Virus record (IMG/VR): IMGVR_UViG_3300037010_000803
Location: 1-56,652 of that record
DNA from: a virus
Strand: one strand, 5' to 3'
DNA length: 56,652 nt
Part shown: in pieces, positions 1-56,652 of the stretch
How positions within the stretch are numbered: position 1 is the stretch's first letter
How the letters are laid out: every line of letters begins with the position of its first letter
The notes under the pieces: model-generated
What the model saw: the letters and a program-made list of their open reading frames with translations, nothing else
Databases searched by the model: none
What the model was told of the DNA's origin: nothing
Program-made: the position numbers and the translations under genes

Positions 1-20
1 GTGGCAAGAGGGTCAGCCAT
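1..20 (-). CDS. Head-tail connector, 5' fragment cut by the window edge
   Basis: Only the first seven codons are present, reading M-A-D-P-L-A-T, identical to the start of the complete connector gene at 34,544-33,978. The gene runs off the left edge. It lies downstream of the unit A capsid gene, in the same place as its full copy in unit B. Confidence 0.75.
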
Positions 21-33
21 TCGTCACCTCATA

Positions 34-55
34 GGGCGGGGCCGAAGCCCCGCCC
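34..55 (-). promoter_or_regulatory. TTCG-loop stem-loop between capsid and connector genes
   Basis: On the minus strand GGGCGGGGC and GCCCCGCCC form a perfect 9-bp stem closed by a TTCG tetraloop. It starts 13 nt after the capsid stop codon. No T-run follows, so it is not a standard intrinsic terminator. It more probably protects the 3' end of the capsid message or attenuates read-through. An identical element is at 34,558-34,579. Confidence 0.6.
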
Positions 56-67
56 CGTTAAGAGAAA

Positions 68-1576
68 TCACGGCTGCCAAACGTCGTAAAGCAGGCCATG
101 AATCGGAGGCATGTACATTGCCAAGCCACCCCTCATCCTGTTCTCGAACTGGCGGGAGGGCTGGCCCGTGGCATACTCGAAGTTTGTCCAGTCGTAGGAG
201 AGCCACAGTTTGACCGGAGCGTCCACGTTCGCCTGTGGGAACGGGATGATGTCCGGGACCCAGGCGATAGTACCCTGGACCATGTAAGGGTCGGTCACAA
301 TGTCAATCAAGCGCCCAGTCACCGGGTGGACGTACTTATTTGCGAACGCGCCACCGGCGAAGGTGTTCTCAGGACCGACTAGCATTGGGTAACGTACCAC
401 GCTGTTAGCCGCGCCCTGACCCAAAGCGTAGCCGATTGCGGCCCTGTCTAGCACGCCGCAAACAAGCTGGCCCTGGTCAGTACCAAGCCCGTTGAGGTAG
501 CACCGAGAAAGCATTCTGTTGATTTCGAGGATGCCGTTCCCATAGGCCGGAGTAAGCGCCGCGCCAACGCGCTGAACATAAGAGCCGCTGCCCGAAGCAC
601 ACATAAGCGCTCTCATGCCGTTAAAATCGTTAGGGTCCGCCGAGGTGTCACCGCTCGCGCAAATGTCGCCGGTCGTGACAACGTCCTGAATCGTGACCGT
701 GCTCTGCCCGGTGATGCCGACAAAGTGCGCGTTGCTAACGCCGGTAGTCGTGCCGATGTAAATAGCGTACCCAGCAGCCGCCGGAATGGGAGTGAAGCTA
801 ATCTTCAGGCTGTGCGTAGCCGTAGGAGTGGCAGTGGCCACCGTGGATTCAGCACCGTACCCATCCGTCTGGTCAATGCTTACGCCACAGGAGTAGCATT
901 TCCCGCTCGTACCGGAGGGCTGAAGGATTGCGCCAGCCTGGACGGCCTTCATCATCGCCATGTGAGTAATGGCCTTGACGTACACGTAATAAGGGACGTT
1001 TGCGAATCCAACGTTATTGTCGGAGATAACGCCGCTGTCAGCGACGACGACGTTGGTAACTTGGCCCAGCGCGCTCACGTTCCCGCCGAAAATGTGCGCG
1101 GATTCCATGAGACGGCCATAAAGCAGTGCGTTGGTGACCAAGCGCCCGCGCAGGTCGTCAAACGTACCCGCCGCTCTTTCGGCTTCGTAGATGATGTCCC
1201 ACAGACCGGAGGAGACAATTCCAAACGTGGCCGACTTGGCGTCGGTGGCATACGCGCCAGCCGCCGCGCTCTTCACGCCAGGCGCAGCGGTCGATTTACC
1301 AACTGCGCTTATTTTGGTAATCCGCTTGTAGTCTTTCTGGTTGCCCGTCGGAATCACCTCGCGCGGGATTCTGGACTGCCAGAAAGGCAGAAACGGCATA
1401 AGCTGCTTGGCTGGCTGTTCAAGGCTCACGCCATACTGATTGGCATTCAGGTCCAGTGAAGCCTTGGAAACGTCCAGCACGCCATTGGGATAGGCGTCAT
1501 GGAGAGCCTTCGCCACCAATCCGCTCGTGTCGCTAACCAACTTTTGCACATCGCTACTCAGATTGTTGATATCCAT
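68..1576 (-). CDS. Major capsid protein (unit A)
   Basis: A 502-aa protein placed directly after the protease/scaffold gene (9-nt gap) and followed by a strong stem-loop, the normal place and context for the shell subunit. Residues about 1-60 look like a helical arm and about 60-210 like the start of the capsid core. Residues about 225-300 look like an inserted beta-sandwich (FN3/Ig-like) domain, with the signature FTPIPAAAGYAIYIG near 261 and a CYSC pair at 227-230. The unit B copy differs mainly at residues 137-157, 222-224 and 302-316. The role is assigned from position and gene order plus loose family resemblance, not a catalytic motif. A second capsid-associated protein is less likely. 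Confidence 0.8.
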   Translation of the reverse strand: MDINNLSSDVQKLVSDTSGLVAKALHDAYPNGVLDVSKASLDLNANQYGVSLEQPAKQLMPFLPFWQSRIPREVIPTGNQKDYKRITKISAVGKSTAAPGVKSAAAGAYATDAKSATFGIVSSGLWDIIYEAERAAGTFDDLRGRLVTNALLYGRLMESAHIFGGNVSALGQVTNVVVADSGVISDNNVGFANVPYYVYVKAITHMAMMKAVQAGAILQPSGTSGKCYSCGVSIDQTDGYGAESTVATATPTATHSLKISFTPIPAAAGYAIYIGTTTGVSNAHFVGITGQSTVTIQDVVTTGDICASGDTSADPNDFNGMRALMCASGSGSYVQRVGAALTPAYGNGILEINRMLSRCYLNGLGTDQGQLVCGVLDRAAIGYALGQGAANSVVRYPMLVGPENTFAGGAFANKYVHPVTGRLIDIVTDPYMVQGTIAWVPDIIPFPQANVDAPVKLWLSYDWTNFEYATGQPSRQFENRMRGGLAMYMPPIHGLLYDVWQP

Positions 1577-1585
1577 TTTCTTTCC

Positions 1586-3160
1586 TCACTTGCGCTGTAG
1601 CGCAGCATTGACGCTGGCCTCGGCGGTCAGGCGGACCAACTTATGCTGGAACTCCGCCATATCCTTGCTTTCGGCGTACGCTGCTTTGACCACTTCAAAT
1701 GGCAGCGCAATCGCCTTGCCAGCTTCAGGGTTAATGTCAGTGGGTTGACCGTTTGCATCCTTGAACACGGGCTTTCCAGGCTCTACTGGGACTGCGAGCG
1801 CCTTTGCTACGTCAGCCTTTAGGGCAGCGTTCTCTTCTTTCAACGCCTGCACCTCTGCGCTGGCCTTGGCAAAGCTTTCTCGTAACTCCGTAAGGGCCTT
1901 TGACACCTCGCTCAAATCTGCCTTCGTTACTTCTGCCTTGGGCGTTTCATCCTTGGCCTTTGCCACATCATCGCCCTTGGGTGTATCCTGAGCCATTGCC
2001 ACGGGCACAACAGCCGCCGGAGGCTGTTCTTGCTCTTGAATCTCCGAGGCAATGAAATCCTGCAACGCAGCCACGGCGGCGAGTAGGCTCGCAAGTTGGG
2101 CCTTGTCTTCATCGGCCAAGTCGTCTTCACTCGCTTCCGCGTTCACCAAGTCGCTCACGAGGGAGAGTGCATACAGCCCATTGAGCGCATCCTGGATTTT
2201 CTTAGACGCCGGATACGCCCACGTGTCCGGCTGGAACATAGCCTTTTCGACCGGCTCCAGCTTGATTCCAAGTTTCCCGGCCCGCTCTATCAAGGCCGCC
2301 TGTGCCTTCTTAACATCCCACATCGGGTCTCCTTTCTCCGCGCTTGGCGGGCCGTCCTTGTCTATCTTCGACTTCCAGGCGGAGATTATCTTCGCCTTGA
2401 TTGCCTTCACGTCTTCCGCACTGTACTTCGCAGCGTTCTTGGCCTTGTTGATGTAGTTCCAGGCCGCTCTGATATGCTCAACAGTGTCAATGGGATATTT
2501 CTTGTTCTTGGCGTCTGCGAACTCCACATCGCCATATTTGTTTTCACCTTCCGAGGGCTTCACGTCTTCACGCTTGGCCGTCTTCACGACTTCAGCCGCT
2601 TCCTCATCGGTGAGGCCCTGCGCTTTCAACGTAGCAGTATCCCCTTCACTCACTGCCTTATGAACAGCCTGAAGACATCCGGCATCGGGATAATACGCCT
2701 TGCCAGGGAAGGTCAAGCAGGCATGATTCGTGTCCATGTCATCCAACTCTACTACTTTGGCCTTGAGCGTGGCGTCATAGACAGGGATATGATTTGCAGA
2801 GCCGCCAACGCTAATCTGGCGGTCGTCCCACTCACCGCTTTCAAACTCCTTGAACACTTCATTAGCGAGCGGGCTCTCGGCCTTCATGGCGAAATCAATC
2901 ACCACGTTACCTTCGCCGTCACGGTAGCCGTCAACGCTCTTGCCGAGCATGATGGGAACGACGTGCGAGGGCGTCAGTTTAATAGCTCCCGCCTTCGCCT
3001 GTTCCACCATTTTGTTGAGGCTCTTCTCCGTCATCCGCTCAGGTATGGGCCGTGTCTTGTCCGGCTTCGGCCCGGACGCTAGAAACACAAGATGCGGCGT
3101 CCCGTCATCCGTTTTGTACACCCGCGACAACGCAGCGTTGGTACTCGTCTCTTCTCTCAT
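1586..3160 (-). CDS. Prohead protease / scaffold fusion (unit A)
   Basis: About 524 aa from an ATG with SD GGAGTG nine bases upstream. Residues 1-170 resemble XkdF-like prohead serine proteases. Residues about 205-275 match a small helical domain common beside phage proteases (DUF6582-type, with KKYPIDTVEHIRAAWNYIN). The middle is Ala/Glu/Lys-rich, and residues about 405-450 form a heptad coiled coil typical of scaffolds. The protein would direct procapsid assembly and trim the shell. The N-terminal third differs strongly from unit B while the rest is almost identical, so the protease domain has been exchanged. I did not identify the catalytic triad with certainty. Confidence 0.72.
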   Translation of the reverse strand: MREETSTNAALSRVYKTDDGTPHLVFLASGPKPDKTRPIPERMTEKSLNKMVEQAKAGAIKLTPSHVVPIMLGKSVDGYRDGEGNVVIDFAMKAESPLANEVFKEFESGEWDDRQISVGGSANHIPVYDATLKAKVVELDDMDTNHACLTFPGKAYYPDAGCLQAVHKAVSEGDTATLKAQGLTDEEAAEVVKTAKREDVKPSEGENKYGDVEFADAKNKKYPIDTVEHIRAAWNYINKAKNAAKYSAEDVKAIKAKIISAWKSKIDKDGPPSAEKGDPMWDVKKAQAALIERAGKLGIKLEPVEKAMFQPDTWAYPASKKIQDALNGLYALSLVSDLVNAEASEDDLADEDKAQLASLLAAVAALQDFIASEIQEQEQPPAAVVPVAMAQDTPKGDDVAKAKDETPKAEVTKADLSEVSKALTELRESFAKASAEVQALKEENAALKADVAKALAVPVEPGKPVFKDANGQPTDINPEAGKAIALPFEVVKAAYAESKDMAEFQHKLVRLTAEASVNAALQRK

Positions 3161-3172
3161 GGCACACTCCAT

Positions 3173-3451
3173 TTACATCCTGACCAGCCGTTTCTCCACA
3201 GGGACCACAGACGGCATCCGTGCCTCGGACATCCTACGAAGCACATCGAATACCGCGCCTTGTATTTGCTCAGGCTCGTTGAGGAATCGCCCAAACGCTT
3301 GGCCGGGCACAATAATCGTAGAGCCTCCCTCTGGGTGAGGCAGTATCCCAATCACCGCCTCCGGCGCAATCATGGCAGTTCCAGTGTCTTCTCCGAGCGC
3401 GACGGCTAACGTGAGAAATCTGCCATTGAATCCGATTTCTGGGCCGTTCAT
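3173..3451 (-). CDS. Conserved small head-region protein (unit A)
   Basis: A 92-aa protein whose ATG overlaps the stop of the upstream gene as TGATG, so it is translationally coupled. It contains a hydrophobic stretch with VIGILPHPEGGSTIIVPG and a basic C-terminus. It lies between the portal and protease genes and is almost identical in unit B, which supports a structural or assembly role. I recognise no family. Confidence 0.75.
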   Translation of the reverse strand: MNGPEIGFNGRFLTLAVALGEDTGTAMIAPEAVIGILPHPEGGSTIIVPGQAFGRFLNEPEQIQGAVFDVLRRMSEARMPSVVPVEKRLVRM

Positions 3452-3648
3452 CAACGCACCTGCACCCGGACATGTTCACCGGGCCGCGCAGTGTCAAGCA
3501 TCTCCTGCAACAGCGCCCGTAGGGCTTCTGGCGAGTGCGTGCAGTCCACGGGTACAACGAGTTGAATTGTCCGGTCCTGTTCTTTGCTTGCGGTCTCTTC
3601 CACATTGTCCGTAACGACTTTCCTCGGCTTGCCTTTTTCCCAGCCCAT
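3451..3648 (-). CDS. Small head-region protein (unit A)
   Basis: A 65-aa protein starting 1 nt after the portal stop, with SD GGAGGAG. It is charged and soluble, with a probable helix in the last half (SPEALRALLQEMLDTA). The amino-acid sequence is unchanged in unit B while the DNA has synonymous differences, which shows purifying selection. Function unknown; location suggests capsid assembly. Confidence 0.75.
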   Translation of the reverse strand: MGWEKGKPRKVVTDNVEETASKEQDRTIQLVVPVDCTHSPEALRALLQEMLDTARPGEHVRVQVR

Positions 3649-3649
3649 C

Positions 3650-5917
3650 TTACTCCTCCGAGAGCGGTATGAACGCTCTAGTGCAATTCGGGTGTTCTAT
3701 GGGATTCGCTATCATTTCGTCAACGGTCCAGATTTCGCCATTGACTGCATCACACTCCGCGCAAGACCCAGGGCCATTCCCATCGGAGACTTCGACCCTC
3801 TCGACTCCCTGCGCAGCGTAGTTAGTGCCTGCCCCTACATTGTATGCAACCGCCGTTTCCGTTCTTGCCGTTACCATGGCGCGGGCCGGTGATTCAAGCG
3901 TGTCCTGTAACTCTTTGGCTAAGTCCGTGTAGCTCTTGCCGCTCCTTACCGCCTCGGCTATGGCATTGCGTACCGTCTCGCGCACCGTGTCAGAGACGGC
4001 CAACTCATTGGGATTGTCTATCCACTCGGAGCCGTCCCACTTCATCCCCAATAATGCCGCCGCTCGCTCTTGCGCCCACACCGCCGCGCTGGTCTCACCT
4101 ACGCCCACGAGTTCAGCCGAGTCATCCACCCCGGCGTTATAGACCGCCTCCAGCCATCGTACCAGTGCAGCCCAATCCTCCGGCGGCATATCCGTCGGCC
4201 CCTTGGTCACGAGCTGAGCCTTGCCTTCGGCCAAATACGGCGCAGCCAAATGTCTATAAATGCGCTGCCAGAGTTCCACGCCCGCCTCAGTTAACGGCTT
4301 GGCTCGCTCGCTTGTCTCCCAACGTAATGCTTTACGCGGGCCTTTGAACGCTTTAGCCACATCGCCTTCTGCCAGACATTTCTCCACCCAATATCTAGCA
4401 GCGGGTGTTATCGCCGCGCTGACAAACGGACGCGGCGTCCTACCGTTCTTCGCATCGGCCTTGGCGACCTTCTTCCATCGCGCCAAATCCGCCTTCTGGG
4501 TATTCTCCGGCGGCGCTTCTGGCGGAGGTGCTTCCGGTGGCGTCTTGCTACTGCCTTGCAATGGCACGTAGCCGGTGGGAGTTAACACCATCAGCATGTT
4601 CGCCTCCGGCACATCGGAAGGCGGGTCACCCGCTCTCGCCCTGGCCTCGTTCACACTTCGGATACCCAGTTTGACGAACGCCTCATTTTCCTGTAGTTCC
4701 AGTTGTTTGTTTATCTGCGTTTCGGCTATCCACTCGAAACTGACCTCAGTGAGTCCGAGGTCTTCGTTGATGTATTCGTCCAGGATTTCTTCGATAAAAA
4801 TCTCATGCGGCTCGATACCAGATGCCTGGGACTGATTAGCGTTGCCCTGCCCTGACCGACCTAGCCCGGCGCTCTTCATAATCGGCTCAGGATTTACGCC
4901 GACCACCCATGCCATCGCCCGGAGTATAAGCTCGTCAAACTCATAATCCCACTTCGGCGGTGGAACGGGGATATACGTTGTTCCATCCGGTACAGCTATG
5001 GCCGCCGCCCGTGCCTGCAAATTGCCCTTCATGCGTGAGTCAAGGTATCTCTGGAAGTCCTCACGCTGTTGCATCGTGAAATCTTTCGGAAGGATTAGCC
5101 ATCCGGGTGGAGTGTTGCCAGCCGTGTAGCTGTAGTTCTCTTGCAACGAAGCGTTTATCGCCAGCGTGACCAGAGTCAAGCATTGCTCTACCGCTGAGAA
5201 TCCATAGGGCGTCCAGGAACGCGCATTCATGGGCCGCCAGATTAGTTCATCGGTGGTATATTGCCGCTCTGGGACTCCGTGCAAGTATTGGTAGAACGCG
5301 GCAGCCGGTGGGTCAGGCGGAAGCCCAGCGGCAGTGAGAATCGGCTTGATTTTGGCTGCGTCCATAACTCGCAGCCCCAACGGCTTCCCGCCAACGGTCC
5401 TTCGTTTGCCGAGAGCCACCGCACCAACGACCAGAATGTCTTCAAGCACAGCGTTCAGCCAGTCACCAAATCTCAAATACCCATCGGGCTTTTTCAGCCA
5501 TGCTTCAGCGGCCTGGACATCCGGGCGCTCTGCGTATTTTTCACCCTCTTGCATCTTTAGCGGCCGTATTCCGTGAGGCAGGCCGCGCATCTGCCTTTTT
5601 AGGTCTTCGATAACAAGTCTAATGCCCCAACAGTTGTCAGCCAGTATTCGTAACTGCGATTCACGTGCGCCCGGCTTCGCTTGGTCAGGATTAAACGTTA
5701 GATTGTAGCCAACAGGAATCTCGAATCCGGTCGGCTCCGGGCCAGGACCGCCCAACGGCGGAAGAGGAGCTAATGGCTTGAACGGGAATGGGTCCTTGCC
5801 TTGTGGGGCCGTTGGCAGTTGAGCGTTCTGAAGCCGATTGTTTAGCGACTCCGCGCCTACGGCGTCGCCCGGCTGATTCCCAAACTTTATGTCCAGCGCG
5901 CCGATTGTTATTCTCAT
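3650..5917 (-). CDS. Portal protein fused to a MuF-type minor head domain (unit A)
   Basis: About 755 aa. The ATG overlaps the terminase stop (GTATGAGA) and has SD GGAG five bases away, so the longer in-frame GTG-type extension is unlikely. Residues about 60-450 form the portal through which DNA is packaged; residues about 460-490 are a Pro/Ala/Glu linker. The last 120 residues match the SPP1 gp7 / Mu gpF minor head family, with RTETA, SCAECDAVNG and HPNCTRAF. Portal and MuF are usually two genes; here they are one polypeptide, so the minor head protein would be delivered in fixed ratio with the portal ring. The C-terminal 50 residues differ most from unit B. Confidence 0.88.
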   Translation of the reverse strand: MRITIGALDIKFGNQPGDAVGAESLNNRLQNAQLPTAPQGKDPFPFKPLAPLPPLGGPGPEPTGFEIPVGYNLTFNPDQAKPGARESQLRILADNCWGIRLVIEDLKRQMRGLPHGIRPLKMQEGEKYAERPDVQAAEAWLKKPDGYLRFGDWLNAVLEDILVVGAVALGKRRTVGGKPLGLRVMDAAKIKPILTAAGLPPDPPAAAFYQYLHGVPERQYTTDELIWRPMNARSWTPYGFSAVEQCLTLVTLAINASLQENYSYTAGNTPPGWLILPKDFTMQQREDFQRYLDSRMKGNLQARAAAIAVPDGTTYIPVPPPKWDYEFDELILRAMAWVVGVNPEPIMKSAGLGRSGQGNANQSQASGIEPHEIFIEEILDEYINEDLGLTEVSFEWIAETQINKQLELQENEAFVKLGIRSVNEARARAGDPPSDVPEANMLMVLTPTGYVPLQGSSKTPPEAPPPEAPPENTQKADLARWKKVAKADAKNGRTPRPFVSAAITPAARYWVEKCLAEGDVAKAFKGPRKALRWETSERAKPLTEAGVELWQRIYRHLAAPYLAEGKAQLVTKGPTDMPPEDWAALVRWLEAVYNAGVDDSAELVGVGETSAAVWAQERAAALLGMKWDGSEWIDNPNELAVSDTVRETVRNAIAEAVRSGKSYTDLAKELQDTLESPARAMVTARTETAVAYNVGAGTNYAAQGVERVEVSDGNGPGSCAECDAVNGEIWTVDEMIANPIEHPNCTRAFIPLSEE

Positions 5918-7383
5918 ACGGTCTCCAATTTGGTCTTCATCCATTCCAGGAAATTCGGGTCAGCACTGAAATTCCCCGCAAAGGCCAGTAACAAGGCATC
6001 CGCGTCATCCGGCGAGCGCCCGATTCTCGTTCTGGTCTTCTCCTTGGGCTCCACCTTCACCCTACCTGAGCTATCGGGAGACCATCGCGGCGCTATCAAC
6101 TGCCCTACCGTCTCGTCGTCAAGCTCGGACAGGTCCCAGCCGCCAGATTGCGATAACTCTCTTCCCACTTCCCACCATAGCTGGTCTCGCAGTTTCGGGA
6201 ATCTCGCCGGGTCCGTTGACGCTTCACCCACGTTCACGCCCACCACTTCCGCTCCGTGTTCTGAGCGGAGTTCTTTGAGCCTTCCTACTACGCCCCAGCC
6301 GATTCCGCAAACGTCCACCTTGATTCTGCTTGCGCCGGTCGCTTTAATCGCCTGCACAGCGTATCCGGCGGCTTCCATGGCATCGGGAGTAGCATATCGC
6401 CACGTTCGCCCTGCCTTGGGGCCTCTACGCTCGCGTATGACGGTCATATCACCACCACCGCCAACGTCCATACCAAGCTCCACGGGCAAGAGTTCTTCCG
6501 GCTTATACTCTCTCGGCTTCTGGCATTTCACCACCCACGACCAGGGTACTACCCCGGAAACTGCGTCTTCAGGGAATCGCCCCAGAACGCGGCTAACATA
6601 CCGTGGGTCACTCTCGCCCCATTCCTTCTGGCGCTCTTCCACCCAGAGCTTGCCGGTCAAGAGCTTCAGCACATCCGGCGGGCAGGGCTCCCCAGTAAAG
6701 GCTGGCAGGTCGAGAGCGCTCACCGGAATCACATGCCAGCCACTTCCAGGACGGCATAACTTCGCGAAGTGGCTTAGCGGGTCGTCAGGATTGCCGATTG
6801 CCAGTATTCGGCTCCCTTCCGACGTGACAAGCCCTTCCGCCGCTGTGAATATCTCTTCCGGCACTCCGGCGGCTTCATCCACCACGACCAGGACCTTTTC
6901 AGCGTGAATCCCTTGAAACGCTGTCGGGTCATAGTCAGCGGGCTTGCGCCCAAAGGCTACCAGTTCGCCATTGAGCCGCCACTCGGTCTGATTCATTTCT
7001 CCGAGCGGCGACCTGGCGTGAGCACGATTTAACTCGCGCCACAGAATGGCCCTAACCTGTTGATACGTGGGAGCCGAACTCACCACAAAGGCGCTGCCGA
7101 CCGGGTTTGACGCAATCCACCAGTACATGAGGCGAGCGGCCAGAAAGCTCTTGCCCGTACCATGCGCCGAGGGGACAGCCACGTGCCGGTACTTGACTAT
7201 GGCGTCGGCTATCTCAACCTGGCGGCTCCACAGGTAGCAGTCAAGCACCTGGCGGATGTACTGCGACGGGGACAGGCTCGCCCGCTCGCGTAACCGTTCG
7301 CGGTACTTAAGTAGGGCCGCCGCCCTTTGCGATAGCGAGTAACTCCTCGTCGGTGAGCTTGTTGAGGTCAATATCGAGCTCAT
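5914..7383 (-). CDS. terL: Terminase large subunit (unit A)
   Basis: A 489-aa DNA-packaging motor. Walker A is AHGTGKS near residue 74, Walker B is VLVVVDEA near 165, and the C-terminal RNaseH-like nuclease shows GMDVGGGGD near 310 and DADALLLAF near 465. It pumps DNA into the procapsid and cuts it. The chosen ATG gives a 77-nt overlap with terS. The first 35 residues are not homologous to the unit B copy, so the start is uncertain and a later non-ATG start is possible. Confidence 0.92.
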   Translation of the reverse strand: MSSILTSTSSPTRSYSLSQRAAALLKYRERLRERASLSPSQYIRQVLDCYLWSRQVEIADAIVKYRHVAVPSAHGTGKSFLAARLMYWWIASNPVGSAFVVSSAPTYQQVRAILWRELNRAHARSPLGEMNQTEWRLNGELVAFGRKPADYDPTAFQGIHAEKVLVVVDEAAGVPEEIFTAAEGLVTSEGSRILAIGNPDDPLSHFAKLCRPGSGWHVIPVSALDLPAFTGEPCPPDVLKLLTGKLWVEERQKEWGESDPRYVSRVLGRFPEDAVSGVVPWSWVVKCQKPREYKPEELLPVELGMDVGGGGDMTVIRERRGPKAGRTWRYATPDAMEAAGYAVQAIKATGASRIKVDVCGIGWGVVGRLKELRSEHGAEVVGVNVGEASTDPARFPKLRDQLWWEVGRELSQSGGWDLSELDDETVGQLIAPRWSPDSSGRVKVEPKEKTRTRIGRSPDDADALLLAFAGNFSADPNFLEWMKTKLETV

Positions 7384-7753
7384 GTCTTTCCGCTATCCCC
7401 GCCGCCTTGCGCTCTTGTTCCATTCCCGCGATGACAGTCCGTAACGCCTCGGAGAAAGACTGCGGCTCAGACCGCAAGAGCACCCTTAGTCCGATGTCCT
7501 CCATGGCCCGTGCAATGCGCAACTGCCTTGCCCTGAATTCGGCCTCAGTGGTGCTCACGCGGTTTAGCGTCTTGCTTGCCACCTGCTGGCGGTACGCTGA
7601 CCGCGCTTCAGCCCAATGCTCTTTCGAGGCTCGCCTGCCAACAGTGGCGAAGTTCACCCTGTACTTGGCCGCCAGGCTGCGCTGGGTGACGCTCTCGTCA
7701 CCGGCTATGTATTCTGCCTTGATAGCTTCCCAATTCAATCGCGAAGCTGCCAT
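7307..7753 (-). CDS. terS: Terminase small subunit (unit A)
   Basis: A 148-aa protein starting at MAASRLNW with SD GGGAG upstream; longer extensions lack homology in unit B. Residues 5-40 contain a helix-turn-helix (VTQRSLAAKYRVNFATVGRR) expected to bind the packaging site, and the rest is helical, for oligomerisation. It lies directly before terL. Only residues 1-70 are well conserved with unit B; the C-terminal half is different, as is the facing N-terminus of TerL, so the two interacting ends may have been exchanged together. Confidence 0.85.
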   Translation of the reverse strand: MAASRLNWEAIKAEYIAGDESVTQRSLAAKYRVNFATVGRRASKEHWAEARSAYRQQVASKTLNRVSTTEAEFRARQLRIARAMEDIGLRVLLRSEPQSFSEALRTVIAGMEQERKAAGIAERHELDIDLNKLTDEELLAIAKGGGPT

Positions 7754-7785
7754 ATATCTTCTCCCTGAATCATCATTGCACCCGC

Positions 7786-7814
7786 TTGACTTCCGCTCAA
7801 TTTGGTGCCATATT
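7786..7814 (+). promoter_or_regulatory. Plus-strand promoter for the 7,833 gene
   Basis: TTGACT (7,786-7,791), exactly 17 bp, then CATATT (7,809-7,814). This is the only clear plus-strand promoter I found. It reads straight into a GGAGGT ribosome-binding site (7,823-7,828) and an ATG at 7,833. Confidence 0.6.
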
Positions 7815-7832
7815 CTTCCCCTGGAGGTGCAT

Positions 7833-8162
7833 ATGGCCAACCGCAATCACAGGCACTTGCCTCATATCCCCGCTGGGATGGACAGCCCAATAGCCGCGAG
7901 TCGTGACCGCGCCATCTATGCGGAGGCATCCGACGCTGCCCTGCTTGCTCGCCGCGACGCCACTCCCATACTCGCCCCAAAATCAGCACCGCAATCAGCG
8001 CCAAAGCCCAGGCCGGAGCCCGCAGCCCGTGCAATCCAAGGCATTAGGCTGCGCATCGGCGGCTTGGCGAAAGCAAGCCGCGAGGCGGGGCTGCTAGAAC
8101 TGGCTAGTGCGCTTGAGGCACTACTCCCCATGGTCTCCGAGGCCGCGCGAGAATCTCACTAA
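7833..8162 (+). CDS. Plus-strand orphan gene (moron-like), unknown function
   Basis: A 109-aa protein with SD GGAGGT four bases before the ATG and its own promoter. The N-terminal third is His/Arg-rich, the middle is a Pro/Ala-rich linker (about residues 47-65), and residues about 70-105 are an amphipathic helical segment. I recognise no family. It opposes every other gene, overlaps the 3' end of the radical-SAM gene by 59 nt tail-to-tail, and is absent from unit B, where terS directly abuts the ParB-methyltransferase gene. Independent promoter, opposite strand and presence in only one unit are classic signs of a phage moron. Confidence 0.55.
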   Translation: MANRNHRHLPHIPAGMDSPIAASRDRAIYAEASDAALLARRDATPILAPKSAPQSAPKPRPEPAARAIQGIRLRIGGLAKASREAGLLELASALEALLPMVSEAARESH

Positions 8163-9309
8163 GACTCGCGCTGCCCAGCAAGTCTGGGAAACGCCTGCCC
8201 ACAGCATCCAACAGCTTCCCGTTGTCCTTCTCATTTCGCAATCCCCAAGCAAACGCCACTTGCTCCGGTGTCTTGGCGCGCTGCATCACTGTTCGCCAAG
8301 AGGAGTGCGCCATGTACTTCACGGGATGCACCCTGATTCTTCGATTCTTGCGCTGCGCGGCGCTGAATAAGCGCTTCCCGTCCATAGGGACCTTGGCCCT
8401 GATGTCAAAGTCATGCATCGGCGTGAACGGCTGCGGGTCCAAGTAGGTGAATATCAGGTGAATGCGCGGCGTCAACGCCCCATCAGCTGGAAAACAATCC
8501 AGGATGCTCTCTATATCTTCTTGCGTTTCAACCCCGGCAATAAAGTAGCAAGCCGCCTCCTTCTTCTCCCTCTTGGTCCTGTTCACAAACTCCGTGATTA
8601 CCTCCGGGGCCAGCGGCTTCGCCATGTTCTTGCGCATGGACTCGCTTGCAAACTCTATCCCCGTTCGTATCTGCCTACCAGCGGTGACCCTCCCAGCCGC
8701 ATAATCTGCGACCTTCACGTCTAACGCGCCCAGGCGCGCCGTAAGAGACGGGGCCATCTTATAGGGCCAGTAGGAACACATCGGGAATAGTTTGGCATTG
8801 GGCGGGAGAAACCTGATTGCCCTCTCCACCAACGCCTGCGGGGCGAATTGATATTCCCGCGAATGGCTCAGACAACAGAACTTGCACCGCATCGGGCATC
8901 CTTTGCCCGTGTAGTAGTAGAAAGCGTTCGCCGTCACCCTCACGATTGGATTGTCGGCGTAGTCTATACGTTCATTGAACGCGCCCGCTCGCCTCACGTC
9001 CTCGATATCCTTCGCCCGCGCAAATGCCGCCATAAAGTCGTAAGCCTCGCCTTCGCATACCGCATCGGCTACGGCCCTCACGCATCCGAATCTGGCTATG
9101 AATCCACCCGCCACCACGGGCCGCCCAAACCTCTTGGCGGCAAGGAGCGTCCCATATTCGGTGATGTCACACATCGAAACCCAGACGCAATCCGCGTCCT
9201 GGGGCGTTTTTGCGAATTCAATACCATGCTTCCGCGCAAGGTGATACAAGAGATGCGTCGTATATTCATTCCTCTGGACAGGTAGGAGATGAAAATACGG
9301 CTTCAGCAT
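8104..9309 (-). CDS. Cobalamin-domain-like radical-SAM enzyme
   Basis: 401 aa from an ATG overlapping the ParB stop (ATGCTGA), indicating translational coupling. Residues about 40-95 resemble a B12-binding Rossmann-like domain (VVAGG near 65, CEGEAYDF near 85), although the DxHxxG cobalamin-ligand motif is not visible. The radical-SAM iron-sulfur motif is C138-PMR-C142-KF-C145. This architecture is typical of enzymes that methylate or rearrange unreactive carbons. In a phage, beside a ParB-like protein and where unit B has a DNA methyltransferase, DNA hypermodification is one possible role; protein or RNA modification cannot be excluded. Present in unit A only. Confidence 0.78.
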   Translation of the reverse strand: MLKPYFHLLPVQRNEYTTHLLYHLARKHGIEFAKTPQDADCVWVSMCDITEYGTLLAAKRFGRPVVAGGFIARFGCVRAVADAVCEGEAYDFMAAFARAKDIEDVRRAGAFNERIDYADNPIVRVTANAFYYYTGKGCPMRCKFCCLSHSREYQFAPQALVERAIRFLPPNAKLFPMCSYWPYKMAPSLTARLGALDVKVADYAAGRVTAGRQIRTGIEFASESMRKNMAKPLAPEVITEFVNRTKREKKEAACYFIAGVETQEDIESILDCFPADGALTPRIHLIFTYLDPQPFTPMHDFDIRAKVPMDGKRLFSAAQRKNRRIRVHPVKYMAHSSWRTVMQRAKTPEQVAFAWGLRNEKDNGKLLDAVGRRFPDLLGSASLSEILARPRRPWGVVPQAH

Positions 9310-9992
9310 TTCAATATGGCGCGCAAGGCGTCGCAAAGCACCTCTTCGAGAGTCTCCCCGGCGTCCACGCGCTCTTGCAAGTGCGCCTCAGCCTCTTGGA
9401 GGAGGTCTAACGGGACCGGAGCGGAAATGGCACCCACAGAAAAGAACCCGGTTCCCTTTGCCCTGGCGGTGAAATAATTCTGGCCCTGCTCGCGTCGCTC
9501 TGCGGTGGCGTCCACAATGGACGGCGGGGCAATGGTAGCCAGTAGCGCGTCAATTTCCGCGCCCATGTTCGGGATGTCACGCAAGAGCGCTTCCAGCTTC
9601 TCATTGTCCGTCCCTGCCATGGCTGAAAGCGGGTCCAGCGTGGCAAGAATCAGATTCTCTTCTTCCTCGCTCAGGTCCACGTAAAGCACGGGAACGGTCT
9701 TTTCATTCCGGCTAATCGCCATTGCCACTCTTAGGTGGCCGTCCACAACGTGGCCCGTCTTCCTGTTGACGATTATCCTGGTCACCCAGCCCACCTTGTC
9801 TAGCACGGCGGCCAGGGCGTTCTCTTGCTCGTGACTATGAACGCGCCAATTCGACGGATTTGCGAGTAGCTTCTCCGGCGCTTCTTCGCCTTCCCCCACA
9901 ATCCGATTCTGCCATTCTACTTTGCTGGCTTTTCCCAACGCTGGCCCCCAATAAAACAACACCGTGCATCTCAGCACGGCGCAAAAGTCCAC
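9303..9992 (-). CDS. ParB-like nuclease-domain protein (unit A)
   Basis: The ParB/sulfiredoxin-like domain spans about residues 40-110 with DGHLR in place of the GHRR box, followed by a helical segment. The last 70 residues (from about 160) are unlike unit B, where a methyltransferase domain follows instead. The GTG at 9,992 lies almost at the predicted transcription start, and the first codons form a stem-loop whose loop varies between units. The true start may therefore be the in-frame TTG at 9,938, after GGGGG. ParB-like domains of this kind are often fused to or paired with phage DNA-modifying enzymes, which fits the coupled radical-SAM gene. Confidence 0.75.
   Translation of the reverse strand: MDFCAVLRCTVLFYWGPALGKASKVEWQNRIVGEGEEAPEKLLANPSNWRVHSHEQENALAAVLDKVGWVTRIIVNRKTGHVVDGHLRVAMAISRNEKTVPVLYVDLSEEEENLILATLDPLSAMAGTDNEKLEALLRDIPNMGAEIDALLATIAPPSIVDATAERREQGQNYFTARAKGTGFFSVGAISAPVPLDLLQEAEAHLQERVDAGETLEEVLCDALRAILKC
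9962..9979 (-). promoter_or_regulatory. Leader stem-loop after the parB promoter (unit A)
   Basis: CCGTGC and GCACGG form a 6-bp stem with loop TGAGAT on the minus strand, followed by TGTTGTTTTATT. In unit B (43,563-43,580) the stem is identical and the loop is CTGAAA. It begins about 12 nt after the predicted transcription start. It could be an attenuator or a 5' stabilising hairpin. Confidence 0.6.
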
Positions 9993-9998
9993 GATGGT

Positions 9999-10027
9999 AA
10001 TATAATGCTTTTGTTTTGCTTTGTCAA
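9999..10027 (-). promoter_or_regulatory. Promoter upstream of parB (unit A)
   Basis: Minus-strand TTGACA (10,027-10,022), 17 bp, TATATT (10,004-9,999). It would drive parB, the radical-SAM gene and probably the terminase/head operon. The counterpart is at 43,600-43,628. Confidence 0.8.
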
Positions 10028-10101
10028 GTGCCGTAACTACTTGATTCTGCTAACGTTTCCCGCTGTCCACTTTTCCGGCGAGACCGGGCCCTCCCCCCTC
10101 C

Positions 10102-10449
10102 TTATGCGTTGTCCACTGCCCGCGAGGCCGCTTGCGACCACTCAGCCTCCATCTCGCTAATGACCACGGCATAATCCTCACCGGCCAGGATGCGCTGGCA
10201 AGCCCGCCGCCCAGCCGCGCTCTTGGCGTAGTTGCTCGCCCGCTCCCAGCTCTGGGCCTTGCGGTAGGCGGCGGCCATAGGGTACCGCCCCACCATAGCC
10301 TTGTAGGTCTCCTCTGCCTGGTCTAGAGCCTGCGCCTCTCTGACCGGGTAGCCATACCCGCTGGCCCTGTCATAACGGTACTGCGCCTGCGCCCTAGCTT
10401 CCGCCGCTGCCTCTAGCTCGCTCAGGCCTGGGATTTGTTTGGCGTCCAT
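10102..10449 (-). CDS. Unit A-specific early protein, unknown function
   Basis: 115 aa from an ATG with SD GAGGAGGAG. It is strongly helical and Ala-rich, with regularly spaced Tyr/Arg (YRYDRASGYGYPVR near residue 23), and has no membrane segment. It carries its own promoter and leader hairpin and has no counterpart in unit B. The cassette (about 10,070-10,576) interrupts sequence that is continuous in unit B, so it looks like a recent insertion. Confidence 0.75.
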   Translation of the reverse strand: MDAKQIPGLSELEAAAEARAQAQYRYDRASGYGYPVREAQALDQAEETYKAMVGRYPMAAAYRKAQSWERASNYAKSAAGRRACQRILAGEDYAVVISEMEAEWSQAASRAVDNA

Positions 10450-10461
10450 GTTCTCCTCCTC

Positions 10462-10478
10462 GCGGGCCTTGTGCCCGC
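10462..10478 (-). promoter_or_regulatory. Leader stem-loop before the 10,449 gene
   Basis: GCGGGC and GCCCGC form a 6-bp stem with a 5-nt loop (ACAAG on the minus strand) between the promoter and the SD of the downstream gene. Its position relative to the promoter matches the hairpins at the other promoters. Confidence 0.5.
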
Positions 10479-10488
10479 CTCTGAGTAT

Positions 10489-10517
10489 AATATAGTACTT
10501 TCTAGCGCAATTGTCAA
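10489..10517 (-). promoter_or_regulatory. Promoter of the 10,449 gene
   Basis: Minus-strand TTGACA (10,517-10,512), 17 bp, TATATT (10,494-10,489), with a TATAC extension. The gene starts about 40 nt downstream. Confidence 0.8.
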
Positions 10518-10576
10518 GCCCCCCGTCCAGGGCCAGACTCACTGAGGCATTTGGCCCAATTTATGCCATTTTGGCA

Positions 10577-11122
10577 CTACTTGCACTCATAACCGGCCCG
10601 TAGCCGGTGCCAGAGTCTTGGTAGTGCATGGTGGTGTGGCCGCTTGACTCCAACATGGGCCTGGTAAGCTCTCGCCAGTTCCCCCCACTCCGGCGCTTGG
10701 CCCTGCCTGTGACCCGCCGCCCAGAGCAAGATTAACTTCGGCGGCTCCGGTATCGCCGCAGTCCTGTACTCGTTACACCACCGCTCGAAGTCAAGCGCCC
10801 AGTTCAAGGCGTCAAGCCCACGCACTTCCACCGACGCGCTCCCGCTCGGCGCGACAAAAACAATCTCCGGCTCTTCGTCATACGCCCATCGAAGTGGAGA
10901 GCGACAGTAAGGGCAGAGTTGTGGCACTGCCTGCCCGCTCGTCACAAGAACGCGGAATCCGTGAGAGCATTCAGAGCAGTAACGCAACGCTTCGCCCTTT
11001 GCCACGACGGGAATCATCCTTTTCCCGCCGCTCTCGCCGAGCAATCCCGTTCCAGCATAACGCCAACAGGCAGATGTCCAGGTCGGTGCATAAGCTCGCA
11101 ATAGAATTAGCAGGTCGTTCAT
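10577..11122 (-). CDS. Zinc-ribbon early protein (unit A)
   Basis: About 181 aa, starting at one of two consecutive ATGs after AGGGGGTG. A zinc ribbon is visible: CSECSHGF near residue 49 and CPYCRSPL near 70. The second half is rich in Trp and aromatic residues (LNWALDFERWCNEY). It is conserved in unit B except for the last few residues, where the unit A-specific cassette begins. Function unknown; nucleic-acid or protein binding is likely from the ribbon. Confidence 0.75.
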   Translation of the reverse strand: MNDLLILLRAYAPTWTSACWRYAGTGLLGESGGKRMIPVVAKGEALRYCSECSHGFRVLVTSGQAVPQLCPYCRSPLRWAYDEEPEIVFVAPSGSASVEVRGLDALNWALDFERWCNEYRTAAIPEPPKLILLWAAGHRQGQAPEWGELARAYQAHVGVKRPHHHALPRLWHRLRAGYECK

Positions 11123-11164
11123 CATCACCCCCTAAAACGGCCAAATTCGCATTTCGGACGCGCT

Positions 11165-11377
11165 TCAAGTAGATTCTACGCCCCAGCCCTGTTTCGTTGA
11201 ATCTCGCCCTATTTCCGTGCGCCGCTCACGGTATTGCCGGATGCTCTCCCGAATCTCCTTGCGGCCACAGCGCAGGCTGTGCCTGCGCTTCTTGCGCTGC
11301 TCCGCTAGCTGTTGTTTCAGCATTTCCCTGTAGGCTTTGAGATATGCTTCAAGGTAATCAAAATACCAAAAACTCAT
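11165..11377 (-). CDS. Basic helical protein, apparent deletion-fusion of two genes
   Basis: 70 aa. The first 33 residues are an aromatic/basic helix with no unit B match. Residues 34-52 (LRCGRKEIRESIRQYRERR) match the end of the unit B zinc-ribbon protein at 44,638-44,465. The remaining tail (STKQGWGVEST) matches the end of the next unit B gene, 44,481-44,260. Unit A therefore appears to have lost the interval between the two and fused their pieces. The zinc ligands of both parents are mostly lost, so the protein may be degenerate. Confidence 0.6.
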   Translation of the reverse strand: MSFWYFDYLEAYLKAYREMLKQQLAEQRKKRRHSLRCGRKEIRESIRQYRERRTEIGRDSTKQGWGVEST

Positions 11378-11619
11378 TTGTCACCTTCCCTTTCCGGGCA
11401 TTCCCAACAATACGCCAGCGGGCTGGCATATCCCATCCGCTTGGCAATCTCCGCCGAAACGGTACCATCCCCACACGCCGCAAGGCTGATGGCGTCGTCA
11501 ATTTCACACGACCCGCCCTGCCCGGTGTATTTCTGGCAGCGGCAACAGTTAGCATCTTGCCAGTCCATACGCTGCGCCCCGCTGGAGAATGGGCGTATCC
11601 TGTCAGCTCTAGTCTTCAT
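11374..11619 (-). CDS. Cys-rich conserved phage protein (unit A)
   Basis: 81 aa with SD GGAGGTGGCAG. Cysteines occur as NCCRCQKY (near 24), SCEID (near 36), AACGDG (near 48) and YCWECPE (near 69), suggesting bound zinc. The core is almost unchanged in unit B, whose protein has 13 extra N-terminal residues. Unknown function; expressed directly after the helicase. Confidence 0.75.
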   Translation of the reverse strand: MKTRADRIRPFSSGAQRMDWQDANCCRCQKYTGQGGSCEIDDAISLAACGDGTVSAEIAKRMGYASPLAYCWECPEREGDK

Positions 11620-11822
11620 CTGCCACCTCCCTCACTTTTCACCCCTGGCTTTTGCTTCACACCCGCATATTCACCCAGAAGGCAATCCCAAAGAACGCCA
11701 AAGGCTTCCATCAGCTCCGCCTCACTACTACCGCCCTGCTCATAATCAAGCAGTACATGCTCCACTCTCGCAAGGTCCCAGCCCTTGCGTCCCGCGCTTC
11801 CCTTTGCATTATTCCGCTTCAT
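11616..11822 (-). CDS. Small protein after the helicase (unit A only)
   Basis: 68 aa from MKRNNAKG, overlapping the helicase stop by 14 nt. The middle is an acidic helix (RVEHVLLDYEQGGSSEAELMEA is its region, residues about 18-38). Unit B has an unrelated 67-aa gene at the same place (45,910-45,707). A helicase-associated role is possible only from context. Confidence 0.65.
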   Translation of the reverse strand: MKRNNAKGSAGRKGWDLARVEHVLLDYEQGGSSEAELMEAFGVLWDCLLGEYAGVKQKPGVKSEGGGR

Positions 11823-13149
11823 CTGCCACCTCCATTCCAAAGTCTTGTTGCTCTAGCCACTCCATGGTGTTCTTGCGGAAGGCCATCCGCAGCATTCCTG
11901 TTGGGCCGTCCTGATTCTTGGCAAGAATGATTTTAGCGTCCTGGACTGGCGGCCCGTTGCGCTTGTTAACATCCCATCGGTGCAGTAGCAGAACGCCCGT
12001 CCCTTTTTCTTCGAGCGTCCCGGTCTCCTTCAGGTCCGCCAAGGTAGGTAGGTCGTCTTCTCCCAGCCCTTCAGCGCGCCTGTTCAATTGCGCAGCTAAC
12101 AGCACCGGCACGCCCAGCCTTTGCGCCAGAGCATCAAGTTCCCAAACGGTCTCCGCCGCCTGTTCCCGCAAGGAGCTAAGCTTTTGCGGCGACCTGACAA
12201 GCTGGAAATAATCAATCGTCACAAGGTCCAGGCCGCCCATAGCAGTCTGAGCCTGCTTCGCGTAGTTTTCAATCTCAGGCGGTGATATTCTCGGCTGTGC
12301 CACCATATACAAGCCATAACCCGATAGCTCTTCGAGAGCTTTCGAGTAACGCCGTTGCTCTTCCGGCGTCAAAGGCACCTTGCATTCCAGAGGGCTCTTG
12401 ACGCGGCTCAACGCCAAGCCCGTCTGTTGCGCCAGCATTCTCCACACGTTTCTACGCGGTCCCATCTCTAGCGCGAAATGGCACACCTTCTTCCCAGCCT
12501 TCAGATTGCGTAGAATCAGCCCTAACATGAAAGAGCTTTTCCCAACCTGTGGCCGGGCGGCAACAATCCAAAAAGAGCCGAGCTCCATCCCTAGCGGTAC
12601 CAGCTCGTCAATAGACGGCAAGCCAAAATGAATCCCTTCAGGCGCGCCACCTTTTACCGCTTCGTCCATTTCATGCTTCACCAATTCAAGAGCGGTCCAG
12701 GCAGTCTTCCGCTTCTTTTTGCCCTGCGAACGTACCACATGCAGGTACTTCTCGGTCTTTTCCAGCAATACGTCAGGGTCAAGCTCCGTATTTGCGGCCA
12801 ATCGCGTCGAGATGGCGTTTATATGCCTGCGCATCAAGCCATTCTGAATAATCTCGCAGTATCCCTGCGCCTGGTCCGCCGTCAAGAACGGGACGCCTTC
12901 CATGAGAGACGCCAAATAGCCGGGTGGCCCCATCTGCTTTTTCCGCTTTTCCAGGTCGTTGTACACGGTGAGGTAATCCGCCGCCGCGCCGAGGCCAACC
13001 ACGGACTCGAAAATGTCCCTATGTACCGGCAAAAGAAAGCTCTTCGGCTCTAAGGTGGCCATTGCCACCCTTCGGCTGGTCTCACACCGGCAAAGAATCG
13101 CTCCGAGTAACGCTCGCTCCGCTTCTAACACAAACGGCTCTTCGGCCAT
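11809..13149 (-). CDS. dnaB: Replicative DNA helicase, DnaB family (unit A)
   Basis: 446 aa, near the normal length of phage DnaB helicases. The N-terminal helical domain spans about residues 1-110, followed by a linker and a RecA-like motor from about 165. Walker A is ARPQVGKSS near 198, Walker B is LVTIDYFQL near 309, and AAQLNRR near 355 fits a downstream RecA-fold motif. It unwinds DNA at the phage fork and would be loaded by the initiator encoded immediately upstream. Unit B has a full-length homologue with clearly divergent sequence, more so than the neighbouring genes. Confidence 0.93.
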   Translation of the reverse strand: MAEEPFVLEAERALLGAILCRCETSRRVAMATLEPKSFLLPVHRDIFESVVGLGAAADYLTVYNDLEKRKKQMGPPGYLASLMEGVPFLTADQAQGYCEIIQNGLMRRHINAISTRLAANTELDPDVLLEKTEKYLHVVRSQGKKKRKTAWTALELVKHEMDEAVKGGAPEGIHFGLPSIDELVPLGMELGSFWIVAARPQVGKSSFMLGLILRNLKAGKKVCHFALEMGPRRNVWRMLAQQTGLALSRVKSPLECKVPLTPEEQRRYSKALEELSGYGLYMVAQPRISPPEIENYAKQAQTAMGGLDLVTIDYFQLVRSPQKLSSLREQAAETVWELDALAQRLGVPVLLAAQLNRRAEGLGEDDLPTLADLKETGTLEEKGTGVLLLHRWDVNKRNGPPVQDAKIILAKNQDGPTGMLRMAFRKNTMEWLEQQDFGMEVADEAE

Positions 13150-13160
13150 AGGATTCTCCT

Positions 13161-14006
13161 TCAGTTAAGCAGGTCGTAAATCTGCTTCTTCGGCGGCTCG
13201 ACTTCGTCTTCCCAACAGGCTCCCTTCAGCCAACGTTCAGGGTCCTTGTAGAACTGCAATTCTCTACCGCTCTTCTTCAGACGCTCAATGGCCGCCAGAA
13301 TAACTTCCAAATCCGGCCGTGGGCGTAACTTCACCCATTCACGGTAAGCATTCCGCTTGGCCCGTTTCTTAGGGTAGGCTTTCCAGAATCGTTCAAAGTC
13401 TTCTGGGTAGGTGAAAACCTTCGATTCAGAACGGGCTTTCTTCTCGTTGCCGTTCCTCATTTGCTCCGGGAGCACTCCCGGAGTAGTCCCGGAGTAGTCC
13501 GGGAGTTGACCAAGAGTAGTCACGGCGATAGCCGGGACTACTCCATTCTGTTCCGTTCCGTTCTGTTCTGTTAAGTTATGTTTAGTTATGTTATGTTGTA
13601 TAACTACCTTATTAAGGTCCTTAATAAGGTCCTTATTAACCACCTTATCAGACGCCCATCGGCGCTGCATTCCGACCTTGCCGCCTTGCGCCATCTTCCC
13701 GCGTTGAGCAAGCAGTTCTTGGCGCTTTTCATGGAGCCATCGGTTGCGCCGTTCACCGTTGCCAAGGTCCACGCTGAATACCTCCTTAATAGCAGGATAT
13801 AAGGTGCTTATATCCACCTTATCCTTGCCAATGTCGCAGCGGCATATATGGGCCAGTTTGGCCGGGTCATCCGGGATGCTCTCATTCTGCCACTGCCATA
13901 TCAAGAGCAAGAAAACGCCGCCTATTTCTGCGGTGCTTAAAAAGGCGAAACGGCTGTCGTTGATAAACTCGCCAGGGTAGATGGGGAAAAAGGGCGGGGC
14001 TTTCAT
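13161..14006 (-). CDS. Replication initiator with DUF1376-like N-terminus (unit A)
   Basis: 281 aa with SD AAAGGAGG. Residues 1-95 match the DUF1376-type domain of phage replication proteins (PFFPIYPGEFINDSRF, then a winged-helix-like segment). The middle (about 125-190) is low-complexity Asn/Lys/Gln-rich because its DNA contains repeats. Residues about 200-280 (FERFWKAYPKKRAKRNAYREW) are nearly identical to unit B. The layout resembles the lambda O arrangement: an initiator gene with the origin inside it, next to the helicase. The N-terminus would bind the origin and the C-terminus contact the helicase. Confidence 0.8.
   Translation of the reverse strand: MKAPPFFPIYPGEFINDSRFAFLSTAEIGGVFLLLIWQWQNESIPDDPAKLAHICRCDIGKDKVDISTLYPAIKEVFSVDLGNGERRNRWLHEKRQELLAQRGKMAQGGKVGMQRRWASDKVVNKDLIKDLNKVVIQHNITKHNLTEQNGTEQNGVVPAIAVTTLGQLPDYSGTTPGVLPEQMRNGNEKKARSESKVFTYPEDFERFWKAYPKKRAKRNAYREWVKLRPRPDLEVILAAIERLKKSGRELQFYKDPERWLKGACWEDEVEPPKKQIYDLLN
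13465..13505. repeat. CCGGGA/GGAGTAGTCC repeats inside the initiator gene
   Basis: Overlapping copies of GGAGTAGTCC and CTCCGGGA lie in tandem, giving repeated Pro/Gly/Thr codons in the low-complexity middle of the initiator. They lie about 110 bp from the AT-rich TAAGGTCCTTA sites and could be part of the same origin. Confidence 0.55.
13613..13635. repeat. Putative origin iterons TAAGGTCCTTA x2 (unit A initiator)
   Basis: Two exact copies of the near-palindrome TAAGGTCCTTA (13,613-13,623 and 13,625-13,635), flanked by partial copies ACCTTATTAAGGT and ACCTTATCA, next to an AT-rich run (13,560-13,610) made of short TTATG-type repeats. Two more exact copies occur outside the gene at 21,153-21,186. 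An origin inside the initiator gene is the natural reading. Confidence 0.7.
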
Positions 14007-14039
14007 AAGCGCCTCCTTTCACGGAATAGAGCGGCCATG

Positions 14040-14264
14040 TTACGCCTCGCTCTTCTTCTTCGCCTCATAAGAAACGCAGTGCGCAGCGCTTTCCAGGGCG
14101 TTTATTTTGCGGTATCTGATAGGCTGGCGCTGGTCTATAGATTGCGGGATGCCTATATCCGCGAGCCCGTTGGACAGGACACGCGCCACTAGACACGTGC
14201 CTACAGGGTATCCGCCGCTAAAATCACCGTGCACACAAGTCCCACAAGTTCTTCTCTTGCTCAT
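14040..14264 (-). CDS. Small Cys-motif protein, first gene of the initiator operon (unit A)
   Basis: 74 aa from MSKRRTCG with SD GGAGG. The pattern CGTC (residues 7-10), C near 22 and C near 62 with a C-terminal YEAKKKSEA suggests a small metal-binding fold. Unit B carries two paralogues (48,392-48,616 and 48,076-48,309) with the same CGxCVHG opening. It is the first gene after the structured leader. Function unknown. Confidence 0.75.
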   Translation of the reverse strand: MSKRRTCGTCVHGDFSGGYPVGTCLVARVLSNGLADIGIPQSIDQRQPIRYRKINALESAAHCVSYEAKKKSEA

Positions 14265-14407
14265 TGGAGCCTCCAAAATGATGCCCAGCCCGCCGGTTGG
14301 CGGCCCGGCGGGCCAGGGCTGGGGACGGGCAGTGATACTGGTAGCTGTCTGTCCCGTTCTCGGATTTTGGTTGAGCCAGTATCATCTTTGCGCTCCCGCC
14401 AGAGCAT
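14265..14407 (-). ncRNA. Structured 5' leader of the initiator operon (unit A)
   Basis: About 140 nt between the promoter and the first well-supported gene. A long GC-rich stem-loop is at 14,284-14,323: CCCAGCCC pairs with GGGCTGGG around an inner CCGCCGG/CCGGCGG pairing. In unit B (48,636-48,675) the two changes in the stem keep pairing only as G.U in the minus-strand RNA, which argues for an RNA structure. A 48-codon reading frame from 14,406 to the SD exists here but is not preserved in unit B. Confidence 0.5.
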
Positions 14408-14426
14408 GACCAGCACCGTGCTGGTC
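14408..14426. promoter_or_regulatory. 19-bp palindrome at the transcription start (unit A)
   Basis: GACCAGCAC, one central base, GTGCTGGTC: a perfect 9-bp dyad 6 bp downstream of the -10 box. In unit B both arms change together (CAC to CGC and GTG to GCG). It could be a repressor operator or a leader hairpin. Confidence 0.65.
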
Positions 14427-14432
14427 GGTCTA

Positions 14433-14461
14433 AATATAATTCCTCACGCGCTAAAAGTCAA
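14433..14461 (-). promoter_or_regulatory. Promoter of the initiator operon (unit A)
   Basis: Minus-strand TTGACT (14,461-14,456), 17 bp, TATATT (14,438-14,433). The -35 box overlaps the last codons of the upstream gene. It would drive the Cys-motif gene, the initiator and the helicase. The counterpart is at 48,785-48,813. Confidence 0.8.
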
Positions 14462-14652
14462 GTCCTGCGTTTTGGCTTCGCGTTCAGCTTCCGCAAGAGC
14501 CACTGAACGAACTCCGGCTTCCCTGCCGTCTCATCCGAATAAATGGTGAACGTGGCATTGACGCCATTCCGCCAGGGGCCGTAAAACGTTATGGCGGTCA
14601 ATTCGCCCTCTTCGCCCTCAGTCCGAGTGACTTCCCATCGTTTTAGCAGCAT
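14458..14652 (-). CDS. Small conserved early protein (unit A)
   Basis: 64 aa from MLLKRWEV with SD AAGGAGG. Predicted beta-rich, with AITFYGPWRNG and a basic C-terminus (RKLNAKPKRRT). Conserved in unit B with changes mainly at residues 8-20 and in the loop TAGKPE. Unknown function. Confidence 0.75.
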   Translation of the reverse strand: MLLKRWEVTRTEGEEGELTAITFYGPWRNGVNATFTIYSDETAGKPEFVQWLLRKLNAKPKRRT

Positions 14653-14717
14653 ACTCTCCTCCTTTCTCTCGCCACTACAAAACACCACAACGCCGCCAAG
14701 ATAAACATGAAACTCAT
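14643..14717 (-). CDS. 24-aa membrane micropeptide (unit A)
   Basis: The ATG follows SD GGAGTGG by five bases. The product starts MSFMFILAALWCFVVARER: one hydrophobic helix and a basic tail. Its end overlaps the start of the next gene. Unit B has the same peptide (49,001-49,069) with hydrophobic-for-hydrophobic changes and a frame kept open, although the surrounding genes differ. That supports a real coding sequence of single-pass inner-membrane type. Confidence 0.55.
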   Translation of the reverse strand: MSFMFILAALWCFVVARERRRVCC

Positions 14718-14726
14718 AGTCCACTC

Positions 14727-15089
14727 CTACACCGGCTCAACATCCACGGTAAAGTAGCCTCGCTCTTCCGCCGTCCAGCGTTTCTGCGTGTGAGTGTCCC
14801 AGACGCCGGAATCGTCGCCGTAAATGGCATCCAGAACGGCCTTGACCAGATTGTCTAAATCCGGCTTTTGTTGATGCGGCTGCCCGTCATACAATGCCCT
14901 CTTCTTCCGGCTCCAGGACTCTGGCATCGGAAGGTAGAAAACGATTGTAGCTCCCGCTTCCGGCACCCACACTTTGGCGCGCTGGCATTCATTGCAGAAC
15001 TGCCAGTAGCGCATGACGCTGGGACGCTTGGCCCATTTGTCCCGTTGCGTCATGCGCGGCTTCGGGCAGGGCTCAATGTTGTACCTCAC
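14727..15089 (-). CDS. rusA: RusA-family Holliday junction resolvase (unit A)
   Basis: 120 aa from GTG 15,089, which overlaps the upstream stop (GTGA) and has SD GAGGTGG. The acidic metal-binding centre is KPDLDNLVKAVLDA (Asp77, Asp79, Asp87) followed by DD near 92. RusA enzymes cut four-way junctions, here to resolve replication/recombination intermediates before packaging, and it fits with the Erf recombinase in the same operon. Nearly identical in unit B. Confidence 0.88.
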   Translation of the reverse strand: MRYNIEPCPKPRMTQRDKWAKRPSVMRYWQFCNECQRAKVWVPEAGATIVFYLPMPESWSRKKRALYDGQPHQQKPDLDNLVKAVLDAIYGDDSGVWDTHTQKRWTAEERGYFTVDVEPV

Positions 15090-15340
15090 TTGCCACCTCG
15101 TGGCGCTTTGAGCATCCGCGCCAGCTTGTCGGCTGCTATGCAAGCGATATTCCAGCGTACGACTCGCCACCTGTCAGGCGGGTCTATAACCACGGCAGGT
15201 AAAGTAGCAATGCGGTCATAGCTAGCATCCATGGTTTGGTTGAACAGCATCCTCGCCGCGTTGGGCCATTTCGCCCATCGCTCTTCGGAAACGCCGTAAA
15301 GATTCTCCGGGCTTTTCGGTAAATCCCATTGCGTTTTCAT
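15086..15340 (-). CDS. Unit A-only small protein before rusA
   Basis: 84 aa, Trp-rich (KTQWDLP, RWAKWPNAARMLF, DRWRVVRWNIA) with a basic C-terminus; translationally coupled to rusA by GTGA overlap. No counterpart in unit B and no recognised family. Confidence 0.7.
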   Translation of the reverse strand: MKTQWDLPKSPENLYGVSEERWAKWPNAARMLFNQTMDASYDRIATLPAVVIDPPDRWRVVRWNIACIAADKLARMLKAPRGGK

Positions 15341-15349
15341 CCCATCCTC

Positions 15350-15556
15350 CTATATGCAAACAGACGTGCAGGCAGGCCGGTCACGCCAGGTATGGACAAT
15401 GCCCTCTTTAGCATCATCCTTCGTCACCCAGACTTCTGGCGTCCCATCCGATAGCACTCGTACCAGCACCTGAATCGGCTTCCTTTGGCCTGCCTTCCCT
15501 TGCAGATAGAGCACTACGTCCTCGTCAAGGTCAACTATAATGTTTTGTCTTGGCAT
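15350..15556 (-). CDS. Unit A-only small beta-rich protein
   Basis: 68 aa. It opens MPRQNIIVDLDEDVVLYL and has alternating beta-type segments (VLVRVLSDGTPEVWV). Two Cys lie at the extreme C-terminus. Spacing to its neighbours is 1-9 nt. No family recognised; absent from unit B. Confidence 0.7.
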   Translation of the reverse strand: MPRQNIIVDLDEDVVLYLQGKAGQRKPIQVLVRVLSDGTPEVWVTKDDAKEGIVHTWRDRPACTSVCI

Positions 15557-15557
15557 C

Positions 15558-15788
15558 TCACGCTCCTATTGCGGGTGGCGGCGCTTTCCGCTCTCCCGCT
15601 TGACGGTCCATTTCCATGCGGTAAATCCAAATAAGGCGCTCGCGGTGGCTGTAGATTGAATCGCACACGAAGTGGACGCAGCGGTCACCGTTACAGGCGG
15701 CAGCGTCACCATCATCCCACTTCTCTTGCTCTTCAAGGCACGCCTCCGCCGTTACCGCTCGCCTGCTAAAAGGGCACTCGAATCTCAT
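15558..15788 (-). CDS. Small Cys-containing protein (unit A)
   Basis: 76 aa. Cys at 5, 17, 33, 37 and 42 (CPFS, CLEEQ, CNGDRCVHFVC) suggest a metal site or disulfides. The C-terminus from YSHRERLIWIYRMEMDRQA is almost identical in unit B (49,634-49,864), while the N-terminal half diverges around the conserved Cys. Unknown function. Confidence 0.75.
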   Translation of the reverse strand: MRFECPFSRRAVTAEACLEEQEKWDDGDAAACNGDRCVHFVCDSIYSHRERLIWIYRMEMDRQAGERKAPPPAIGA

Positions 15789-16267
15789 GGCGTCACCTCC
15801 AGAACTTTGACTTCCACGATTGCCACACCGCGCTCGCGCATTCCCAATTGATGCGCTGCACCTTCTGACAGGTCCAACGACCGGCCAGGGACGTAAGGGC
15901 CGGAATCATTGACTCTCACAATCACCCAGCGCCGCGTCTGAACGTCCACGATTTTGAGCCAGGTGCCCGGCGGATAATCCAGGCTCGCGCAGGTAGGAGC
16001 CCAGCGGTCGAACCGCTCGCCGCTAGACGTGGGCTTCCCGTCGAAGTCCTTGCCGTACCAGGACGCCAGCCGCCGGTCCGTCGCCGCCTGCAACGCTTTG
16101 CTTTCCGCGTTGAATTGCTCAATCTCTTTGGCCGTTCGCGCCACAGCGGCGGGGTCCGGGCCTGCCACGTCCAGCGTCTGCAAGTCCGTGGCAAGGTGGG
16201 CCAGCCATAGGTACAGGCCCACACACGCCAGGGCGAAAATAGCGGGCAACCACCAAAGTTTTCTCAT
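15785..16267 (-). CDS. Membrane-anchored RlpA-like double-psi beta-barrel protein (unit A)
   Basis: 160 aa. One N-terminal transmembrane anchor (LPAIFALACVGLYLWLAHL), a helical stalk (about 30-65), then an RlpA domain from ASWYG near 68: SSGERFD, PPGTWLKI, VRVNDSGPYVPGRSLDLS. The NDSGP Asp matches the catalytic Asp of RlpA-type lytic transglycosylases, which cleave denuded peptidoglycan glycans. It overlaps neighbours by 4 nt in an early operon rather than the lysis module, so a role in the cell envelope soon after infection is possible. Conserved in unit B. Confidence 0.8.
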   Translation of the reverse strand: MRKLWWLPAIFALACVGLYLWLAHLATDLQTLDVAGPDPAAVARTAKEIEQFNAESKALQAATDRRLASWYGKDFDGKPTSSGERFDRWAPTCASLDYPPGTWLKIVDVQTRRWVIVRVNDSGPYVPGRSLDLSEGAAHQLGMRERGVAIVEVKVLEVTP

Positions 16268-16917
16268 CTGTTCACCGTCACGGTCTTTTTCCGCACTTCA
16301 ACGCCCGGAATCACCACGCCGTTCAGGGCATCCTCGCGGATTTTGACCATGTTCAGTTCCCAATATTCATCTGGCACAAGCGACGGCGTGACCACCACCA
16401 CATCGGAGACCGTTCGATAACTCACCCCGGCCACCTTGGGCGTGGAGTCTAGAGCCGCCGCTAACGTCACCGGCGCTTCCGCCGCCACAATGGCCTGCTT
16501 GGCTGCCTCTACGGCCGCCTTGTCCCCAGCGGCCATCGCTCTCTGGGCCTCGGCCAAGGCGCGTTCTTGCGCCTCTCGTGCTTTGCGCCGCTCTTCTTCA
16601 ATAAGTGCCCGTTTGGTGGCCTCTTGCGCCTCACGATATGGTATCAGTTTGGAGTCACAGACTTTGATAACCTTTTCAGGCAAGGCGCAGAGTTCTTTTT
16701 CTTTCTCAAGCGCCGCTTTGTGGGCCGCGTTTGCCGCGTCTTTCAAAGGCTTAATCCAGGTTTTCGCTTCTTTCAGAAACTGGCCTGCCAGCGCTCGCTG
16801 TTCTGCCACCAACGCATAAGTGGCTTCATCTTGGACCACCGTTCTGTCCACGAGCGCGAGCGCCGCGTTCGCCGTTTCCGCCATCTTCGCCGCCTTAACG
16901 TCCAGTTCAACACTCAT
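16264..16917 (-). CDS. Coiled-coil protein of the Erf recombination operon (unit A)
   Basis: 217 aa. Residues about 30-150 are a long Ala/Glu/Lys/Arg coiled coil (IEEERRKAREAQERALAEA). Residues about 165-215 form a compact C-terminal domain with VAGVSYRTVSDVVVV and IPGVEVRKK, a pattern I associate with uncharacterised phage proteins beside single-strand-annealing recombinases. It may assist Erf. The N-terminal 70 residues are more diverged from unit B than the rest. Confidence 0.75.
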   Translation of the reverse strand: MSVELDVKAAKMAETANAALALVDRTVVQDEATYALVAEQRALAGQFLKEAKTWIKPLKDAANAAHKAALEKEKELCALPEKVIKVCDSKLIPYREAQEATKRALIEEERRKAREAQERALAEAQRAMAAGDKAAVEAAKQAIVAAEAPVTLAAALDSTPKVAGVSYRTVSDVVVVTPSLVPDEYWELNMVKIREDALNGVVIPGVEVRKKTVTVNR

Positions 16918-17342
16918 CTCACACCTCCTCGCTTGTACTTCAGAAACGCGCTTTGTAGTGACGCGAAATCCGCGTCCGTGAGTTCCGCCAAAGAGCTTAA
17001 ATGGAGTCTTGCCTTCACCGCCTCATGGGCCACTGATTCCGGGGCCTCCGAGTGGAGCCCCAGAAACGACTTGAAATCGGGATTATTGAGCCACCCATTA
17101 GCGTGAAGACGCTGGGCCGGTGTTTTATACGTCCTCGCGCCTTTCTCTTCACCTGGAGCCTCTGGGAGCGGCTGGGCGGCCTTTACAACGACCAGTTGAA
17201 ACTGCACACCCTCCATGTCCCAGAATTGCAAAAATGCACCGACCTGAGAGGCGTCCATCGCCATGGGGAAAATCGTTTCCCCGGCGTGGCCCTGACGGTA
17301 GCGGCCACCCGGAGAAATCTGAAAAATCGCAGGCTCATTCAT
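16914..17342 (-). CDS. Conserved early protein next to Erf (unit A)
   Basis: 142 aa. The N-terminal half is beta-rich (PAIFQISPGGRYRQGHAG); the C-terminal half is helical (QRLHANGWLNNPDF, LHLSSLAELTDADFASLQ). Very strongly conserved in unit B, with changes clustered at residues 52-63. No family recognised; the operon suggests recombination. Confidence 0.75.
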   Translation of the reverse strand: MNEPAIFQISPGGRYRQGHAGETIFPMAMDASQVGAFLQFWDMEGVQFQLVVVKAAQPLPEAPGEEKGARTYKTPAQRLHANGWLNNPDFKSFLGLHSEAPESVAHEAVKARLHLSSLAELTDADFASLQSAFLKYKRGGVR

Positions 17343-17350
17343 GCGTCACC

Positions 17351-18034
17351 TCAAAAAGGGATGCCCGTGTCGTTCTTGGGCGTTCTGCGTAGTATTTCAG
17401 CTTCGAGCACGTCCAGATTGCGCTTGTTGTCCTTGGCGTACTTTCCTTCCGGCTCTTCCGCCAGTTTCTTGCGGTAGAAGTCCCGATACCACAGGACGCT
17501 CTCATTGCTCAGTGCCGACAACGGCGTGCCTTTGAGTTTTCCCATCGGCACTGTCCATTCTCCACGGTCTTCTTTTTGCGCGGCGCTGTCGGTGTCATTC
17601 TCGGAGCGCCCTTCGGCGGCCTCGCCGTCATCATCCTCGTTCTCGGCGGCAAGCCCGATTATAGACTGCCAGCCATAGCGCCGCAGATACAAGATGGCGC
17701 TTCCGTCAGCCTGCGGTGTCCGGCATGGAACAAATGGGCCACCGCCTTTTGGCTCCTTGCCGGGGACGGTACTGTTTATCTCGCTAATCCATTCGCCGGA
17801 CTCGTGGGCCAACATCGTCAAGAGAGTCACCTTCTCGCCCTCGGCGCTTGGAAACTGCATAATGGCGAGCCCGTATTTGTTGAGCACGGGTCGAGAGACG
17901 GCGATCACCTCCGCCATATCTGCGTAGTGGGAGTGGTAATACGGGTTCTCCGCCTTCTTTTTCGCGGCACCCATCTCCGTCTGGGCCTTGACCAACGCTT
18001 TCACTAGTTCGCTAATCGTCTCACTGCGATTCAT
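17351..18034 (-). CDS. erf: Erf-family single-strand-annealing recombinase (unit A)
   Basis: 227 aa. The N-terminal 130 residues show the Erf pattern: NPYYHSHYADMAEVI near 28, then RPVLNKYGL, an aromatic/Gly beta core, and AILYLRRYGWQSIIGLA. After an acidic linker (ENEDDDGEAAE, about 142-165) a C-terminal helical segment follows. Erf anneals complementary single strands and supports phage recombination and circularisation. Overlaps the upstream coiled-coil gene by 14 nt. Confidence 0.87.
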   Translation of the reverse strand: MNRSETISELVKALVKAQTEMGAAKKKAENPYYHSHYADMAEVIAVSRPVLNKYGLAIMQFPSAEGEKVTLLTMLAHESGEWISEINSTVPGKEPKGGGPFVPCRTPQADGSAILYLRRYGWQSIIGLAAENEDDDGEAAEGRSENDTDSAAQKEDRGEWTVPMGKLKGTPLSALSNESVLWYRDFYRKKLAEEPEGKYAKDNKRNLDVLEAEILRRTPKNDTGIPF

Positions 18035-18290
18035 CTGCCACCTCCTCTAAGTGGACTCTCCTCACGACCTGGATTTCGGGACTCTCCAACTCACGTTTGA
18101 GTGCAATCAATGATTCCTCTAACGCATCAGCACGTTGTTTCTGTTCTTCGTACATGGCCTTATACGACGGGCGATAATAAGTACGCTTTGGTTGTTCCTC
18201 GAAAATCGCGAAAGGTTCTCCAGCCGCCTTATGTGCCTTGCGCATCGCTGCTCGGACACCCGTTCGGAAGTTCTCCAAAATCCTGTTCAT
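18021..18290 (-). CDS. Small basic coiled-coil protein (unit A)
   Basis: 89 aa: basic N-terminus, KAAGEPFAIFEEQPKR, then a coiled coil about residues 45-70 and an acidic end. The unit B copy is 24 residues longer through an in-frame insertion in the coiled coil. It overlaps both neighbours. Unknown; may partner Erf. Confidence 0.72.
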   Translation of the reverse strand: MNRILENFRTGVRAAMRKAHKAAGEPFAIFEEQPKRTYYRPSYKAMYEEQKQRADALEESLIALKRELESPEIQVVRRVHLEEVADESQ

Positions 18291-18571
18291 CTCGCACCTC
18301 CCAGGACTGCGGTCAGCCGTTCTAGCGCTCTCTTCATCCGGTCCTGTTCAATGACGCGCTCCTTCTCGCTCAATTGCGGGTATTCACACCAGATTTTCCG
18401 CCGCCGCTCGCGAGCGCAAATCTCGCAGTAGTTGTGGACTCCACACGGTAAGAGCACTCCGCAATCCGCGCAGTATTCAGCGTCACACCGGCAATCCTCT
18501 TCCAAGTGTCCACAATCAGGACACACGGGCTCTTTGATGTCTGGCGTGGTGGGTGGCTCAGGGTTCCACAT
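18287..18571 (-). CDS. Double zinc-ribbon protein (unit A)
   Basis: 94 aa from MWNPEPPTT. Cys clusters CPDCGH, CRCDAEYCADCG, CGVHNYCEICARE suggest two zinc knuckles, followed by a basic then acidic helix. Conserved in unit B with scattered changes that spare all Cys. Probably binds nucleic acid or protein; function unknown. Confidence 0.78.
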   Translation of the reverse strand: MWNPEPPTTPDIKEPVCPDCGHLEEDCRCDAEYCADCGVLLPCGVHNYCEICARERRRKIWCEYPQLSEKERVIEQDRMKRALERLTAVLGGAR

Positions 18572-18761
18572 GGCGGGCTCCTTTCTTTTTCCGGCCATAG
18601 GACCATTCCTGTTCAGGCCGGATAATGATGCCGTTGCGTTTAGCCGCTCGGCGCATAGACTGCGCAGTTATTCCCCACTTTTGGGCAATCTGGCGCATTG
18701 TCCGACCTTCTCTTAGTTCCTGCATTGCCAGCCTCATGTTAGTTGTTTCACCTCTCGCCAT
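18558..18761 (-). CDS. Small helix-turn-helix protein (unit A)
   Basis: 67 aa from MARGETTN with an excellent SD (AAGGAGGT, five bases). The helix-turn-helix is TMRQIAQKWGITAQSMRRA, residues about 22-40, followed by a basic tail. It resembles small Xis/AlpA-size regulators but I cannot assign it. It is the only clear regulator-like protein of the operon and could bind one of the palindromes described here. Confidence 0.78.
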   Translation of the reverse strand: MARGETTNMRLAMQELREGRTMRQIAQKWGITAQSMRRAAKRNGIIIRPEQEWSYGRKKKGARHVEP

Positions 18762-18771
18762 GCCAACCTCC

Positions 18772-18978
18772 TTATCGGACATATCCGTCTTCTCGTAGGT
18801 AGAGCGGCGCGCTCCGCCTGCTTGCCCCTGGCGCGTGGCACTCAATCACCCAGCCGCTCCGCTCCACACCGTGCTCATCTATAATCGCCCATGGGCACGC
18901 ATGGGGAGCCGTCCAGTATCCCCGCATCAGGCGTGCTTTCTCCCGTGCCTCTTTCCGCGTTCTAAAGACCTTCTTCAT
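18772..18978 (-). CDS. Small conserved protein, first gene after the 19.0-kb promoter (unit A)
   Basis: 68 aa from MKKVFRTRKEARE with SD GAGGAG; a longer upstream frame runs through the promoter and is rejected. The N-terminal helix is basic; the rest is a compact beta domain (CPWAIIDEHGVERSGWVIE). The last 45 residues are identical in unit B. Unknown. Confidence 0.75.
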   Translation of the reverse strand: MKKVFRTRKEAREKARLMRGYWTAPHACPWAIIDEHGVERSGWVIECHAPGASRRSAPLYLREDGYVR

Positions 18979-18995
18979 TTTCTCGCTCCTCTCTG

Positions 18996-19014
18996 GCCGC
19001 CTCCTCTTGGCGGC
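18996..19014 (-). promoter_or_regulatory. Leader stem-loop after the 19.0-kb promoter (unit A)
   Basis: GCCGCC and GGCGGC form a 6-bp stem around a 7-nt loop AAGAGGA on the minus strand. It starts 8 bp after the -10 box. The same stem and loop are at 53,841-53,859. Confidence 0.6.
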
Positions 19015-19021
19015 TGAGTAT

Positions 19022-19050
19022 AATATAGTCCACTTTATAGGGTTTGTCAA
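19022..19050 (-). promoter_or_regulatory. Promoter of the recombination operon (unit A)
   Basis: Minus-strand TTGACA (19,050-19,045), 17 bp, TATATT (19,027-19,022). It drives genes from 18,978 leftward through erf and rusA. The spacer sequence differs from the unit B copy while the boxes and spacing are kept. Confidence 0.82.
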
Positions 19051-19096
19051 GGGCTCTACAATCCGCGTCAATGCTACAATATGCGCAAAAGGGTAT

Positions 19097-19390
19097 TTAG
19101 CGGGCTGCGTCCAGCCAGGCGAGTAGGCGTTTGGAGCGGTGGTAACGGGCAAGGGTCTCTAGTTCTGCCCGTGAGCGGCAACGGGCAACAAGGGCCGCCT
19201 CGGAATCAGGGTGGTCGTGGGCCGCCCTATGGCAAGCCCAGCAAAGCGGAATGAGATTCTCAGGGATGTCCAGCCGCAATTCCGAGCGGCGGATTAGATG
19301 GTGGGGAGCCACGTCCGTATATTTCCCACACCCGTAGCAGACTTGACGGCCACGCGCTGCATTGAGAGCGGATTCATCGAGCACTCGCAT
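19097..19390 (-). CDS. HNH endonuclease (unit A)
   Basis: 97 aa from MRVLDESA with SD GAGGAG, overlapping the methyltransferase stop. The zinc/HNH core is CYGCGKY near 18, APHHLIRRSE near 28, then ENLIPLCWACHRAAHDH near 44-60. The active site is HH plus downstream His. Phage HNH proteins of this size often help packaging cleavage or act as free-standing nucleases. Nearly identical in unit B. Confidence 0.85.
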   Translation of the reverse strand: MRVLDESALNAARGRQVCYGCGKYTDVAPHHLIRRSELRLDIPENLIPLCWACHRAAHDHPDSEAALVARCRSRAELETLARYHRSKRLLAWLDAAR

Positions 19391-20024
19391 CGGCAATCTC
19401 CTCACCAAATAGCGACGGCTGGGCCAAAGCGGCCTTAATACGCTTGACGGCAATATCAAAATAGTCAGGGTCCAGTTCAATCCCAATGAAGTTCCGGCCC
19501 AGTTTGGCGCAGGCCACGCCTGTCGTACCTGAGCCCATGAAAGGGTCACAAGCCGTGGCTCCGCCTGTTGTACGCAGCATCCATTGCACAAGCGCAATCG
19601 GCTTTTGCGTGGGGTGCTCATACTTCTCCGCGCCACATGCGACTTCTACCGTATCCCATGCACCCTCAAAAGTGCCCCAACAGTAAATCGGCTGCCATGT
19701 CCAGAACAACCCACCAAGCGGCTTGGCCTTTGGCTGCCGCCATGCTACAACGCGGCTAGCAATGGGCTGAAGACTGAGACAATGCGCCATGATGTCTGGC
19801 CTCGCGGCATTGATGACCATCGCCTTCTCAGTTATTCCAAGAATGGCGGTCAACCATTCTTGTCGAAACTTGCAATCCCAGGAGAGCGAAGTCACACCAT
19901 AGGGCGGGTCGGTGACAACGGCATCCACCTTCCCCAGCGTTGGTAAAATTTCAAGGCAGTCCGCGCAGTACAGCGTGGCCGTCGTCTGGCCGTTGCTCAG
20001 GATGACCGGCTCAATTCCACTCAT
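19374..20024 (-). CDS. DNA methyltransferase, DPPY type (unit A)
   Basis: 216 aa. Catalytic motif DPPYG near residue 39 and SAM-binding DPFMGSGTTG near 158 place it among N6-adenine/N4-cytosine methyltransferases. It would modify phage DNA, probably against host restriction. Unit B lacks it here; a protein with similar N- and C-terminal ends but a different middle is at 44,631-45,422. The last codons (EIADASA) survive in unit B as a remnant next to the HNH gene, marking a deletion or insertion joint. Confidence 0.86.
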   Translation of the reverse strand: MSGIEPVILSNGQTTATLYCADCLEILPTLGKVDAVVTDPPYGVTSLSWDCKFRQEWLTAILGITEKAMVINAARPDIMAHCLSLQPIASRVVAWRQPKAKPLGGLFWTWQPIYCWGTFEGAWDTVEVACGAEKYEHPTQKPIALVQWMLRTTGGATACDPFMGSGTTGVACAKLGRNFIGIELDPDYFDIAVKRIKAALAQPSLFGEEIADASAR

Positions 20025-20047
20025 GCTGCCCTCCTTTTCTCAGGGGT

Positions 20048-20117
20048 AGGCCGGAGCGTAAATGAGGGAGTCTCCGGCCCGTCCCCGCCCTGGCAGGCCC
20101 ATTCCTGTCAGGGAGTG
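20048..20117. other. 70-bp element identical in both units, two stem-loops
   Basis: Identical to 54,262-54,331 although the gene on one side differs. It contains GGCCGGAG/CTCCGGCC (8-bp stem, 15-nt loop, 20,049-20,079) and an imperfect CCCTGACAGG/CCTGCCAGGG stem (about 20,088-20,113). It also holds a 20-codon frame starting MGLPGRGRAG without a good SD. Its right end includes the stop codon of the 20,464 gene. Confidence 0.5.
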
Positions 20118-20464
20118 TCCCTCTTTTGCAGCCGTTCGCTCAATTCGGCCACCACGGCTTCATGCATCGCGTTAGCTTCAGCATCGGAAGTTTCCGACAA
20201 CGTCACTATTTGCCACTTGCTCTTGAAATGCACTTGCTTTGACGTGTTGGCGTCCCAGTAGATACCGTTTCTCTTTGCGCGAAATGCCATGGTCTCATAG
20301 AAACTGGCGTAGCCTATCGGCTCGCCATTGTCCATGGCCCCGACCGTTGAGACCACGATTCGCTTGTCGCCGCATTCCAACAGAGTGTTCCGGCGAAAGC
20401 GGCAACGGCTCGCCGAGATGAAATGGCCGCCCCAGCCGCGTTCTGTGCGTTTGACCTCGTCCAT
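20108..20464 (-). CDS. Conserved phage protein with WGGHFI motif (unit A)
   Basis: 118 aa from MDEVKRTE, chosen because GGAGG lies five bases upstream and the length matches unit B. It opens ERGWGGHFISASRCRFRRN, continues IVVSTVGA and ends in a helical Glu-rich tail. I recall similar uncharacterised proteins in other phages. Differences from unit B are concentrated around residues 45-75. Function unknown. Confidence 0.75.
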   Translation of the reverse strand: MDEVKRTERGWGGHFISASRCRFRRNTLLECGDKRIVVSTVGAMDNGEPIGYASFYETMAFRAKRNGIYWDANTSKQVHFKSKWQIVTLSETSDAEANAMHEAVVAELSERLQKRDTP

Positions 20465-20482
20465 ACTCACCTCCTCAGTGGT

Positions 20483-20656
20483 TCAGGAATCCTTAACAAC
20501 TGGCCCAATCACCTCGCGAAACTCCGCGTCCAGTTCAGCGTTGATTTTTTCTGCGAGCGAGCCCGAATATTTTTCTTGGAACGTTTCGAGCGCTTTTTGG
20601 AAGTCAAGCGGCTCTAAATCTCGTAGCGGGTGATTGCCTGTTCTGTTTCTATTCAT
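20483..20656 (-). CDS. 57-aa protein sharing its end with a unit B nuclease-like gene
   Basis: Starts MNRNRTGNHP, mostly helical and acidic. The last 12 residues (FREVIGPVVKDS) and following DNA are the same as the end of the 170-aa unit B protein at 54,692-55,204; the rest is unrelated. It is either a small gene that inherited this tail by recombination or a remnant. SD (AGGA) is weak. Confidence 0.6.
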   Translation of the reverse strand: MNRNRTGNHPLRDLEPLDFQKALETFQEKYSGSLAEKINAELDAEFREVIGPVVKDS

Positions 20657-20682
20657 GTTTAGCTATCCTGTTTAACTGTCTT

Positions 20683-20696
20683 TTAAGACTAATGCC
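20683..20696. repeat. 14-bp direct repeat TTAAGACTWATGCC, copy 1
   Basis: TTAAGACTAATGCC; a second copy with one mismatch lies at 20,781-20,794, 98 bp away in the same orientation. The two flank the intergenic stretch between the first and second early genes, which otherwise shows nothing clear. A regulatory protein site is possible. Confidence 0.4.
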
Positions 20697-20780
20697 AGAG
20701 CCCGAGAGAGACGCTCCCCCCTATAGTCCCCCCAGCATGTTAGCGCTGAAGTGGACCAAGGAGAACGTCTCGACTGCGGC

Positions 20781-20794
20781 TTAAGACTTATGCC
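20781..20794. repeat. 14-bp direct repeat TTAAGACTWATGCC, copy 2
   Basis: TTAAGACTTATGCC, overlapping the stop codon of the 20,788-21,012 gene. It differs from copy 1 by one base. Confidence 0.4.
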
Positions 20795-21012
20795 GTCGCC
20801 GTCGCTTCGACGCTGGCGAGTTCCCCAGGCTCGCCCGCAGCCATCTGGCCGCGCCCAATTAACGTGCCGCCTATCCACACGGAGGCCGGGGGCAACGTGT
20901 GGCTTAGACTTGGATTGACAAAGAGAAAGCCCTGGGGCTGTCGGACCCAGGGCGTGGACAGTCGCAGGGACGCGAGTAGCTGCGACGACTTGTATTCAAT
21001 TTTCGTTCTCAC
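20788..21012 (-). CDS. First early gene, unknown function (unit A)
   Basis: 74 aa from GTG with SD AAAGGTGG six bases upstream, about 40 nt after the early promoter start. Basic N-terminus, LRLSTPWVRQPQGFLFVNPS, then a beta-rich segment (PPASVWIGGTLIGRGQ) and an acidic end. The PWVRQPQGF segment is the only part retained near the right edge of the window (56,600-56,652). Function unknown; first-expressed genes often take over host processes. Confidence 0.6.
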   Translation of the reverse strand: MRTKIEYKSSQLLASLRLSTPWVRQPQGFLFVNPSLSHTLPPASVWIGGTLIGRGQMAAGEPGELASVEATATA

Positions 21013-21029
21013 CCGCGTCCACCTTTCTA

Positions 21030-21044
21030 GCCGCCGACAGCGGC
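21030..21044 (-). promoter_or_regulatory. Leader stem-loop after the early promoter
   Basis: GCCGC and GCGGC form a 5-bp stem (loop TGTCG on the minus strand) 13 bp after the -10 box, just before the SD of the first early gene. Confidence 0.5.
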
Positions 21045-21057
21045 CTTCACAGAGCCT

Positions 21058-21086
21058 AATATAACGCCTTTTGCGGCGTTTGTCAA
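21058..21086 (-). promoter_or_regulatory. Main early promoter with palindromic spacer
   Basis: Minus-strand TTGACA (21,086-21,081), 17 bp, TATATT (21,063-21,058). The spacer is itself an inverted repeat, AACGCC-N6-GGCGTT (21,063-21,080), a good candidate operator. Two iteron clusters lie immediately upstream (21,107-21,197). Confidence 0.85.
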
Positions 21087-21106
21087 GTGGCACACTTTGG
21101 GCGAGA

Positions 21107-21143
21107 GTTAACAAGAGTTAACACGAGTTAACAGGCTGTTAAC
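21107..21143. repeat. Iteron cluster 1: GTTAAC x4, 10-11 bp phased
   Basis: GTTAAC begins at 21,107, 21,117, 21,127 and 21,138. Three copies are GAGTTAACA. The same hexamer with 10-11 bp spacing occurs four times inside the unit B initiator gene (47,669-47,705). Phasing on one face of the helix fits cooperative binding by one protein. Confidence 0.75.
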
Positions 21144-21152
21144 AGGAAGTTA

Positions 21153-21197
21153 TAAGGTCCTTATAGCCACCTTAGTAAGGTCCTTATAGGGACCCTA
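21153..21197. repeat. Iteron cluster 2: TAAGGTCCTTA x2 plus TAGGGACCCTA
   Basis: Exact TAAGGTCCTTA at 21,153-21,163 and 21,176-21,186, then the related palindrome TAGGGACCCTA at 21,187-21,197. The same 11-mer occurs twice inside the unit A initiator gene (13,613-13,635). The cluster lies between the last late gene and the early promoter. Confidence 0.75.
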
Positions 21198-21228
21198 TAG
21201 GTGTGCTATAGCAGACCCATTGGGTGTA

Positions 21229-21864
21229 CTAGAGCGTGCTGGAGTCGTTACGGACGGCGAATAACTGCGTTGCGGAATAGGTGGTGGAAGGGACTTTCGC
21301 GGCTTCTTTCGCGGCGGCGTCGTAGAGGTCCTGTGGCGTGAACGTGTCCCTGTCAGGCACTTCCAGCGCCCAGCCCAAGTCTCCACTGCCAACGCCAAGA
21401 GCGTTAGCCATGAGGACCATGTCGGTGAGAGCGACCAGGACTTCTTCACTGCAAAACTCGTGGCGGCGGATGGGATTGGGGACTTGGCGATTGAACAGTC
21501 CGGCAACCCAGTTGAGCGGGAGAATGACGGCGAGATTCACGACCGAAGCCCAGGCGTAGCTTTGCCCTACTCGGTCTTCAGCGTTGCGGATGGCGAAATT
21601 GATTGCCTGTTGCGGCTGATTCGGGCAGAATACGGCGAGGTCACCGCGTTCCCATTCGGCGCGGTAGTCGGACAACGGGTGGCGCTCAATATGATCCCGC
21701 GCTTCCTGAGAGAGGGGGCCGTTCTCATTCACGGCCACAATCCACCCGGAGTGGTTGTACCGGCCACGGGAAAAGAATTGAATGGCGCGAGAGATAAATC
21801 CCGTCTCGTGGACGGACCAGAAACAGCCCGGTTGAATCTCTCCCCACTTCGTGATTCGTCTCAT
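21229..21864 (-). CDS. Permuted papain-like (YiiX/NlpC-P60-type) hydrolase, candidate endolysin
   Basis: 211 aa. The order His-before-Cys (YNHSGW with His38, EFCSEEV with Cys138) is that of circularly permuted NlpC/P60 enzymes such as YiiX. QPGCFWSV and AIQFFSRG fit the N-terminal strand and helix. A hydrophobic stretch at about 105-122 may be buried or membrane-associated. It is the last gene of the late module, after holin-like genes, so peptidoglycan peptide cleavage for lysis is the best inference; lipid or other amide substrates are known for the family. No signal peptide. Confidence 0.62.
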   Translation of the reverse strand: MRRITKWGEIQPGCFWSVHETGFISRAIQFFSRGRYNHSGWIVAVNENGPLSQEARDHIERHPLSDYRAEWERGDLAVFCPNQPQQAINFAIRNAEDRVGQSYAWASVVNLAVILPLNWVAGLFNRQVPNPIRRHEFCSEEVLVALTDMVLMANALGVGSGDLGWALEVPDRDTFTPQDLYDAAAKEAAKVPSTTYSATQLFAVRNDSSTL

Positions 21865-21874
21865 GGCATCCTCT

Positions 21875-21906
21875 GGCCGTTCTTTTCGAGGCCCGGTGGA
21901 ACGGCC
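21875..21906 (-). promoter_or_regulatory. Stem-loop before the permuted hydrolase gene
   Basis: GGCCGTTC and GAACGGCC form a perfect 8-bp stem with a 16-nt loop in the 66-nt gap between the holin-like gene and the hydrolase. This is one of the few real gaps in the late operon. It could delay or modulate lysis gene expression. Confidence 0.45.
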
Positions 21907-21930
21907 AAGCCGGGTGGAGGTGAGAGGAGC

Positions 21931-22161
21931 CTACTTTGGCAGCGCCACCTTTCCGGCGCTGTTGATACTGATTGCGACGCCGCCCAGGTTCGCCAGCATC
22001 AAGAGGGAAAACAAGACCCAGTCTTTGCCATCCTTCGGCCATGCAGCGCTTAGGATGTATGCAGCCTGAGCCGCCGTCAAGGCTATTCTACTACCAGCGT
22101 TCTTGAGGTGGTAGTACCACCAGGGCTCGGCGTTCGACGGCGAGAATCCTTCGGTAGCCAT
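21931..22161 (-). CDS. Small membrane protein, holin candidate
   Basis: 76 aa with one or two hydrophobic segments (IALTAAQAAYILSAAW about 27-42, WVLFSLLMLANLGGVAISI about 48-66) and a charged loop between. Its start overlaps the outer-membrane protein stop as TAATG. Size, topology and position before the lysis hydrolase suit a class II holin. The 23,149 gene is the competing candidate. Confidence 0.55.
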   Translation of the reverse strand: MATEGFSPSNAEPWWYYHLKNAGSRIALTAAQAAYILSAAWPKDGKDWVLFSLLMLANLGGVAISINSAGKVALPK

Positions 22162-22694
22162 TAGAATCGGTATCCTATACGGAGAGCCGTTTCGGCAATG
22201 TTCGCCACGCCAACACCGGGGACGTTCGCCAGGTGGCGATATTTCATTTCGGCCCCAGCGTACCAGTGCGAGGTGAAATTATACGCCACGGCGAGTCCCG
22301 CATATAGACCGCCCGTTTCGTGACCAGCGTAGTGCAAAATGCTGAATCCCGCTTCCGGCATCACCGTCCATTTACCAGCATCCCAAGGAATACCCATACC
22401 CGCGTCCCAGAGGCCGTATTTTAGGCCGGAGGGCGGAAGCTGGGTGAAGTTATGGCTTGCGGCCCAACTCTCAATTTTGAGCGCGTCCTGCGCGTATGCG
22501 AGGGTGAATGCGAGGTGCTTGTAAGCGCGCCAGCCCATACCGGCCTGCAACTGCCACTGCGTGTCCCAGGCCGAAGCAGCATAATTCCCCTGCGCGGGAT
22601 ACCACAAATGCCCGGTCCCTAGCCAAACGTCCTGTGCCACAGCCGGTAAAGCCGCCAGAAAGCATAACGACAAAATCACTGCGATTCGTTTCAT
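22161..22694 (-). CDS. Outer-membrane beta-barrel protein (Lom/OmpX-like)
   Basis: 177 aa. Signal peptide MKRIAVILSLCFLAALPAVAQ (cleavage after AQ), then alternating aromatic/hydrophobic strands (WQLQAGMGWRAYKHL, GLYAGLAVAYNFTSHWYAG) and a C-terminal RIGYRF. The terminal Phe is the sorting signal of BAM-assembled porin-like proteins. About 155 mature residues suits an eight-stranded barrel. Lambda Lom is a comparable phage-borne barrel near tail genes. Likely roles are changing the host surface or blocking superinfection, rather than being in the virion. ATGA overlap with the upstream gene. Confidence 0.75.
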   Translation of the reverse strand: MKRIAVILSLCFLAALPAVAQDVWLGTGHLWYPAQGNYAASAWDTQWQLQAGMGWRAYKHLAFTLAYAQDALKIESWAASHNFTQLPPSGLKYGLWDAGMGIPWDAGKWTVMPEAGFSILHYAGHETGGLYAGLAVAYNFTSHWYAGAEMKYRHLANVPGVGVANIAETALRIGYRF

Positions 22695-23152
22695 TGAGAA
22701 CTCCTTTCCGGGTCATAGACCCTGTGTTGGATGTCCAGTTTGACTCCCTCGCCTTTCAATAGCGGCGACCATTCCGCAATCAACGATTCCAAAGCAGGCC
22801 TGCTTTCACCTCCGACGATTTGCCAGTCGCCCGTTGAGACATTGAACGTGCCTTTGTGCCCAGGCATGAGACAGCCCAATGAGTCGGACGCTTTGTTCCC
22901 CGCGTGGATTTCAATCCCCGACCGCCCAGGGACATCCACTAGGGAAAGCATTTCACGACCAAAGCGCGGGGAGAGATACCATGCCACCGTGTAGATTCCA
23001 GGCGGGATGCAAGGGTGCAGTTTCCCGTTTTCGTCTTTCGTCCCCACGGTGCCCGGCTCCAGGATGTAACAGACAAAGTTTTCATCGGGATTGAGCAGCC
23101 GTCCCCAGGTCATGTGCTCGTTCTGCGCTATACGCTCCAACAGGTATATCAT
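22691..23152 (-). CDS. DUF5675-family protein, lysis module
   Basis: 153 aa from an ATG overlapping the upstream stop (ATGA). The motif string CIPPGIYTV, RFGREMLSL, VPGRSGIEIHAGN, SLGCLMPG matches the DUF5675 family found in phages and near lysis genes. The conserved His and Cys in HAGN and GCL could be catalytic, as in some wall enzymes, but activity is unproven. No signal peptide. Confidence 0.7.
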   Translation of the reverse strand: MIYLLERIAQNEHMTWGRLLNPDENFVCYILEPGTVGTKDENGKLHPCIPPGIYTVAWYLSPRFGREMLSLVDVPGRSGIEIHAGNKASDSLGCLMPGHKGTFNVSTGDWQIVGGESRPALESLIAEWSPLLKGEGVKLDIQHRVYDPERSSQ

Positions 23153-23340
23153 TTCAGCCAGGCTCCTATTAACGCCCCTGCCAGCGCGCCGAGGAATGGA
23201 AGAAGAATCTGCAACACGGCCAGCATAGCGATTTGGCGGTCGTGCCTGTCCACCTTGGCTGCAATAGTGCTCACCCAACGCTCGGAGGCGAAAGGCTCCT
23301 TGTGCCGCTCATTGCAAAGGCTCTCATCGACGTATTTCAT
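23149..23340 (-). CDS. Small C-terminal-anchor membrane protein, holin/hemolysin-like
   Basis: 63 aa from MKYVDESL with SD AAGGAG. The soluble N-terminal half is a helix (STIAAKVDRHDRQIAML); the C-terminal half is one hydrophobic segment (LQILLPFLGALAGALIGAW). This resembles XhlA-type proteins that help holins. Coupled to the DUF5675 gene. Confidence 0.6.
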   Translation of the reverse strand: MKYVDESLCNERHKEPFASERWVSTIAAKVDRHDRQIAMLAVLQILLPFLGALAGALIGAWLK

Positions 23341-23380
23341 TCTTGGCTCCTTTCGTCGCTCAGCGTCCATCCCATTCCCC

Positions 23381-23710
23381 TTATGGTGTGACCGGCGCTG
23401 CTTGCTTTTCTGCCTCGGCCTTCGCCTTGGCCCACGCCACCATCGTTTCGGCCATTGCGCGCATCTGGTTGTCCAGAGACAGGATAGCCTGCGGTGTAAG
23501 CCCAGCCGCTATCATGTCCTGTATGGTGAAATCGTAGCGCGTGTTGCTCTCCGGCTTGTGGAATCGCTGCCCAGCCGCGTTGACCTCTCCTGGCGCAGAT
23601 AACTCACCTACAGCCTCGAATATCGTACAGCCAGCGCTGTCACGGTGTAACTGAATTTCCTGAATGTAGCGTTCCACGGTTCTGGTCTCAGTAGTTGGGT
23701 TGTATCCCAT
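23381..23710 (-). CDS. Small tail-fibre-region protein
   Basis: 109 aa. The N-terminus is beta-like (RTVERYIQEIQLHRDS), the C-terminus helical (MRAMAETMVAWAKAKAEAEKQA). It follows the fibre gene by 12 nt. It could be a fibre assembly chaperone by position only; no family recognised. Confidence 0.7.
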   Translation of the reverse strand: MGYNPTTETRTVERYIQEIQLHRDSAGCTIFEAVGELSAPGEVNAAGQRFHKPESNTRYDFTIQDMIAAGLTPQAILSLDNQMRAMAETMVAWAKAKAEAEKQAAPVTP

Positions 23711-23722
23711 GCTCGTCTCCTT

Positions 23723-25573
23723 TTAATGGGCTACCCAGTGTTGCCCGTCATAGAACACTGGCGTCACCGTTGTGCCACCACCGCTCACCACTCCAAGGTA
23801 GGTCGGATTCAGCGCGTCGGTCACAAACGCCGTGTCGCCTTGTGTGCCTGCCGGTAAAGTGGCGACGGTGTAGCCTTTTAGGCGGAAACTCTTGGCGGTG
23901 ATGGCGCCATTCGCGTTAACACCACCATCGCCTACCTGAAGGACACCAGCAGAAGCCTCCGAGAGTGAAACATCATAAGTGGCAGAATACCAAGGAGCTT
24001 TCACACTGGCCCACTTCATAGCCAGGCCAGGGGAAGAAATATTAATTCCTTGGTCGCATATTGCGATGTGGTCATTTTGCGCCCGGAAGTTGGCAGCGTA
24101 AATATCGTCTGTAACTGAAAGCATATAAAGCGACAGACTGCCGTCGGGGGCAAACCTAACTTTGGTGGCACCATCCAATGCGAAGTTTAAGTACTTGTCG
24201 TAATTCCCTGTAACCCCTTCAAAAATAGTCCACCCGGAAGCACTAGTAGCACTGGCACTATGAGTGCCCAGATACCCGTCTTTTGTGACCTTAGCCACCA
24301 CAGCACCTGTGCTAGCCTGCCACTGTTGCAGGTCAGCCGTCTGGCCTGCCGCGCCTTTGATGATTGCGCCGACCGTGCTGGTGGTCGGTGTCTGAACGTT
24401 GAGACTGCCAGTGGAGACAGCCGACGCGGAAAGGCCGCCGGTGAAACTGGACGCGACGGAAGTCGTCGCGCCTCGCGCCGTGACCGTGGCTAGGGTGTCG
24501 GTATCGGCTGGCAACGCGGCGCTTGTCCAGGCTGTGCCATTAGAGGTGAGGACGTTGCCCGAAGGGCCTGGAGCGACCATGGGAATATTGCCTGATGCTG
24601 TGCCAGTAACAGGGCCAACGAAGTTATTCGCCGTTATAGTTCCCGCCTCTAAATCACCTAACGTCCACCCCGTTGGCTGGAGCATCCCTTGAAAGCCGCC
24701 GCCAGTGGTTATACGCAGCTTGCCTACACCAGACCTGATAATTCCAGCGTCCCAGTTAGTCCCGAACAATACTTGTGCCCAAGAATCCCCGCCCAGATGT
24801 AGCCCCGTTGCTCCGTTTAGGTCAACGTGTGTTGCATTATCATCTGCGCTGTGGTGTAGCCCGGTATCTGCTGATAAGTTCAAGAGGTCTGCTGCTGTGT
24901 ACGACGCTGCAAAACTGTGCCGAGATAATATGGTGGAATACTGGCCGTCCGCACTTTCAAAAGACAGGGCGCCATTAGACATTTTTATCATGTCCTCCGG
25001 TACCCCATTATCAAAATAAAGCGATGCTCCCCCCGGGTCTGCATTTGGATTGTATGCGTAGATGGCGAAATCGTTCGCGCTCAACACGGGCGGCTTCGCA
25101 TTTGAAAGACCTTTAGCGGTAAATGTAAGTCGGCTGCTAGGGTATTGACCTGGGACTGTCGGGTCAGAAATAGTCAGAGTTTGGTCGCTGAGCCAGGTGT
25201 TCGCGTTCGCCAGATTCAGGCCCAAGGTCGTGCCGCTCTGCGTCAATGTAGAGTCCGTGGGGCCGGTGATACCCCCTGGCGCAGGTGCGGCGGAAATCCA
25301 CTTTGACCCATCGCTCGTGCAGACATTCCCGCTCACACCGGGCGCAGGCAAACGTGGGTCCACTTCAGGGGCAAGAATATTCGGATTGACCGTCACTGCG
25401 ACATTCTGCCCGCTTGAAACGGTCACGGTGATAGGCGTTACTGCGTTGGGCGTCAAAGGCGCCACGGTGATTTTGTACACCGGAGACGTGGCGACGGACA
25501 CGTTCACCGGGCAAGTCTGAGCGAGAGTCCGAAGCGCGAGTAGAGCAAAGCAGAGAATGATTAGGCGTCTCAT
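23723..25573 (-). CDS. Tail fibre-like protein with a signal peptide
   Basis: 616 aa. It begins with a Sec-type leader (MRRLIILCFALLALRTLAQ). Then come Thr/Val/Ser-rich beta segments, repeated VxGNVCTSDGSKW / SGNVLTSNGTAW units (about 80 and 320) that look like fibre repeats, and a C-terminal YTVATLPAGTQGDTAFV ... VFYDGQHWVAH module seen in adhesin-like and fibre proteins. The receptor-contacting role is inferred from repeats and position behind the tail-tip genes. A signal peptide on a virion protein is unusual. Confidence 0.7.
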   Translation of the reverse strand: MRRLIILCFALLALRTLAQTCPVNVSVATSPVYKITVAPLTPNAVTPITVTVSSGQNVAVTVNPNILAPEVDPRLPAPGVSGNVCTSDGSKWISAAPAPGGITGPTDSTLTQSGTTLGLNLANANTWLSDQTLTISDPTVPGQYPSSRLTFTAKGLSNAKPPVLSANDFAIYAYNPNADPGGASLYFDNGVPEDMIKMSNGALSFESADGQYSTILSRHSFAASYTAADLLNLSADTGLHHSADDNATHVDLNGATGLHLGGDSWAQVLFGTNWDAGIIRSGVGKLRITTGGGFQGMLQPTGWTLGDLEAGTITANNFVGPVTGTASGNIPMVAPGPSGNVLTSNGTAWTSAALPADTDTLATVTARGATTSVASSFTGGLSASAVSTGSLNVQTPTTSTVGAIIKGAAGQTADLQQWQASTGAVVAKVTKDGYLGTHSASATSASGWTIFEGVTGNYDKYLNFALDGATKVRFAPDGSLSLYMLSVTDDIYAANFRAQNDHIAICDQGINISSPGLAMKWASVKAPWYSATYDVSLSEASAGVLQVGDGGVNANGAITAKSFRLKGYTVATLPAGTQGDTAFVTDALNPTYLGVVSGGGTTVTPVFYDGQHWVAH

Positions 25574-25575
25574 GG

Positions 25576-25983
25576 CTACCTCGTCACTCTAGGAACGACC
25601 GTTACATTCCCCGCCATGATTCGCAGGGCAGTGGCGGGACTGGACATCCACAAATCCCACTGGCCGGTGAAAGGCGCGGGCAAGGCAGCCGTCTGGTCAC
25701 TGGTCAGACTCAAAGTCACCACACCATGTATGGCATCCGTCACCGTACAGGTGAACGTTGCCGTCACCGTCGAAGACGAATAGGACGGTCGTATCTGCGC
25801 TGTGAACGTGTATCCGGTGAGATTGATAGCCGTCCCTGTTCCGTCAGTGAACGTCAAGCTCGCGCTCCAGGTGTTGCCTTGTTCTATGGTGAGATTCACC
25901 GTCGCGGGAACGATTCCCACGTTGGTATCCGCGAACGCCAAAACGTAGAATAGCATTAGCACAATAAATGCAGCCCGTTTCAT
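25576..25983 (-). CDS. Baseplate/fibre N-terminal-type domain protein with a signal peptide
   Basis: 135 aa from MKRAAFIVLMLFYVLAFA, a clear leader; the longer in-frame start would bury it. The mature part (NLTIEQGNTWSASLTF, INLTGYTFTAQIR, TLSLTSDQTAAL) matches a beta-sandwich domain common at the N-terminus of phage baseplate and fibre proteins. Second of three successive-region proteins with export signals. Confidence 0.68.
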   Translation of the reverse strand: MKRAAFIVLMLFYVLAFADTNVGIVPATVNLTIEQGNTWSASLTFTDGTGTAINLTGYTFTAQIRPSYSSSTVTATFTCTVTDAIHGVVTLSLTSDQTAALPAPFTGQWDLWMSSPATALRIMAGNVTVVPRVTR

Positions 25984-25993
25984 CCTCTGCCTC

Positions 25994-28273
25994 CTAAGTG
26001 TTGAGCGCGTCACAATACGGGCTCGCCGCCCCAGTGTACGTTGTTACTGATGCTGCCACGTACCAGTGTTCTGTCGCGCTGGCCCTTGTGGCACCCACCA
26101 CGCGCTGCATGGTGTAGTCTGGCGCGAGCCAAGTATTCGTAACGAGCGCTCCCGATTGCGTCCACGTTCCCGCACTACTCGTGATTTGGCCCTGGTAGTA
26201 CAACAGCGCGGGATTCGTGCCAGCGTATACCCGCACGCTCGCTATCCCTACAGGGAAGGCGGGAGCCGTTACCGTGAGATAGTTGTTAGCGGCCACTGCC
26301 TGCGTGCTCACTGCGCTGGCTATGGTCTCGCCATATACATTGCAACAGGTAATCTTAACGTAATACGTTGCCGCCGCCAAAGTTCCCCCCGCGACTTGGC
26401 CAGTCGTAGGAGCCGCAGGGGCCTTCCGCGTAAATGGTGCCTGTATGCTCGACCCTGTTAGGCTCCCATCGCCGTTTATTGACTGCATATTTACCAGCGC
26501 GCACTTCCACAAATCGGTCTCTGGCCAGTAGTAACAGTACAGGGCGTAATCATAGTTCGCCCCGTTCGCTTCCACGGCTATTCTAAACGGTATCGGCGTG
26601 GAAGGCGGGTCGTAGTCCACTACGCTGTTGCTGCCTGCTCCAATTCCGGCGCTCGGAGCCGTGCCGGTACGTTCGATAAGAGTCAATTGAATGTTATCAA
26701 GGACTGTCGTGTCCACCGACCGCAGTGGCTCGTCCACATTGGTAACGATATACTCCACCCCGCCGATGCTTACGCGGTCCCATATTTGATATGCCGTCCC
26801 GTCGTCAAGCACCTGGACCAGTCGTTGTTTGCGCTTGGTGGCGAAATAGTTATAGAGCCGTGTGCCAGCCTCTGCCAAGGTGGCCATCCGCCCGATGAAA
26901 TCAGTGGATATTTCCAGCGGTGGAACGATGCGCGAAGGCCGCCCCATGAGATAGGTCAGATTGTTGCCGCCGCTAGTCCCTACTGCTGGGCCGCCAGTGA
27001 TTTTTACCTGAGTCGTGTACTGCGGCCATAGCAACGACACTTGGTCGGTCATCAACAGAGAATCTAAAGCCTTCACCGTAGAGCCAGAGATAACATGGCT
27101 GCGGTCAATGAAATAATACTTTCCACCCACCCAGAACAATACCGCATTCGCATTGGCGGCTAATTCCGCAAGTGCTTCGCCCACGTGCTTGTCCGTGAAG
27201 TCCAGGTAGTCCAATGTTTTGCTATACTCAGTGACATCAATCACGTAGTTGGAAGATGAAATGTTCGCTGTCGTGAATAGCAGCGCTGCTGCATCCGCTA
27301 TGCTCATATTCCTATTGAATGGGCTGGCCAGAATCGTGGAAAGCGCATCAGAGGCGGAGCCTATAGCCGTATCCGCAATGACTTGCGTTTGGTTGTACAG
27401 CGCTGGGTAGGCCGGGACTAGCAATTTCGAGCGGAAATTGTGGACCGCGCCGTCCGCGCCTAACATGGTAAAACTGTCATCCTTAAATAGCCCGGCGTCT
27501 ATTGCCGAACGCCCCATGAACATAAGCCCCTGGTTGTTGAGCGTGCTAGTCCGAACGTCCAACGCAATTGGGCAGATAAAAAATGGGTACCCCGGCAAAA
27601 CGTGAAAATAATCCACAGGACCCGCCTCCGTTACCGGGCTGGTCACGCCCCAAGACGCCTGCGCCAAATTGAGTGTGCCCGCATTGTCATTAGAAATTAC
27701 TCGCAGCCAAAACCATGCATCTTTCTGGGAATACGTACCATGCAAAGGGTCATAATATGTACTGGAGCAGTAGGCATAAACGGCATGATTCTGAAACTCG
27801 TTGGTCGCCATAGGCAAATCTGCGTCCGTTAGCGTGAATGCAGTAGAGCTATGCGTTTCGGACTGGACAATGCCGTTCCTATGCTTATATAGCAGCCCAG
27901 GGCGCACGGCGTCGGAAGCCTTGTAGTTGTCTAGCCGTTTCAGCGCGTGGAGAAACGTCGCGGTGCAGGTCTTCAGCTTCGAGTCGAAGACCAGCGTTGA
28001 GGATGCATCCAAATCGCCTTCCCACACTACGGTACCATTCTTGGATATTTGTAGGTAGTATTGATTCGGATAAATCGCTTCCGGGTCAGCCGCTCCGAAC
28101 AGGGTGGTAAAATATCCGTCCTCATTCTGGAGAGTGAGCGTCACATCACCGACGGTAAACGTGAATGCCGTAACGTCCAACTCTCTCGTGAGATGCGGGG
28201 CAGATGACGCAAGCACCCGTGCTGTGATGTCCACATCCGCCGAGCCAGACTTTTTGAGAATGAGAGTCAACAT
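25994..28273 (-). CDS. Tail tip / hub protein
   Basis: 759 aa. Residues about 1-130 form a beta domain (TLTLQNEDGYFTTLFG), the middle about 300-530 resembles baseplate hub folds (AEAGTRLYNYFATKRKQRL, YQIWDRVSIGGVEYIV), and residues about 630-720 look FN3-like (AATYYVKITCCNVYGETIA). Position after the distal tail gene and size suit the tail-tip hub that carries the fibre. Assigned from position and overall pattern. Confidence 0.65.
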   Translation of the reverse strand: MLTLILKKSGSADVDITARVLASSAPHLTRELDVTAFTFTVGDVTLTLQNEDGYFTTLFGAADPEAIYPNQYYLQISKNGTVVWEGDLDASSTLVFDSKLKTCTATFLHALKRLDNYKASDAVRPGLLYKHRNGIVQSETHSSTAFTLTDADLPMATNEFQNHAVYAYCSSTYYDPLHGTYSQKDAWFWLRVISNDNAGTLNLAQASWGVTSPVTEAGPVDYFHVLPGYPFFICPIALDVRTSTLNNQGLMFMGRSAIDAGLFKDDSFTMLGADGAVHNFRSKLLVPAYPALYNQTQVIADTAIGSASDALSTILASPFNRNMSIADAAALLFTTANISSSNYVIDVTEYSKTLDYLDFTDKHVGEALAELAANANAVLFWVGGKYYFIDRSHVISGSTVKALDSLLMTDQVSLLWPQYTTQVKITGGPAVGTSGGNNLTYLMGRPSRIVPPLEISTDFIGRMATLAEAGTRLYNYFATKRKQRLVQVLDDGTAYQIWDRVSIGGVEYIVTNVDEPLRSVDTTVLDNIQLTLIERTGTAPSAGIGAGSNSVVDYDPPSTPIPFRIAVEANGANYDYALYCYYWPETDLWKCALVNMQSINGDGSLTGSSIQAPFTRKAPAAPTTGQVAGGTLAAATYYVKITCCNVYGETIASAVSTQAVAANNYLTVTAPAFPVGIASVRVYAGTNPALLYYQGQITSSAGTWTQSGALVTNTWLAPDYTMQRVVGATRASATEHWYVAASVTTYTGAASPYCDALNT

Positions 28274-28276
28274 ACG

Positions 28277-29176
28277 TCACCAGAGCCCGGAGTCCGGGGA
28301 AGGGATTGTCGTTTGCAAAGCGTAGCCGATTAGCTCTATTTCAGAGTGGAGCGCCACCCGTTTGCCAGACGGCATTGTAGCGTTATAAGAATCCCCGATA
28401 TTGACGCGCTTCCAGGCGTTCGCTGGGTCAATATACGGCGTCAATGGGCCTTCCACTAGCTGCGCGCCCCAAAGGTCGATAGGGCCGGCCGCTTCTGGGA
28501 ACTGGCCAATGACAACAATGAGCGACGTATCGCCCGCCTGGACTGCCCCAGATACGGAGAAACGCTGCCAGGAGGTAGTAAGAGTCACGGTAGCCATGCC
28601 TCGCGCTGTCCAGCCCTGGTGGCTTATCACCAGAATGATGGACGGTGTGCCAGAAGCGGCCTTGGCATACACGCTGAGCGTGTACATCTGCCCCGCTTGG
28701 AGCGTGGCAGGGACCAGCCCTGTCTGGGAGACGAACGCATTAGTCGCCCCTGTATTTGGCGTGATTCTTTCCGCCGTGGCACCGCCGAGCGGGTCAGTGA
28801 TATTGGTGGCGGTGACACTGCATTGATTCTTGCCCCAAACAGCGTTGTCGAAGGCCGTTGGATATGCTATGAGATTATCGTTGAGCGACGCCTCCAAATA
28901 ATTGGTAGACGCCGCGCCCAAATCCGACAAGACAGTTTCCAGCGAATCAGGGAAGCCGTCTATATGCCCGGCGGCCTGCTCGAAAATGATAGGCAGGTGC
29001 GCCCGGAATCCGCGCAGGTATTCAACTTGCGAATAATCAAGCAGTTCGTTCGCCGCCACGACCTTTTCATACGTTGGCGGCCCGACTTGCACCGGCGGAA
29101 ACGTCGGGTAGAACGTATGCAGAACTGTGCCGCTGCTGTTCCGCGAGCGAATCTTAGGCGCGTAGACCCATTGCAT
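28277..29176 (-). CDS. Distal tail protein with carbohydrate-binding-like domain
   Basis: 299 aa. The N-terminal 95 residues are the tail-attached part. Residues about 100-240 look like a CBM4/9-type jelly roll (NLIAYPTAFDNAVW, TYTLSVYAKA-like segment, SWQRFSVSGAV), often used for sugar binding in tail tips. Start overlaps the tape-measure stop as TAATG. The sugar-binding role is inferred. Confidence 0.65.
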   Translation of the reverse strand: MQWVYAPKIRSRNSSGTVLHTFYPTFPPVQVGPPTYEKVVAANELLDYSQVEYLRGFRAHLPIIFEQAAGHIDGFPDSLETVLSDLGAASTNYLEASLNDNLIAYPTAFDNAVWGKNQCSVTATNITDPLGGATAERITPNTGATNAFVSQTGLVPATLQAGQMYTLSVYAKAASGTPSIILVISHQGWTARGMATVTLTTSWQRFSVSGAVQAGDTSLIVVIGQFPEAAGPIDLWGAQLVEGPLTPYIDPANAWKRVNIGDSYNATMPSGKRVALHSEIELIGYALQTTIPSPDSGLW

Positions 29177-31563
29177 TAGTGCCCCCTCTTCCCCGCCTGG
29201 ACGGCTGGCGCTCGTGACATGCGCCTATTCACCACGGGTATCTGCTTCGCCACTTGGTAAGCTAGATTCTGTACCGCCCTGTCACCATCGGCGGATATCA
29301 GTGTTTGCACATTGACGTTGATGTTCCCGCCTGTCTGATTCGTCGTAGAGTGATAGACCGGAGCCGGAGTGGTGCTGGGCGGAGCGCCATACCCAGCGGG
29401 CATGGTCATCTTCGGAGACGCGGTGCTGCTAACAGCGCCACTGCCACCGCTCGAACTTCCGATATCCGTGCCTCGTATCCCCTTCACCGCTGCGTAGAGT
29501 TGTGCCAGCGTCTCTGCGTACGCCGCCGCCGCCGCCCAAGGTCCAGCCGACGCCATGGCTGCCCCAGCCCTTGCCGCTCCCTCAAAAGCCGCCACGACAG
29601 CCAGCGCCAGGGATACTTCTTTGTTCTGGGCGAACATACCCTGCATGGCGCCGACAATTCTCTCTTGTGCGTCCCGATTAATGGCGACTTGTTCTTCCTT
29701 GGTCCTTTTGAGTTCGGCTGTTTCAGCCTGGTCTAGTATCGCCAACGCCGCCGCATTACCTTCGGCCAGCGCCCTCTCCTGAGCGTAGAAATCTTTTACG
29801 GCCTGTAGCCGCTGTTGTAGATTCTTCTTTTCATTGGTCAGCAAAAGATTCGCAGCCCGCTTGAGCTGTGCCGCGTATTTGTCGGCCTCCTGCTTTTCCT
29901 TGTCCCTGATGGCCTTGTCAATAGCCGCGATTTTATCGTCTGCCTCTTTGTTTATGGCGACACGTTTGTTCTCAAACTCCTTCTCCAATGCTAGTTCTTT
30001 GTTACGATAGGTCTCGTTAATAACTGCGATTGCGGCCTTGTTCCCCTTGGCAGCGGCGATAGCATCCGCCTTTTCTTGCGCCAGTGCTATTTTGGCGGCT
30101 TCCCGTTCCTTCTTAAGCGCGACCTGCGCCTCACCGGCGGCTATGCGGATATCGTCTTTGCTCTTGGCAGATTTTAATGCAGCACTAGCCTCGGATTCTT
30201 CCGCCCTGGCCACTTCTAACACGCTTTTGGCGAGCGCATCATTAGCCGCCTTCATCTGCTTACTATGCTCTTCTGCAACCTTAGTCGCCTCTTCCGCCGC
30301 CTTTTTTTCTGCCTCTACCAGAGTGGTCTGAGCATCCTTGTATTCTTTAGATTGTTCGCCAAATGTATTCCTTGCAAGCGCCGCTTCTTGCCGTAGTATT
30401 TCCAGTCTCTGCGCGGATGACGTTTTGGCGGAGTCAAGCATCTTCTGAGACGACTCCACGAAGAAATGATAGGACGCGGCGGCTTGCTCCTTCGTCGCTT
30501 GCGCTGCCTTATCACCCGCTTCCTTTACTTCGACACTCACGCCAGCCATAATGTCTTTGGCCTTCATGAAATGCTCACCAAGCTTGGCTAGGTCCTCTTC
30601 TTGCTCCTCCCTAATATCGCGCATCTGGTCATATAGCGTGTCTAATGCATTTTTCAGCCCGTTGGCCTGCACATTAACGCCAAAGCCCAAAAAAGCTCCC
30701 AATTCTTTCCCGGCGTACTTTGCTTCGAGTCCTACGAGGGCCAAGCCACCTATTATGTCCACGAGCGCGCCGCCAAGGCCACGCAATGCGGGGATTATCA
30801 CACTCTTGATTCCCCCCACCATCTGGCCCATTTCGGCCTCGCCTGCTTTCCAGGAGGCAGTCCATGCGTCTAACTCCGTCTTGTTATCATTTACGGCTTT
30901 ACCAGCATCCGCGAAAGCAGGGATAAGGCGCGTGTCCAGAATCGTCGCAAAACTCTCGCCCGCCGCTTTGCCTTCACGCAAAGCGTTGCTTACCGGGTCT
31001 ACACCTCGCATGACAAGGCCAGTTTCCAGATAACGCTGTAAGACCGTGGCCGCCTCGGTCATGGACATAAAGCCCTCTTTTGATGCACCCGCCGCCACAG
31101 TCATAAGCTTTTCGGCTTGCGACACATTCCCGGTAATGGCTATCATTTTCTGGAATGCCGGGATTATTTCATCATTGGAGACTGCGTAAGTAACGCGCAG
31201 CCAGTTGACCCATTCTTTTGCCTGCGCAATCGTTTCCTCAGTTGCATTAGCATATATCTTGGCCGAGAGAGCCAGATTGTTGAACATATGTTCATCGCGT
31301 GCGCCCTCGGTAACAAGGTCTTTGAAGAACTCGATTACCTCTCTCGCCCCCAATACCAGCCCAAATGCTTCAGCCAGCGACTTTACCGTTTCCTTGAGCT
31401 TATCTATCCCGCCGCTACTCTCTTCGGCGGCTTGGCCGGTCTCTTCAATCTTTTCTTTTGCCTCAGACAGTTTTTGCGCGACTTGTTGGATAGCAGCATC
31501 TTCCGAAGAGGCAACGACTTTGATGTTTACCGTATATTCAGGCAACCTTACCTCCGGTGGCAT
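29176..31563 (-). CDS. Tape measure protein
   Basis: 795 aa, the longest gene, placed after the tail chaperone. Residues about 30-330 contain the tape-measure N-terminal region with hydrophobic helices (GLGGALVDIIGGLALVGL near 262). Residues about 340-640 are a long Ala/Lys/Glu coiled coil, and the end is Gly/Pro/Asn-rich. It sets tail length and enters the cell envelope on ejection. A TTG at 31,545 with SD GGAGGT is an alternative start to the ATG used here. Confidence 0.88.
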   Translation of the reverse strand: MPPEVRLPEYTVNIKVVASSEDAAIQQVAQKLSEAKEKIEETGQAAEESSGGIDKLKETVKSLAEAFGLVLGAREVIEFFKDLVTEGARDEHMFNNLALSAKIYANATEETIAQAKEWVNWLRVTYAVSNDEIIPAFQKMIAITGNVSQAEKLMTVAAGASKEGFMSMTEAATVLQRYLETGLVMRGVDPVSNALREGKAAGESFATILDTRLIPAFADAGKAVNDNKTELDAWTASWKAGEAEMGQMVGGIKSVIIPALRGLGGALVDIIGGLALVGLEAKYAGKELGAFLGFGVNVQANGLKNALDTLYDQMRDIREEQEEDLAKLGEHFMKAKDIMAGVSVEVKEAGDKAAQATKEQAAASYHFFVESSQKMLDSAKTSSAQRLEILRQEAALARNTFGEQSKEYKDAQTTLVEAEKKAAEEATKVAEEHSKQMKAANDALAKSVLEVARAEESEASAALKSAKSKDDIRIAAGEAQVALKKEREAAKIALAQEKADAIAAAKGNKAAIAVINETYRNKELALEKEFENKRVAINKEADDKIAAIDKAIRDKEKQEADKYAAQLKRAANLLLTNEKKNLQQRLQAVKDFYAQERALAEGNAAALAILDQAETAELKRTKEEQVAINRDAQERIVGAMQGMFAQNKEVSLALAVVAAFEGAARAGAAMASAGPWAAAAAYAETLAQLYAAVKGIRGTDIGSSSGGSGAVSSTASPKMTMPAGYGAPPSTTPAPVYHSTTNQTGGNINVNVQTLISADGDRAVQNLAYQVAKQIPVVNRRMSRAPAVQAGKRGH

Positions 31564-32152
31564 CAGGCTCGCTCTGGCCCTGCTCCCTGGCGAGTTCCAT
31601 CGCTTCCGCTGCTGTTACCTCTTCAGGCTCACTTGCCCCGCCCCTGCGCCTCTCATTGCGTCCCACGGCCTCAAGAATGGCAAACAGCGCCTGCGCGGGT
31701 AGTAGTCGGGCCTTGTCATGGTCATAGGCGGGTCGCATTTGACACAATGCGTCTATCACGTCCAGCGCATCCACGGACTCGCCCTTGCCCGGCTTGCTCT
31801 GTTCGAGTAGATAGGGGATATTATTGACCTCGCCCAATGCCTTCAGCACGGCCTGAGTCTGCGATTGGGTGCAGCGATTGTAGTCGCTATTCCGCAATGG
31901 CTCTAGCACCAACAGTGGCAAGGACACGACCAGCGCGTCGCCCTTCTCTGCGGCGAATTTCTGCCAGTCCTTCGGGGGGCCGCCGTTCAAGAAGCATATC
32001 ATGCCGTAGAGTGAAAACCACCGCTCAATGGTCAGCGGCCCTACGGTATAATAGCGCCCGGTGTGAAGGGGGCCGAGTTTCCGGCCCCCTATTTTCACCC
32101 GGCGATAATTGCGCTGTAGCAGTTCAATCATTTCGGTGCTGTAGCGACCCAC
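31538..32152 (-). CDS. Tail assembly chaperone-like protein
   Basis: 204 aa between the tail tube and tape-measure genes, overlapping both by about 25 nt. Mostly helical with an acidic C-terminus (EPEEVTAAEAMELARE). This is the place of the gpG-type chaperone that coats the tape measure; I saw no clear second frameshifted product. Confidence 0.62.
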   Translation of the reverse strand: MGRYSTEMIELLQRNYRRVKIGGRKLGPLHTGRYYTVGPLTIERWFSLYGMICFLNGGPPKDWQKFAAEKGDALVVSLPLLVLEPLRNSDYNRCTQSQTQAVLKALGEVNNIPYLLEQSKPGKGESVDALDVIDALCQMRPAYDHDKARLLPAQALFAILEAVGRNERRRGGASEPEEVTAAEAMELAREQGQSEPDATGGKVA

Positions 32153-32733
32153 TTAAACAACTGGCCATTCCCGGCGGTGACGCTCGTGTCCTCGAAGCCG
32201 TCTATCTCTATGCCGTACTCGCCGACCTTCTTGACGCCGAATGCAGTCCCCTTGGTGATTTTCACCAGACATTTCGGAATGGTGAACACCGCCGAAGAGT
32301 ACACATCCGTCGTTCCCGGAGCTATTCCAGGGCTGATTGCGATGTTCGGCGCGGTCAGCTTAACAGTCAGCCACCGGGGAGCCGGCGGCTCGTCAGCCAG
32401 ATAGGTCAACGTGCCGTCTGTCGTGCCCGCGACACGAGCCACGGCGGTCACCTTCGCATCAGCATCACCCTTCAGCCGAGCGTAGTTCAGCCAGTTAGTC
32501 TGGAGGATACTCGCCTTGAGAGTGACCGACTCACCATCGTAGTACGCGCCAACTGGCATTATCGCGTTGTCCGCGCTGATTTTGCCAACCGTGCGAAGGT
32601 TGTCAAACTCTATACCGTTGGCGTATCCCAATCCATACCATGTGGTGGCACCATAGTTCGCCACCCAATCCGCGACTTCGACGTAGGCTCTAACGCCAGC
32701 CCAGACATCCAAAGAGTTGTATCCCGCAGTCAT
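32128..32733 (-). CDS. Major tail tube protein
   Basis: 201 aa with SD AAAGGAGA and ATGA overlap with the previous gene. Beta-rich throughout (ESVTLKASILQTNW, CLVKITKGTAFGVKKV, YGIEIDGFEDTSV). Position directly upstream of the chaperone and tape measure is that of the tube subunit. Confidence 0.7.
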   Translation of the reverse strand: MTAGYNSLDVWAGVRAYVEVADWVANYGATTWYGLGYANGIEFDNLRTVGKISADNAIMPVGAYYDGESVTLKASILQTNWLNYARLKGDADAKVTAVARVAGTTDGTLTYLADEPPAPRWLTVKLTAPNIAISPGIAPGTTDVYSSAVFTIPKCLVKITKGTAFGVKKVGEYGIEIDGFEDTSVTAGNGQLFKWVATAPK

Positions 32734-32894
32734 TTTGTTTCTCCTTTCTTAGTGACCGGCGTTTCCACCGGCACTAACACGCTTATCTGGGCGGCTTGCT
32801 CTGGTGATAACTCCACAATGTCGCCCATGTAGTATTCCTTGCCGTTTACCAGCACGGAATCGCTTTTGCATTTCGCTGAGACCTGATATTTCAT
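32730..32894 (-). CDS. 54-aa tail-region protein
   Basis: Starts MKYQVSAKCKSDS, continues NGKEYYMGDIVELS and ends VTPVTKKGETK-like, a small beta domain with a basic tail. TAATG overlap upstream and ATGA overlap downstream lock it in the operon. Small proteins of this type precede tube genes in many phages; role unknown. Confidence 0.7.
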   Translation of the reverse strand: MKYQVSAKCKSDSVLVNGKEYYMGDIVELSPEQAAQISVLVPVETPVTKKGETK

Positions 32895-33337
32895 TAGACC
32901 CTCCGGTAAGCGACCGTGATAGGGTAGTCCAACACCCCGCTGCTGTCGCCCACGTAAATGGTATCGTCGCCATCGGCGTTTATTTCAACGGGAATCCCGT
33001 TCAACACGCTGACCGCGCTCGAAGATGTAGGATACAGAAAGTCGTCTATGACTGATTCAAGCGTATTCAGCGCAGTTTGTACCGCTGCGGAATTAGCGCC
33101 CTTAGCTGCTCCTATGACCTGCACCTTAATGGTGTATCGGTAAGGAGCTTGGGAGTATTCATCAGCGGAACGGGCGGTCTCCCACAAGAACAATCTCGGA
33201 AGTTGTTCGGCCTCTAGACTCATGGGGTCAGTGGAAAGGTCACGCGTGCAGATATACCCATCCCCGTACTGCGCCGCCATTGCCGCCGTCAACGCAGATT
33301 CCAGCCCGGTCATCACCAACTCACGAGCGCACGTCAT
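32894..33337 (-). CDS. Tail terminator-like protein
   Basis: 147 aa with SD GGAGGGAG. The pattern RYTIKVQVIGAA, ALNTLESVIDDFL and a beta C-terminus suits phage tail terminator/completion proteins, which cap the tube. Assigned mainly by position. Confidence 0.6.
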   Translation of the reverse strand: MTCARELVMTGLESALTAAMAAQYGDGYICTRDLSTDPMSLEAEQLPRLFLWETARSADEYSQAPYRYTIKVQVIGAAKGANSAAVQTALNTLESVIDDFLYPTSSSAVSVLNGIPVEINADGDDTIYVGDSSGVLDYPITVAYRRV

Positions 33338-33981
33338 TTATCTCCCTCCAGGACGGCTGTAAGATTTGCCGGTGATAACGCAGCATTGACCTCAGCCTCC
33401 GAGCCCTCAACGGCGTTCTTGAACGTCGGATGCGCGTTGATGAAGACGCTGGGCTTGAGCACGAAGAGCGGAGTGAGAGCCTTGTATCCCTTGGCCCATT
33501 GTACCAGTAATGGAGCCCTGCCCTGGCGCTGCATGACAAACATCGGGACTCCGCATCCTCGCAGGCCGCCCGGTGAATTAAGTTCACTGCGCAATGCCCC
33601 CGCCGCTGTAAGCGCTGCGGGAAGAGGAACAGCCAGCGCTCTACCGTTCTTCGGAGTGATAGTGCCACCATGTTCCAGAAATCCCAATCTACGCCCTTCC
33701 GGCGCGTCCGGCTTGGCTCCCCAGCTAACGCTATCAGCCCCCCAATCGAACGGCTGGGCCGATAGATAGCGCGTCGTGTTCCCGGTACGTTTGAAAAGAT
33801 TCTCCGACTGCGCTCCGGGCGTCCAGCGTGTTTCCATGCTCTTCAGTACCCTGCGCTGCAATGGAGTCATGACCAGCGCGCATAAATGGCGCTTGGGGCC
33901 TTGCAACGATTTGCTCAGGTGTTTGATAGCACCCTGGACCTGTACCATGCCCTCTTCGGACACGGTAATCCATTTAGTCAC
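33334..33981 (-). CDS. Head-tail joining / tail completion protein
   Basis: 215 aa with 4-nt overlaps on both sides. It contains LGFLEHGGTITPKNGRALAVP, a pattern found in Mu gpG/HK97 gp10-type virion morphogenesis proteins (FLEFGT-like segment). Role inferred as joining the finished head to the tail. Confidence 0.6.
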   Translation of the reverse strand: MTKWITVSEEGMVQVQGAIKHLSKSLQGPKRHLCALVMTPLQRRVLKSMETRWTPGAQSENLFKRTGNTTRYLSAQPFDWGADSVSWGAKPDAPEGRRLGFLEHGGTITPKNGRALAVPLPAALTAAGALRSELNSPGGLRGCGVPMFVMQRQGRAPLLVQWAKGYKALTPLFVLKPSVFINAHPTFKNAVEGSEAEVNAALSPANLTAVLEGDK

Positions 33982-34544
33982 AGCCAGCCTCTCTCGCTGT
34001 TTAGCGCATCCTCAATCATCGGGTACTCGCTGAACTTACGGACCACCAAGTTGACCTGCTCCGGGCCCAGTGTCTTTCCGCCAGTCCCGATTTTCTCGCG
34101 CTCCATCAAGAGCAACTTGGCAATCAACACGCAGGCAGAGACTAGCCTTGGCGGGACACTGCCAAGTGCATACCCGGCAGTGTAGCTGACGGAAATACTG
34201 GCCCCGGAGTAAAAGTAAAATCCCCTGGCCTGAAGCCACTTGCCACCGTTAGCTATTAGAACGTCTTGCCCGGTATCAGCATCCCCATCCGCCATGACGG
34301 TCAATACAGCCCCGTCCATGGTCAACGACGACACAGAGGTAACGGGCCACTGGCGCAGTTTAAGCACGGCTGAGCCGTCCCCCGTGTACCATTCATTGTA
34401 CGACTGGGACACAAGCACTCGGCCAGCTTCAGCATTCATGTAATCGCTCGCCGCCGCCAGCGCCCACGCTAATTTGTTAGTCAGGTCGGGCGGGACTTCC
34501 CACATCGCCTCATAGTCTTGTTGGGTGGCAAGAGGGTCAGCCAT
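33978..34544 (-). CDS. Head-tail connector (gp6-like)
   Basis: 188 aa. The helical N-terminus (LTNKLAWALAAASDYMN), then a beta segment with YNEWYTGDGSAVLKLRQWPV and a C-terminal helix match the phage adaptor family that docks under the portal. It is the first gene after the capsid. The window start holds the first seven codons of its unit A counterpart. Confidence 0.72.
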   Translation of the reverse strand: MADPLATQQDYEAMWEVPPDLTNKLAWALAAASDYMNAEAGRVLVSQSYNEWYTGDGSAVLKLRQWPVTSVSSLTMDGAVLTVMADGDADTGQDVLIANGGKWLQARGFYFYSGASISVSYTAGYALGSVPPRLVSACVLIAKLLLMEREKIGTGGKTLGPEQVNLVVRKFSEYPMIEDALNSERGWL

Positions 34545-34651
34545 TCGTCACCTCATAGGGCGGGGCCGAAGCCCCGCCCCGTTAAGAGAAATCACGGCTG
34601 CCAAACGTCGTAAAGCAGGCCATGAATCGGAGGCATGTACATTGCCAAGCC
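34525..34651. repeat. 127-nt exact direct repeat, copy 2
   Basis: Identical to 1-127. It spans the connector start, the stem-loop and the capsid 3' end. Upstream sequence exists only here, because copy 1 begins at the window edge. Confidence 0.95.
34558..34579 (-). promoter_or_regulatory. TTCG-loop stem-loop after the unit B capsid gene
   Basis: Same 9-bp GC stem and TTCG loop as at 34-55; it lies between the capsid stop and the connector start and has no T-run. Confidence 0.6.
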
Positions 34652-36100
34652 GCCCCGCATCCTGTTCTCGAACTGGCGGGCGGGCTGGCCCGTGGCGTAC
34701 TCGAAGTTTGTCCAGTCGTAGGAGAGCCACAGTTTGACCGGAGCGTCCACGTTCGCCTGTGGGAACGGGATGATGTCCGGGACCCAGGCGATAGTACCCT
34801 GGACCATGTAAGGGTCAGTCACGATGTCAATCAAGCGCCCAGTCACAGGGTGGACGTACTTATTTGCAAACGCGCCGCCGGCGAAGGTGTTCTCAGGGCC
34901 GACCAGCATTGGATAACGTACCACGCTGTTAGCCGCGCCCTGGCCCAAAGCGTAGCCGATGGCCGCTCTGTCTAGCACGCCGCAAACAAGCTGGCCCTGG
35001 TCCGTACCAAGCCCGTTGAGGTAGCACCGAGAAAGCATTCTGTTGATTTCGAGGATGCCGTTCCCATAGGCCGGGGTAAGCGCCGCGCCAACGCGCTGGA
35101 CATAAGAGCCGCTGCCAGAAGCACACATAAGCGCTCTCATACCGTTGAAATCGTTAGAGTCCGCCGAGGTGTCACCTGTCGCGCAAACGTCGCCGCTCGT
35201 GACAACGTCCTGAATCGTGACCGTGCTCTGCCCGGTGATACCGACAAAGTGCGCGTTGCTGACGCCCGTAGTCGTGCCGATATAGATGGCGTACCCAGCA
35301 GCCGCCGGAATGGGAGTGAAGCTAATCTTCAGGCTGTGAGTAGCCGTAGGAGTAGCAGTAGCCACCGTGGACTCAGCACCGTACCCATCCGTCTGGTCAA
35401 TGCTCACGCCACAGGAGTAGCACTTTCCGGTTGAGCCGGAGGGCTGAAGGATTGCGCCAGCCTGGACGGCCTTCATCATCGCCATGTGAGTAATGGCCTT
35501 GACGTACACGTAATAAGGGACGTTCGCGAATCCGACGTTATTGTCGGAGACAACGCCGCTGTCAGCAACGACGACGTTGGTAACCTGGCCCAGCGCGTTC
35601 ACGTTCCCGCCGAAGATATGCGCGGATTCCGTGAGTTTACCGTAAAGCAGAGCATTAGTTACCACGCGCCCGCGAATGTCATCAAACGCACCCGCCGCTC
35701 TCTCGGCCTCGTAGATGATATCCCACAGACCGGATGAGACAATCCCAAACGTGGCCGACTTGGCGTCAGTGGCATACGCGCCAGCCGCCGCGCTCTTCAC
35801 GCCAGGCGCAGCGGTCGATTTACCAACTGCGCTTATTTTGGTAATCCGCTTGTAGTCTTTCTGGTTGCCGGTCGGAATCACCTCACGAGGGATTCTGGAC
35901 TGCCAGAAAGGCAGAAACGGCATAAGCTGTTTGGCTGGCTGTTCAAGGCTCACGCCATACTGGTTGGCATTCAGGTCCAGTGAAGCCTTGGAAACGTCCA
36001 GCACGCCATTGGGATAGGCGTCATGGAGAGCCTTCGCCACCAATCCGCTCGTGTCGCTGACCAACTTTTGCACATCGCTACTCAGATTATTGGTATCCAT
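34592..36100 (-). CDS. Major capsid protein (unit B)
   Basis: 502 aa, collinear with the unit A capsid. Substitutions cluster in three places (about 137-157, 222-224, 302-316), which suggests that these are exposed surfaces, while the arm and core are unchanged. The beta-sandwich-like insert at about 225-300 is retained. Confidence 0.8.
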   Translation of the reverse strand: MDTNNLSSDVQKLVSDTSGLVAKALHDAYPNGVLDVSKASLDLNANQYGVSLEQPAKQLMPFLPFWQSRIPREVIPTGNQKDYKRITKISAVGKSTAAPGVKSAAAGAYATDAKSATFGIVSSGLWDIIYEAERAAGAFDDIRGRVVTNALLYGKLTESAHIFGGNVNALGQVTNVVVADSGVVSDNNVGFANVPYYVYVKAITHMAMMKAVQAGAILQPSGSTGKCYSCGVSIDQTDGYGAESTVATATPTATHSLKISFTPIPAAAGYAIYIGTTTGVSNAHFVGITGQSTVTIQDVVTSGDVCATGDTSADSNDFNGMRALMCASGSGSYVQRVGAALTPAYGNGILEINRMLSRCYLNGLGTDQGQLVCGVLDRAAIGYALGQGAANSVVRYPMLVGPENTFAGGAFANKYVHPVTGRLIDIVTDPYMVQGTIAWVPDIIPFPQANVDAPVKLWLSYDWTNFEYATGQPARQFENRMRGGLAMYMPPIHGLLYDVWQP

Positions 36101-36109
36101 TTTCGTCCC

Positions 36110-37678
36110 TCACTTGCGCCGTAGCGCAGCATTGACGCTGGCCTCGGCGGTCAGGCGGACCAACTTATGCTGGAACTCCGCCATATCCTTGCTTTCGGCG
36201 TACGCTGCTTTTACCACTTCAAATGGCAGCGCAATCGCCTTGCCAGCTTCAGGGTTAATGTCAGTGGGTTGACCGTTTGCATCTTTGAACACGGGGCGTC
36301 CGGGCTCTACCGGGACTGCGAGCGCCTTTGCTACGTCAGCCTTTAGGGCAGCGTTCTCTTCTTTCAACGCCTGCACCTCTGCGCTGGTCTTAGCAATGCT
36401 TTCTAGCAACTCCGTAAGGGCCTTTGACACCTCGCTCAAATCTGCCTTCGTTACTTCCGCCTTGGGCGTTTCATCCTTGGCCTTTGCTACATCATCGCCC
36501 TTGGGTGTATCTTGAGCCATTGCCACGGGTGCAGGCGGCTGTTCTTGCTCTTGAATCTCCGAGGCAATGAAATCCTGCAACGCAGCTATGGCGGCGAGTA
36601 GACTGGCCAACTGAGCCTTGTCCTCATCGGCCAAGTCGCCTTCACTCGCTTCCGCGTTCACGAGGTCGCTCACGAGGGAGAGTGCATACAGCCCATTGAG
36701 CGCATCCTGGATTTTCTTAGACGCCGGATACGCCCACGTGTCCGGCTGGAACATAGCCTTTTCGACCGGCTCCAGCTTGATTCCGAGTTTCCCGGCCCGC
36801 TCTATCAAGGCCGCCTGTGCCTTCTTAACATCCCACATCGGGTCTCCTTTCTCCGCGCTTGGCGGGCCGTCTTCGTTTATCTTCGACTTCCAGGCGGAGA
36901 TTATCTTCGCCTTGATTGCCTTCACGTCTTCCGCGCTGTATTTCGCAGCGTTCTTGGCCTTGTTGATGTAGTTCCAGGCCGCTCTGATATGCTCAACAGT
37001 ATCAATGGGGTATTTCTTGTTCTTGGCGTCTGCAAACTCCACATCGCCGTATTTGTTTTCACCTTCCGACGGCTTCACATCTTCGCGCTTGGCCGTCTTC
37101 ACAACTTCAGCCGCTTCCTCATCGGTGAGGCCCTGCGCTTTCAACGTCTCGGTATCACCATCATCCGCAGCCTTCATTACTGCCGACATAACTTTAGCAT
37201 CGGGATACAGCGCCTTGCCGGGGAAGGTCAACGCGATATGATTACCGTGGAAATCGTCCAATTCCGTAATCGCAGATTTCGTTACGGCATCTATGGCGGG
37301 AATATGATTCGCTTGGCCGCCGATGCTAACCTGCCGGTCGGTCCATACCCCGTTTTCGTAATCTTCGTACACTTCCATCGCCATCGTGCTCGAAGCCTTC
37401 ATGACTATATCCATAGCCACGTTTCCATCCAAGTCACGGTATGCGTCACAGCTAGTGCCTAACAAGATAGGCACATTATGCGCGGGGACCAGCCGGTAAA
37501 CCCCGGCCTTGCCCTCCGCCACAATGTTGTCCAAACTCTTTTCGGTCATCCGCTCCCGACGTGGCTTCGTATTGTCCAGTTTTGGGCCAGTAACGACTAC
37601 CTCTAAGTGAGGAGTGCCGTCAGCAGCCTTATAAACTCGCCGCACCGTTCCGATAGTTGTGGCCTTTTCTTCTCTCAT
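36110..37678 (-). CDS. Prohead protease / scaffold fusion (unit B)
   Basis: 522 aa. From about residue 175 onward it is almost identical to unit A (KKYPIDTVEHIRAAW domain, coiled coil about 400-445). Residues 1-170 are a different version of the protease domain (RERMTEKSLDNIVAEGKAG, ALTFPGKALYPDA). A short deletion near 388 removes AAVV relative to unit A. Confidence 0.72.
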   Translation of the reverse strand: MREEKATTIGTVRRVYKAADGTPHLEVVVTGPKLDNTKPRRERMTEKSLDNIVAEGKAGVYRLVPAHNVPILLGTSCDAYRDLDGNVAMDIVMKASSTMAMEVYEDYENGVWTDRQVSIGGQANHIPAIDAVTKSAITELDDFHGNHIALTFPGKALYPDAKVMSAVMKAADDGDTETLKAQGLTDEEAAEVVKTAKREDVKPSEGENKYGDVEFADAKNKKYPIDTVEHIRAAWNYINKAKNAAKYSAEDVKAIKAKIISAWKSKINEDGPPSAEKGDPMWDVKKAQAALIERAGKLGIKLEPVEKAMFQPDTWAYPASKKIQDALNGLYALSLVSDLVNAEASEGDLADEDKAQLASLLAAIAALQDFIASEIQEQEQPPAPVAMAQDTPKGDDVAKAKDETPKAEVTKADLSEVSKALTELLESIAKTSAEVQALKEENAALKADVAKALAVPVEPGRPVFKDANGQPTDINPEAGKAIALPFEVVKAAYAESKDMAEFQHKLVRLTAEASVNAALRRK

Positions 37679-37690
37679 GGCACACTCCGT

Positions 37691-37969
37691 TTACATCCTG
37701 ACCAGCCGTTTCTCCACAGGGACCACCGACGGCATCCGCGCCTCGGACATCCTACGAAGCACATCGAATACCGCGCCTTGTATTTCCGCAGGCTCGTTGA
37801 GAAATCGCCCAAACGCTTGACCGGGCACAATAATCGTAGACCCGCCCTCTGGGTGAGGCAGTATCCCAATCACCGCCTCCGGCGCAATCATGGCAGTCCC
37901 AGTGCCTTCTCCGAGCGCGCAGGCTAACGTGAGAAATCTGCCGTTGAAGCCGATTTCTGGGCCGGTCAT
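37691..37969 (-). CDS. Conserved small head-region protein (unit B)
   Basis: 92 aa, start MTGPEIGF overlapping the previous stop as TAATG. Differs from unit A at a handful of positions (VALGED to CALGEG, EQIQ to AEIQ). Unknown role. Confidence 0.75.
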   Translation of the reverse strand: MTGPEIGFNGRFLTLACALGEGTGTAMIAPEAVIGILPHPEGGSTIIVPGQAFGRFLNEPAEIQGAVFDVLRRMSEARMPSVVPVEKRLVRM

Positions 37970-38166
37970 TAGCGCACCTGCACCCGAACATGTTCACCGG
38001 GCCGCGCAGTGTCAAGCATCTCTTGCAACAGCGCCCGTAGAGCTTCCGGCGAGTGCGTGCAGTCCACAGGGACCACGAGTTGAATTGTCCTGTCCTGTTC
38101 TTTGCTTGCGGTCTCTTCCACATTGTCCGTAACGACTTTCCTCGGCTTGCCTTTTTCCCAGCCCAT
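37969..38166 (-). CDS. Small head-region protein (unit B)
   Basis: 65 aa; the protein is identical to unit A despite several silent base changes. Starts 1 nt after the portal stop. Confidence 0.75.
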   Translation of the reverse strand: MGWEKGKPRKVVTDNVEETASKEQDRTIQLVVPVDCTHSPEALRALLQEMLDTARPGEHVRVQVR

Positions 38167-38167
38167 C

Positions 38168-40435
38168 TTACTCCTCCGAGAGCGGTATGAACGCTCTAGT
38201 GCAATTCGGGTGTTCTATGGGATTTTCTACCATTTGAGCCACAGTCCAATGGTCGCCATTTACTGCGTTACACTCCGCGCAAGAGTCAGGGCTGCCACCA
38301 TCGGAGACCTCGACCATCTCCACTCCCTGCGCGGCGTAGTTAGTGCCTGCTCCCACATTGTATGCAGTCGCCGTTTCCGTCCTTGCCGTTACCATGGCAC
38401 GGGCCGGTGATTCGAGCGTGTCCTGTAACTCTTTGGCTAAGTCCGTGTAGCTCTTGCCGCTGCTTACCGCCTCGGCTATGGCATTGCGTACCGTCTCACG
38501 TACCGTGTCAGAGACGGCCAAATCATTGGGATTGTCTATCCACTCGGAGCCGTCCCACTTCATCCCCAATAATGCAGCTGCTCGCTCTTGCGCCCACACC
38601 GCCGCGCTGGTCTCACCCACGCCCACGAGTTCAGCCGAGTCATCCACCCCGGCGTTATAGACTGCCTCCAGCCATCGTACCAGCGCAGCCCAATCCTCCG
38701 GCGGCATATCCGTCGGCCCCTTGGCCACGAGTTGGGCCTTGCCTTCGGCCAAATACGGCGCAGCCAAATGTCTGTAAATGCGCTGCCAGAGTTCCACGCC
38801 CGCCTCAGTTAACGGCTTGGCGCGCTCGCTTGTCTCCCAACGTAACGCTTTGCGAGGACCCTTGAACGCTTTAGCCACATCGCCTTCTGCCAGGCATTTC
38901 TCCACCCAATATCTAGCAGCGGGCGTTATCGCCGCACTGACAAACGGACGCGGCGCTCGACCATTCTTCGCATCGGCTTTGGCGACCTTCTTCCATCGCG
39001 CCAAGTCCGCCTTCTGGGTATTCTCCGGCGGCGCTTCTGGCGGAGGTGCTTGCGGGGGCGTCTTGCCGCTGCCCTGCAATGGCACATAGCCGGTGGGAGT
39101 CAAGACCATAAGCATGTTCGCTTCCGGCACATCGGAAGGCGGGTCACCCGCTCTCGCCCTGGCCTCATTCACGCTTCGGATACCCAGTTTGACGAACGCC
39201 TCATTTTCCTGTAGTTCCAGTTGTTTGTTTATCTGCGTTTCGGCTATCCACTCGAAACTCACTTCAGTGAGTCCGAGGTCTTCATTGATGTATTCATCCA
39301 GGATTTCTTCGATAAAAATCTTATGTGGCTCGATACCAGATGCCTGAGACTGATTAGCATTGCCCTGCCCTGACCGGCCTAGCCCGGCACTCTTCATAAT
39401 CGGCTCAGGATTTACACCGACCACCCATGCCATCGCCCGAAGTATGAGTTCGTCAAACTCATAATCCCACTTCGGCGGAGGCACAGGGATATACGTTGTC
39501 CCATCCGGTACCGCTATGGCCGCCGCCCGCGCCTGCAAATTGCCCTTCATGCGCGAGTCAAGGTATTTCTGGAAGTCCTCACGCTGTTGCATCGTGAAAT
39601 CTTTCGGGAGGATTAGCCATCCGGGCGGAGTATTCCCAGCCGTGTAGCTGTAGTTCTCTTGCAACGAAGCATTTATCGCCAGCGTGACCAAGGTCAAGCA
39701 TTGCTCTACCGCTGAGAATCCATAGGGCGTCCAGGAGCGCGCATTCATGGGCCGCCAGATTAGTTCATCGGTGGTATATTGCCGCTCCGGGACTCCGTGC
39801 AAGTATTGGTAGAACGCGGCAGCCGGTGGCTCAGGCGGAAGCCCAGCAGCAGTGAGAATCGGCTTGATTTTGGCCGCGTCCATAACTCGCAGTCCCAACG
39901 GCTTCCCGCCAACGGTCTTTCGTTTACCGAGAGCCACTGCCCCAACGACCAGAATATCCTCAAGCACCGCGTTCAGCCAGTCGCCAAATCTCAAATACCC
40001 ATCCGGCTTTTTCAGCCATGCCTCAGCGGCCTGGACATCTGGGCGCTCTGCGTATTTCTCACCCTCCTGCATCTTCAGTGGCCGTATCCCGTGAGGCAGG
40101 CCGCGCATCTGTCTTTTCAGGTCTTCGATTACAAGTCTAATGCCCCAACAGTTGTCAGCCAGTATCCGTAACTGAGATTCACGAGCGCCCGGCTTCGCTT
40201 GGTCAGGATTGAACGTCAGATTGTAGCCAACGGGAATCTCGAATCCGGTCGGCTCCGGGCCAGGACCGCCCAACGGCGGAAGAGGAGCTAATGGCTTAAA
40301 TGGGAATGGGTCCTTGCCTTGTGGGGCCGTTGGAAGTTGAGCGTTCTGAAGCCGATTGTTCAGCGACTCCGCGCCTACGGCGTCGCCCGGCTGTTCACCA
40401 AATTTTATGTCCAGCGCGCCGATTGTTATTCTCAT
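38168..40435 (-). CDS. Portal protein fused to a MuF-type minor head domain (unit B)
   Basis: About 755 aa with the same start context as unit A (overlap with terL stop). The portal part is nearly invariant. In the MuF end the segment after YAAQGVE has changed (SCAECNAVNGDHWTV, NPIEHPNCTRAF), with the Cys and His ligands retained. The local burst of change at the C-terminus suggests exchange or diversifying selection there. Confidence 0.88.
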   Translation of the reverse strand: MRITIGALDIKFGEQPGDAVGAESLNNRLQNAQLPTAPQGKDPFPFKPLAPLPPLGGPGPEPTGFEIPVGYNLTFNPDQAKPGARESQLRILADNCWGIRLVIEDLKRQMRGLPHGIRPLKMQEGEKYAERPDVQAAEAWLKKPDGYLRFGDWLNAVLEDILVVGAVALGKRKTVGGKPLGLRVMDAAKIKPILTAAGLPPEPPAAAFYQYLHGVPERQYTTDELIWRPMNARSWTPYGFSAVEQCLTLVTLAINASLQENYSYTAGNTPPGWLILPKDFTMQQREDFQKYLDSRMKGNLQARAAAIAVPDGTTYIPVPPPKWDYEFDELILRAMAWVVGVNPEPIMKSAGLGRSGQGNANQSQASGIEPHKIFIEEILDEYINEDLGLTEVSFEWIAETQINKQLELQENEAFVKLGIRSVNEARARAGDPPSDVPEANMLMVLTPTGYVPLQGSGKTPPQAPPPEAPPENTQKADLARWKKVAKADAKNGRAPRPFVSAAITPAARYWVEKCLAEGDVAKAFKGPRKALRWETSERAKPLTEAGVELWQRIYRHLAAPYLAEGKAQLVAKGPTDMPPEDWAALVRWLEAVYNAGVDDSAELVGVGETSAAVWAQERAAALLGMKWDGSEWIDNPNDLAVSDTVRETVRNAIAEAVSSGKSYTDLAKELQDTLESPARAMVTARTETATAYNVGAGTNYAAQGVEMVEVSDGGSPDSCAECNAVNGDHWTVAQMVENPIEHPNCTRAFIPLSEE

Positions 40436-41877
40436 ACGGTCTCCAATTTGGTCTTCATCCATTCCAGGAAATTCGGGTCAGCACTGAAATTCCCCGCAAA
40501 GGCCAGTAACAAGGCGTCAGCGTCATCCGGTGAACGCCCGATTCTCGTTCTTGTTTTATCCTTGGGCTCCACCTTGACTCTACCAGAGCTATCGGGAGCC
40601 CATCGAGGCGCTATCAATTGCCCTACCGTCTCATCGTCAAGCTCGGACAAATCCCAGCCGCCCGACTGTGACAACTCTCTTCCCACTTCCCACCATAGCT
40701 GGTCACGCAGTTTCGGGAATCTCGCCGGGTCCGTTGATGTTTCACCGACGTTCACGCCCACCACTTCCGCGCCGTGCTCTGGCCGAAGTTCTTTGAGTCT
40801 CCCGACCACGCCCCAGCCGATTCCGCAAAGGTCAACCTTGATTCGACTCGCGCCAGTGAGCTTGATAGCCTGCACCGCATAGCCCACGGCCTCGCTGCTG
40901 TCTGGCGTGTGATAGCGCCACGTTCGCCCTGCTTTCGGGCCTCGCCTCTCCCGAATAACCGTTTCGTCGCCGCCTGCTCCCACGTCCATACCAAGCTCCA
41001 CCGGCAAGAGTTCTTCGGGCTTGTACTCTCTCGGCTTCTGGCACTTGACCACCCACGACCACGGTACCACCCCGGAAACTGCGTCTTCAGGAAAACGCCC
41101 CAGAACGCGGCTAACATAGCGCGGGTCCGACTCGCCCCATTCCTTCTGGCGTTCTTCCACCCACAGCTTGCCGGTCAAGAGCTTCAGCACATCCGGCGGG
41201 CAGGGCTCCCCGGTGAAGGCTGGCAAGTCCAACGCCGATACCGGAATCACGTGCCACCCACTTCCAGGACGGCACATCTTGGCAAAGTGGCTTAGCGGGT
41301 CGTCAGGATTGCCGATTGCCAGTATCCGGCTTCCTTCCGACGTTACAAGTCCTTCCGCCGCGGTGAATATCTCTTCAGGGACTCCGGCGGCTTCATCCAC
41401 CACGACCAAGACCTTTTCAGCATGAATCCCTTGAAAGGCCGTTGGGTCGTAGTCGGCTGGCTTCCGGCCAAAGGCCACCAATTCACCGTTCAGACGCCAC
41501 TCGGTCTGATTCATCTCTCCGAGCGGCGCTCTGGCATGGGCGCGATTCAGTTCCCGCCAGAGAATAGCTCTAACTTGAATGAACGTTGGCGCAGTCGAAA
41601 TTACTAGCGCGCTGCCTGGCGGATTCGTGGCAATCCACCAATACATCAGCCTTGCCGCTAAGAAGGACTTGCCCGTCCCATGCGCCGAAGGAACAGCCAC
41701 ATGCCTATGCTTGACTATGGCATCGGCTATTTCTGCTTGGCGGCTCCAAAGGTGGCAATGAAGTGACTGGCGGATGTAGTCTGAAGGCCAGGCATCCAAA
41801 TTGCCAAGCCCTCGCCGTGCAAGTTCAGCGTCAATCTCTGCTTGCCATGCGTCGCTTAAGCTCTGCCAGTTTCTCAC
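40432..41877 (-). CDS. terL: Terminase large subunit (unit B)
   Basis: 481 aa. Walker A AHGTGKS near 68, Walker B VLVVVDEA near 159, nuclease MDVGAGGDETVI near 306 and DADALLLAF near the end. The N-terminal 35 residues (MRNWQSLSDAWQAEIDAELA region) differ completely from unit A, next to the equally different end of TerS. Confidence 0.92.
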   Translation of the reverse strand: MRNWQSLSDAWQAEIDAELARRGLGNLDAWPSDYIRQSLHCHLWSRQAEIADAIVKHRHVAVPSAHGTGKSFLAARLMYWWIATNPPGSALVISTAPTFIQVRAILWRELNRAHARAPLGEMNQTEWRLNGELVAFGRKPADYDPTAFQGIHAEKVLVVVDEAAGVPEEIFTAAEGLVTSEGSRILAIGNPDDPLSHFAKMCRPGSGWHVIPVSALDLPAFTGEPCPPDVLKLLTGKLWVEERQKEWGESDPRYVSRVLGRFPEDAVSGVVPWSWVVKCQKPREYKPEELLPVELGMDVGAGGDETVIRERRGPKAGRTWRYHTPDSSEAVGYAVQAIKLTGASRIKVDLCGIGWGVVGRLKELRPEHGAEVVGVNVGETSTDPARFPKLRDQLWWEVGRELSQSGGWDLSELDDETVGQLIAPRWAPDSSGRVKVEPKDKTRTRIGRSPDDADALLLAFAGNFSADPNFLEWMKTKLETV

Positions 41878-42304
41878 GGGCCGCCACTAACTCCTCATCG
41901 GTGAAGTGTTGCAGGTCAGGCAGGTGGACAGTGCTCTCTTCCGGCAATCCGGCTGCCTTGCGCGCCTGTTCAAGTGCAGTCTCTACCGTTCGCAATGCCT
42001 CGCTGTAGGTGGTAGGATTCAACTGCTGCATCGCGGTCAGCCCCTTGCTCAAAAGAGCGTCTGACACGCGCATCTGTTTGGCCCTAAGTTCTGCCTCTGT
42101 TGTACTTACGCGCCCCAGCGTCTTGCTTGCCACCTGCTGGCGGTACGCTGCCCGCGCTTCAGCCCAGCGCTCTTTGGAGGCTCGCTTGCCAACTGTGGCG
42201 AAGTTCACCCCATACTTGGCCGCTATACTGCGCTGGGTGACGCTCTCGTCACCGGCTATATATTCAGCCTTTATGGCTTCCCAATTCACACGTGGGGCTG
42301 GCAT
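41831..42304 (-). CDS. terS: Terminase small subunit (unit B)
   Basis: 157 aa with the same N-terminal helix-turn-helix as unit A (VTQRSIAAKYGVNFATVGKR). The C-terminal half (HLPDLQHFTDEELVAAREK) is different. TAATG overlap with the ParB-methyltransferase stop; no room for the plus-strand gene of unit A. Confidence 0.86.
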   Translation of the reverse strand: MPAPRVNWEAIKAEYIAGDESVTQRSIAAKYGVNFATVGKRASKERWAEARAAYRQQVASKTLGRVSTTEAELRAKQMRVSDALLSKGLTAMQQLNPTTYSEALRTVETALEQARKAAGLPEESTVHLPDLQHFTDEELVAAREKLAELKRRMASRD

Positions 42305-43593
42305 TAAATACGCTCCATTCTCAATTCAGGGAATGCGTCCTTCATGCGCTGAAGAATGACCGCGCAGTAGGACGGGCTGATTTCGATTCCGTAGCACTTG
42401 CGGCCAAGATTCTGGCAAGCTACCATTGTGGTGCCAGAACCCAGAAAAGGGTCGCACACGACATCTTCGGAGTTGCTGCTATTCTCGACCATCTGCTGGA
42501 CTAACTCCACGGGCTTCATTGTGGGATGCTCTTCCGACACCGTTGGCCTGGCCACCTCAAAAACGCTGTCCTTTGTCCTGCCCGTGCTCCACGACGACGT
42601 GCCGCCGCATTTCCAGCCGTACCAAATCTGCTCGTGGCGGTAATGGTAATTAGTGCGCCCCAACACAAGGCGGTCTTTCACCCACACCAGCCATTGATGC
42701 CGCGTCCATGGCGTTTCCTCTAGCGCCACATCCATGATTCGGAGCGGCGGCCCCGCCGGAGCCGCTACATACATGTCTCCATCAACAAATGCCGCGAAGG
42801 CGGAGAGAGATTGCTTCCATAACGCGGCCATCCCCATCTCGTCAAGCGCGTCATTGGCGATGGGAGCGTGCTTCCCCGGGTGGTTGTGATTCCCGTAATC
42901 CACACCATACGGCGGGTCCGTCCAAATCATGCGTCCTCGGCTCTCACCCATCAGCCGCGCCACATCTTCGGCCTTCGTGGAGTCCCCGCATAGCAGCCGG
43001 TGTTCACCAATGCGCCAAAGGTCACCGGTCTTGACCTGCCAGGTCTTGTTCAACTCTTCGGCGCGGTCAACCTGTGGCTCCGCGTCAGACGGCTCCACTG
43101 GCGTTTCAAAGTCCAGTCCCTTGCTTCCCGCTATCTCGGACAAGAGCGCATCAATTTCCGCGCCCATGTTCGGAATCTCGCGTAAGAGCGCTTCCAGCTT
43201 TTCGTTGTCCGTCCCCGCCATAGCTGAAAGCGGGTCCAGCGTGGCAAGAATCAGATTCTCTTCTTCCTCGCTCAGGTCCACGTAAAGCACGGGAACGGTC
43301 TTTTCATTCCGGCTAATCGCCATTGCCACCCTTAGGTGGCCGTCCACAACGTGGCCCGTGTTCCTGTTGACGATTATTCTGGTCACCCAGCCTACCTTGT
43401 CAAGCACGGCGGCCAGGGCGTTCTCTTGCTCGTGGCTATGAACGCGCCAGTTCGCCGGATTCGTGAGTAGCTTCTCCGGCGCTTCTTCGCCTTCCCCTAC
43501 AATCCGATTTTGCCATTCTGCCTTGCTGGCTTTTCCCAACGCTGGCCCCCAATAAAACAACACCGTGCTTTCAGGCACGGCGCAAAAGTCCAC
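42304..43593 (-). CDS. ParB-like domain fused to a DNA methyltransferase (unit B)
   Basis: 429 aa. The N-terminal 150 residues match the unit A ParB protein (DGHLR near 84). From about 185 comes a DNA methyltransferase: WRIGEHRLLCGDS, catalytic TDPPYG near 225, and SAM-binding DPFLGSGTT near 383. N6-adenine or N4-cytosine methylation is expected. The ParB part probably gives DNA binding. This fusion is known in phages and prophages; its replacement in unit A by ParB plus radical SAM is not something I recognise. Start uncertainty is the same as in unit A. Confidence 0.85.
   Translation of the reverse strand: MDFCAVPESTVLFYWGPALGKASKAEWQNRIVGEGEEAPEKLLTNPANWRVHSHEQENALAAVLDKVGWVTRIIVNRNTGHVVDGHLRVAMAISRNEKTVPVLYVDLSEEEENLILATLDPLSAMAGTDNEKLEALLREIPNMGAEIDALLSEIAGSKGLDFETPVEPSDAEPQVDRAEELNKTWQVKTGDLWRIGEHRLLCGDSTKAEDVARLMGESRGRMIWTDPPYGVDYGNHNHPGKHAPIANDALDEMGMAALWKQSLSAFAAFVDGDMYVAAPAGPPLRIMDVALEETPWTRHQWLVWVKDRLVLGRTNYHYRHEQIWYGWKCGGTSSWSTGRTKDSVFEVARPTVSEEHPTMKPVELVQQMVENSSNSEDVVCDPFLGSGTTMVACQNLGRKCYGIEISPSYCAVILQRMKDAFPELRMERI
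43563..43580 (-). promoter_or_regulatory. Leader stem-loop after the parB promoter (unit B)
   Basis: CCGTGC/GCACGG stem identical to unit A, loop CTGAAA instead of TGAGAT, followed by the same T-rich TGTTGTTTTATT. Change confined to the loop supports an RNA role rather than coding. Confidence 0.6.
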
Positions 43594-43599
43594 GGTGAT

Positions 43600-43628
43600 A
43601 ATATAATGCCTTTGTTTTCGTTTGTCAA
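43600..43628 (-). promoter_or_regulatory. Promoter upstream of parB-methyltransferase (unit B)
   Basis: Minus-strand TTGACA (43,628-43,623), 17 bp, TATATT (43,605-43,600). Same boxes and spacing as 9,999-10,027 with a partly different spacer. Confidence 0.8.
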
Positions 43629-43650
43629 GTGGCGTAACTACTTGATTCTG

Positions 43651-44217
43651 CTAACGTTCCCCGCTGTCCCATTTTTGGCCTTCATAGCACACCTTCAGCC
43701 GGTACCAGAGCCTTGGCAGTGCATGATGGTGTGGCCGCTTAACTCCCACATGCGCCTGATACGCTCTCGCCAGTTCCCCCCAGCATGGCGCTTGGCCCTG
43801 TCTATGACCAGCCGCCCAGAGCAAGATTAACTTCGGCGGCTCCGGTATAGCGGGAGTCCTGTACTCGTTACACCAGCGTTCAAAATCAAGCGCCCAGTTC
43901 ACGGCGTCTAATCCACGCACCTCTACCGACGCGCTCCCGCTCGGAGCAACAAAAACAATCTCCGGCTCTTCGTCATACGCCCATCGTAGTGGAGAGCGAC
44001 AGTAAGGGCAGAGTTGCGGCACAGCCTGCCCGCTCGTTACCAGCACGCGGAATCCGTGAGAGCATTCAGAGCAGTAACGCAACGCTTCGCCCTTTGCCAC
44101 GACGGGAATCATCCTTTTCCCGCCGCTCTCTCCGAGTAATCCCGTTCCTGCGTAGCGCCAACAGGCAGAAGTCCAGGTCGGTGCATAGGCTCTCAACAGA
44201 ACTAGCAGGTCATTCAT
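43651..44217 (-). CDS. Zinc-ribbon early protein (unit B)
   Basis: About 188 aa. CSECSHGF and CPYCRSPL as in unit A. The C-terminus continues as YEGQKWDSGER into sequence that in unit A lies beyond the inserted cassette, so this is probably the ancestral form. Confidence 0.75.
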   Translation of the reverse strand: MNDLLVLLRAYAPTWTSACWRYAGTGLLGESGGKRMIPVVAKGEALRYCSECSHGFRVLVTSGQAVPQLCPYCRSPLRWAYDEEPEIVFVAPSGSASVEVRGLDAVNWALDFERWCNEYRTPAIPEPPKLILLWAAGHRQGQAPCWGELARAYQAHVGVKRPHHHALPRLWYRLKVCYEGQKWDSGER

Positions 44218-44259
44218 CATCACCCCCTAAAACGGCCAAATTCGCGTTTCGGACGCGCT

Positions 44260-44481
44260 TCAAGTAGATTCCACACCCCCGCCCTGTTTCGTTGAATCTT
44301 GCCCTGTTTCCGTGCGCCGTCCAGCGTCCTTGGTGCGCATCCGGTATTCGTAGTGGCAGTTCGGGCACCGTCCATGAAGATAGCCTTTCCCAAATACTGT
44401 TTTCCAATAAAAGCCATGGAACTCAAACTCGAAGCCGCACTTAGGGCATACAACATTGCCTCGTTTATAGGGCATTAGCAT
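44260..44481 (-). CDS. Zinc-ribbon protein, 73 aa (unit B)
   Basis: Starts MLMPYKRGNVVCPKCG with SD GGAGG six bases upstream and overlaps the previous gene. Two knuckles, CPKCGFEF and CPNCHYEY, make one ribbon. Only its last residues survive in the unit A fusion gene at 11,165-11,377. Confidence 0.72.
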   Translation of the reverse strand: MLMPYKRGNVVCPKCGFEFEFHGFYWKTVFGKGYLHGRCPNCHYEYRMRTKDAGRRTETGQDSTKQGGGVEST

Positions 44482-44638
44482 CTCTGGCCTCCTTCTCCCG
44501 CTTGCGGTACTCGCGGATGCTCTCCCGAATCTCCTTGCGGCCACAGCGCAGGCACAGCCCGCTCTCGGTCGCTCCAAGCCGGTGGCAACGCCTGCACCGG
44601 AAATTGTAATTTATGACGATTTCGCGCTTTTCAGCCAT
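44465..44638 (-). CDS. Zinc-ribbon protein, 57 aa (unit B)
   Basis: MAEKREIVINYNFRCRRCH then LCLRCGRKEIRESIREY: a CxxC...CxxC ribbon and a basic helix. SD GGAGGTG; overlaps the methyltransferase stop by 8 nt. Its second half is the donor-like sequence of the unit A fusion gene. Confidence 0.72.
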   Translation of the reverse strand: MAEKREIVINYNFRCRRCHRLGATESGLCLRCGRKEIRESIREYRKREKEARDANAL

Positions 44639-45422
44639 TTTCACCTCCAAATAGCGACGGCTGGGCCAAGGCGGCCTTAATGCGCTTGACGGCAATGTCA
44701 CAATAGGCGGGCTCCAGTTCAATCCCAATGAAGTTCCGGCCCAACTTTACTGCGCTCTCCCCCGTGCTCCCGTGGCCCATAAATGGGTCCAGTACAACGT
44801 CCCCGGCTTGACTATGCAATTTGATGAAATGGGCGGATAACGCGGAAGGCTTTTCCGTGGGATGTTGCGTCTTCGAGGGAATAATTTTGCTACATTGCCC
44901 CGGCCTGATGATATTCTCCACGCGCTTGGTGGTATCATACCATCGGCAAGCCGCCCCAGGCACCTGTCCAATCAGGACGACTTCGTATGAACGGCGATAA
45001 TGCCATCCCATGCCCATCGGCCCTTTGTCCCAAATCACCATCTGCTTGAATTGGAATATCTCATCCATCCATAACGACCAGCGCGCAAACTGAGGGTCTG
45101 GGCCACCTCCGGCGCAGCAACAGCAACAACAGGAGCCGGGCGCCAAGGTGCGATAAGCTAACGTCAAAAAAGAGCGGAATAGCTCGTTGGCTTCCGGCCC
45201 ATCATTCGCGATAGGACGCCATTCGCTCTCAGGCACAGGTCCCCTTCCTAGCGCAGCCTCCCTACATGCAATCAAATCACCGTTGTTGTTGTTGTGGCCG
45301 TACGGCGGGTCGGTAAATATCATATCCACGGCCTTCTCTAACGTTGGCAGAACATCAAGGCAGTCAGCGCAGTACAGCGTGGCCGTCGTCGCGCCGTCGC
45401 TCAGGATGACCGGCTCAGTCAT
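44631..45422 (-). CDS. DNA methyltransferase, DPPY type (unit B)
   Basis: 263 aa. TDPPYGHNNNN near residue 37 and DPFMGHGSTGE near 215. The first 35 and last 35 residues match the unit A methyltransferase at 19,374-20,024, but the middle is different (with an unusual CCCCCCAGGG run near 98) and the gene sits elsewhere, between the Cys-rich protein and zinc-ribbon genes. A different target sequence is likely. The SAM motif has His where unit A has Ser. Confidence 0.83.
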   Translation of the reverse strand: MTEPVILSDGATTATLYCADCLDVLPTLEKAVDMIFTDPPYGHNNNNGDLIACREAALGRGPVPESEWRPIANDGPEANELFRSFLTLAYRTLAPGSCCCCCCAGGGPDPQFARWSLWMDEIFQFKQMVIWDKGPMGMGWHYRRSYEVVLIGQVPGAACRWYDTTKRVENIIRPGQCSKIIPSKTQHPTEKPSALSAHFIKLHSQAGDVVLDPFMGHGSTGESAVKLGRNFIGIELEPAYCDIAVKRIKAALAQPSLFGGENG

Positions 45423-45703
45423 TTCTCATCTTCCCTTTCCGGGCATTCCCAACAATACGCCAGAGGGCTGGCATATCCCATCCGCTTGGCAATCTCCGCC
45501 GAAACGGTACCGTCACCACAAGCTGCGAGGCTGATGGCGTCGTCAATTTCGCAAGCCCCATTCTCGCCAGTGTATTTCTTGCAGCGGCAACAGTTGGCAT
45601 CTTGCCAGTCCATACGCTGCGCCCCGCTGGAGAATGGGCGTATCCTGCCAGTTCCGAGTCCCATTAAGCGCAAGTATTCCATTCGCCTGCTTTCATTCTT
45701 CAT
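45419..45703 (-). CDS. Cys-rich conserved phage protein (unit B)
   Basis: 94 aa, SD GGAGGTGACAG. The core from GRIRPFSSGAQRMDWQ onward is almost identical to unit A; the N-terminus has 13 extra residues (MKNESRRMEYLRL). All Cys kept. Confidence 0.75.
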   Translation of the reverse strand: MKNESRRMEYLRLMGLGTGRIRPFSSGAQRMDWQDANCCRCKKYTGENGACEIDDAISLAACGDGTVSAEIAKRMGYASPLAYCWECPEREDEK

Positions 45704-45706
45704 CTG

Positions 45707-45910
45707 TCACCTCCTTTCTTCCCCAGAAATTGGAAAATAAGCAATAGCATCTGTCACTACCTTAGCGCCAGCCAGAAAGGCCGCTGAAGCGCTTGCCGTT
45801 TTCGCCCAGGTCACTACTCCATTCCAATCTCTCGCCTTCCGGCTGTCCTCGGCCTTACTAAGAGCCACTGCCACCGTGGCCTCGTGTATTTTCGTTACTT
45901 TACTCGCCAT
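45707..45910 (-). CDS. Small helical protein after the helicase (unit B only)
   Basis: 67 aa, MASKVTKIHEATVAVALS then an Ala-rich helix (VVTWAKTASASAAFLAGA). It occupies the slot of the unrelated unit A gene 11,616-11,822. Overlaps the helicase stop by 11 nt. Unknown. Confidence 0.65.
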   Translation of the reverse strand: MASKVTKIHEATVAVALSKAEDSRKARDWNGVVTWAKTASASAAFLAGAKVVTDAIAYFPISGEERR

Positions 45911-47243
45911 CCGCCGCCTCCATTCCGTAGTCTTCGCGCTCTTCCCACTTGAGCACCGCCCTGTTGTATGTCATGTCTAGCACACCCGTCCCGCCGTCTT
46001 GTTGTTTCGCCAGAATGATTTTGGCCGGTGTCCGAGAAGCATCCCAGCGGTCTATATTCCAACGGTGAAGTAGCACAACACCCGTTGCCTTCTCTTCGAG
46101 CGTCCCGCATTCCTTCAGGTCGGCCAGCGTTGGCAACTCGTCTTCTTTGTTGCTCTCCGCGTTCCTGTTCAATTGCGCCGCCAACAGTACAGGGACCTTC
46201 ATCCGTTGCGCCATCGCGTCTATGGCCCACACGGCCTTAGCTCCTTCTTCCCGCAAGGTGTTGAATCGTTGAGGCGAGCGAATCAGCTGGAAATAATCCA
46301 AGACGATTAAATCTAATCCGTCCATGCGCTGTTCCGCTTCCACGGCCTTGGCTTCGATTTCCGAGGGCGAGGCCGAAGGCATAACGGCCATAACGTAGTT
46401 GTCCACTCCCAGCCGGTCGTTAATGGCCGCCGAAAGACGACTCATTTCCTTGGCGTCCAACGGCTTTTTGCAGTTGGTCGGATTCTTCACCCTTGCTAAC
46501 GCGAGCCCAGTCATATGAGTCAAAAGCCGCCAAGCGTTGCGTTCAAGCCCCATTTCCAGAGCGCAGTGGAAGATTTTCTTCTTGCCCCGTAGATGGTGCT
46601 CTATGATGCCGGTGAGAAAGGTCGTTTTACCGACTCTCGGCCGAGCGCCCACCACCCAAAAGCTCCCAGGCTCCATTCCGTATTCGACCTTGCCGTCCAG
46701 GGAGGGCAGCCCGAAGTCCAATCCCAATGTTTTGCCCTTCCGCCGCTCCAGGTAGCTCTCCATGACCGCCGAGGCGATTTCCGGGCCGGTGAACATAGTC
46801 TTGCGCGCTTCCACCCGCTCCTTGACCTTGTGGATGTACTGAGCGGCCTTTTCTGCCAGTTCCCCAGCCGGAGCGATTCCCTGCGAAGCATCCGCCAGTT
46901 TCTGGCCCACCCGTTCAAGATGACGCCGCGCCGCTCCGTCCAGGACAATGCCACAATAGTTTCTCGATTGCCGCGTGTCGAGGTCAGGCAGCCCTTCCGT
47001 GAGACCGGCCACCCAGCCCGCGCCACCCACCTTCACCATTTCACCGGAGCGCGCAAGTTCACGGCTCACGGTCACCAAATCGGCGTTGGCACCCAGGGTC
47101 AAAGCTGTCTTGAAAATAATCGCCAGCGCGGTAGAAGGCATGTCTTCAGGCCGTAGCGTCTCAAAGGCGACGCTTTTGGCGGCCTTGCAGTTCAAGAGAA
47201 TTGCTCCCAAAATCACTTTAGCAGCTTCGATTGAGTCATCCAT
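45900..47243 (-). CDS. dnaB: Replicative DNA helicase, DnaB family (unit B)
   Basis: 447 aa. Walker A GARPRVGKTT near 198, Walker B LIVLDYFQLI near 311, AAQLNRN near 357. It differs from unit A across most of its length apart from the motifs, and starts within the initiator gene (31-nt overlap). Each initiator may therefore be matched to its own helicase, although the helicase-facing end of the initiators is conserved. Confidence 0.92.
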   Translation of the reverse strand: MDDSIEAAKVILGAILLNCKAAKSVAFETLRPEDMPSTALAIIFKTALTLGANADLVTVSRELARSGEMVKVGGAGWVAGLTEGLPDLDTRQSRNYCGIVLDGAARRHLERVGQKLADASQGIAPAGELAEKAAQYIHKVKERVEARKTMFTGPEIASAVMESYLERRKGKTLGLDFGLPSLDGKVEYGMEPGSFWVVGARPRVGKTTFLTGIIEHHLRGKKKIFHCALEMGLERNAWRLLTHMTGLALARVKNPTNCKKPLDAKEMSRLSAAINDRLGVDNYVMAVMPSASPSEIEAKAVEAEQRMDGLDLIVLDYFQLIRSPQRFNTLREEGAKAVWAIDAMAQRMKVPVLLAAQLNRNAESNKEDELPTLADLKECGTLEEKATGVVLLHRWNIDRWDASRTPAKIILAKQQDGGTGVLDMTYNRAVLKWEEREDYGMEAADGE

Positions 47244-48073
47244 TTCGGGTCTCCTGGCATGTGGTAGTTAGGGTCGTCGAAGTTTTGGTACGGGCATTCC
47301 TTCGGCGGCTCAACTTCGTCTTCCCAGCACGCTCCCTTCAGCCAACGTTCGGGGTCCTTGTAGAACTGCAATTCTCGCCCGCTCTTCTTCAGACGCTCGA
47401 TAGCCGCCAGAATAACTTCCAAATCCGGCCTTGGGCGTAACTTCACCCATTCACGGTAAGCATTCCGCTTGGCCCGTTTCTTAGGGTAGGCTTTCCAGAA
47501 TCGTTCAAAGTCTGGTGGATAGATGAAAGGCTTTGGCTCTGAGCGACGTTTCTTTGCATTGACCGAAACTTGACCAAGAGTAGGACAGGCGTCAGCCTGG
47601 CCTACTCCGTTTCTCTTTGCTTCTGCTTCTGCTTCTGCTTCTGCTTGGGCTAACTGCTGTTCACAAGTGTTAACAGGTGTTAACAAAGTGTTAACAGGTG
47701 TTAACGACTCTTTACGTGCCCGTTCCCTGCGGTCGGCCATGTACTGGCGTGCATACTCCCGACGCTGGCTCTCGTCTCGTAACTGCCTGTATTTGGTGTA
47801 GTTAAGAATCAGATAGCCGCCGTCAACGCGCTCGATTCTCCGGCCTTCATACTCCATGGTTCGAGAGTCAGGGTCGGGCTCTTGAAACTTTTGTAAAGCC
47901 TGTAAACAAATGTTAACATCCACCCTCGCCCTGTTAGCAATGCCCGGCGCGGCGGCCAGGACCATGCCGTCTTGATTCGCCATCAAGAGCATGGTCATCC
48001 ATACGACGCGGGTATCCGACGATTCCGCCCAGATGCTGGAGTCAAGCAGAGATTGAAATGCTTTTACGTACAT
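47213..48073 (-). CDS. Replication initiator with winged-helix-type N-terminus (unit B)
   Basis: 286 aa from MYVKAFQSLL with SD GGAGAAG. Residues 1-110 form a winged-helix-like domain of phage replisome organisers (SSIWAESSDTRVVWMTML, ILNYTKYRQLRDESQ) unrelated to the unit A N-terminus. The middle has an Ala-Glu repeat and iteron-encoded LTPVNT repeats. Residues about 205-270 (FERFWKAYPKKRAKRNAYREW) are the same as unit A. A domain swap with retained helicase-side end is the simplest explanation. Confidence 0.8.
   Translation of the reverse strand: MYVKAFQSLLDSSIWAESSDTRVVWMTMLLMANQDGMVLAAAPGIANRARVDVNICLQALQKFQEPDPDSRTMEYEGRRIERVDGGYLILNYTKYRQLRDESQRREYARQYMADRRERARKESLTPVNTLLTPVNTCEQQLAQAEAEAEAEAKRNGVGQADACPTLGQVSVNAKKRRSEPKPFIYPPDFERFWKAYPKKRAKRNAYREWVKLRPRPDLEVILAAIERLKKSGRELQFYKDPERWLKGACWEDEVEPPKECPYQNFDDPNYHMPGDPKWMTQSKLLK
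47669..47705. repeat. Putative origin iterons GTTAAC x4 inside the unit B initiator
   Basis: GTTAAC begins at 47,669, 47,679, 47,690 and 47,700; a fifth lies at 47,912. Flanks are mostly GTGTTAACAGGT. Spacing of 10, 11 and 10 bp is the same kind of phasing as at 21,107-21,143. Confidence 0.72.
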
Positions 48074-48075
48074 GG

Positions 48076-48309
48076 CTACTTCTCCTTCTCCTCTTTCGCC
48101 CTGTAAGCCGCGCAATGTGCTGCGCTAAAATGGGGAGCTATCTCAACGAAGTCGAGCGGCTCTTCCGGGCTAACTACCATCGGCAAGGGCATGAAGCTCA
48201 GGACGTGCGAGAGGAAACGTGCCGCTCGGCATTGACCAACATTGCTGCCCTCTTGGGTCTTGCTAAAGTCACCGTGTACACAATTTCCACAAGTCTTCTT
48301 CTTGCTCAT
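48076..48309 (-). CDS. Small Cys-motif protein, second paralogue (unit B)
   Basis: 77 aa: MSKKKTCGNCVHGDFSK, C near 27, AAHCAAYRAKEEKEK at the end. It is closer in its CVHGDFS and C-terminal pattern to the unit A protein 14,040-14,264 than to its neighbour paralogue. ATGA overlap with the micropeptide upstream. Confidence 0.75.
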   Translation of the reverse strand: MSKKKTCGNCVHGDFSKTQEGSNVGQCRAARFLSHVLSFMPLPMVVSPEEPLDFVEIAPHFSAAHCAAYRAKEEKEK

Positions 48310-48395
48310 GGGCGCATCCTTCCACTACGCTGATTGTCGTCTGCTAGGCACCACCAAAAAAAGAACAAGGCCGCAACGAGAGGGAAAAAACTCAT
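48306..48395 (-). CDS. 29-aa membrane micropeptide (unit B)
   Basis: MSFFPLVAALFFFWWCLA then a hydrophilic tail. Both ends overlap neighbours as ATGA, filling the space between the two Cys-motif paralogues exactly. It begins with the same Met-Ser-Phe and hydrophobic helix as the micropeptides at 14,643 and 49,001. Confidence 0.5.
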   Translation of the reverse strand: MSFFPLVAALFFFWWCLADDNQRSGRMRP

Positions 48396-48616
48396 GGCCG
48401 CACCCGCGCAGGCTTTGCACTAAAACACGGACACGTGACCGCGCTTTCATTGTAGTTGACCTTTCGGCTCTTTAGGGAGGCTGCCATAGGCAGCCCAAGC
48501 CCCACAAGGGCTACACGTAACCAATACGCCCTGCGGCATCGGCCAGGCCCGGACTTTTCCCCACCTGGCGGCCATATCCCATGCACACAAGTCCCGCAAG
48601 TTCTTCTCTTGCTCAT
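48392..48616 (-). CDS. Small Cys-motif protein, first paralogue (unit B)
   Basis: 74 aa: MSKRRTCGTCVHGIWP, C near 27, TCPCFSAK near 62. SD GGGAGG. First gene after the structured leader. The first 13 residues equal unit A, the rest diverges. Confidence 0.75.
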   Translation of the reverse strand: MSKRRTCGTCVHGIWPPGGEKSGPGRCRRAYWLRVALVGLGLPMAASLKSRKVNYNESAVTCPCFSAKPARVRP

Positions 48617-48759
48617 TGGAGCCTCCCAAAGGTTGCCCAGCCCGCCGGTTGGCAGCCCGACGGGCCAGGACTGGGGCCAAACGGTGAAGGTGGAAGCCGC
48701 TTCGCCCTTTTTCGGATTGTCTATGTGCCGCCTTCATTTTGCGCTCCTGCCAAGAGCTT
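48617..48759 (-). ncRNA. Structured 5' leader of the initiator operon (unit B)
   Basis: The stem-loop at 48,636-48,675 is the counterpart of 14,284-14,323. Two stem positions differ, and both remain paired as G.U on the minus-strand RNA only. No reading frame is shared with the unit A leader. Confidence 0.5.
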
Positions 48760-48778
48760 GACCAGCGCCGCGCTGGTC
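48760..48778. promoter_or_regulatory. 19-bp palindrome at the transcription start (unit B)
   Basis: GACCAGCGC, one base, GCGCTGGTC. Relative to 14,408-14,426 one symmetric pair has changed in both arms, leaving the dyad perfect. Confidence 0.65.
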
Positions 48779-48784
48779 GGTCTA

Positions 48785-48813
48785 AATATAATTCCTCACG
48801 CTCTAAAAGTCAA
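48785..48813 (-). promoter_or_regulatory. Promoter of the initiator operon (unit B)
   Basis: Minus-strand TTGACT (48,813-48,808), 17 bp, TATATT (48,790-48,785); one spacer base differs from unit A. Confidence 0.8.
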
Positions 48814-49004
48814 GTCCTACGTTTTGGCTTCGCGTTCAGCTTCCGCAACAGCCACTGCATGAATTCGTCTCGCCCTGGTGCCTCGTCCGAGTAAATGGTG
48901 AACGTTCCAATGAGACCATTGCGCCAGGGGCCGTAGAACGTTATGGCACATGGCTTCCCACGTGCACCCTCAGTGCGGCATATTTGCCACCGTTTCAGCT
49001 TCAT
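48810..49004 (-). CDS. Small conserved early protein (unit B)
   Basis: 64 aa from MKLKRWQI; ATFYGPWRNG-type core (AITFYGPWRNG) and RKLNAKPKRRT end as in unit A. ATGA overlap with the micropeptide. Confidence 0.75.
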   Translation of the reverse strand: MKLKRWQICRTEGARGKPCAITFYGPWRNGLIGTFTIYSDEAPGRDEFMQWLLRKLNAKPKRRT

Positions 49005-49069
49005 GCTTTACTCCTTTCTCTCGCCACCACAAAACACCACAACGCCGCCAGGGTCAATAGGAAACTCAT
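49001..49069 (-). CDS. 22-aa membrane micropeptide (unit B)
   Basis: MSFLLTLAALWCFVVARER, then S-K-A. The start overlaps the previous stop and the stop overlaps the next start, both as ATGA. Compared with 14,643-14,717 the changes in the helix are MFI to LLT and the frame is intact. Confidence 0.55.
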   Translation of the reverse strand: MSFLLTLAALWCFVVARERSKA

Positions 49070-49260
49070 GGCTGCCTCCTGGCCGGCTCGCCAACTCGAA
49101 TCAGGCCCGTTGACGTTACGCGCACTTCCAGAATCTGCCTATCCGTTTTGAGCGTTAAGAGCACCGAATCACGCTCAAAAACACTGCGTTCGACTTCGAC
49201 CGGCCCCCAGATAAATCCATAGTCCGTTGCCCTCGGATAAGAACATCCTGCGTTCCTCAT
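49066..49260 (-). CDS. Unit B-only small beta-rich protein
   Basis: 64 aa. Segments VEVERSVFERDSVLLTL and ILEVRVTSTGLIRV suggest a small beta-barrel. Inserted between rusA and the micropeptide; absent in unit A. Unknown. Confidence 0.65.
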   Translation of the reverse strand: MRNAGCSYPRATDYGFIWGPVEVERSVFERDSVLLTLKTDRQILEVRVTSTGLIRVGEPARRQP

Positions 49261-49269
49261 AGCTGCCTC

Positions 49270-49632
49270 CTACACCGGCTCAACGTCCACTGTGAAATAG
49301 CCTTTCGCCTCGCTAGTCCAGCGCTTCTGGGAATGTGTGTCCCAGATGCCGGAATCGTCGCCGTAAATGGCATCCAAAACGGCCTTGACCAGATTGTCCA
49401 AATCCGGCTTTTGTTGGTGCGGCTGCCCGTCATACAATGCCCTCTTCTTCCGGCTCCAGGATTCTGGCATCGGCAGGTAGAATACGATTGTAGCTCCCGC
49501 TTCCGGGACCCAAACATGCGCCAGCTTACACTCGTTGCAGAACTGCCAGTACCGCATAACGCTCGGACGCTTGGCCCATTTGTCCCTCTGAGTCATACGC
49601 GGCTTCGGGCAGGGCTCAATGTTGTATCGCAC
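49270..49632 (-). CDS. rusA: RusA-family Holliday junction resolvase (unit B)
   Basis: 120 aa from GTG. KPDLDNLVKAVLDA and GDDSGIWD as in unit A; only conservative changes elsewhere (CQRAKV to CKLAHV, AEERG to SEAKG). Confidence 0.88.
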   Translation of the reverse strand: MRYNIEPCPKPRMTQRDKWAKRPSVMRYWQFCNECKLAHVWVPEAGATIVFYLPMPESWSRKKRALYDGQPHQQKPDLDNLVKAVLDAIYGDDSGIWDTHSQKRWTSEAKGYFTVDVEPV

Positions 49633-49633
49633 C

Positions 49634-49864
49634 TCACGCTCCTATCGCAGGTGGCGGCGCTTTCCGCTCTACCGCTTGCCGGTCCATTTCCATGCGGTAA
49701 ATCCAGATAAGGCGTTCGCGCGAGCCGTACAGGGAGTCACAGACGAAGCGGCTGCAATCGTTCCCACTGCAAAGAGCCAACTGGCCGTCCTCCCGTGCTT
49801 CTTGGCGCTGGAGACAGGTCTCTGGCGTTATTAGCTGAAAGTCGTTGGGGCACTCGAATCTCAT
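49634..49864 (-). CDS. Small Cys-containing protein (unit B)
   Basis: 76 aa. CPNDF, CLQRQ, CSGNDCSRFVC keep the Cys spacing of unit A. The C-terminus SRERLIWIYRMEMDRQA is conserved. Start overlaps the 36-codon gene stop (ATGA) with SD GGAGGTG. Confidence 0.75.
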   Translation of the reverse strand: MRFECPNDFQLITPETCLQRQEAREDGQLALCSGNDCSRFVCDSLYGSRERLIWIYRMEMDRQAVERKAPPPAIGA

Positions 49865-49971
49865 GGCTTCACCTCCGCCAAATGGACGCGGTAATATGGC
49901 GGCATCCCCTCAATCTCGGAGTTCAGCCATATGGCTATGCGCCCCGCAAACCACCACTCGTGGCAGGTCAT
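49861..49971 (-). CDS. 36-aa protein filling an operon gap (unit B)
   Basis: MTCHEWWFAGRIAIWLNSE ... LAEVKP; amphipathic, Trp-rich. ATGA overlap at both ends makes it an exact fit between neighbours. No unit A counterpart. Probably real but unproven. Confidence 0.5.
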   Translation of the reverse strand: MTCHEWWFAGRIAIWLNSEIEGMPPYYRVHLAEVKP

Positions 49972-50285
49972 GGCTTCACCTCCACATCCGTGCCTGCCAG
50001 GTATCTGTTGATTCGTTCCCGCCGTTCAGCCTGCACATAGCCCAACGCCCATGCCAGCAACTCCTCAACCTCAACAGGATTGCCAAGGCGTACCATGTTT
50101 CTCGCCGCACCCACCCCACCATCATATAGGACATTCACCCCAACGACGCATATCATGTCCGGCACGCCGTGCTTTTCTCGCACCGCCTCCAAGTCGGCGC
50201 GCAACGCCGCGAGCCCAGCGTTGACCTCCTCCTTCCTACGCGGTCGGCTGAGTTCCCAATAGAGTGTCTGTTCTCTACTGCCCAT
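49968..50285 (-). CDS. Unit B-only helical protein
   Basis: 105 aa: SREQTLYWELSRPRRKEEV, a helix with LAALRADLEAVREKHG, a beta turn CVVGVNVLYDGG, then a C-terminal helix. Starts inside the RlpA-like stop region (11-nt overlap). Unknown. Confidence 0.68.
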   Translation of the reverse strand: MGSREQTLYWELSRPRRKEEVNAGLAALRADLEAVREKHGVPDMICVVGVNVLYDGGVGAARNMVRLGNPVEVEELLAWALGYVQAERRERINRYLAGTDVEVKP

Positions 50286-50763
50286 CTTTCACCTCCAAAG
50301 CTCTCACTTCGACCAGTATGACTCCGCGCTCGCGCATCCCCAATTGGTGTGCAGCGCCTTCCGATAGGTCTATCGAACGCCCAGGGACATAAGGCCCAGA
50401 ATCATTGACCCGCACAATCACCCAGCGTTTTGTCTTCACGTCCACGATTTTGAGCCACGTGCCCGGCGGATAGTCCAGGCTCGCGCAGGTGGGAGCCCAG
50501 CGGTCGAATGTTTCTCCGCTCGACGTGGGCTTCCCGTCGCACTCTTTGCCATACCAGGAGGCCAGCCGCCGGTCAACGGCTGCCTGCAATGCTGCGCTCT
50601 CCGCATTGAATCGCTCAATCTCCTTGGCAGTTCGCGCCACAGCGGCAGGGTCCGGGCCTGCCACGTCCAGCGTCTGTAAATCCTTGACGAGGTGGGCCAT
50701 CCATAGGTACAGGCCCACACACGCCAGGGCGAAGACAGCGGGAAGCCACCAAAGTTTTCTCAT
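50275..50763 (-). CDS. Membrane-anchored RlpA-like protein (unit B)
   Basis: 162 aa; transmembrane anchor (VFALACVGLYLWMAHL), stalk, then ASWYGKECDGKPTSSGE and RVNDSGPYVPGRSIDLS with the catalytic-type Asp. Differences from unit A are mostly conservative, plus a longer C-terminus (KDGQ). Confidence 0.8.
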   Translation of the reverse strand: MRKLWWLPAVFALACVGLYLWMAHLVKDLQTLDVAGPDPAAVARTAKEIERFNAESAALQAAVDRRLASWYGKECDGKPTSSGETFDRWAPTCASLDYPPGTWLKIVDVKTKRWVIVRVNDSGPYVPGRSIDLSEGAAHQLGMRERGVILVEVRALEVKDGQ

Positions 50764-51413
50764 CTGTTCACTGCCACAGTCTTCTTGCGCACTTCAACAC
50801 CCGGAATCACCACGCCGTTCAGTACATCTTCCCGGACCTTGACCATGTTCAGTTCCCAGTATTCGTCAGGCACGAGTGACGGCGTGACCACGACCACCTC
50901 GGAGACCGTCCGATAGCTTACACCGGCGACCTTGGGCGTGGAGTTCAGAGTCGCCGCTAACGTCACTGGCGCTTCCGCCTGGACAATGGCCTGTTTGGCC
51001 GCCTCTACGGCCTCCTTGTCACCTGTAGCCATAGCTTTCTGCGCCTCTACCAAGGCTCTTTCTTGCGCCTCCCTTGCCTTGCGCCGTTCCTCTTCGATTA
51101 GCGCCCGTTTCGCGGCCTCTTGCGCCTCGCGGTAGGGAATCAATTTGGAATCACACAGCTTGATGACCTGTTCAGGTAGGGCGCAAAGTTCTTTTTCAAG
51201 GGCCAGCGCGGCTTTGTGCGCCTCATGCGCCTTTGTTATAATGGGCTTCATCTTGGCCTTGGCCTCTTTGATGAACGTCCCCGCCAGCGCACGCTGTTCG
51301 GCTACGAAGGCGTAAGTGGCCTCATTCGTGACCTCTGTTCTTTCTACGAGTGCCAACGCAGATACGGCCGTTTCCTTGACTTTCTCCGCGTACACCTCTA
51401 TTTCAACACTCAT
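50760..51413 (-). CDS. Coiled-coil protein of the Erf recombination operon (unit B)
   Basis: 217 aa. N-terminal 70 residues diverge from unit A (IEVYAEKVKETAVSALALV region, KMKPIITKAHEAH), the coiled coil and C-terminal VAGVSYRTVSEVVVV domain are conserved. Confidence 0.75.
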   Translation of the reverse strand: MSVEIEVYAEKVKETAVSALALVERTEVTNEATYAFVAEQRALAGTFIKEAKAKMKPIITKAHEAHKAALALEKELCALPEQVIKLCDSKLIPYREAQEAAKRALIEEERRKAREAQERALVEAQKAMATGDKEAVEAAKQAIVQAEAPVTLAATLNSTPKVAGVSYRTVSEVVVVTPSLVPDEYWELNMVKVREDVLNGVVIPGVEVRKKTVAVNR

Positions 51414-51838
51414 CTCACACCTCCTCGTTTGTACTTTAGAAACGCGCTTTGTAGTGACGCGAAATCCGCGTCCGTGAGTTCCGCCAAAGAGCTTAAATGG
51501 AGCCTTGCCTTCACTGCCTCATGGGCCACTGATTCCGGGGCCTCCGAGTGCAGTCCCAGAAACGACTTGAAATCGGGATTATTGAGCCACCCGTTAGCGT
51601 GAAGACGCTGGGCCGGTGTTTTATACGTCCTTGCGCCTTTCTCTTCACCTTGCGGCTCTGGGAGCGTCTGAGCGGCCTTTATAACGACCAGTTGAAACTG
51701 CACACCCTCCATGTCCCAGAATCGCAGAAATGCACCGACTTGGGAAGCATCCATTGCCATCGGGAAAATCGTTTCCCCGGCGTGGCCCTGACGGTAGCGG
51801 CCACCCGGAGAAATCTGGAAAATCGCAGGCTCGTTCAT
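51410..51838 (-). CDS. Conserved early protein next to Erf (unit B)
   Basis: 142 aa, almost identical to 16,914-17,342 apart from a few residues near 40 and 52-63. Unknown. Confidence 0.75.
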   Translation of the reverse strand: MNEPAIFQISPGGRYRQGHAGETIFPMAMDASQVGAFLRFWDMEGVQFQLVVIKAAQTLPEPQGEEKGARTYKTPAQRLHANGWLNNPDFKSFLGLHSEAPESVAHEAVKARLHLSSLAELTDADFASLQSAFLKYKRGGVR

Positions 51839-51846
51839 AGGTCACC

Positions 51847-52530
51847 TCAAAAAGGGACGCTTGTATCGTTCTTGGGCGTTCTGCGTAGTATTTCGGCTTC
51901 GAGCACGTCCAGATTGCGCTTGTTGTCCTTGGCGTATTTTCCTTCCGGCTCTTCCGCCAGTTTCTTGCGGAAGAAGTCCCGATACCACAGCACGCTCTCA
52001 TTGTTCAGCGCGGATAACGGCGTGCCTTTGAGTTTTCCCATCGGCACTGTCCATTCTCCACTCTCTTCTCTTTGCGCGGCGCTCTCAGTATTGCTCTCGG
52101 AGCGTCCCTCAGCGGCCTCCCCGTCGTCGTCTTCATCTTCGGCTGCAAGCCCGATTATGGACTGCCAGCCATAACGGCGCAGGTACAATATGGCGCTCCC
52201 GTCCGATTGCGGCGTCCTGCACGGGATGAATGGGCCACCGCCTTTCGGCTCTTTCCCTGGGATGGTACTGTTTAGCTCGCTAATCCACTCACCCGACACA
52301 TGGACCAGCATGGTCAAGAGCGTCACTTTCTCGCCCTCAGCGCTCGGGAATTGCATGACGGCCAACCCGTGTTTGTTGAGCACGGGCCGTGAAACAGCAA
52401 TCACCTCTGCCATATCTGCATAGTGTGAGTGATAGTATGGGTTCACGGCCTTCTTTTTGGCCACGCCCATCTCCAACTGCGTCGCCACAAGCGCTTTCGC
52501 CAATTCGCTAATCGTCTCACTGCGATTCAT
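51847..52530 (-). CDS. erf: Erf-family recombinase (unit B)
   Basis: 227 aa; NPYYHSHYADMAEVI and AILYLRRYGWQSIIGLA retained. Differences lie in the first helix (KALVATQLEMGVAKKKAV) and the acidic linker. Confidence 0.87.
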   Translation of the reverse strand: MNRSETISELAKALVATQLEMGVAKKKAVNPYYHSHYADMAEVIAVSRPVLNKHGLAVMQFPSAEGEKVTLLTMLVHVSGEWISELNSTIPGKEPKGGGPFIPCRTPQSDGSAILYLRRYGWQSIIGLAAEDEDDDGEAAEGRSESNTESAAQREESGEWTVPMGKLKGTPLSALNNESVLWYRDFFRKKLAEEPEGKYAKDNKRNLDVLEAEILRRTPKNDTSVPF

Positions 52531-52858
52531 CTGCCACCTCCTCTAAGTGGACTCTCCTCACGACCTGAACTTCTGGGCTGCTCAATTCGCGTTGCAATGC
52601 AATCAACGATTCTTCCAACGCATCGGCGCGCTGGCGTTGCTCCCTCGCCTCGGCTTCCGCCGCGTCAGCCCTTGCCCCTTGTTTAACGGCCTGTTCCTCA
52701 AACGCGATTGCAAGGAGCTTTTGCTCCTCGTACAGGGTCTTATATGACGGGCGTTTGTAAGCACGCTTGGGCCGCTCCTCAAAAATCGCAAAGGGCTCGC
52801 CAACGGCTTTGTGTGCTTTGTACATCGCTGCCCGTACACCCTCCAGAATCCTCTTCAT
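52517..52858 (-). CDS. Basic coiled-coil protein with in-frame expansion (unit B)
   Basis: 113 aa. Relative to unit A an extra 24 residues (including AFEEQAVKQGARADAAEA) lengthen the coiled coil between YEEQK and QRADALEE. The flanking copies of EQ(K/R)QR suggest a duplication-type origin. Confidence 0.7.
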   Translation of the reverse strand: MKRILEGVRAAMYKAHKAVGEPFAIFEERPKRAYKRPSYKTLYEEQKLLAIAFEEQAVKQGARADAAEAEAREQRQRADALEESLIALQRELSSPEVQVVRRVHLEEVADESQ

Positions 52859-53139
52859 CTTGCACCTCCCAAGACTGCGCTAAGCCGTTCCAGCGCTCTC
52901 CGCATCCGGTCCTGTTCAATGACGCGCTCCTTCTCGGTCAGTTGCGGGTACTCACACCAGATTTTCCATCGCCTCTCGCGAGCGCATCTCTCGCAGTAGT
53001 TATGGACTCCACACGGTAAGAGCACTCCGCAATCCGCGCAGTATTCAGCCTCGCACCGGCAATCCTCTTCCAGATGTCCGCAATCGGGACAAACGGGCTC
53101 TTTGATGTCTGGGGTGGTGGGTGGCTCAGGATTCCACAT
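52855..53139 (-). CDS. Double zinc-ribbon protein (unit B)
   Basis: 94 aa; all Cys of the unit A copy are retained (CPDCGH, CRCEAEYCADCG, YCERCARE). Confidence 0.78.
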   Translation of the reverse strand: MWNPEPPTTPDIKEPVCPDCGHLEEDCRCEAEYCADCGVLLPCGVHNYCERCARERRWKIWCEYPQLTEKERVIEQDRMRRALERLSAVLGGAR

Positions 53140-53329
53140 GGCGTCCTCCTTTCTTTTTCCGGCCGTACGACCATTCCTGCTCAGGTCGGATGATGATGCC
53201 GTTGCGTTTGGCCGCTCTACGCATGGACTGCGACGTTATGCCCCATTTCTGGGCAATCTGGCGCAACGTCCGACCTTCTCTTAGTTCTTGCATTGCCAGC
53301 CTCATGTTAGTTGTTTCACCTCTCGCCAT
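53126..53329 (-). CDS. Small helix-turn-helix protein (unit B)
   Basis: 67 aa; helix-turn-helix TLRQIAQKWGITSQSMRRA, recognition helix unchanged except Ala to Ser. SD AAGGAGG. Confidence 0.78.
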   Translation of the reverse strand: MARGETTNMRLAMQELREGRTLRQIAQKWGITSQSMRRAAKRNGIIIRPEQEWSYGRKKKGGRHVES

Positions 53330-53605
53330 TTAGACCTCCTTACGCTCGTTCCAGCGTTCAACATACAAGCCTGCCAGCGCCAGGCAATCCTTCCGCGTGT
53401 CCAGCGGTATGAGTCTGCGCTCCGCCTTCGCCAAGTCTGCTAGGGCATCCACGTAACTCTCCGCCAGAGCGGGGTCCAGCTTGTTGTCGCCCGTGCACCG
53501 CGCCGCCGCCCATCGCTCGAATGCCCCGTAACTAATATCCACCCATGCCGCGTGCCCGTATGTATTCCTAATTACGGGCCAGCCATTCCACTTGCGCTCG
53601 CTCAT
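53330..53605 (-). CDS. Unit B-only 91-aa protein
   Basis: MSERKWNGWPVIRNTYGHA opening, AFERWAAARCTGDNK, then a helical pair (ALADLAKAERRLIPLDTR). Inserted between the 53,616 gene and the HTH gene; SD AAGGAGGAG is a duplicate of the HTH gene context. Unknown function. Confidence 0.7.
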   Translation of the reverse strand: MSERKWNGWPVIRNTYGHAAWVDISYGAFERWAAARCTGDNKLDPALAESYVDALADLAKAERRLIPLDTRKDCLALAGLYVERWNERKEV

Positions 53606-53615
53606 TGTCTCCTCC

Positions 53616-53822
53616 TTATCGGACATATCCGTCTTCCCGTAGGTAGAGCGGCGCGCTCCGCCTGCTTGCACCCGGCGCGTGGCACTCTATCACCCAGCCG
53701 CTCCGCTCCACGCCGTGCTCATCTATAATCGCCCATGGGCACGCATGGGGAGCCGTCCAGCCTCGCATCTTCTTGGCTTCATATCGTGCCTCTTCCCGCG
53801 TCCTAAAGACCTTCTTGTCCAT
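53616..53822 (-). CDS. Small conserved protein after the 53.9-kb promoter (unit B)
   Basis: 68 aa. CPWAIIDEHGVERSGWVIE domain identical to 18,772-18,978; the first 22 residues vary (MDKKVFRTREEARYEAKK). Confidence 0.75.
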   Translation of the reverse strand: MDKKVFRTREEARYEAKKMRGWTAPHACPWAIIDEHGVERSGWVIECHAPGASRRSAPLYLREDGYVR

Positions 53823-53840
53823 TTTCTCTGCTCCTCTCTG

Positions 53841-53859
53841 GCCGCCTCCTCTTGGCGGC
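53841..53859 (-). promoter_or_regulatory. Leader stem-loop (unit B recombination operon)
   Basis: GCCGCC/GGCGGC stem with loop AAGAGGA, the same as 18,996-19,014. Confidence 0.6.
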
Positions 53860-53868
53860 TACGGGTAT

Positions 53869-53897
53869 AATATAGGCCATTTTTTTGAGTTTGTCAA
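53869..53897 (-). promoter_or_regulatory. Promoter of the recombination operon (unit B)
   Basis: Minus-strand TTGACA (53,897-53,892), 17 bp, TATATT (53,874-53,869). The spacer is AT-rich (CTCAAAAAAATGG) and unlike unit A; boxes and length are unchanged. Confidence 0.82.
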
Positions 53898-53943
53898 GGG
53901 CCTTGCAATCCGCGTCAATGCTACAATATGCGCAAACGGGTAT

Positions 53944-54237
53944 TTAGCGAGCTGCGTCTAGCCAGGCGAGTAGTCTTTTGGAGCGGTGGAAACTGGCAAG
54001 GGTCTCTAGTTCTGCCCGTGACCGGCAACGGGCCACAAGAGACGCCTCGAAATCAGGGTGGTCATGGGCCGCCCTATGGCAGGCCCAACAAAGGGGAATG
54101 AGATTCTCAGGGATGTCCAGCCGCAATTCCGACCGACGGATTAGATGGTGAGGAGCCACGTCCGTATATTTCCCACACCCATAACAGACTTGGCGGCCAC
54201 GGGCGGCATTCAGGGCGGATTCATCAAGCACTCGCAT
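53944..54237 (-). CDS. HNH endonuclease (unit B)
   Basis: 97 aa; CYGCGKY, APHHLIRRSE and CWACHRAAHDH as in unit A, with two or three substitutions near the C-terminus. Here it starts right after the 70-bp conserved element instead of after a methyltransferase. Confidence 0.85.
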   Translation of the reverse strand: MRVLDESALNAARGRQVCYGCGKYTDVAPHHLIRRSELRLDIPENLIPLCWACHRAAHDHPDFEASLVARCRSRAELETLASFHRSKRLLAWLDAAR

Positions 54238-54261
54238 CGGCAATCTCCTTTTCACGGGAGC

Positions 54262-54331
54262 AGGCCGGAGCGTAAATGAGGGAGTCTCCGGCCCGTCCCC
54301 GCCCTGGCAGGCCCATTCCTGTCAGGGAGTG
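54262..54331. other. 70-bp element identical in both units, two stem-loops (unit B)
   Basis: Identical to 20,048-20,117, including GGCCGGAG/CTCCGGCC. It joins directly to the HNH leader and to the remnant codons E-I-A-D-A-S-A of the methyltransferase that unit A has at this place. Confidence 0.5.
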
Positions 54332-54678
54332 TTCCTCTTTTGCAGCCGTTCGCTCAATTCGGACACCACGGCCTCGTGCATCGCGTTAGCTTCAGCATCG
54401 GAAGTTTCCGACAACGTCGTCACGTGCCACTTGCTCTTGAAATGCACTTCCTTTGACGTGTTGGCGTCCCAGTAGATACCGTCATTATGGGCATGGAATG
54501 CCTTGGTCTCGTAGTAACTGTTGTAGCCTATCGGCTCGCCGTTATCCCAGGCCCCGACCGTTGAGACCACGATTCGCTTTTCGCCGCATTCCAAGAGAGT
54601 GTTCCGGCGAAAGCGGCAACGAGTCGCCGAGATGAAATGGCCGCCCCATCCGCGTTCGGTGCGCTTGACCTTGCTCAT
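54322..54678 (-). CDS. Conserved phage protein with WGGHFI motif (unit B)
   Basis: 118 aa from MSKVKRTE with SD GGAGGAG. ERGWGGHFISATRCRFRRN retained; the central segment (WDNGEPIGYNSYYETKAFHAH region) differs from unit A. Confidence 0.75.
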   Translation of the reverse strand: MSKVKRTERGWGGHFISATRCRFRRNTLLECGEKRIVVSTVGAWDNGEPIGYNSYYETKAFHAHNDGIYWDANTSKEVHFKSKWHVTTLSETSDAEANAMHEAVVSELSERLQKRNTP

Positions 54679-54691
54679 GCTCTCCTCCTAT

Positions 54692-55204
54692 TCAGGAATC
54701 CTTAACAACTGGCCCAATCACCTCGCGAAACTCATACAACTTGGCGCAGTATTTCACGGCGTCCTTCCAGGGCAGATGGAACTTGCGGATTGTCGGAAGC
54801 GCCGGGGCTTCAGGGTATCTGCCGGAATCCCACAACTGGCGCAAGAGCTTCTTCGAGAAAATGAATAGATGCCGGTAGTTCCCTTGAATATAAAGCCAAG
54901 TGTTGTCATCGCGCAAAATCCCCGAAGGCGTCCACGACGGCATATCTGCGCGGCTCTTCTCGTATAACTCTATGCTTAGATTCCCCGTACCATAGCTTCC
55001 CGGCCCGCTGCGTTCATCGAACTTGATTTCAAATCCCTGCAAGTTCTCGCCGACCTCTATTTGGTATTTCATGCTACACAAGTTTTGTAGCACAATATGG
55101 TCCCGCGCCAAGGTAGAGCATACGAAATCCTGGAACGCAAGGCCGGTCTGAAATGACTCCGGGCGGCGCTCGTTTGGGTAGCTAGGCTTCGTTGCCGTAA
55201 ACAT
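54692..55204 (-). CDS. Nuclease-like protein paired with ParB-MT-A70 (unit B)
   Basis: 170 aa from MFTATKPSYPNE, SD GGAGG, overlapping the methyltransferase 3' end by 23 nt. VGENLQGFEIKFDE (near 52-65) resembles the GxExK strand of PD-(D/E)xK nuclease folds, and DNTWLYIQGNYRHLFIFSKK fits the following beta-strands. Located behind a DNA methyltransferase, it could be a restriction-type partner, but the motif alone is weak evidence. In unit A only its last 12 codons remain. Confidence 0.6.
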   Translation of the reverse strand: MFTATKPSYPNERRPESFQTGLAFQDFVCSTLARDHIVLQNLCSMKYQIEVGENLQGFEIKFDERSGPGSYGTGNLSIELYEKSRADMPSWTPSGILRDDNTWLYIQGNYRHLFIFSKKLLRQLWDSGRYPEAPALPTIRKFHLPWKDAVKYCAKLYEFREVIGPVVKDS

Positions 55205-56348
55205 CCCATCCCTCCACTTTCGTTCTGGCGAATAGCTCAACACGCTTCCCGCTTGGGTAGAGCGTGTCAATGATGGCCCGGAATGTCTCCGGCTTCTTGC
55301 TGTGCTCAGTCCGCTCTTCACTGACTACGCTGTCAAAGAGCTTGCGAACTTCCGGCTGGCAACTGCCCTTGACGCATATCAAGAGGAACTCATGCCTCAC
55401 GCTGTTGTAGTGGCCCATGTTATGCTTGATTTTATCCCACACGAAGGAAGACTTGTACTTGAATCCCCACGCCTTCACGACCTCGAAGGCTTCTTCGAGA
55501 ATAGGACTCGTGGCCCACAGAAACAAGACGGCGTTGTCTTCAGTGATTCCGCTTATAGGAAGCGCGCAGATTTCAGCTAGGGACATGACGGGGTAGTAAT
55601 CCCTTGGCTCTGTTGAGCCTTCCGGCATTGTATTCCCATAAGACCACGGCGGGTCAGCATAAATCACCCTGTACTTGGCATCGGGCAGGCTGGCCTTCTT
55701 CGTGATTTCTTCAGCCTTTTCTTGCCGTAGCACTTCCGTGAGCTTGGCATCCCCATTCAGGATGGCCTTTGCTTTCTCCGGCGCTTTTTCTAGCAGCGCC
55801 GCCGCCTTTACTATCGCGGCCCTTGGTGGTGCAACTCCGGCCACCACCTTCTTTTCAATGGACTTGTCCACGGCCTTGGTCTTTTCCACTGCTTCCGCGA
55901 ATTGCCCGGCGCGCTTGACCGTTTTAGGGTCCACGCCAAACTCATCGGCCAGCCGCTCGGCCTGATTCACCGGGGGGACATTTTGTCCCCCCGATTTTTG
56001 ATTTCCATGGCCACCATCATGTCTCTTCGTTCTGTTGTAGCACCGGCCCATGAGTAGATGGCGCTGGTCAGGCTTGAGATTCCGGCGGCCCAACTGATTC
56101 CGGTCAATCCAATCCATGGCCGCGTCCCTGTCAGCGCAATCCACTTCCGTGATTTCGTATTCCAGCCCGTGCTTTTTTGCTATCTCTAGCCTGTTGTGGC
56201 CGTCCAGAAGAATCCATTCACCACGCCAAACTTTCACGGCGTCCAGAATACCGTCGCGTAGAATGTTAGCTTCTAGCTGTGAATACTCTTCATCGGTCAA
56301 GGGTGGAATCAAGGCTTTGAACTCAGGGTCAATACGAATCGGCTCCAT
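55182..56348 (-). CDS. ParB-MT-A70 fusion, m6A DNA methyltransferase (unit B)
   Basis: 388 aa. ParB-N domain about 1-95 with LLDGHNRLEIA at 47, a helical KorB-like linker about 95-215, then an MT-A70 methyltransferase: YADPPWSYG near 230 and LFLWATSP near 273. MT-A70 enzymes make N6-methyladenine. The ParB part may direct it to sites or DNA ends. It is the second gene of the early region here and has no counterpart in unit A, which instead has the HNH-linked methyltransferase. Confidence 0.88.
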   Translation of the reverse strand: MEPIRIDPEFKALIPPLTDEEYSQLEANILRDGILDAVKVWRGEWILLDGHNRLEIAKKHGLEYEITEVDCADRDAAMDWIDRNQLGRRNLKPDQRHLLMGRCYNRTKRHDGGHGNQKSGGQNVPPVNQAERLADEFGVDPKTVKRAGQFAEAVEKTKAVDKSIEKKVVAGVAPPRAAIVKAAALLEKAPEKAKAILNGDAKLTEVLRQEKAEEITKKASLPDAKYRVIYADPPWSYGNTMPEGSTEPRDYYPVMSLAEICALPISGITEDNAVLFLWATSPILEEAFEVVKAWGFKYKSSFVWDKIKHNMGHYNSVRHEFLLICVKGSCQPEVRKLFDSVVSEERTEHSKKPETFRAIIDTLYPSGKRVELFARTKVEGWDVYGNEA

Positions 56349-56652
56349 CTCGGTCTCCTTTTTTTCTTCAAGCTACACCGCCCCCAATCCCTAATCATAA
56401 CTACGAAGCAATGCAGTAGCAGAATCAGTCTAGCGCGGTACAGATTCTATGATTTTGGACCAGGACGCTGGGGACGGTGCAGGATCAACTACCTGCTCGT
56501 TGCCTGGATTTGCTAGACAAGCCGTACGTTTTGGGCTCAGGAGACATACGGACTCAGACACCCGCCGATTTCTCGGACTGCATTTTATGTCGTGGGAAAT
56601 GAAGAAGCCCTGGGGCTGTCGGACCCAGGGCCTGAACAGTCGCGGTGAAAGG
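56349..56652. other. Upstream early region of unit B, cut by the window edge
   Basis: About 300 bp with no securely supported gene. A minus-strand frame 56,652-56,430, cut by the edge, begins with RLFRPWVRQPQGFF, matching the PWVRQPQGF segment of the unit A first early gene, then diverges completely before a TAG; it may be the end of that gene. The stretch 56,607-56,631 is an 8-bp inverted repeat GCCCTGGG/CCCAGGGC encoded by the same codons. The promoter and iterons of unit B would lie beyond the edge. Confidence 0.4.

Follow-up and report, generated by a model that had tools for sequence, protein, structure and literature searches.

The window analysed in our study, the whole stretch of 56,652 nucleotides, is virus record IMGVR_UViG_3300037010_000803 from end to end. 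This 56.6-kb record is whole and linear and was found to carry two related phage units, A and B. In a DNA comparison of the two units, structural and terminase genes matched over about 7.2 kb at 90% identity, and further blocks matched mostly at 81–93% identity. A 39-bp repeat (95%) was present at the ends of unit B (window 20927–20965 and 56605–56643). Tandem prophages at one site and an assembly join are both possible explanations of two related units in tandem on one record. The cassette of unit A, the terminase genes that follow it and the unit B counterpart contained the following features.

9999–10027, minus strand: sigma-70-like promoter TTGACA-N17-TATATT ahead of parB, read from the sequence and nearly identical in unit B
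9303–9992, minus strand: parB-A, a short ParB-type protein (phrog_620 ParB-like, E 1.7e-16; phrog_498, E 1.8e-19)
9543–9920, minus strand: ParB/Srx-type domain, 96% identical to that of unit B at the amino acid level (A/B comparison)
9303–9542, minus strand: variable tail at the C-terminus of parB-A, with no relation to unit B
8104–9309, minus strand: radical-SAM (rSAM) enzyme of 401 amino acids from the likely start ATG 9309 (ORF 8104–9336), with a 7-nt overlap with the stop of parB
8980–9309, minus strand: predicted N-terminal cobalamin-binding-type Rossmann domain of the rSAM enzyme, from the profile and fold of a homologue (L129)
8875–8898, minus strand: CPMRCKFC, the CxxxCxxC iron-sulfur cluster motif of the rSAM enzyme, with cysteines invariant in eight homologues
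7307–7846, minus strand: terminase small subunit (phrog_1206, E 4e-7)
5914–7383, minus strand: terminase large subunit, by similarity to annotated phage terminases
42304–43593, minus strand: unit B counterpart, ParB fused to an N4/N6 DNA methyltransferase (Pfam E 6e-25; phrog_498 E 4e-99)

The two units shared 93.4% DNA identity from 10074 to 9544, a stretch that contains the promoter, the leader and the ParB domain, whereas in the DNA comparison homology was undetectable from 9544 until 7753, within the small terminase gene. The exchange therefore begins within parB, after about 150 residues of the ORF, where the initial annotation had placed it, and since the identity is high and the break is sharp, the swap is not due to chance. 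The same annotation had described a ParB protein fused to a methyltransferase ahead of the terminase in unit B, which was borne out by the Pfam N6_N4_Mtase and phrog_498 matches, and a ParB with a different C-terminus followed by an rSAM gene in unit A, where both ORFs were found to be present and intact. The terminase genes come next in both units, after the rSAM gene in unit A and after the ParB-methyltransferase fusion in unit B. L006 (4695–6247), which is closely related to the window phage (terminase 87%), was devoid of the parB cassette; its slot contained a 172-aa ORF and a different gene ahead of the large terminase.

The likely start of parB-A is either TTG 9938, which has GGGGG upstream of it, or GTG 9992. 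In addition to the two profiles listed above, parB-A matched phrog_930 (2e-8) of the ParB/Srx superfamily; in Pfam, it had no ParB match above the cut-off, and ParB_N had no match at all in the window. A fused methyltransferase domain, the mark of a ParB-methylase, was present in unit B and absent from parB-A. The ATG of the rSAM gene overlaps the parB stop by 7 nt (AAATGCTGAAG), and such an overlap usually points to translational coupling. A conserved stem, GCCGTGC...GCACGG, was present downstream of the promoter and ahead of the likely start of parB (window 9940–9992 and, in unit B, the corresponding stretch upstream of 43521), with a loop that differs between units A and B; it is possibly a leader hairpin or an attenuator. 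At the far end of unit B (window 55182–56348), a second ParB-like protein was seemingly fused to an MT-A70-like methyltransferase.

A first viral scan with the single rSAM protein of the window found nothing, and relatives were recovered through a ParB search followed by family alignments. The rSAM gene together with an overlapping or adjoining ParB gene was found in eight further, divergent loci of viruses or prophages: L062 (L002/L062), L063, L126, L127, L129, L130, a prophage in a Eubacteriales genome (L096) and L060, which ends 160 bases into the rSAM gene. The initial annotation had proposed a search for the same gene pair in other phages, and these loci, most of them with the pair upstream of terminase, answer it. 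In every member with upstream flank, the ParB-type gene ends at or just within the rSAM gene; L126 retains only the end of the upstream gene, whose tail is the same as that of the ParBs of L060, L062 and L063. Terminase genes were present downstream in L062, L126, L127, L129 and L130, and one gene further on in L096, some of these identifications being our own reading of the sequences. The family was thus accompanied by ParB in every case and by terminase in most. The ParBs of these loci fall in several branches, and the rSAM gene was therefore joined to ParB in quite different phages. Sequence searches of cultured phage and plasmid records found no member of the family, nor was it present in any other genome among 103 of the family of the L096 host. 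Matches of about 600 amino acids in Eubacteriales genomes and in two faecal "phage" records were set aside, as in our reading they look like a chromosomal rSAM of the TIGR03960 type.

Taken alone, the rSAM protein of the window gave only weak profile matches (Pfam Radical_SAM 19.4 bits against a cut-off of 29.5), and its best NCBIfam match was ApyD, a RiPP-peptide enzyme. Among the family members, Radical_SAM was matched at E ≤ 0.05 in seven of eight (best 8.7e-10). Identities within the family ranged between 20 and 56%, and those of the window protein to the rest between 20 and 29%. The cysteines of CxxxCxxC, the GG of the Rossmann part and the barrel residues R, G, E, E, R and K at 215–231 were invariant. 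The invariant cysteines, the Pfam matches of the members and the fold matches together place CxxxCxxC in an rSAM barrel, as in the radical SAM superfamily. The B12-binding Pfam was matched in two of eight members, in L129 below the cut-off (E 5e-4), and the B12-binding rSAM families TIGR04013 and TIGR04014 of NCBIfam matched several members (TIGR04013 at 1.5e-12 in one homologue).

The model of the window protein itself was poor (pLDDT 51) and was set aside; an AlphaFold model of the homologue L129, which is 29% identical to the window protein, was used instead (pLDDT 78, pTM 0.75). It contained an N-terminal Rossmann domain followed by an rSAM barrel, the arrangement of B12-dependent rSAM enzymes. 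Its best alignments were to MgmA (Z 12.4, 309 residues, rmsd 8.9), TokK (10.6), TsrM (10.5) and CysS (10.5), followed by OxsB (9.1), MiaB (8.9) and RimO (8.2). The large full-length rmsd probably reflects domains that lie in differing relative positions in the model. With the cobalamin-dependent rSAM methylases MgmA (9ccb), TokK, TsrM and CysS, the family has in common the predicted two-domain fold, CxxxCxxC and distant profile matches, whereas the identity in structural alignment is 11–13%. Because of the L129 fold and the B12-rSAM profile matches, the term cobalamin-type used in the initial annotation is right at the level of the fold, and we take cobalamin to be the probable cofactor. MiaB and RimO also have an overall fold similar to that of the family and a weak profile match, but their Z scores lie below those of the top cobalamin enzymes. 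The cysteines of the methylthiotransferase auxiliary cluster were not kept in the family alignment: of the three positions, one is mostly Cys, and the cysteine of GGC is replaced by His or another residue. A MiaB/RimO methylthiotransferase reading was rejected since these cysteines are missing.

When the ParB domain was used alone as the query, 80 viral loci were recovered. ParB occurred in two forms, one joined to an N4/N6 methyltransferase in a single protein and the other short, in most cases with a partner gene overlapping its own. Counted as distinct sequences, the partners overlapping short ParBs were 10 TAGT (TET-associated glycosyltransferase), 4 C5-methyltransferase, 2 TET/JBP, 2 DpdA-type (queuine-transferase) and 1 Mom; the remaining ones were 2 ABC-GNAT, 2 without assignment and 4 rSAM. 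Strict base-modification families made up 19 of the 23 non-rSAM partners versus 3 of the 47 genes upstream of parB, which were mixed and in which the three were DNA methyltransferases (Fisher p 2e-10, a guide only because the loci are related to each other and the sequences are not independent). Several further rSAM types were found at this place: one with B12-binding and Radical_SAM_N2 domains in L070, another type in L054, one weakly similar to the photolyase group in L053, 164 bp from its ParB, and an rSAM-like domain fused to ParB in L066 (Pfam E 0.012, CxxxCxxC). That rSAM enzymes have entered a base-modification slot repeatedly is the strongest argument for regarding the rSAM of the window as a DNA modifier.

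The tails of the ParBs were alike in six rSAM loci (L060, L062, L063, L126, L127 and L129), partly across ParB branches, which suggests that the tail is a docking part. One docking tail common to all rSAM partners was unsupported, since in a search with a tail HMM the tails of unit A, L130 and L096 did not score above shuffled sequences. Zinc-ribbon-like tails, with two CxxC pairs or one, were present in the ParBs of L030, L078, L092, L016, L029 and L036, and the partners of these were a C5-methyltransferase, a PP-loop protein or none assigned.

We consider it fairly likely that the cassette is a version of a modular phage DNA-modification system, in which ParB guides or accompanies an rSAM enzyme that modifies the phage DNA. 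The initial annotation had proposed that a different chemistry is plugged into a ParB-linked DNA-modification slot, and the TAGT, C5-methyltransferase, TET/JBP, Mom and DpdA-type occupants support this by context. The constant half would be the conserved ParB/Srx-type protein, expressed from its own promoter, and the variable half a modifying enzyme, either fused to ParB or made by translational coupling; in unit A, the cobalamin-type rSAM would substitute for the N4/N6 methyltransferase found in unit B. Most probably, ParB would load on the phage DNA and deliver the rSAM enzyme before packaging, or would aid its movement along the DNA or the opening of the DNA. Cobalamin-dependent rSAM methylases such as MgmA, TokK and CysS work by radical abstraction followed by transfer of a methyl group from methylcobalamin to an unactivated carbon. 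The radical enzyme probably puts a chemical mark on phage DNA, which would be a carbon-centred modification of a base or sugar, most simply a C-methylation where ordinary methyltransferases cannot reach, and before or during packaging this mark could shield the genome against host nucleases.

The case for DNA modification is one of guilt by association, and the closest solved structure, MgmA, methylates a protein, namely at a glutamine. To our knowledge, the substrates of cobalamin-dependent rSAM methylases are proteins or small molecules, and none is DNA. Radical SAM chemistry on DNA has precedents in the rSAM enzymes of phage thymidine hypermodification and in spore photoproduct lyase, neither of which is of the cobalamin type. 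The main rival, which we regard as doubtful but which keeps its place because MgmA acts on protein, is that the rSAM modifies a phage protein, e.g., the ParB tail (as a substrate or leader peptide) or the small terminase, both encoded by genes flanking it. The match to ApyD, a peptide-modifying enzyme, and the similar tails of several rSAM-linked ParBs also point to a protein, whereas DNA bases are the target of the other enzymes in the slot and the tails track non-rSAM partners such as TAGT as well, as expected of docking parts. The tail of unit A, which does not match those of other rSAM-linked ParBs, speaks both against a conserved tail substrate and against the DNA reading.

Modification of tRNA or another RNA in the manner of MiaB or RimO, aiding the phage in infection, is unlikely: the weak profile matches and the Foldseek matches to MiaB are offset by the three auxiliary-cluster cysteines that are not conserved, by the higher scores of the cobalamin-type enzymes in a structural second look and by the tight linkage of the rSAM to ParB and terminase. 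The presence of PP-loop and TGT-type partners in the slot implies that some phages modify bases in several steps, and the rSAM might accordingly act on a free nucleotide or make a precursor for a later enzyme, with a purely regulatory link to ParB; we hold this quite improbable, as among the genes noted beside the rSAM in unit A, which is truncated, none of a precursor pathway was recognised. That the arrangement is decayed or fortuitous and without function is very improbable indeed: the window rSAM is a divergent member (20–29% identity), but its frame is open, all invariant residues are kept and the overlapping pair was found again in unrelated phages, with eight further loci in all.

Both ParB-methylases and base-modification genes of phages are already known. 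The ParB-methylases (phrog_498) contain the same ParB/Srx-type domain as unit A, and unit B encodes one at the same place upstream of terminase; in these an N4/N6 (adenine) methyltransferase is fused to ParB, whereas unit A contains a separate, overlapping rSAM gene. The TET/JBP, TAGT, Mom, DpdA-type and C5-methyltransferase enzymes are found at the same position in related viral loci, following a short ParB, but their chemistry is unrelated and none is a cobalamin-type rSAM. Bce_0392 of Bacillus cereus is presented as a ParB-methylase fusion (PMC5512222), and nuclease and nucleotidase activities of ParB/Srx proteins, with a nicking activity in a ParB-methylase, have been reported (PMC5512222). 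No description of the ParB-rSAM pairing, or of ParB as a platform that swaps many enzymes, was found in the literature searched; key papers lay outside it, and an earlier mention is possible. If the DNA reading is true, ParB-type proteins would serve phages as a general chassis for DNA-modifying chemistry, and could be used as a search key for DNA modifications as yet unknown. A radical enzyme of the cobalamin type acting on DNA would add a new class of reaction on DNA, and its mark could escape restriction systems that are tuned to known marks.

Some further features of the ParB loci were noted. The ABC-GNAT partners and those of L069 (4500–5177) and L089 (4581–5186), an unassigned family that overlaps parB, are at most candidate DNA modifiers, which is a point against the DNA reading. 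In L069, a DLDPYG motif suggests, in our reading, a methyltransferase reminiscent of the guanine-N2 methyltransferases. The record of L003 contained, at L065 3438–5731, a ParB-methyltransferase and, after it, another ParB that carries a fused DUF4417 (Pfam E 2e-46); DUF4417 may be another DNA-modifying or DNA-acting enzyme. Phage genes for S-adenosylmethionine synthetase were found upstream of the ParB-methyltransferase genes in L021, L058 and L061. In L016 (2820–5551), a class III aminotransferase, a ParB with the zinc-ribbon-like tail and a PP-loop ATPase (Asn synthase/QueC-like) lie in a row and form a candidate multi-step base-modification pathway.

Follow-up and report, generated by a model that had tools for sequence, protein, structure and literature searches.

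RESULTS

Repeats of two initiators lie together above a predicted early promoter

We find that one intergenic region of a viral record, at 21107–21199, carries two types of repeat, one found inside the gene of one replication initiator and the other inside the gene of a second, related initiator. Judged from its sequence, this region may be a second site, distal to the in-gene repeats, through which initiators control the promoter of the early (replication) operon; such a site would have two specificities, and we hold this reading at about even chances. The window (the whole record analysed, 56,652 bases) has all of its main genes on the minus strand and comprises two related stretches, unit A (1–34524) and unit B (34525–56652), which are mosaic, with ∼90% identity across much of the length that they have in common. 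Together they correspond to two related phages joined in register, ∼1.6 genome equivalents in all; a single molecule, a concatemer of mixed origin or a join made in assembly could each account for the two units being on one contig. Unit B stops just before its own early promoter, and its early region is off the contig. We found no integrase among the proteins examined.

The B-type half of the region consists of four copies of GTTAAC (21107, 21117, 21127 and 21138; spacing 10, 10 and 11 bp; array span 21107–21143), all with intact cores, and the flanking preference GNGTTAACA is common to most GTTAAC units. The A-type half (21151–21199) includes two copies of TAAGGTCCTTA, at 21153 and 21176 (span 21153–21186), and actually contains three dyads, not two: TATAAGGTCCTTATA at 21151–21165, AGTAAGGTCCTTATA at 21174–21188 and TATAGGGACCCTATA at 21185–21199, together with a half-site, CCACCTTA. 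No strand is assigned to either type of repeat, here or in the initiator genes. The region sits between the end of a tail/lysis-side gene (21229–21864, minus strand) and a predicted, near-consensus early promoter, TTGACA-17-TATATT, on the minus strand (21086..21058), with the repeat sites 21–111 bp above its −35 box. Thus, the first-pass annotation, which had placed four GTTAAC and two TAAGGTCCTTA copies 20–110 bp above the early promoter and matched them to repeats inside the unit B and unit A initiator genes, respectively, was right in its coordinates, in its spacing and in both matches (47669–47705 for B; 13613 and 13625 for A). In the early region, AT-richness is confined to the sites themselves, with no separate AT-rich tract; the GC skew has no sharp sign change at 21 kb, and the region had no match in the ‘phages’ collection.

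The match of the early-region repeats to both initiator genes is not due to chance. When all hexamers were considered across the whole window, arrays of at least four copies at 10–11-bp spacing were formed only by GTTAAC (TGTTAA and GTGTTA, which overlap GTTAAC, were counted as the same arrays), and in only two places, the early region and the unit B initiator gene, while 30 block shuffles yielded no such hexamer array; chance is excluded on these grounds. Similarly, TAAGGTCCTTA with at most one mismatch gave 9 strand hits, compared to 0.19 expected. A simple assembly switch within the region was also considered and rejected: an A-to-B switch would put the A-type sites first, and the GTTAAC array is on the A-leader side.

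Two other elements were noted at the early promoter. The promoter spacer holds a dyad, AACGCC-GCAAAA-GGCGTT (21063–21080), which is not kept in the relative G001 and is possibly another operator. Downstream of the promoter, a 39-bp leader with an inverted repeat (GCCCTGGG...CCCAGGGC) occurs at 20927–20965 and 56605–56643 and is kept in unit A, unit B and G001.

The two initiators differ in N-terminus and in in-gene repeats

The unit A initiator (281 aa; 13161..14006, minus strand) has a DUF1376-like N-terminus, which scores below the Pfam cutoff, and an O/primosomal-type C-terminus. The unit B initiator (300 aa; 47213..48115, minus strand) is nearly identical to it over the C-terminal ∼75 aa, and has a different, winged-helix N-terminus. 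This N-terminus was modelled with a pLDDT of 81 and resembles CRP-type domains with a Z of ∼8.5 and an rmsd of 1.7 over 65 residues; Foldseek alone gave no significant hit for it, and the winged-helix reading rests on VIA-align together with the order of helices and wing. For the full-length A initiator, AlphaFold gave a model of low confidence (pLDDT 45).

Inside the unit A gene, TAAGGTCCTTA occurs twice at 13613..13635 (at 13613 and 13625), and a third A-type copy, TATAAGGTGCTTATA with the half-site CCACCTTA of the early region recurring beside it, lies at 13798..13820, where a TAAGGTCCTTA copy with one mismatch is found at 13800. The iterons adjoin a tract (13566..13615, no strand assigned) that at 78% AT is the highest 50-mer of the window and is a probable DNA-unwinding element; a GTTATGTT-rich AT tract adjoins the iterons both in unit A and in a more distant relative, G002. 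Inside the unit B gene, four GTTAAC copies lie at 47669..47705 (47669, 47679, 47690 and 47700; spacing 10, 11 and 10 bp), with an extra single GTTAAC at 47912; no separate AT-rich tract stood out in that gene. Beside the iterons of all three of the initiator genes compared is a 30-nt hairpin, GAGTAG...CTACTC (13514–13543 in A, 47578–47607 in B and 11963–11992 in the relative G003), of about −20 kcal/mol; stem changes between A and B preserve pairing, and no further copy of the pattern is present in the window. CCCGGAG motifs are also repeated, at 10–11-bp spacing, in the linker of the unit A gene (13466–13510).

The N-terminus and the in-gene repeats are exchanged as a cassette

Units A and B differ over a stretch that in unit A spans 13449..14243 (minus strand), with flanking DNA alike. 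This cassette covers the linker with the iterons, the N-terminal domain and most of the upstream gene (14040–14276); the C-termini of the two initiators are ∼91% identical at the nucleotide level and the N-terminus is not common to both. In G003, the A version of the cassette (N-terminus and iterons) lies beside a B-type helicase gene (86% nucleotide identity); therefore the DNA-binding domain and the iterons travel together, and the sequences point to their exchange between related phages as one cassette.

To compare repeat type with N-terminus, as the first-pass annotation had proposed, we examined relatives of both initiators. TAAGGNCCTTA is found in the linker region of three A-type genes, those of unit A, of G003, whose initiator is 82% identical to that of unit A, and of G002, in which the N-terminus is 58–60% identical. 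In G002, seven exact dyads are spaced by multiples of 24 bp; over 14 bp, the early-region dyad is the same as their consensus, TATAAGGTCCTTAT. The relatives of the unit B N-terminus (L009 and L154–L161) carry hexamer arrays of ∼10-bp period at one linker position after the N-terminal domain, and the hexamer differs by member: GTAGAC in L009, TGGACA in L154, TGTCAC in L155/L156, GTCGAA in L157 and GTGACG in L160 are clear arrays, those of L158 and L161 are weaker, and L159 is cut by the contig end. Thus, the in-gene repeat type tracks the N-terminus, and independent variation of the two was not seen for the in-gene sites; this correlation across relatives is what would be expected if, as may be the case, the N-terminus sets the iteron type. 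When viral contigs were searched with nothing but the two N-termini, or with the lysis-side gene, only the same few relatives came back. In the ‘phages’ collection, nothing matched the B type and the only hits were distant DUF1376 proteins; three of their genes were read, and TAAGGNCCTTA was absent from all three. The one isolate with paired TAAGGTCCTTA (L121) had no match to the A initiator and was dropped.

A relative keeps the A-type half of the distal region only

G001, a relative of 25 kb, is identical to the window at 79 of 80 bp across 21148–21227, the single mismatch falling on the base at the centre of the third dyad. Coding DNA beside this A-type block is ∼90% identical, so that the block is well preserved, though change-free runs of similar length are also found in neighbouring genes. 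G001 is without the four GTTAAC copies; the stretch is replaced by one degenerate unit, TGCAAAATCA, and the array is cleanly absent, by whole units. The promoter hexamers are kept (TTGACT/TATATT) and the spacer has diverged. The G001 contig stops just before the initiator; because the final 230 bp of the contig match A-type at 98% and B-type at 58% identity, we infer by linkage that its initiator cassette is A-type.

Since G001 keeps the A-type half and is without the GTTAAC array, only the A-type half is conserved between the two; the A-type half would thus be a conserved control site, and the GTTAAC array a variable gain or a remnant matching the B initiator. The proposal that one region carries the sites of two initiators therefore needs qualification: both types are indeed the in-gene types of the two initiators and lie just above the promoter of the operon expected to carry the initiator, but the two halves are not a fixed unit.

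Second clusters are found in two other B-type lineages

L155/L156 and L160 each carry one more pair of the hexamer that is found inside their own initiator gene; the pair sits immediately before the start codon of that gene, a position at which no pair arose in block shuffles. This is as expected for an autoregulatory operator, which from its position the pair may be. No such upstream cluster was found in L009, L154, L157, L158 or L161. Of 54 initiators, the majority of which have only the C-terminal domain in common, ∼34 have in-gene repeats (some of low complexity) and none had a convincing outside cluster by an exact-word search, which was insensitive and missed L009, so that absence here is weak evidence. 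The second site is so far an occasional feature.

DISCUSSION

Possible roles of the distal site

In the reading that we prefer, the A-type initiator, presumably a product of the early operon, most likely binds its own dyads 100–150 bp upstream of the start point. The dyad-bound initiator would tie early transcription to the level of initiator, an autoregulation of the kind that the first-pass annotation had suggested, and in this bound state it might also influence forks that pass the site, a role that has been proposed for oriR of SPP1. The GTTAAC array would be the equivalent site for a B-type initiator, gained or left over. Both specificities would be present because the binding domain and the iterons exchange as a cassette while the distal site is unlinked to that cassette and adapts afterwards, by gain or loss of repeat units. 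We infer the binding, the continuity of the operon, the direction of regulation and the history of gain and loss. The unit A initiator gene is ∼7 kb downstream of the early promoter. Simple occlusion or repression of the promoter does not fit, because the sites are above the −35 box, not over it; activation, looping or another role would be needed.

Other readings bear either on what the bound initiator does or on what the GTTAAC array is. It is possible, and tentatively a serious contender, that the array is only a remnant of a B-type ancestor or partner, idle in the present A-type phage, and that the A dyads alone work. The lack of the array by whole units in G001, with the A half kept, favours this, as does the exchange of the N-terminus and iteron cassette among these phages, but four intact GTTAAC cores are unexpected in an old remnant. 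We consider it unlikely that the bound initiator acts mainly on replication, at an SPP1-like second start or at a fork barrier, that is, a block triggering the switch from theta to concatemer replication. SPP1 gp38 binds oriL inside its own gene and a distal intergenic oriR ∼13 kb away (PMC6316719, PMC3485210); the spacing here is 7.5 kb, and the neighbouring genes encode an SPP1-like toolkit, a DnaB-type helicase (11809..13149, the helicase of unit A, in the same operon direction), a RusA-type resolvase (14727..15170) and an ERF-type single-strand annealing protein (17351..18034), all on the minus strand. However, oriR of SPP1 has an AT-rich unwinding region; in our early region AT-richness is limited to the sites, compared to an in-gene A cluster that adjoins the most AT-rich 50 bp of the window, and the skew at 21 kb argues in the same direction. 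The full second origin of the first-pass annotation is weakened on these grounds; a fork barrier would need no unwinding element, and the origin or barrier reading as a whole is thus weakened only. Both the remnant and the origin readings are compatible with the distal control site that we favour, and the remnant differs from it only on the present function of one half.

The array might instead be the operator of another regulator, of phage or host, with the unit B match convergent on a common hexamer. Indeed, GTTAAC arrays at 10–11 bp are found in unrelated viral contigs (L083, L087, L089, L093, L103 and others) beside terminase, integrase or regulator genes; thus GTTAAC alone is no proof of initiator binding. 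None of the 38 contigs examined for their GTTAAC triple arrays matched the B-type N-terminus, and the arrays stand in differing contexts. We nevertheless regard another regulator as improbable: in the window, such arrays are confined to the two places, most of their units share the flank GNGTTAACA, and no transcription factor was recognized among those early proteins of unit A that were compared to Pfam. More improbable still is an interference element, also raised by the first-pass annotation, in which a competing B-type phage would have its initiator titrated or blocked by the array in mixed infection. There are lambda precedents (PMC4488673, PMC3349717), and the A and B types on one contig probably co-occur in the sample, but four sites on a phage genome are few compared to multicopy plasmids, and there is no sign in these data of selection for interference. 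There is also a slim chance that the phage's own initiator and that of a relative both have working sites in the early region, such that these phage types sense or disturb each other's replication start in mixed infection and accept either cassette without losing early control.

Relation to known systems

One of the closest known layouts is that of the Bacillus phage SPP1. As far as the sequence can tell, the window resembles it in having repeats inside the initiator gene and a second, distal, intergenic cluster of the same repeats, the A-type cluster being kept in G001, and in the helicase, resolvase and annealing protein among the early genes. It differs in that an AT-rich unwinding region is found only at the in-gene A cluster, not at both, and in that the distal site lies directly above the early promoter and has sites of two initiator types. 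In lambda, the N-terminal half of O binds the iterons, and phage replication is arrested by copies of the origin placed ectopically (PMC4488673); the replication module that is exchanged may be rep-lambda or rep-P22, and oop with the iterons blocks lambda-type but not P22-type replication (PMC3349717). The in-gene iterons beside an AT-rich tract of O/ori-lambda have a counterpart in the unit A gene, and G002 is similar, but a second O-binding cluster at the early promoter is not described in PMC4488673 or PMC3349717. The likeness to lambda covers layout and module exchange.

The two-site arrangement has other parallels. The plasmid Rep proteins of autoregulated iteron replicons bind the iterons of the origin and also operators at the promoter from which they are themselves expressed, be it that of a single gene or of an operon. 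This layout appears to be shared by L155/L156 and L160; in the window, the sites differ in lying above the −35 box of a predicted early promoter, ∼7 kb from the initiator gene. Phage P4 has one initiator with two distant clusters of the same site, ori and crr, both of which are needed for replication, but its initiator is of a different protein family. Iterons inside the initiator gene, initiators with two sites and iteron replicons under autoregulation are each already known; what is new is the mixing of two specificities at an unlinked site close to a promoter, where relatives can be seen to differ by gain or loss.

In-gene origins let phages swap the DNA-binding domain of the initiator and its target in one block, and the price of this exchange is that a second site elsewhere does not travel along. 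The locus is a testable case of early control adapting after a change of initiator specificity, and of whether mixed sites allow cross-talk between relatives. The B-type family, with different hexamers at one linker position, offers a natural series for the recognition code of a winged helix.

The start of the early region also varies in gene content: two genes at 54692–56348, one of which encodes an MT-A70-type methyltransferase, are in unit B and G001 and are absent from unit A.
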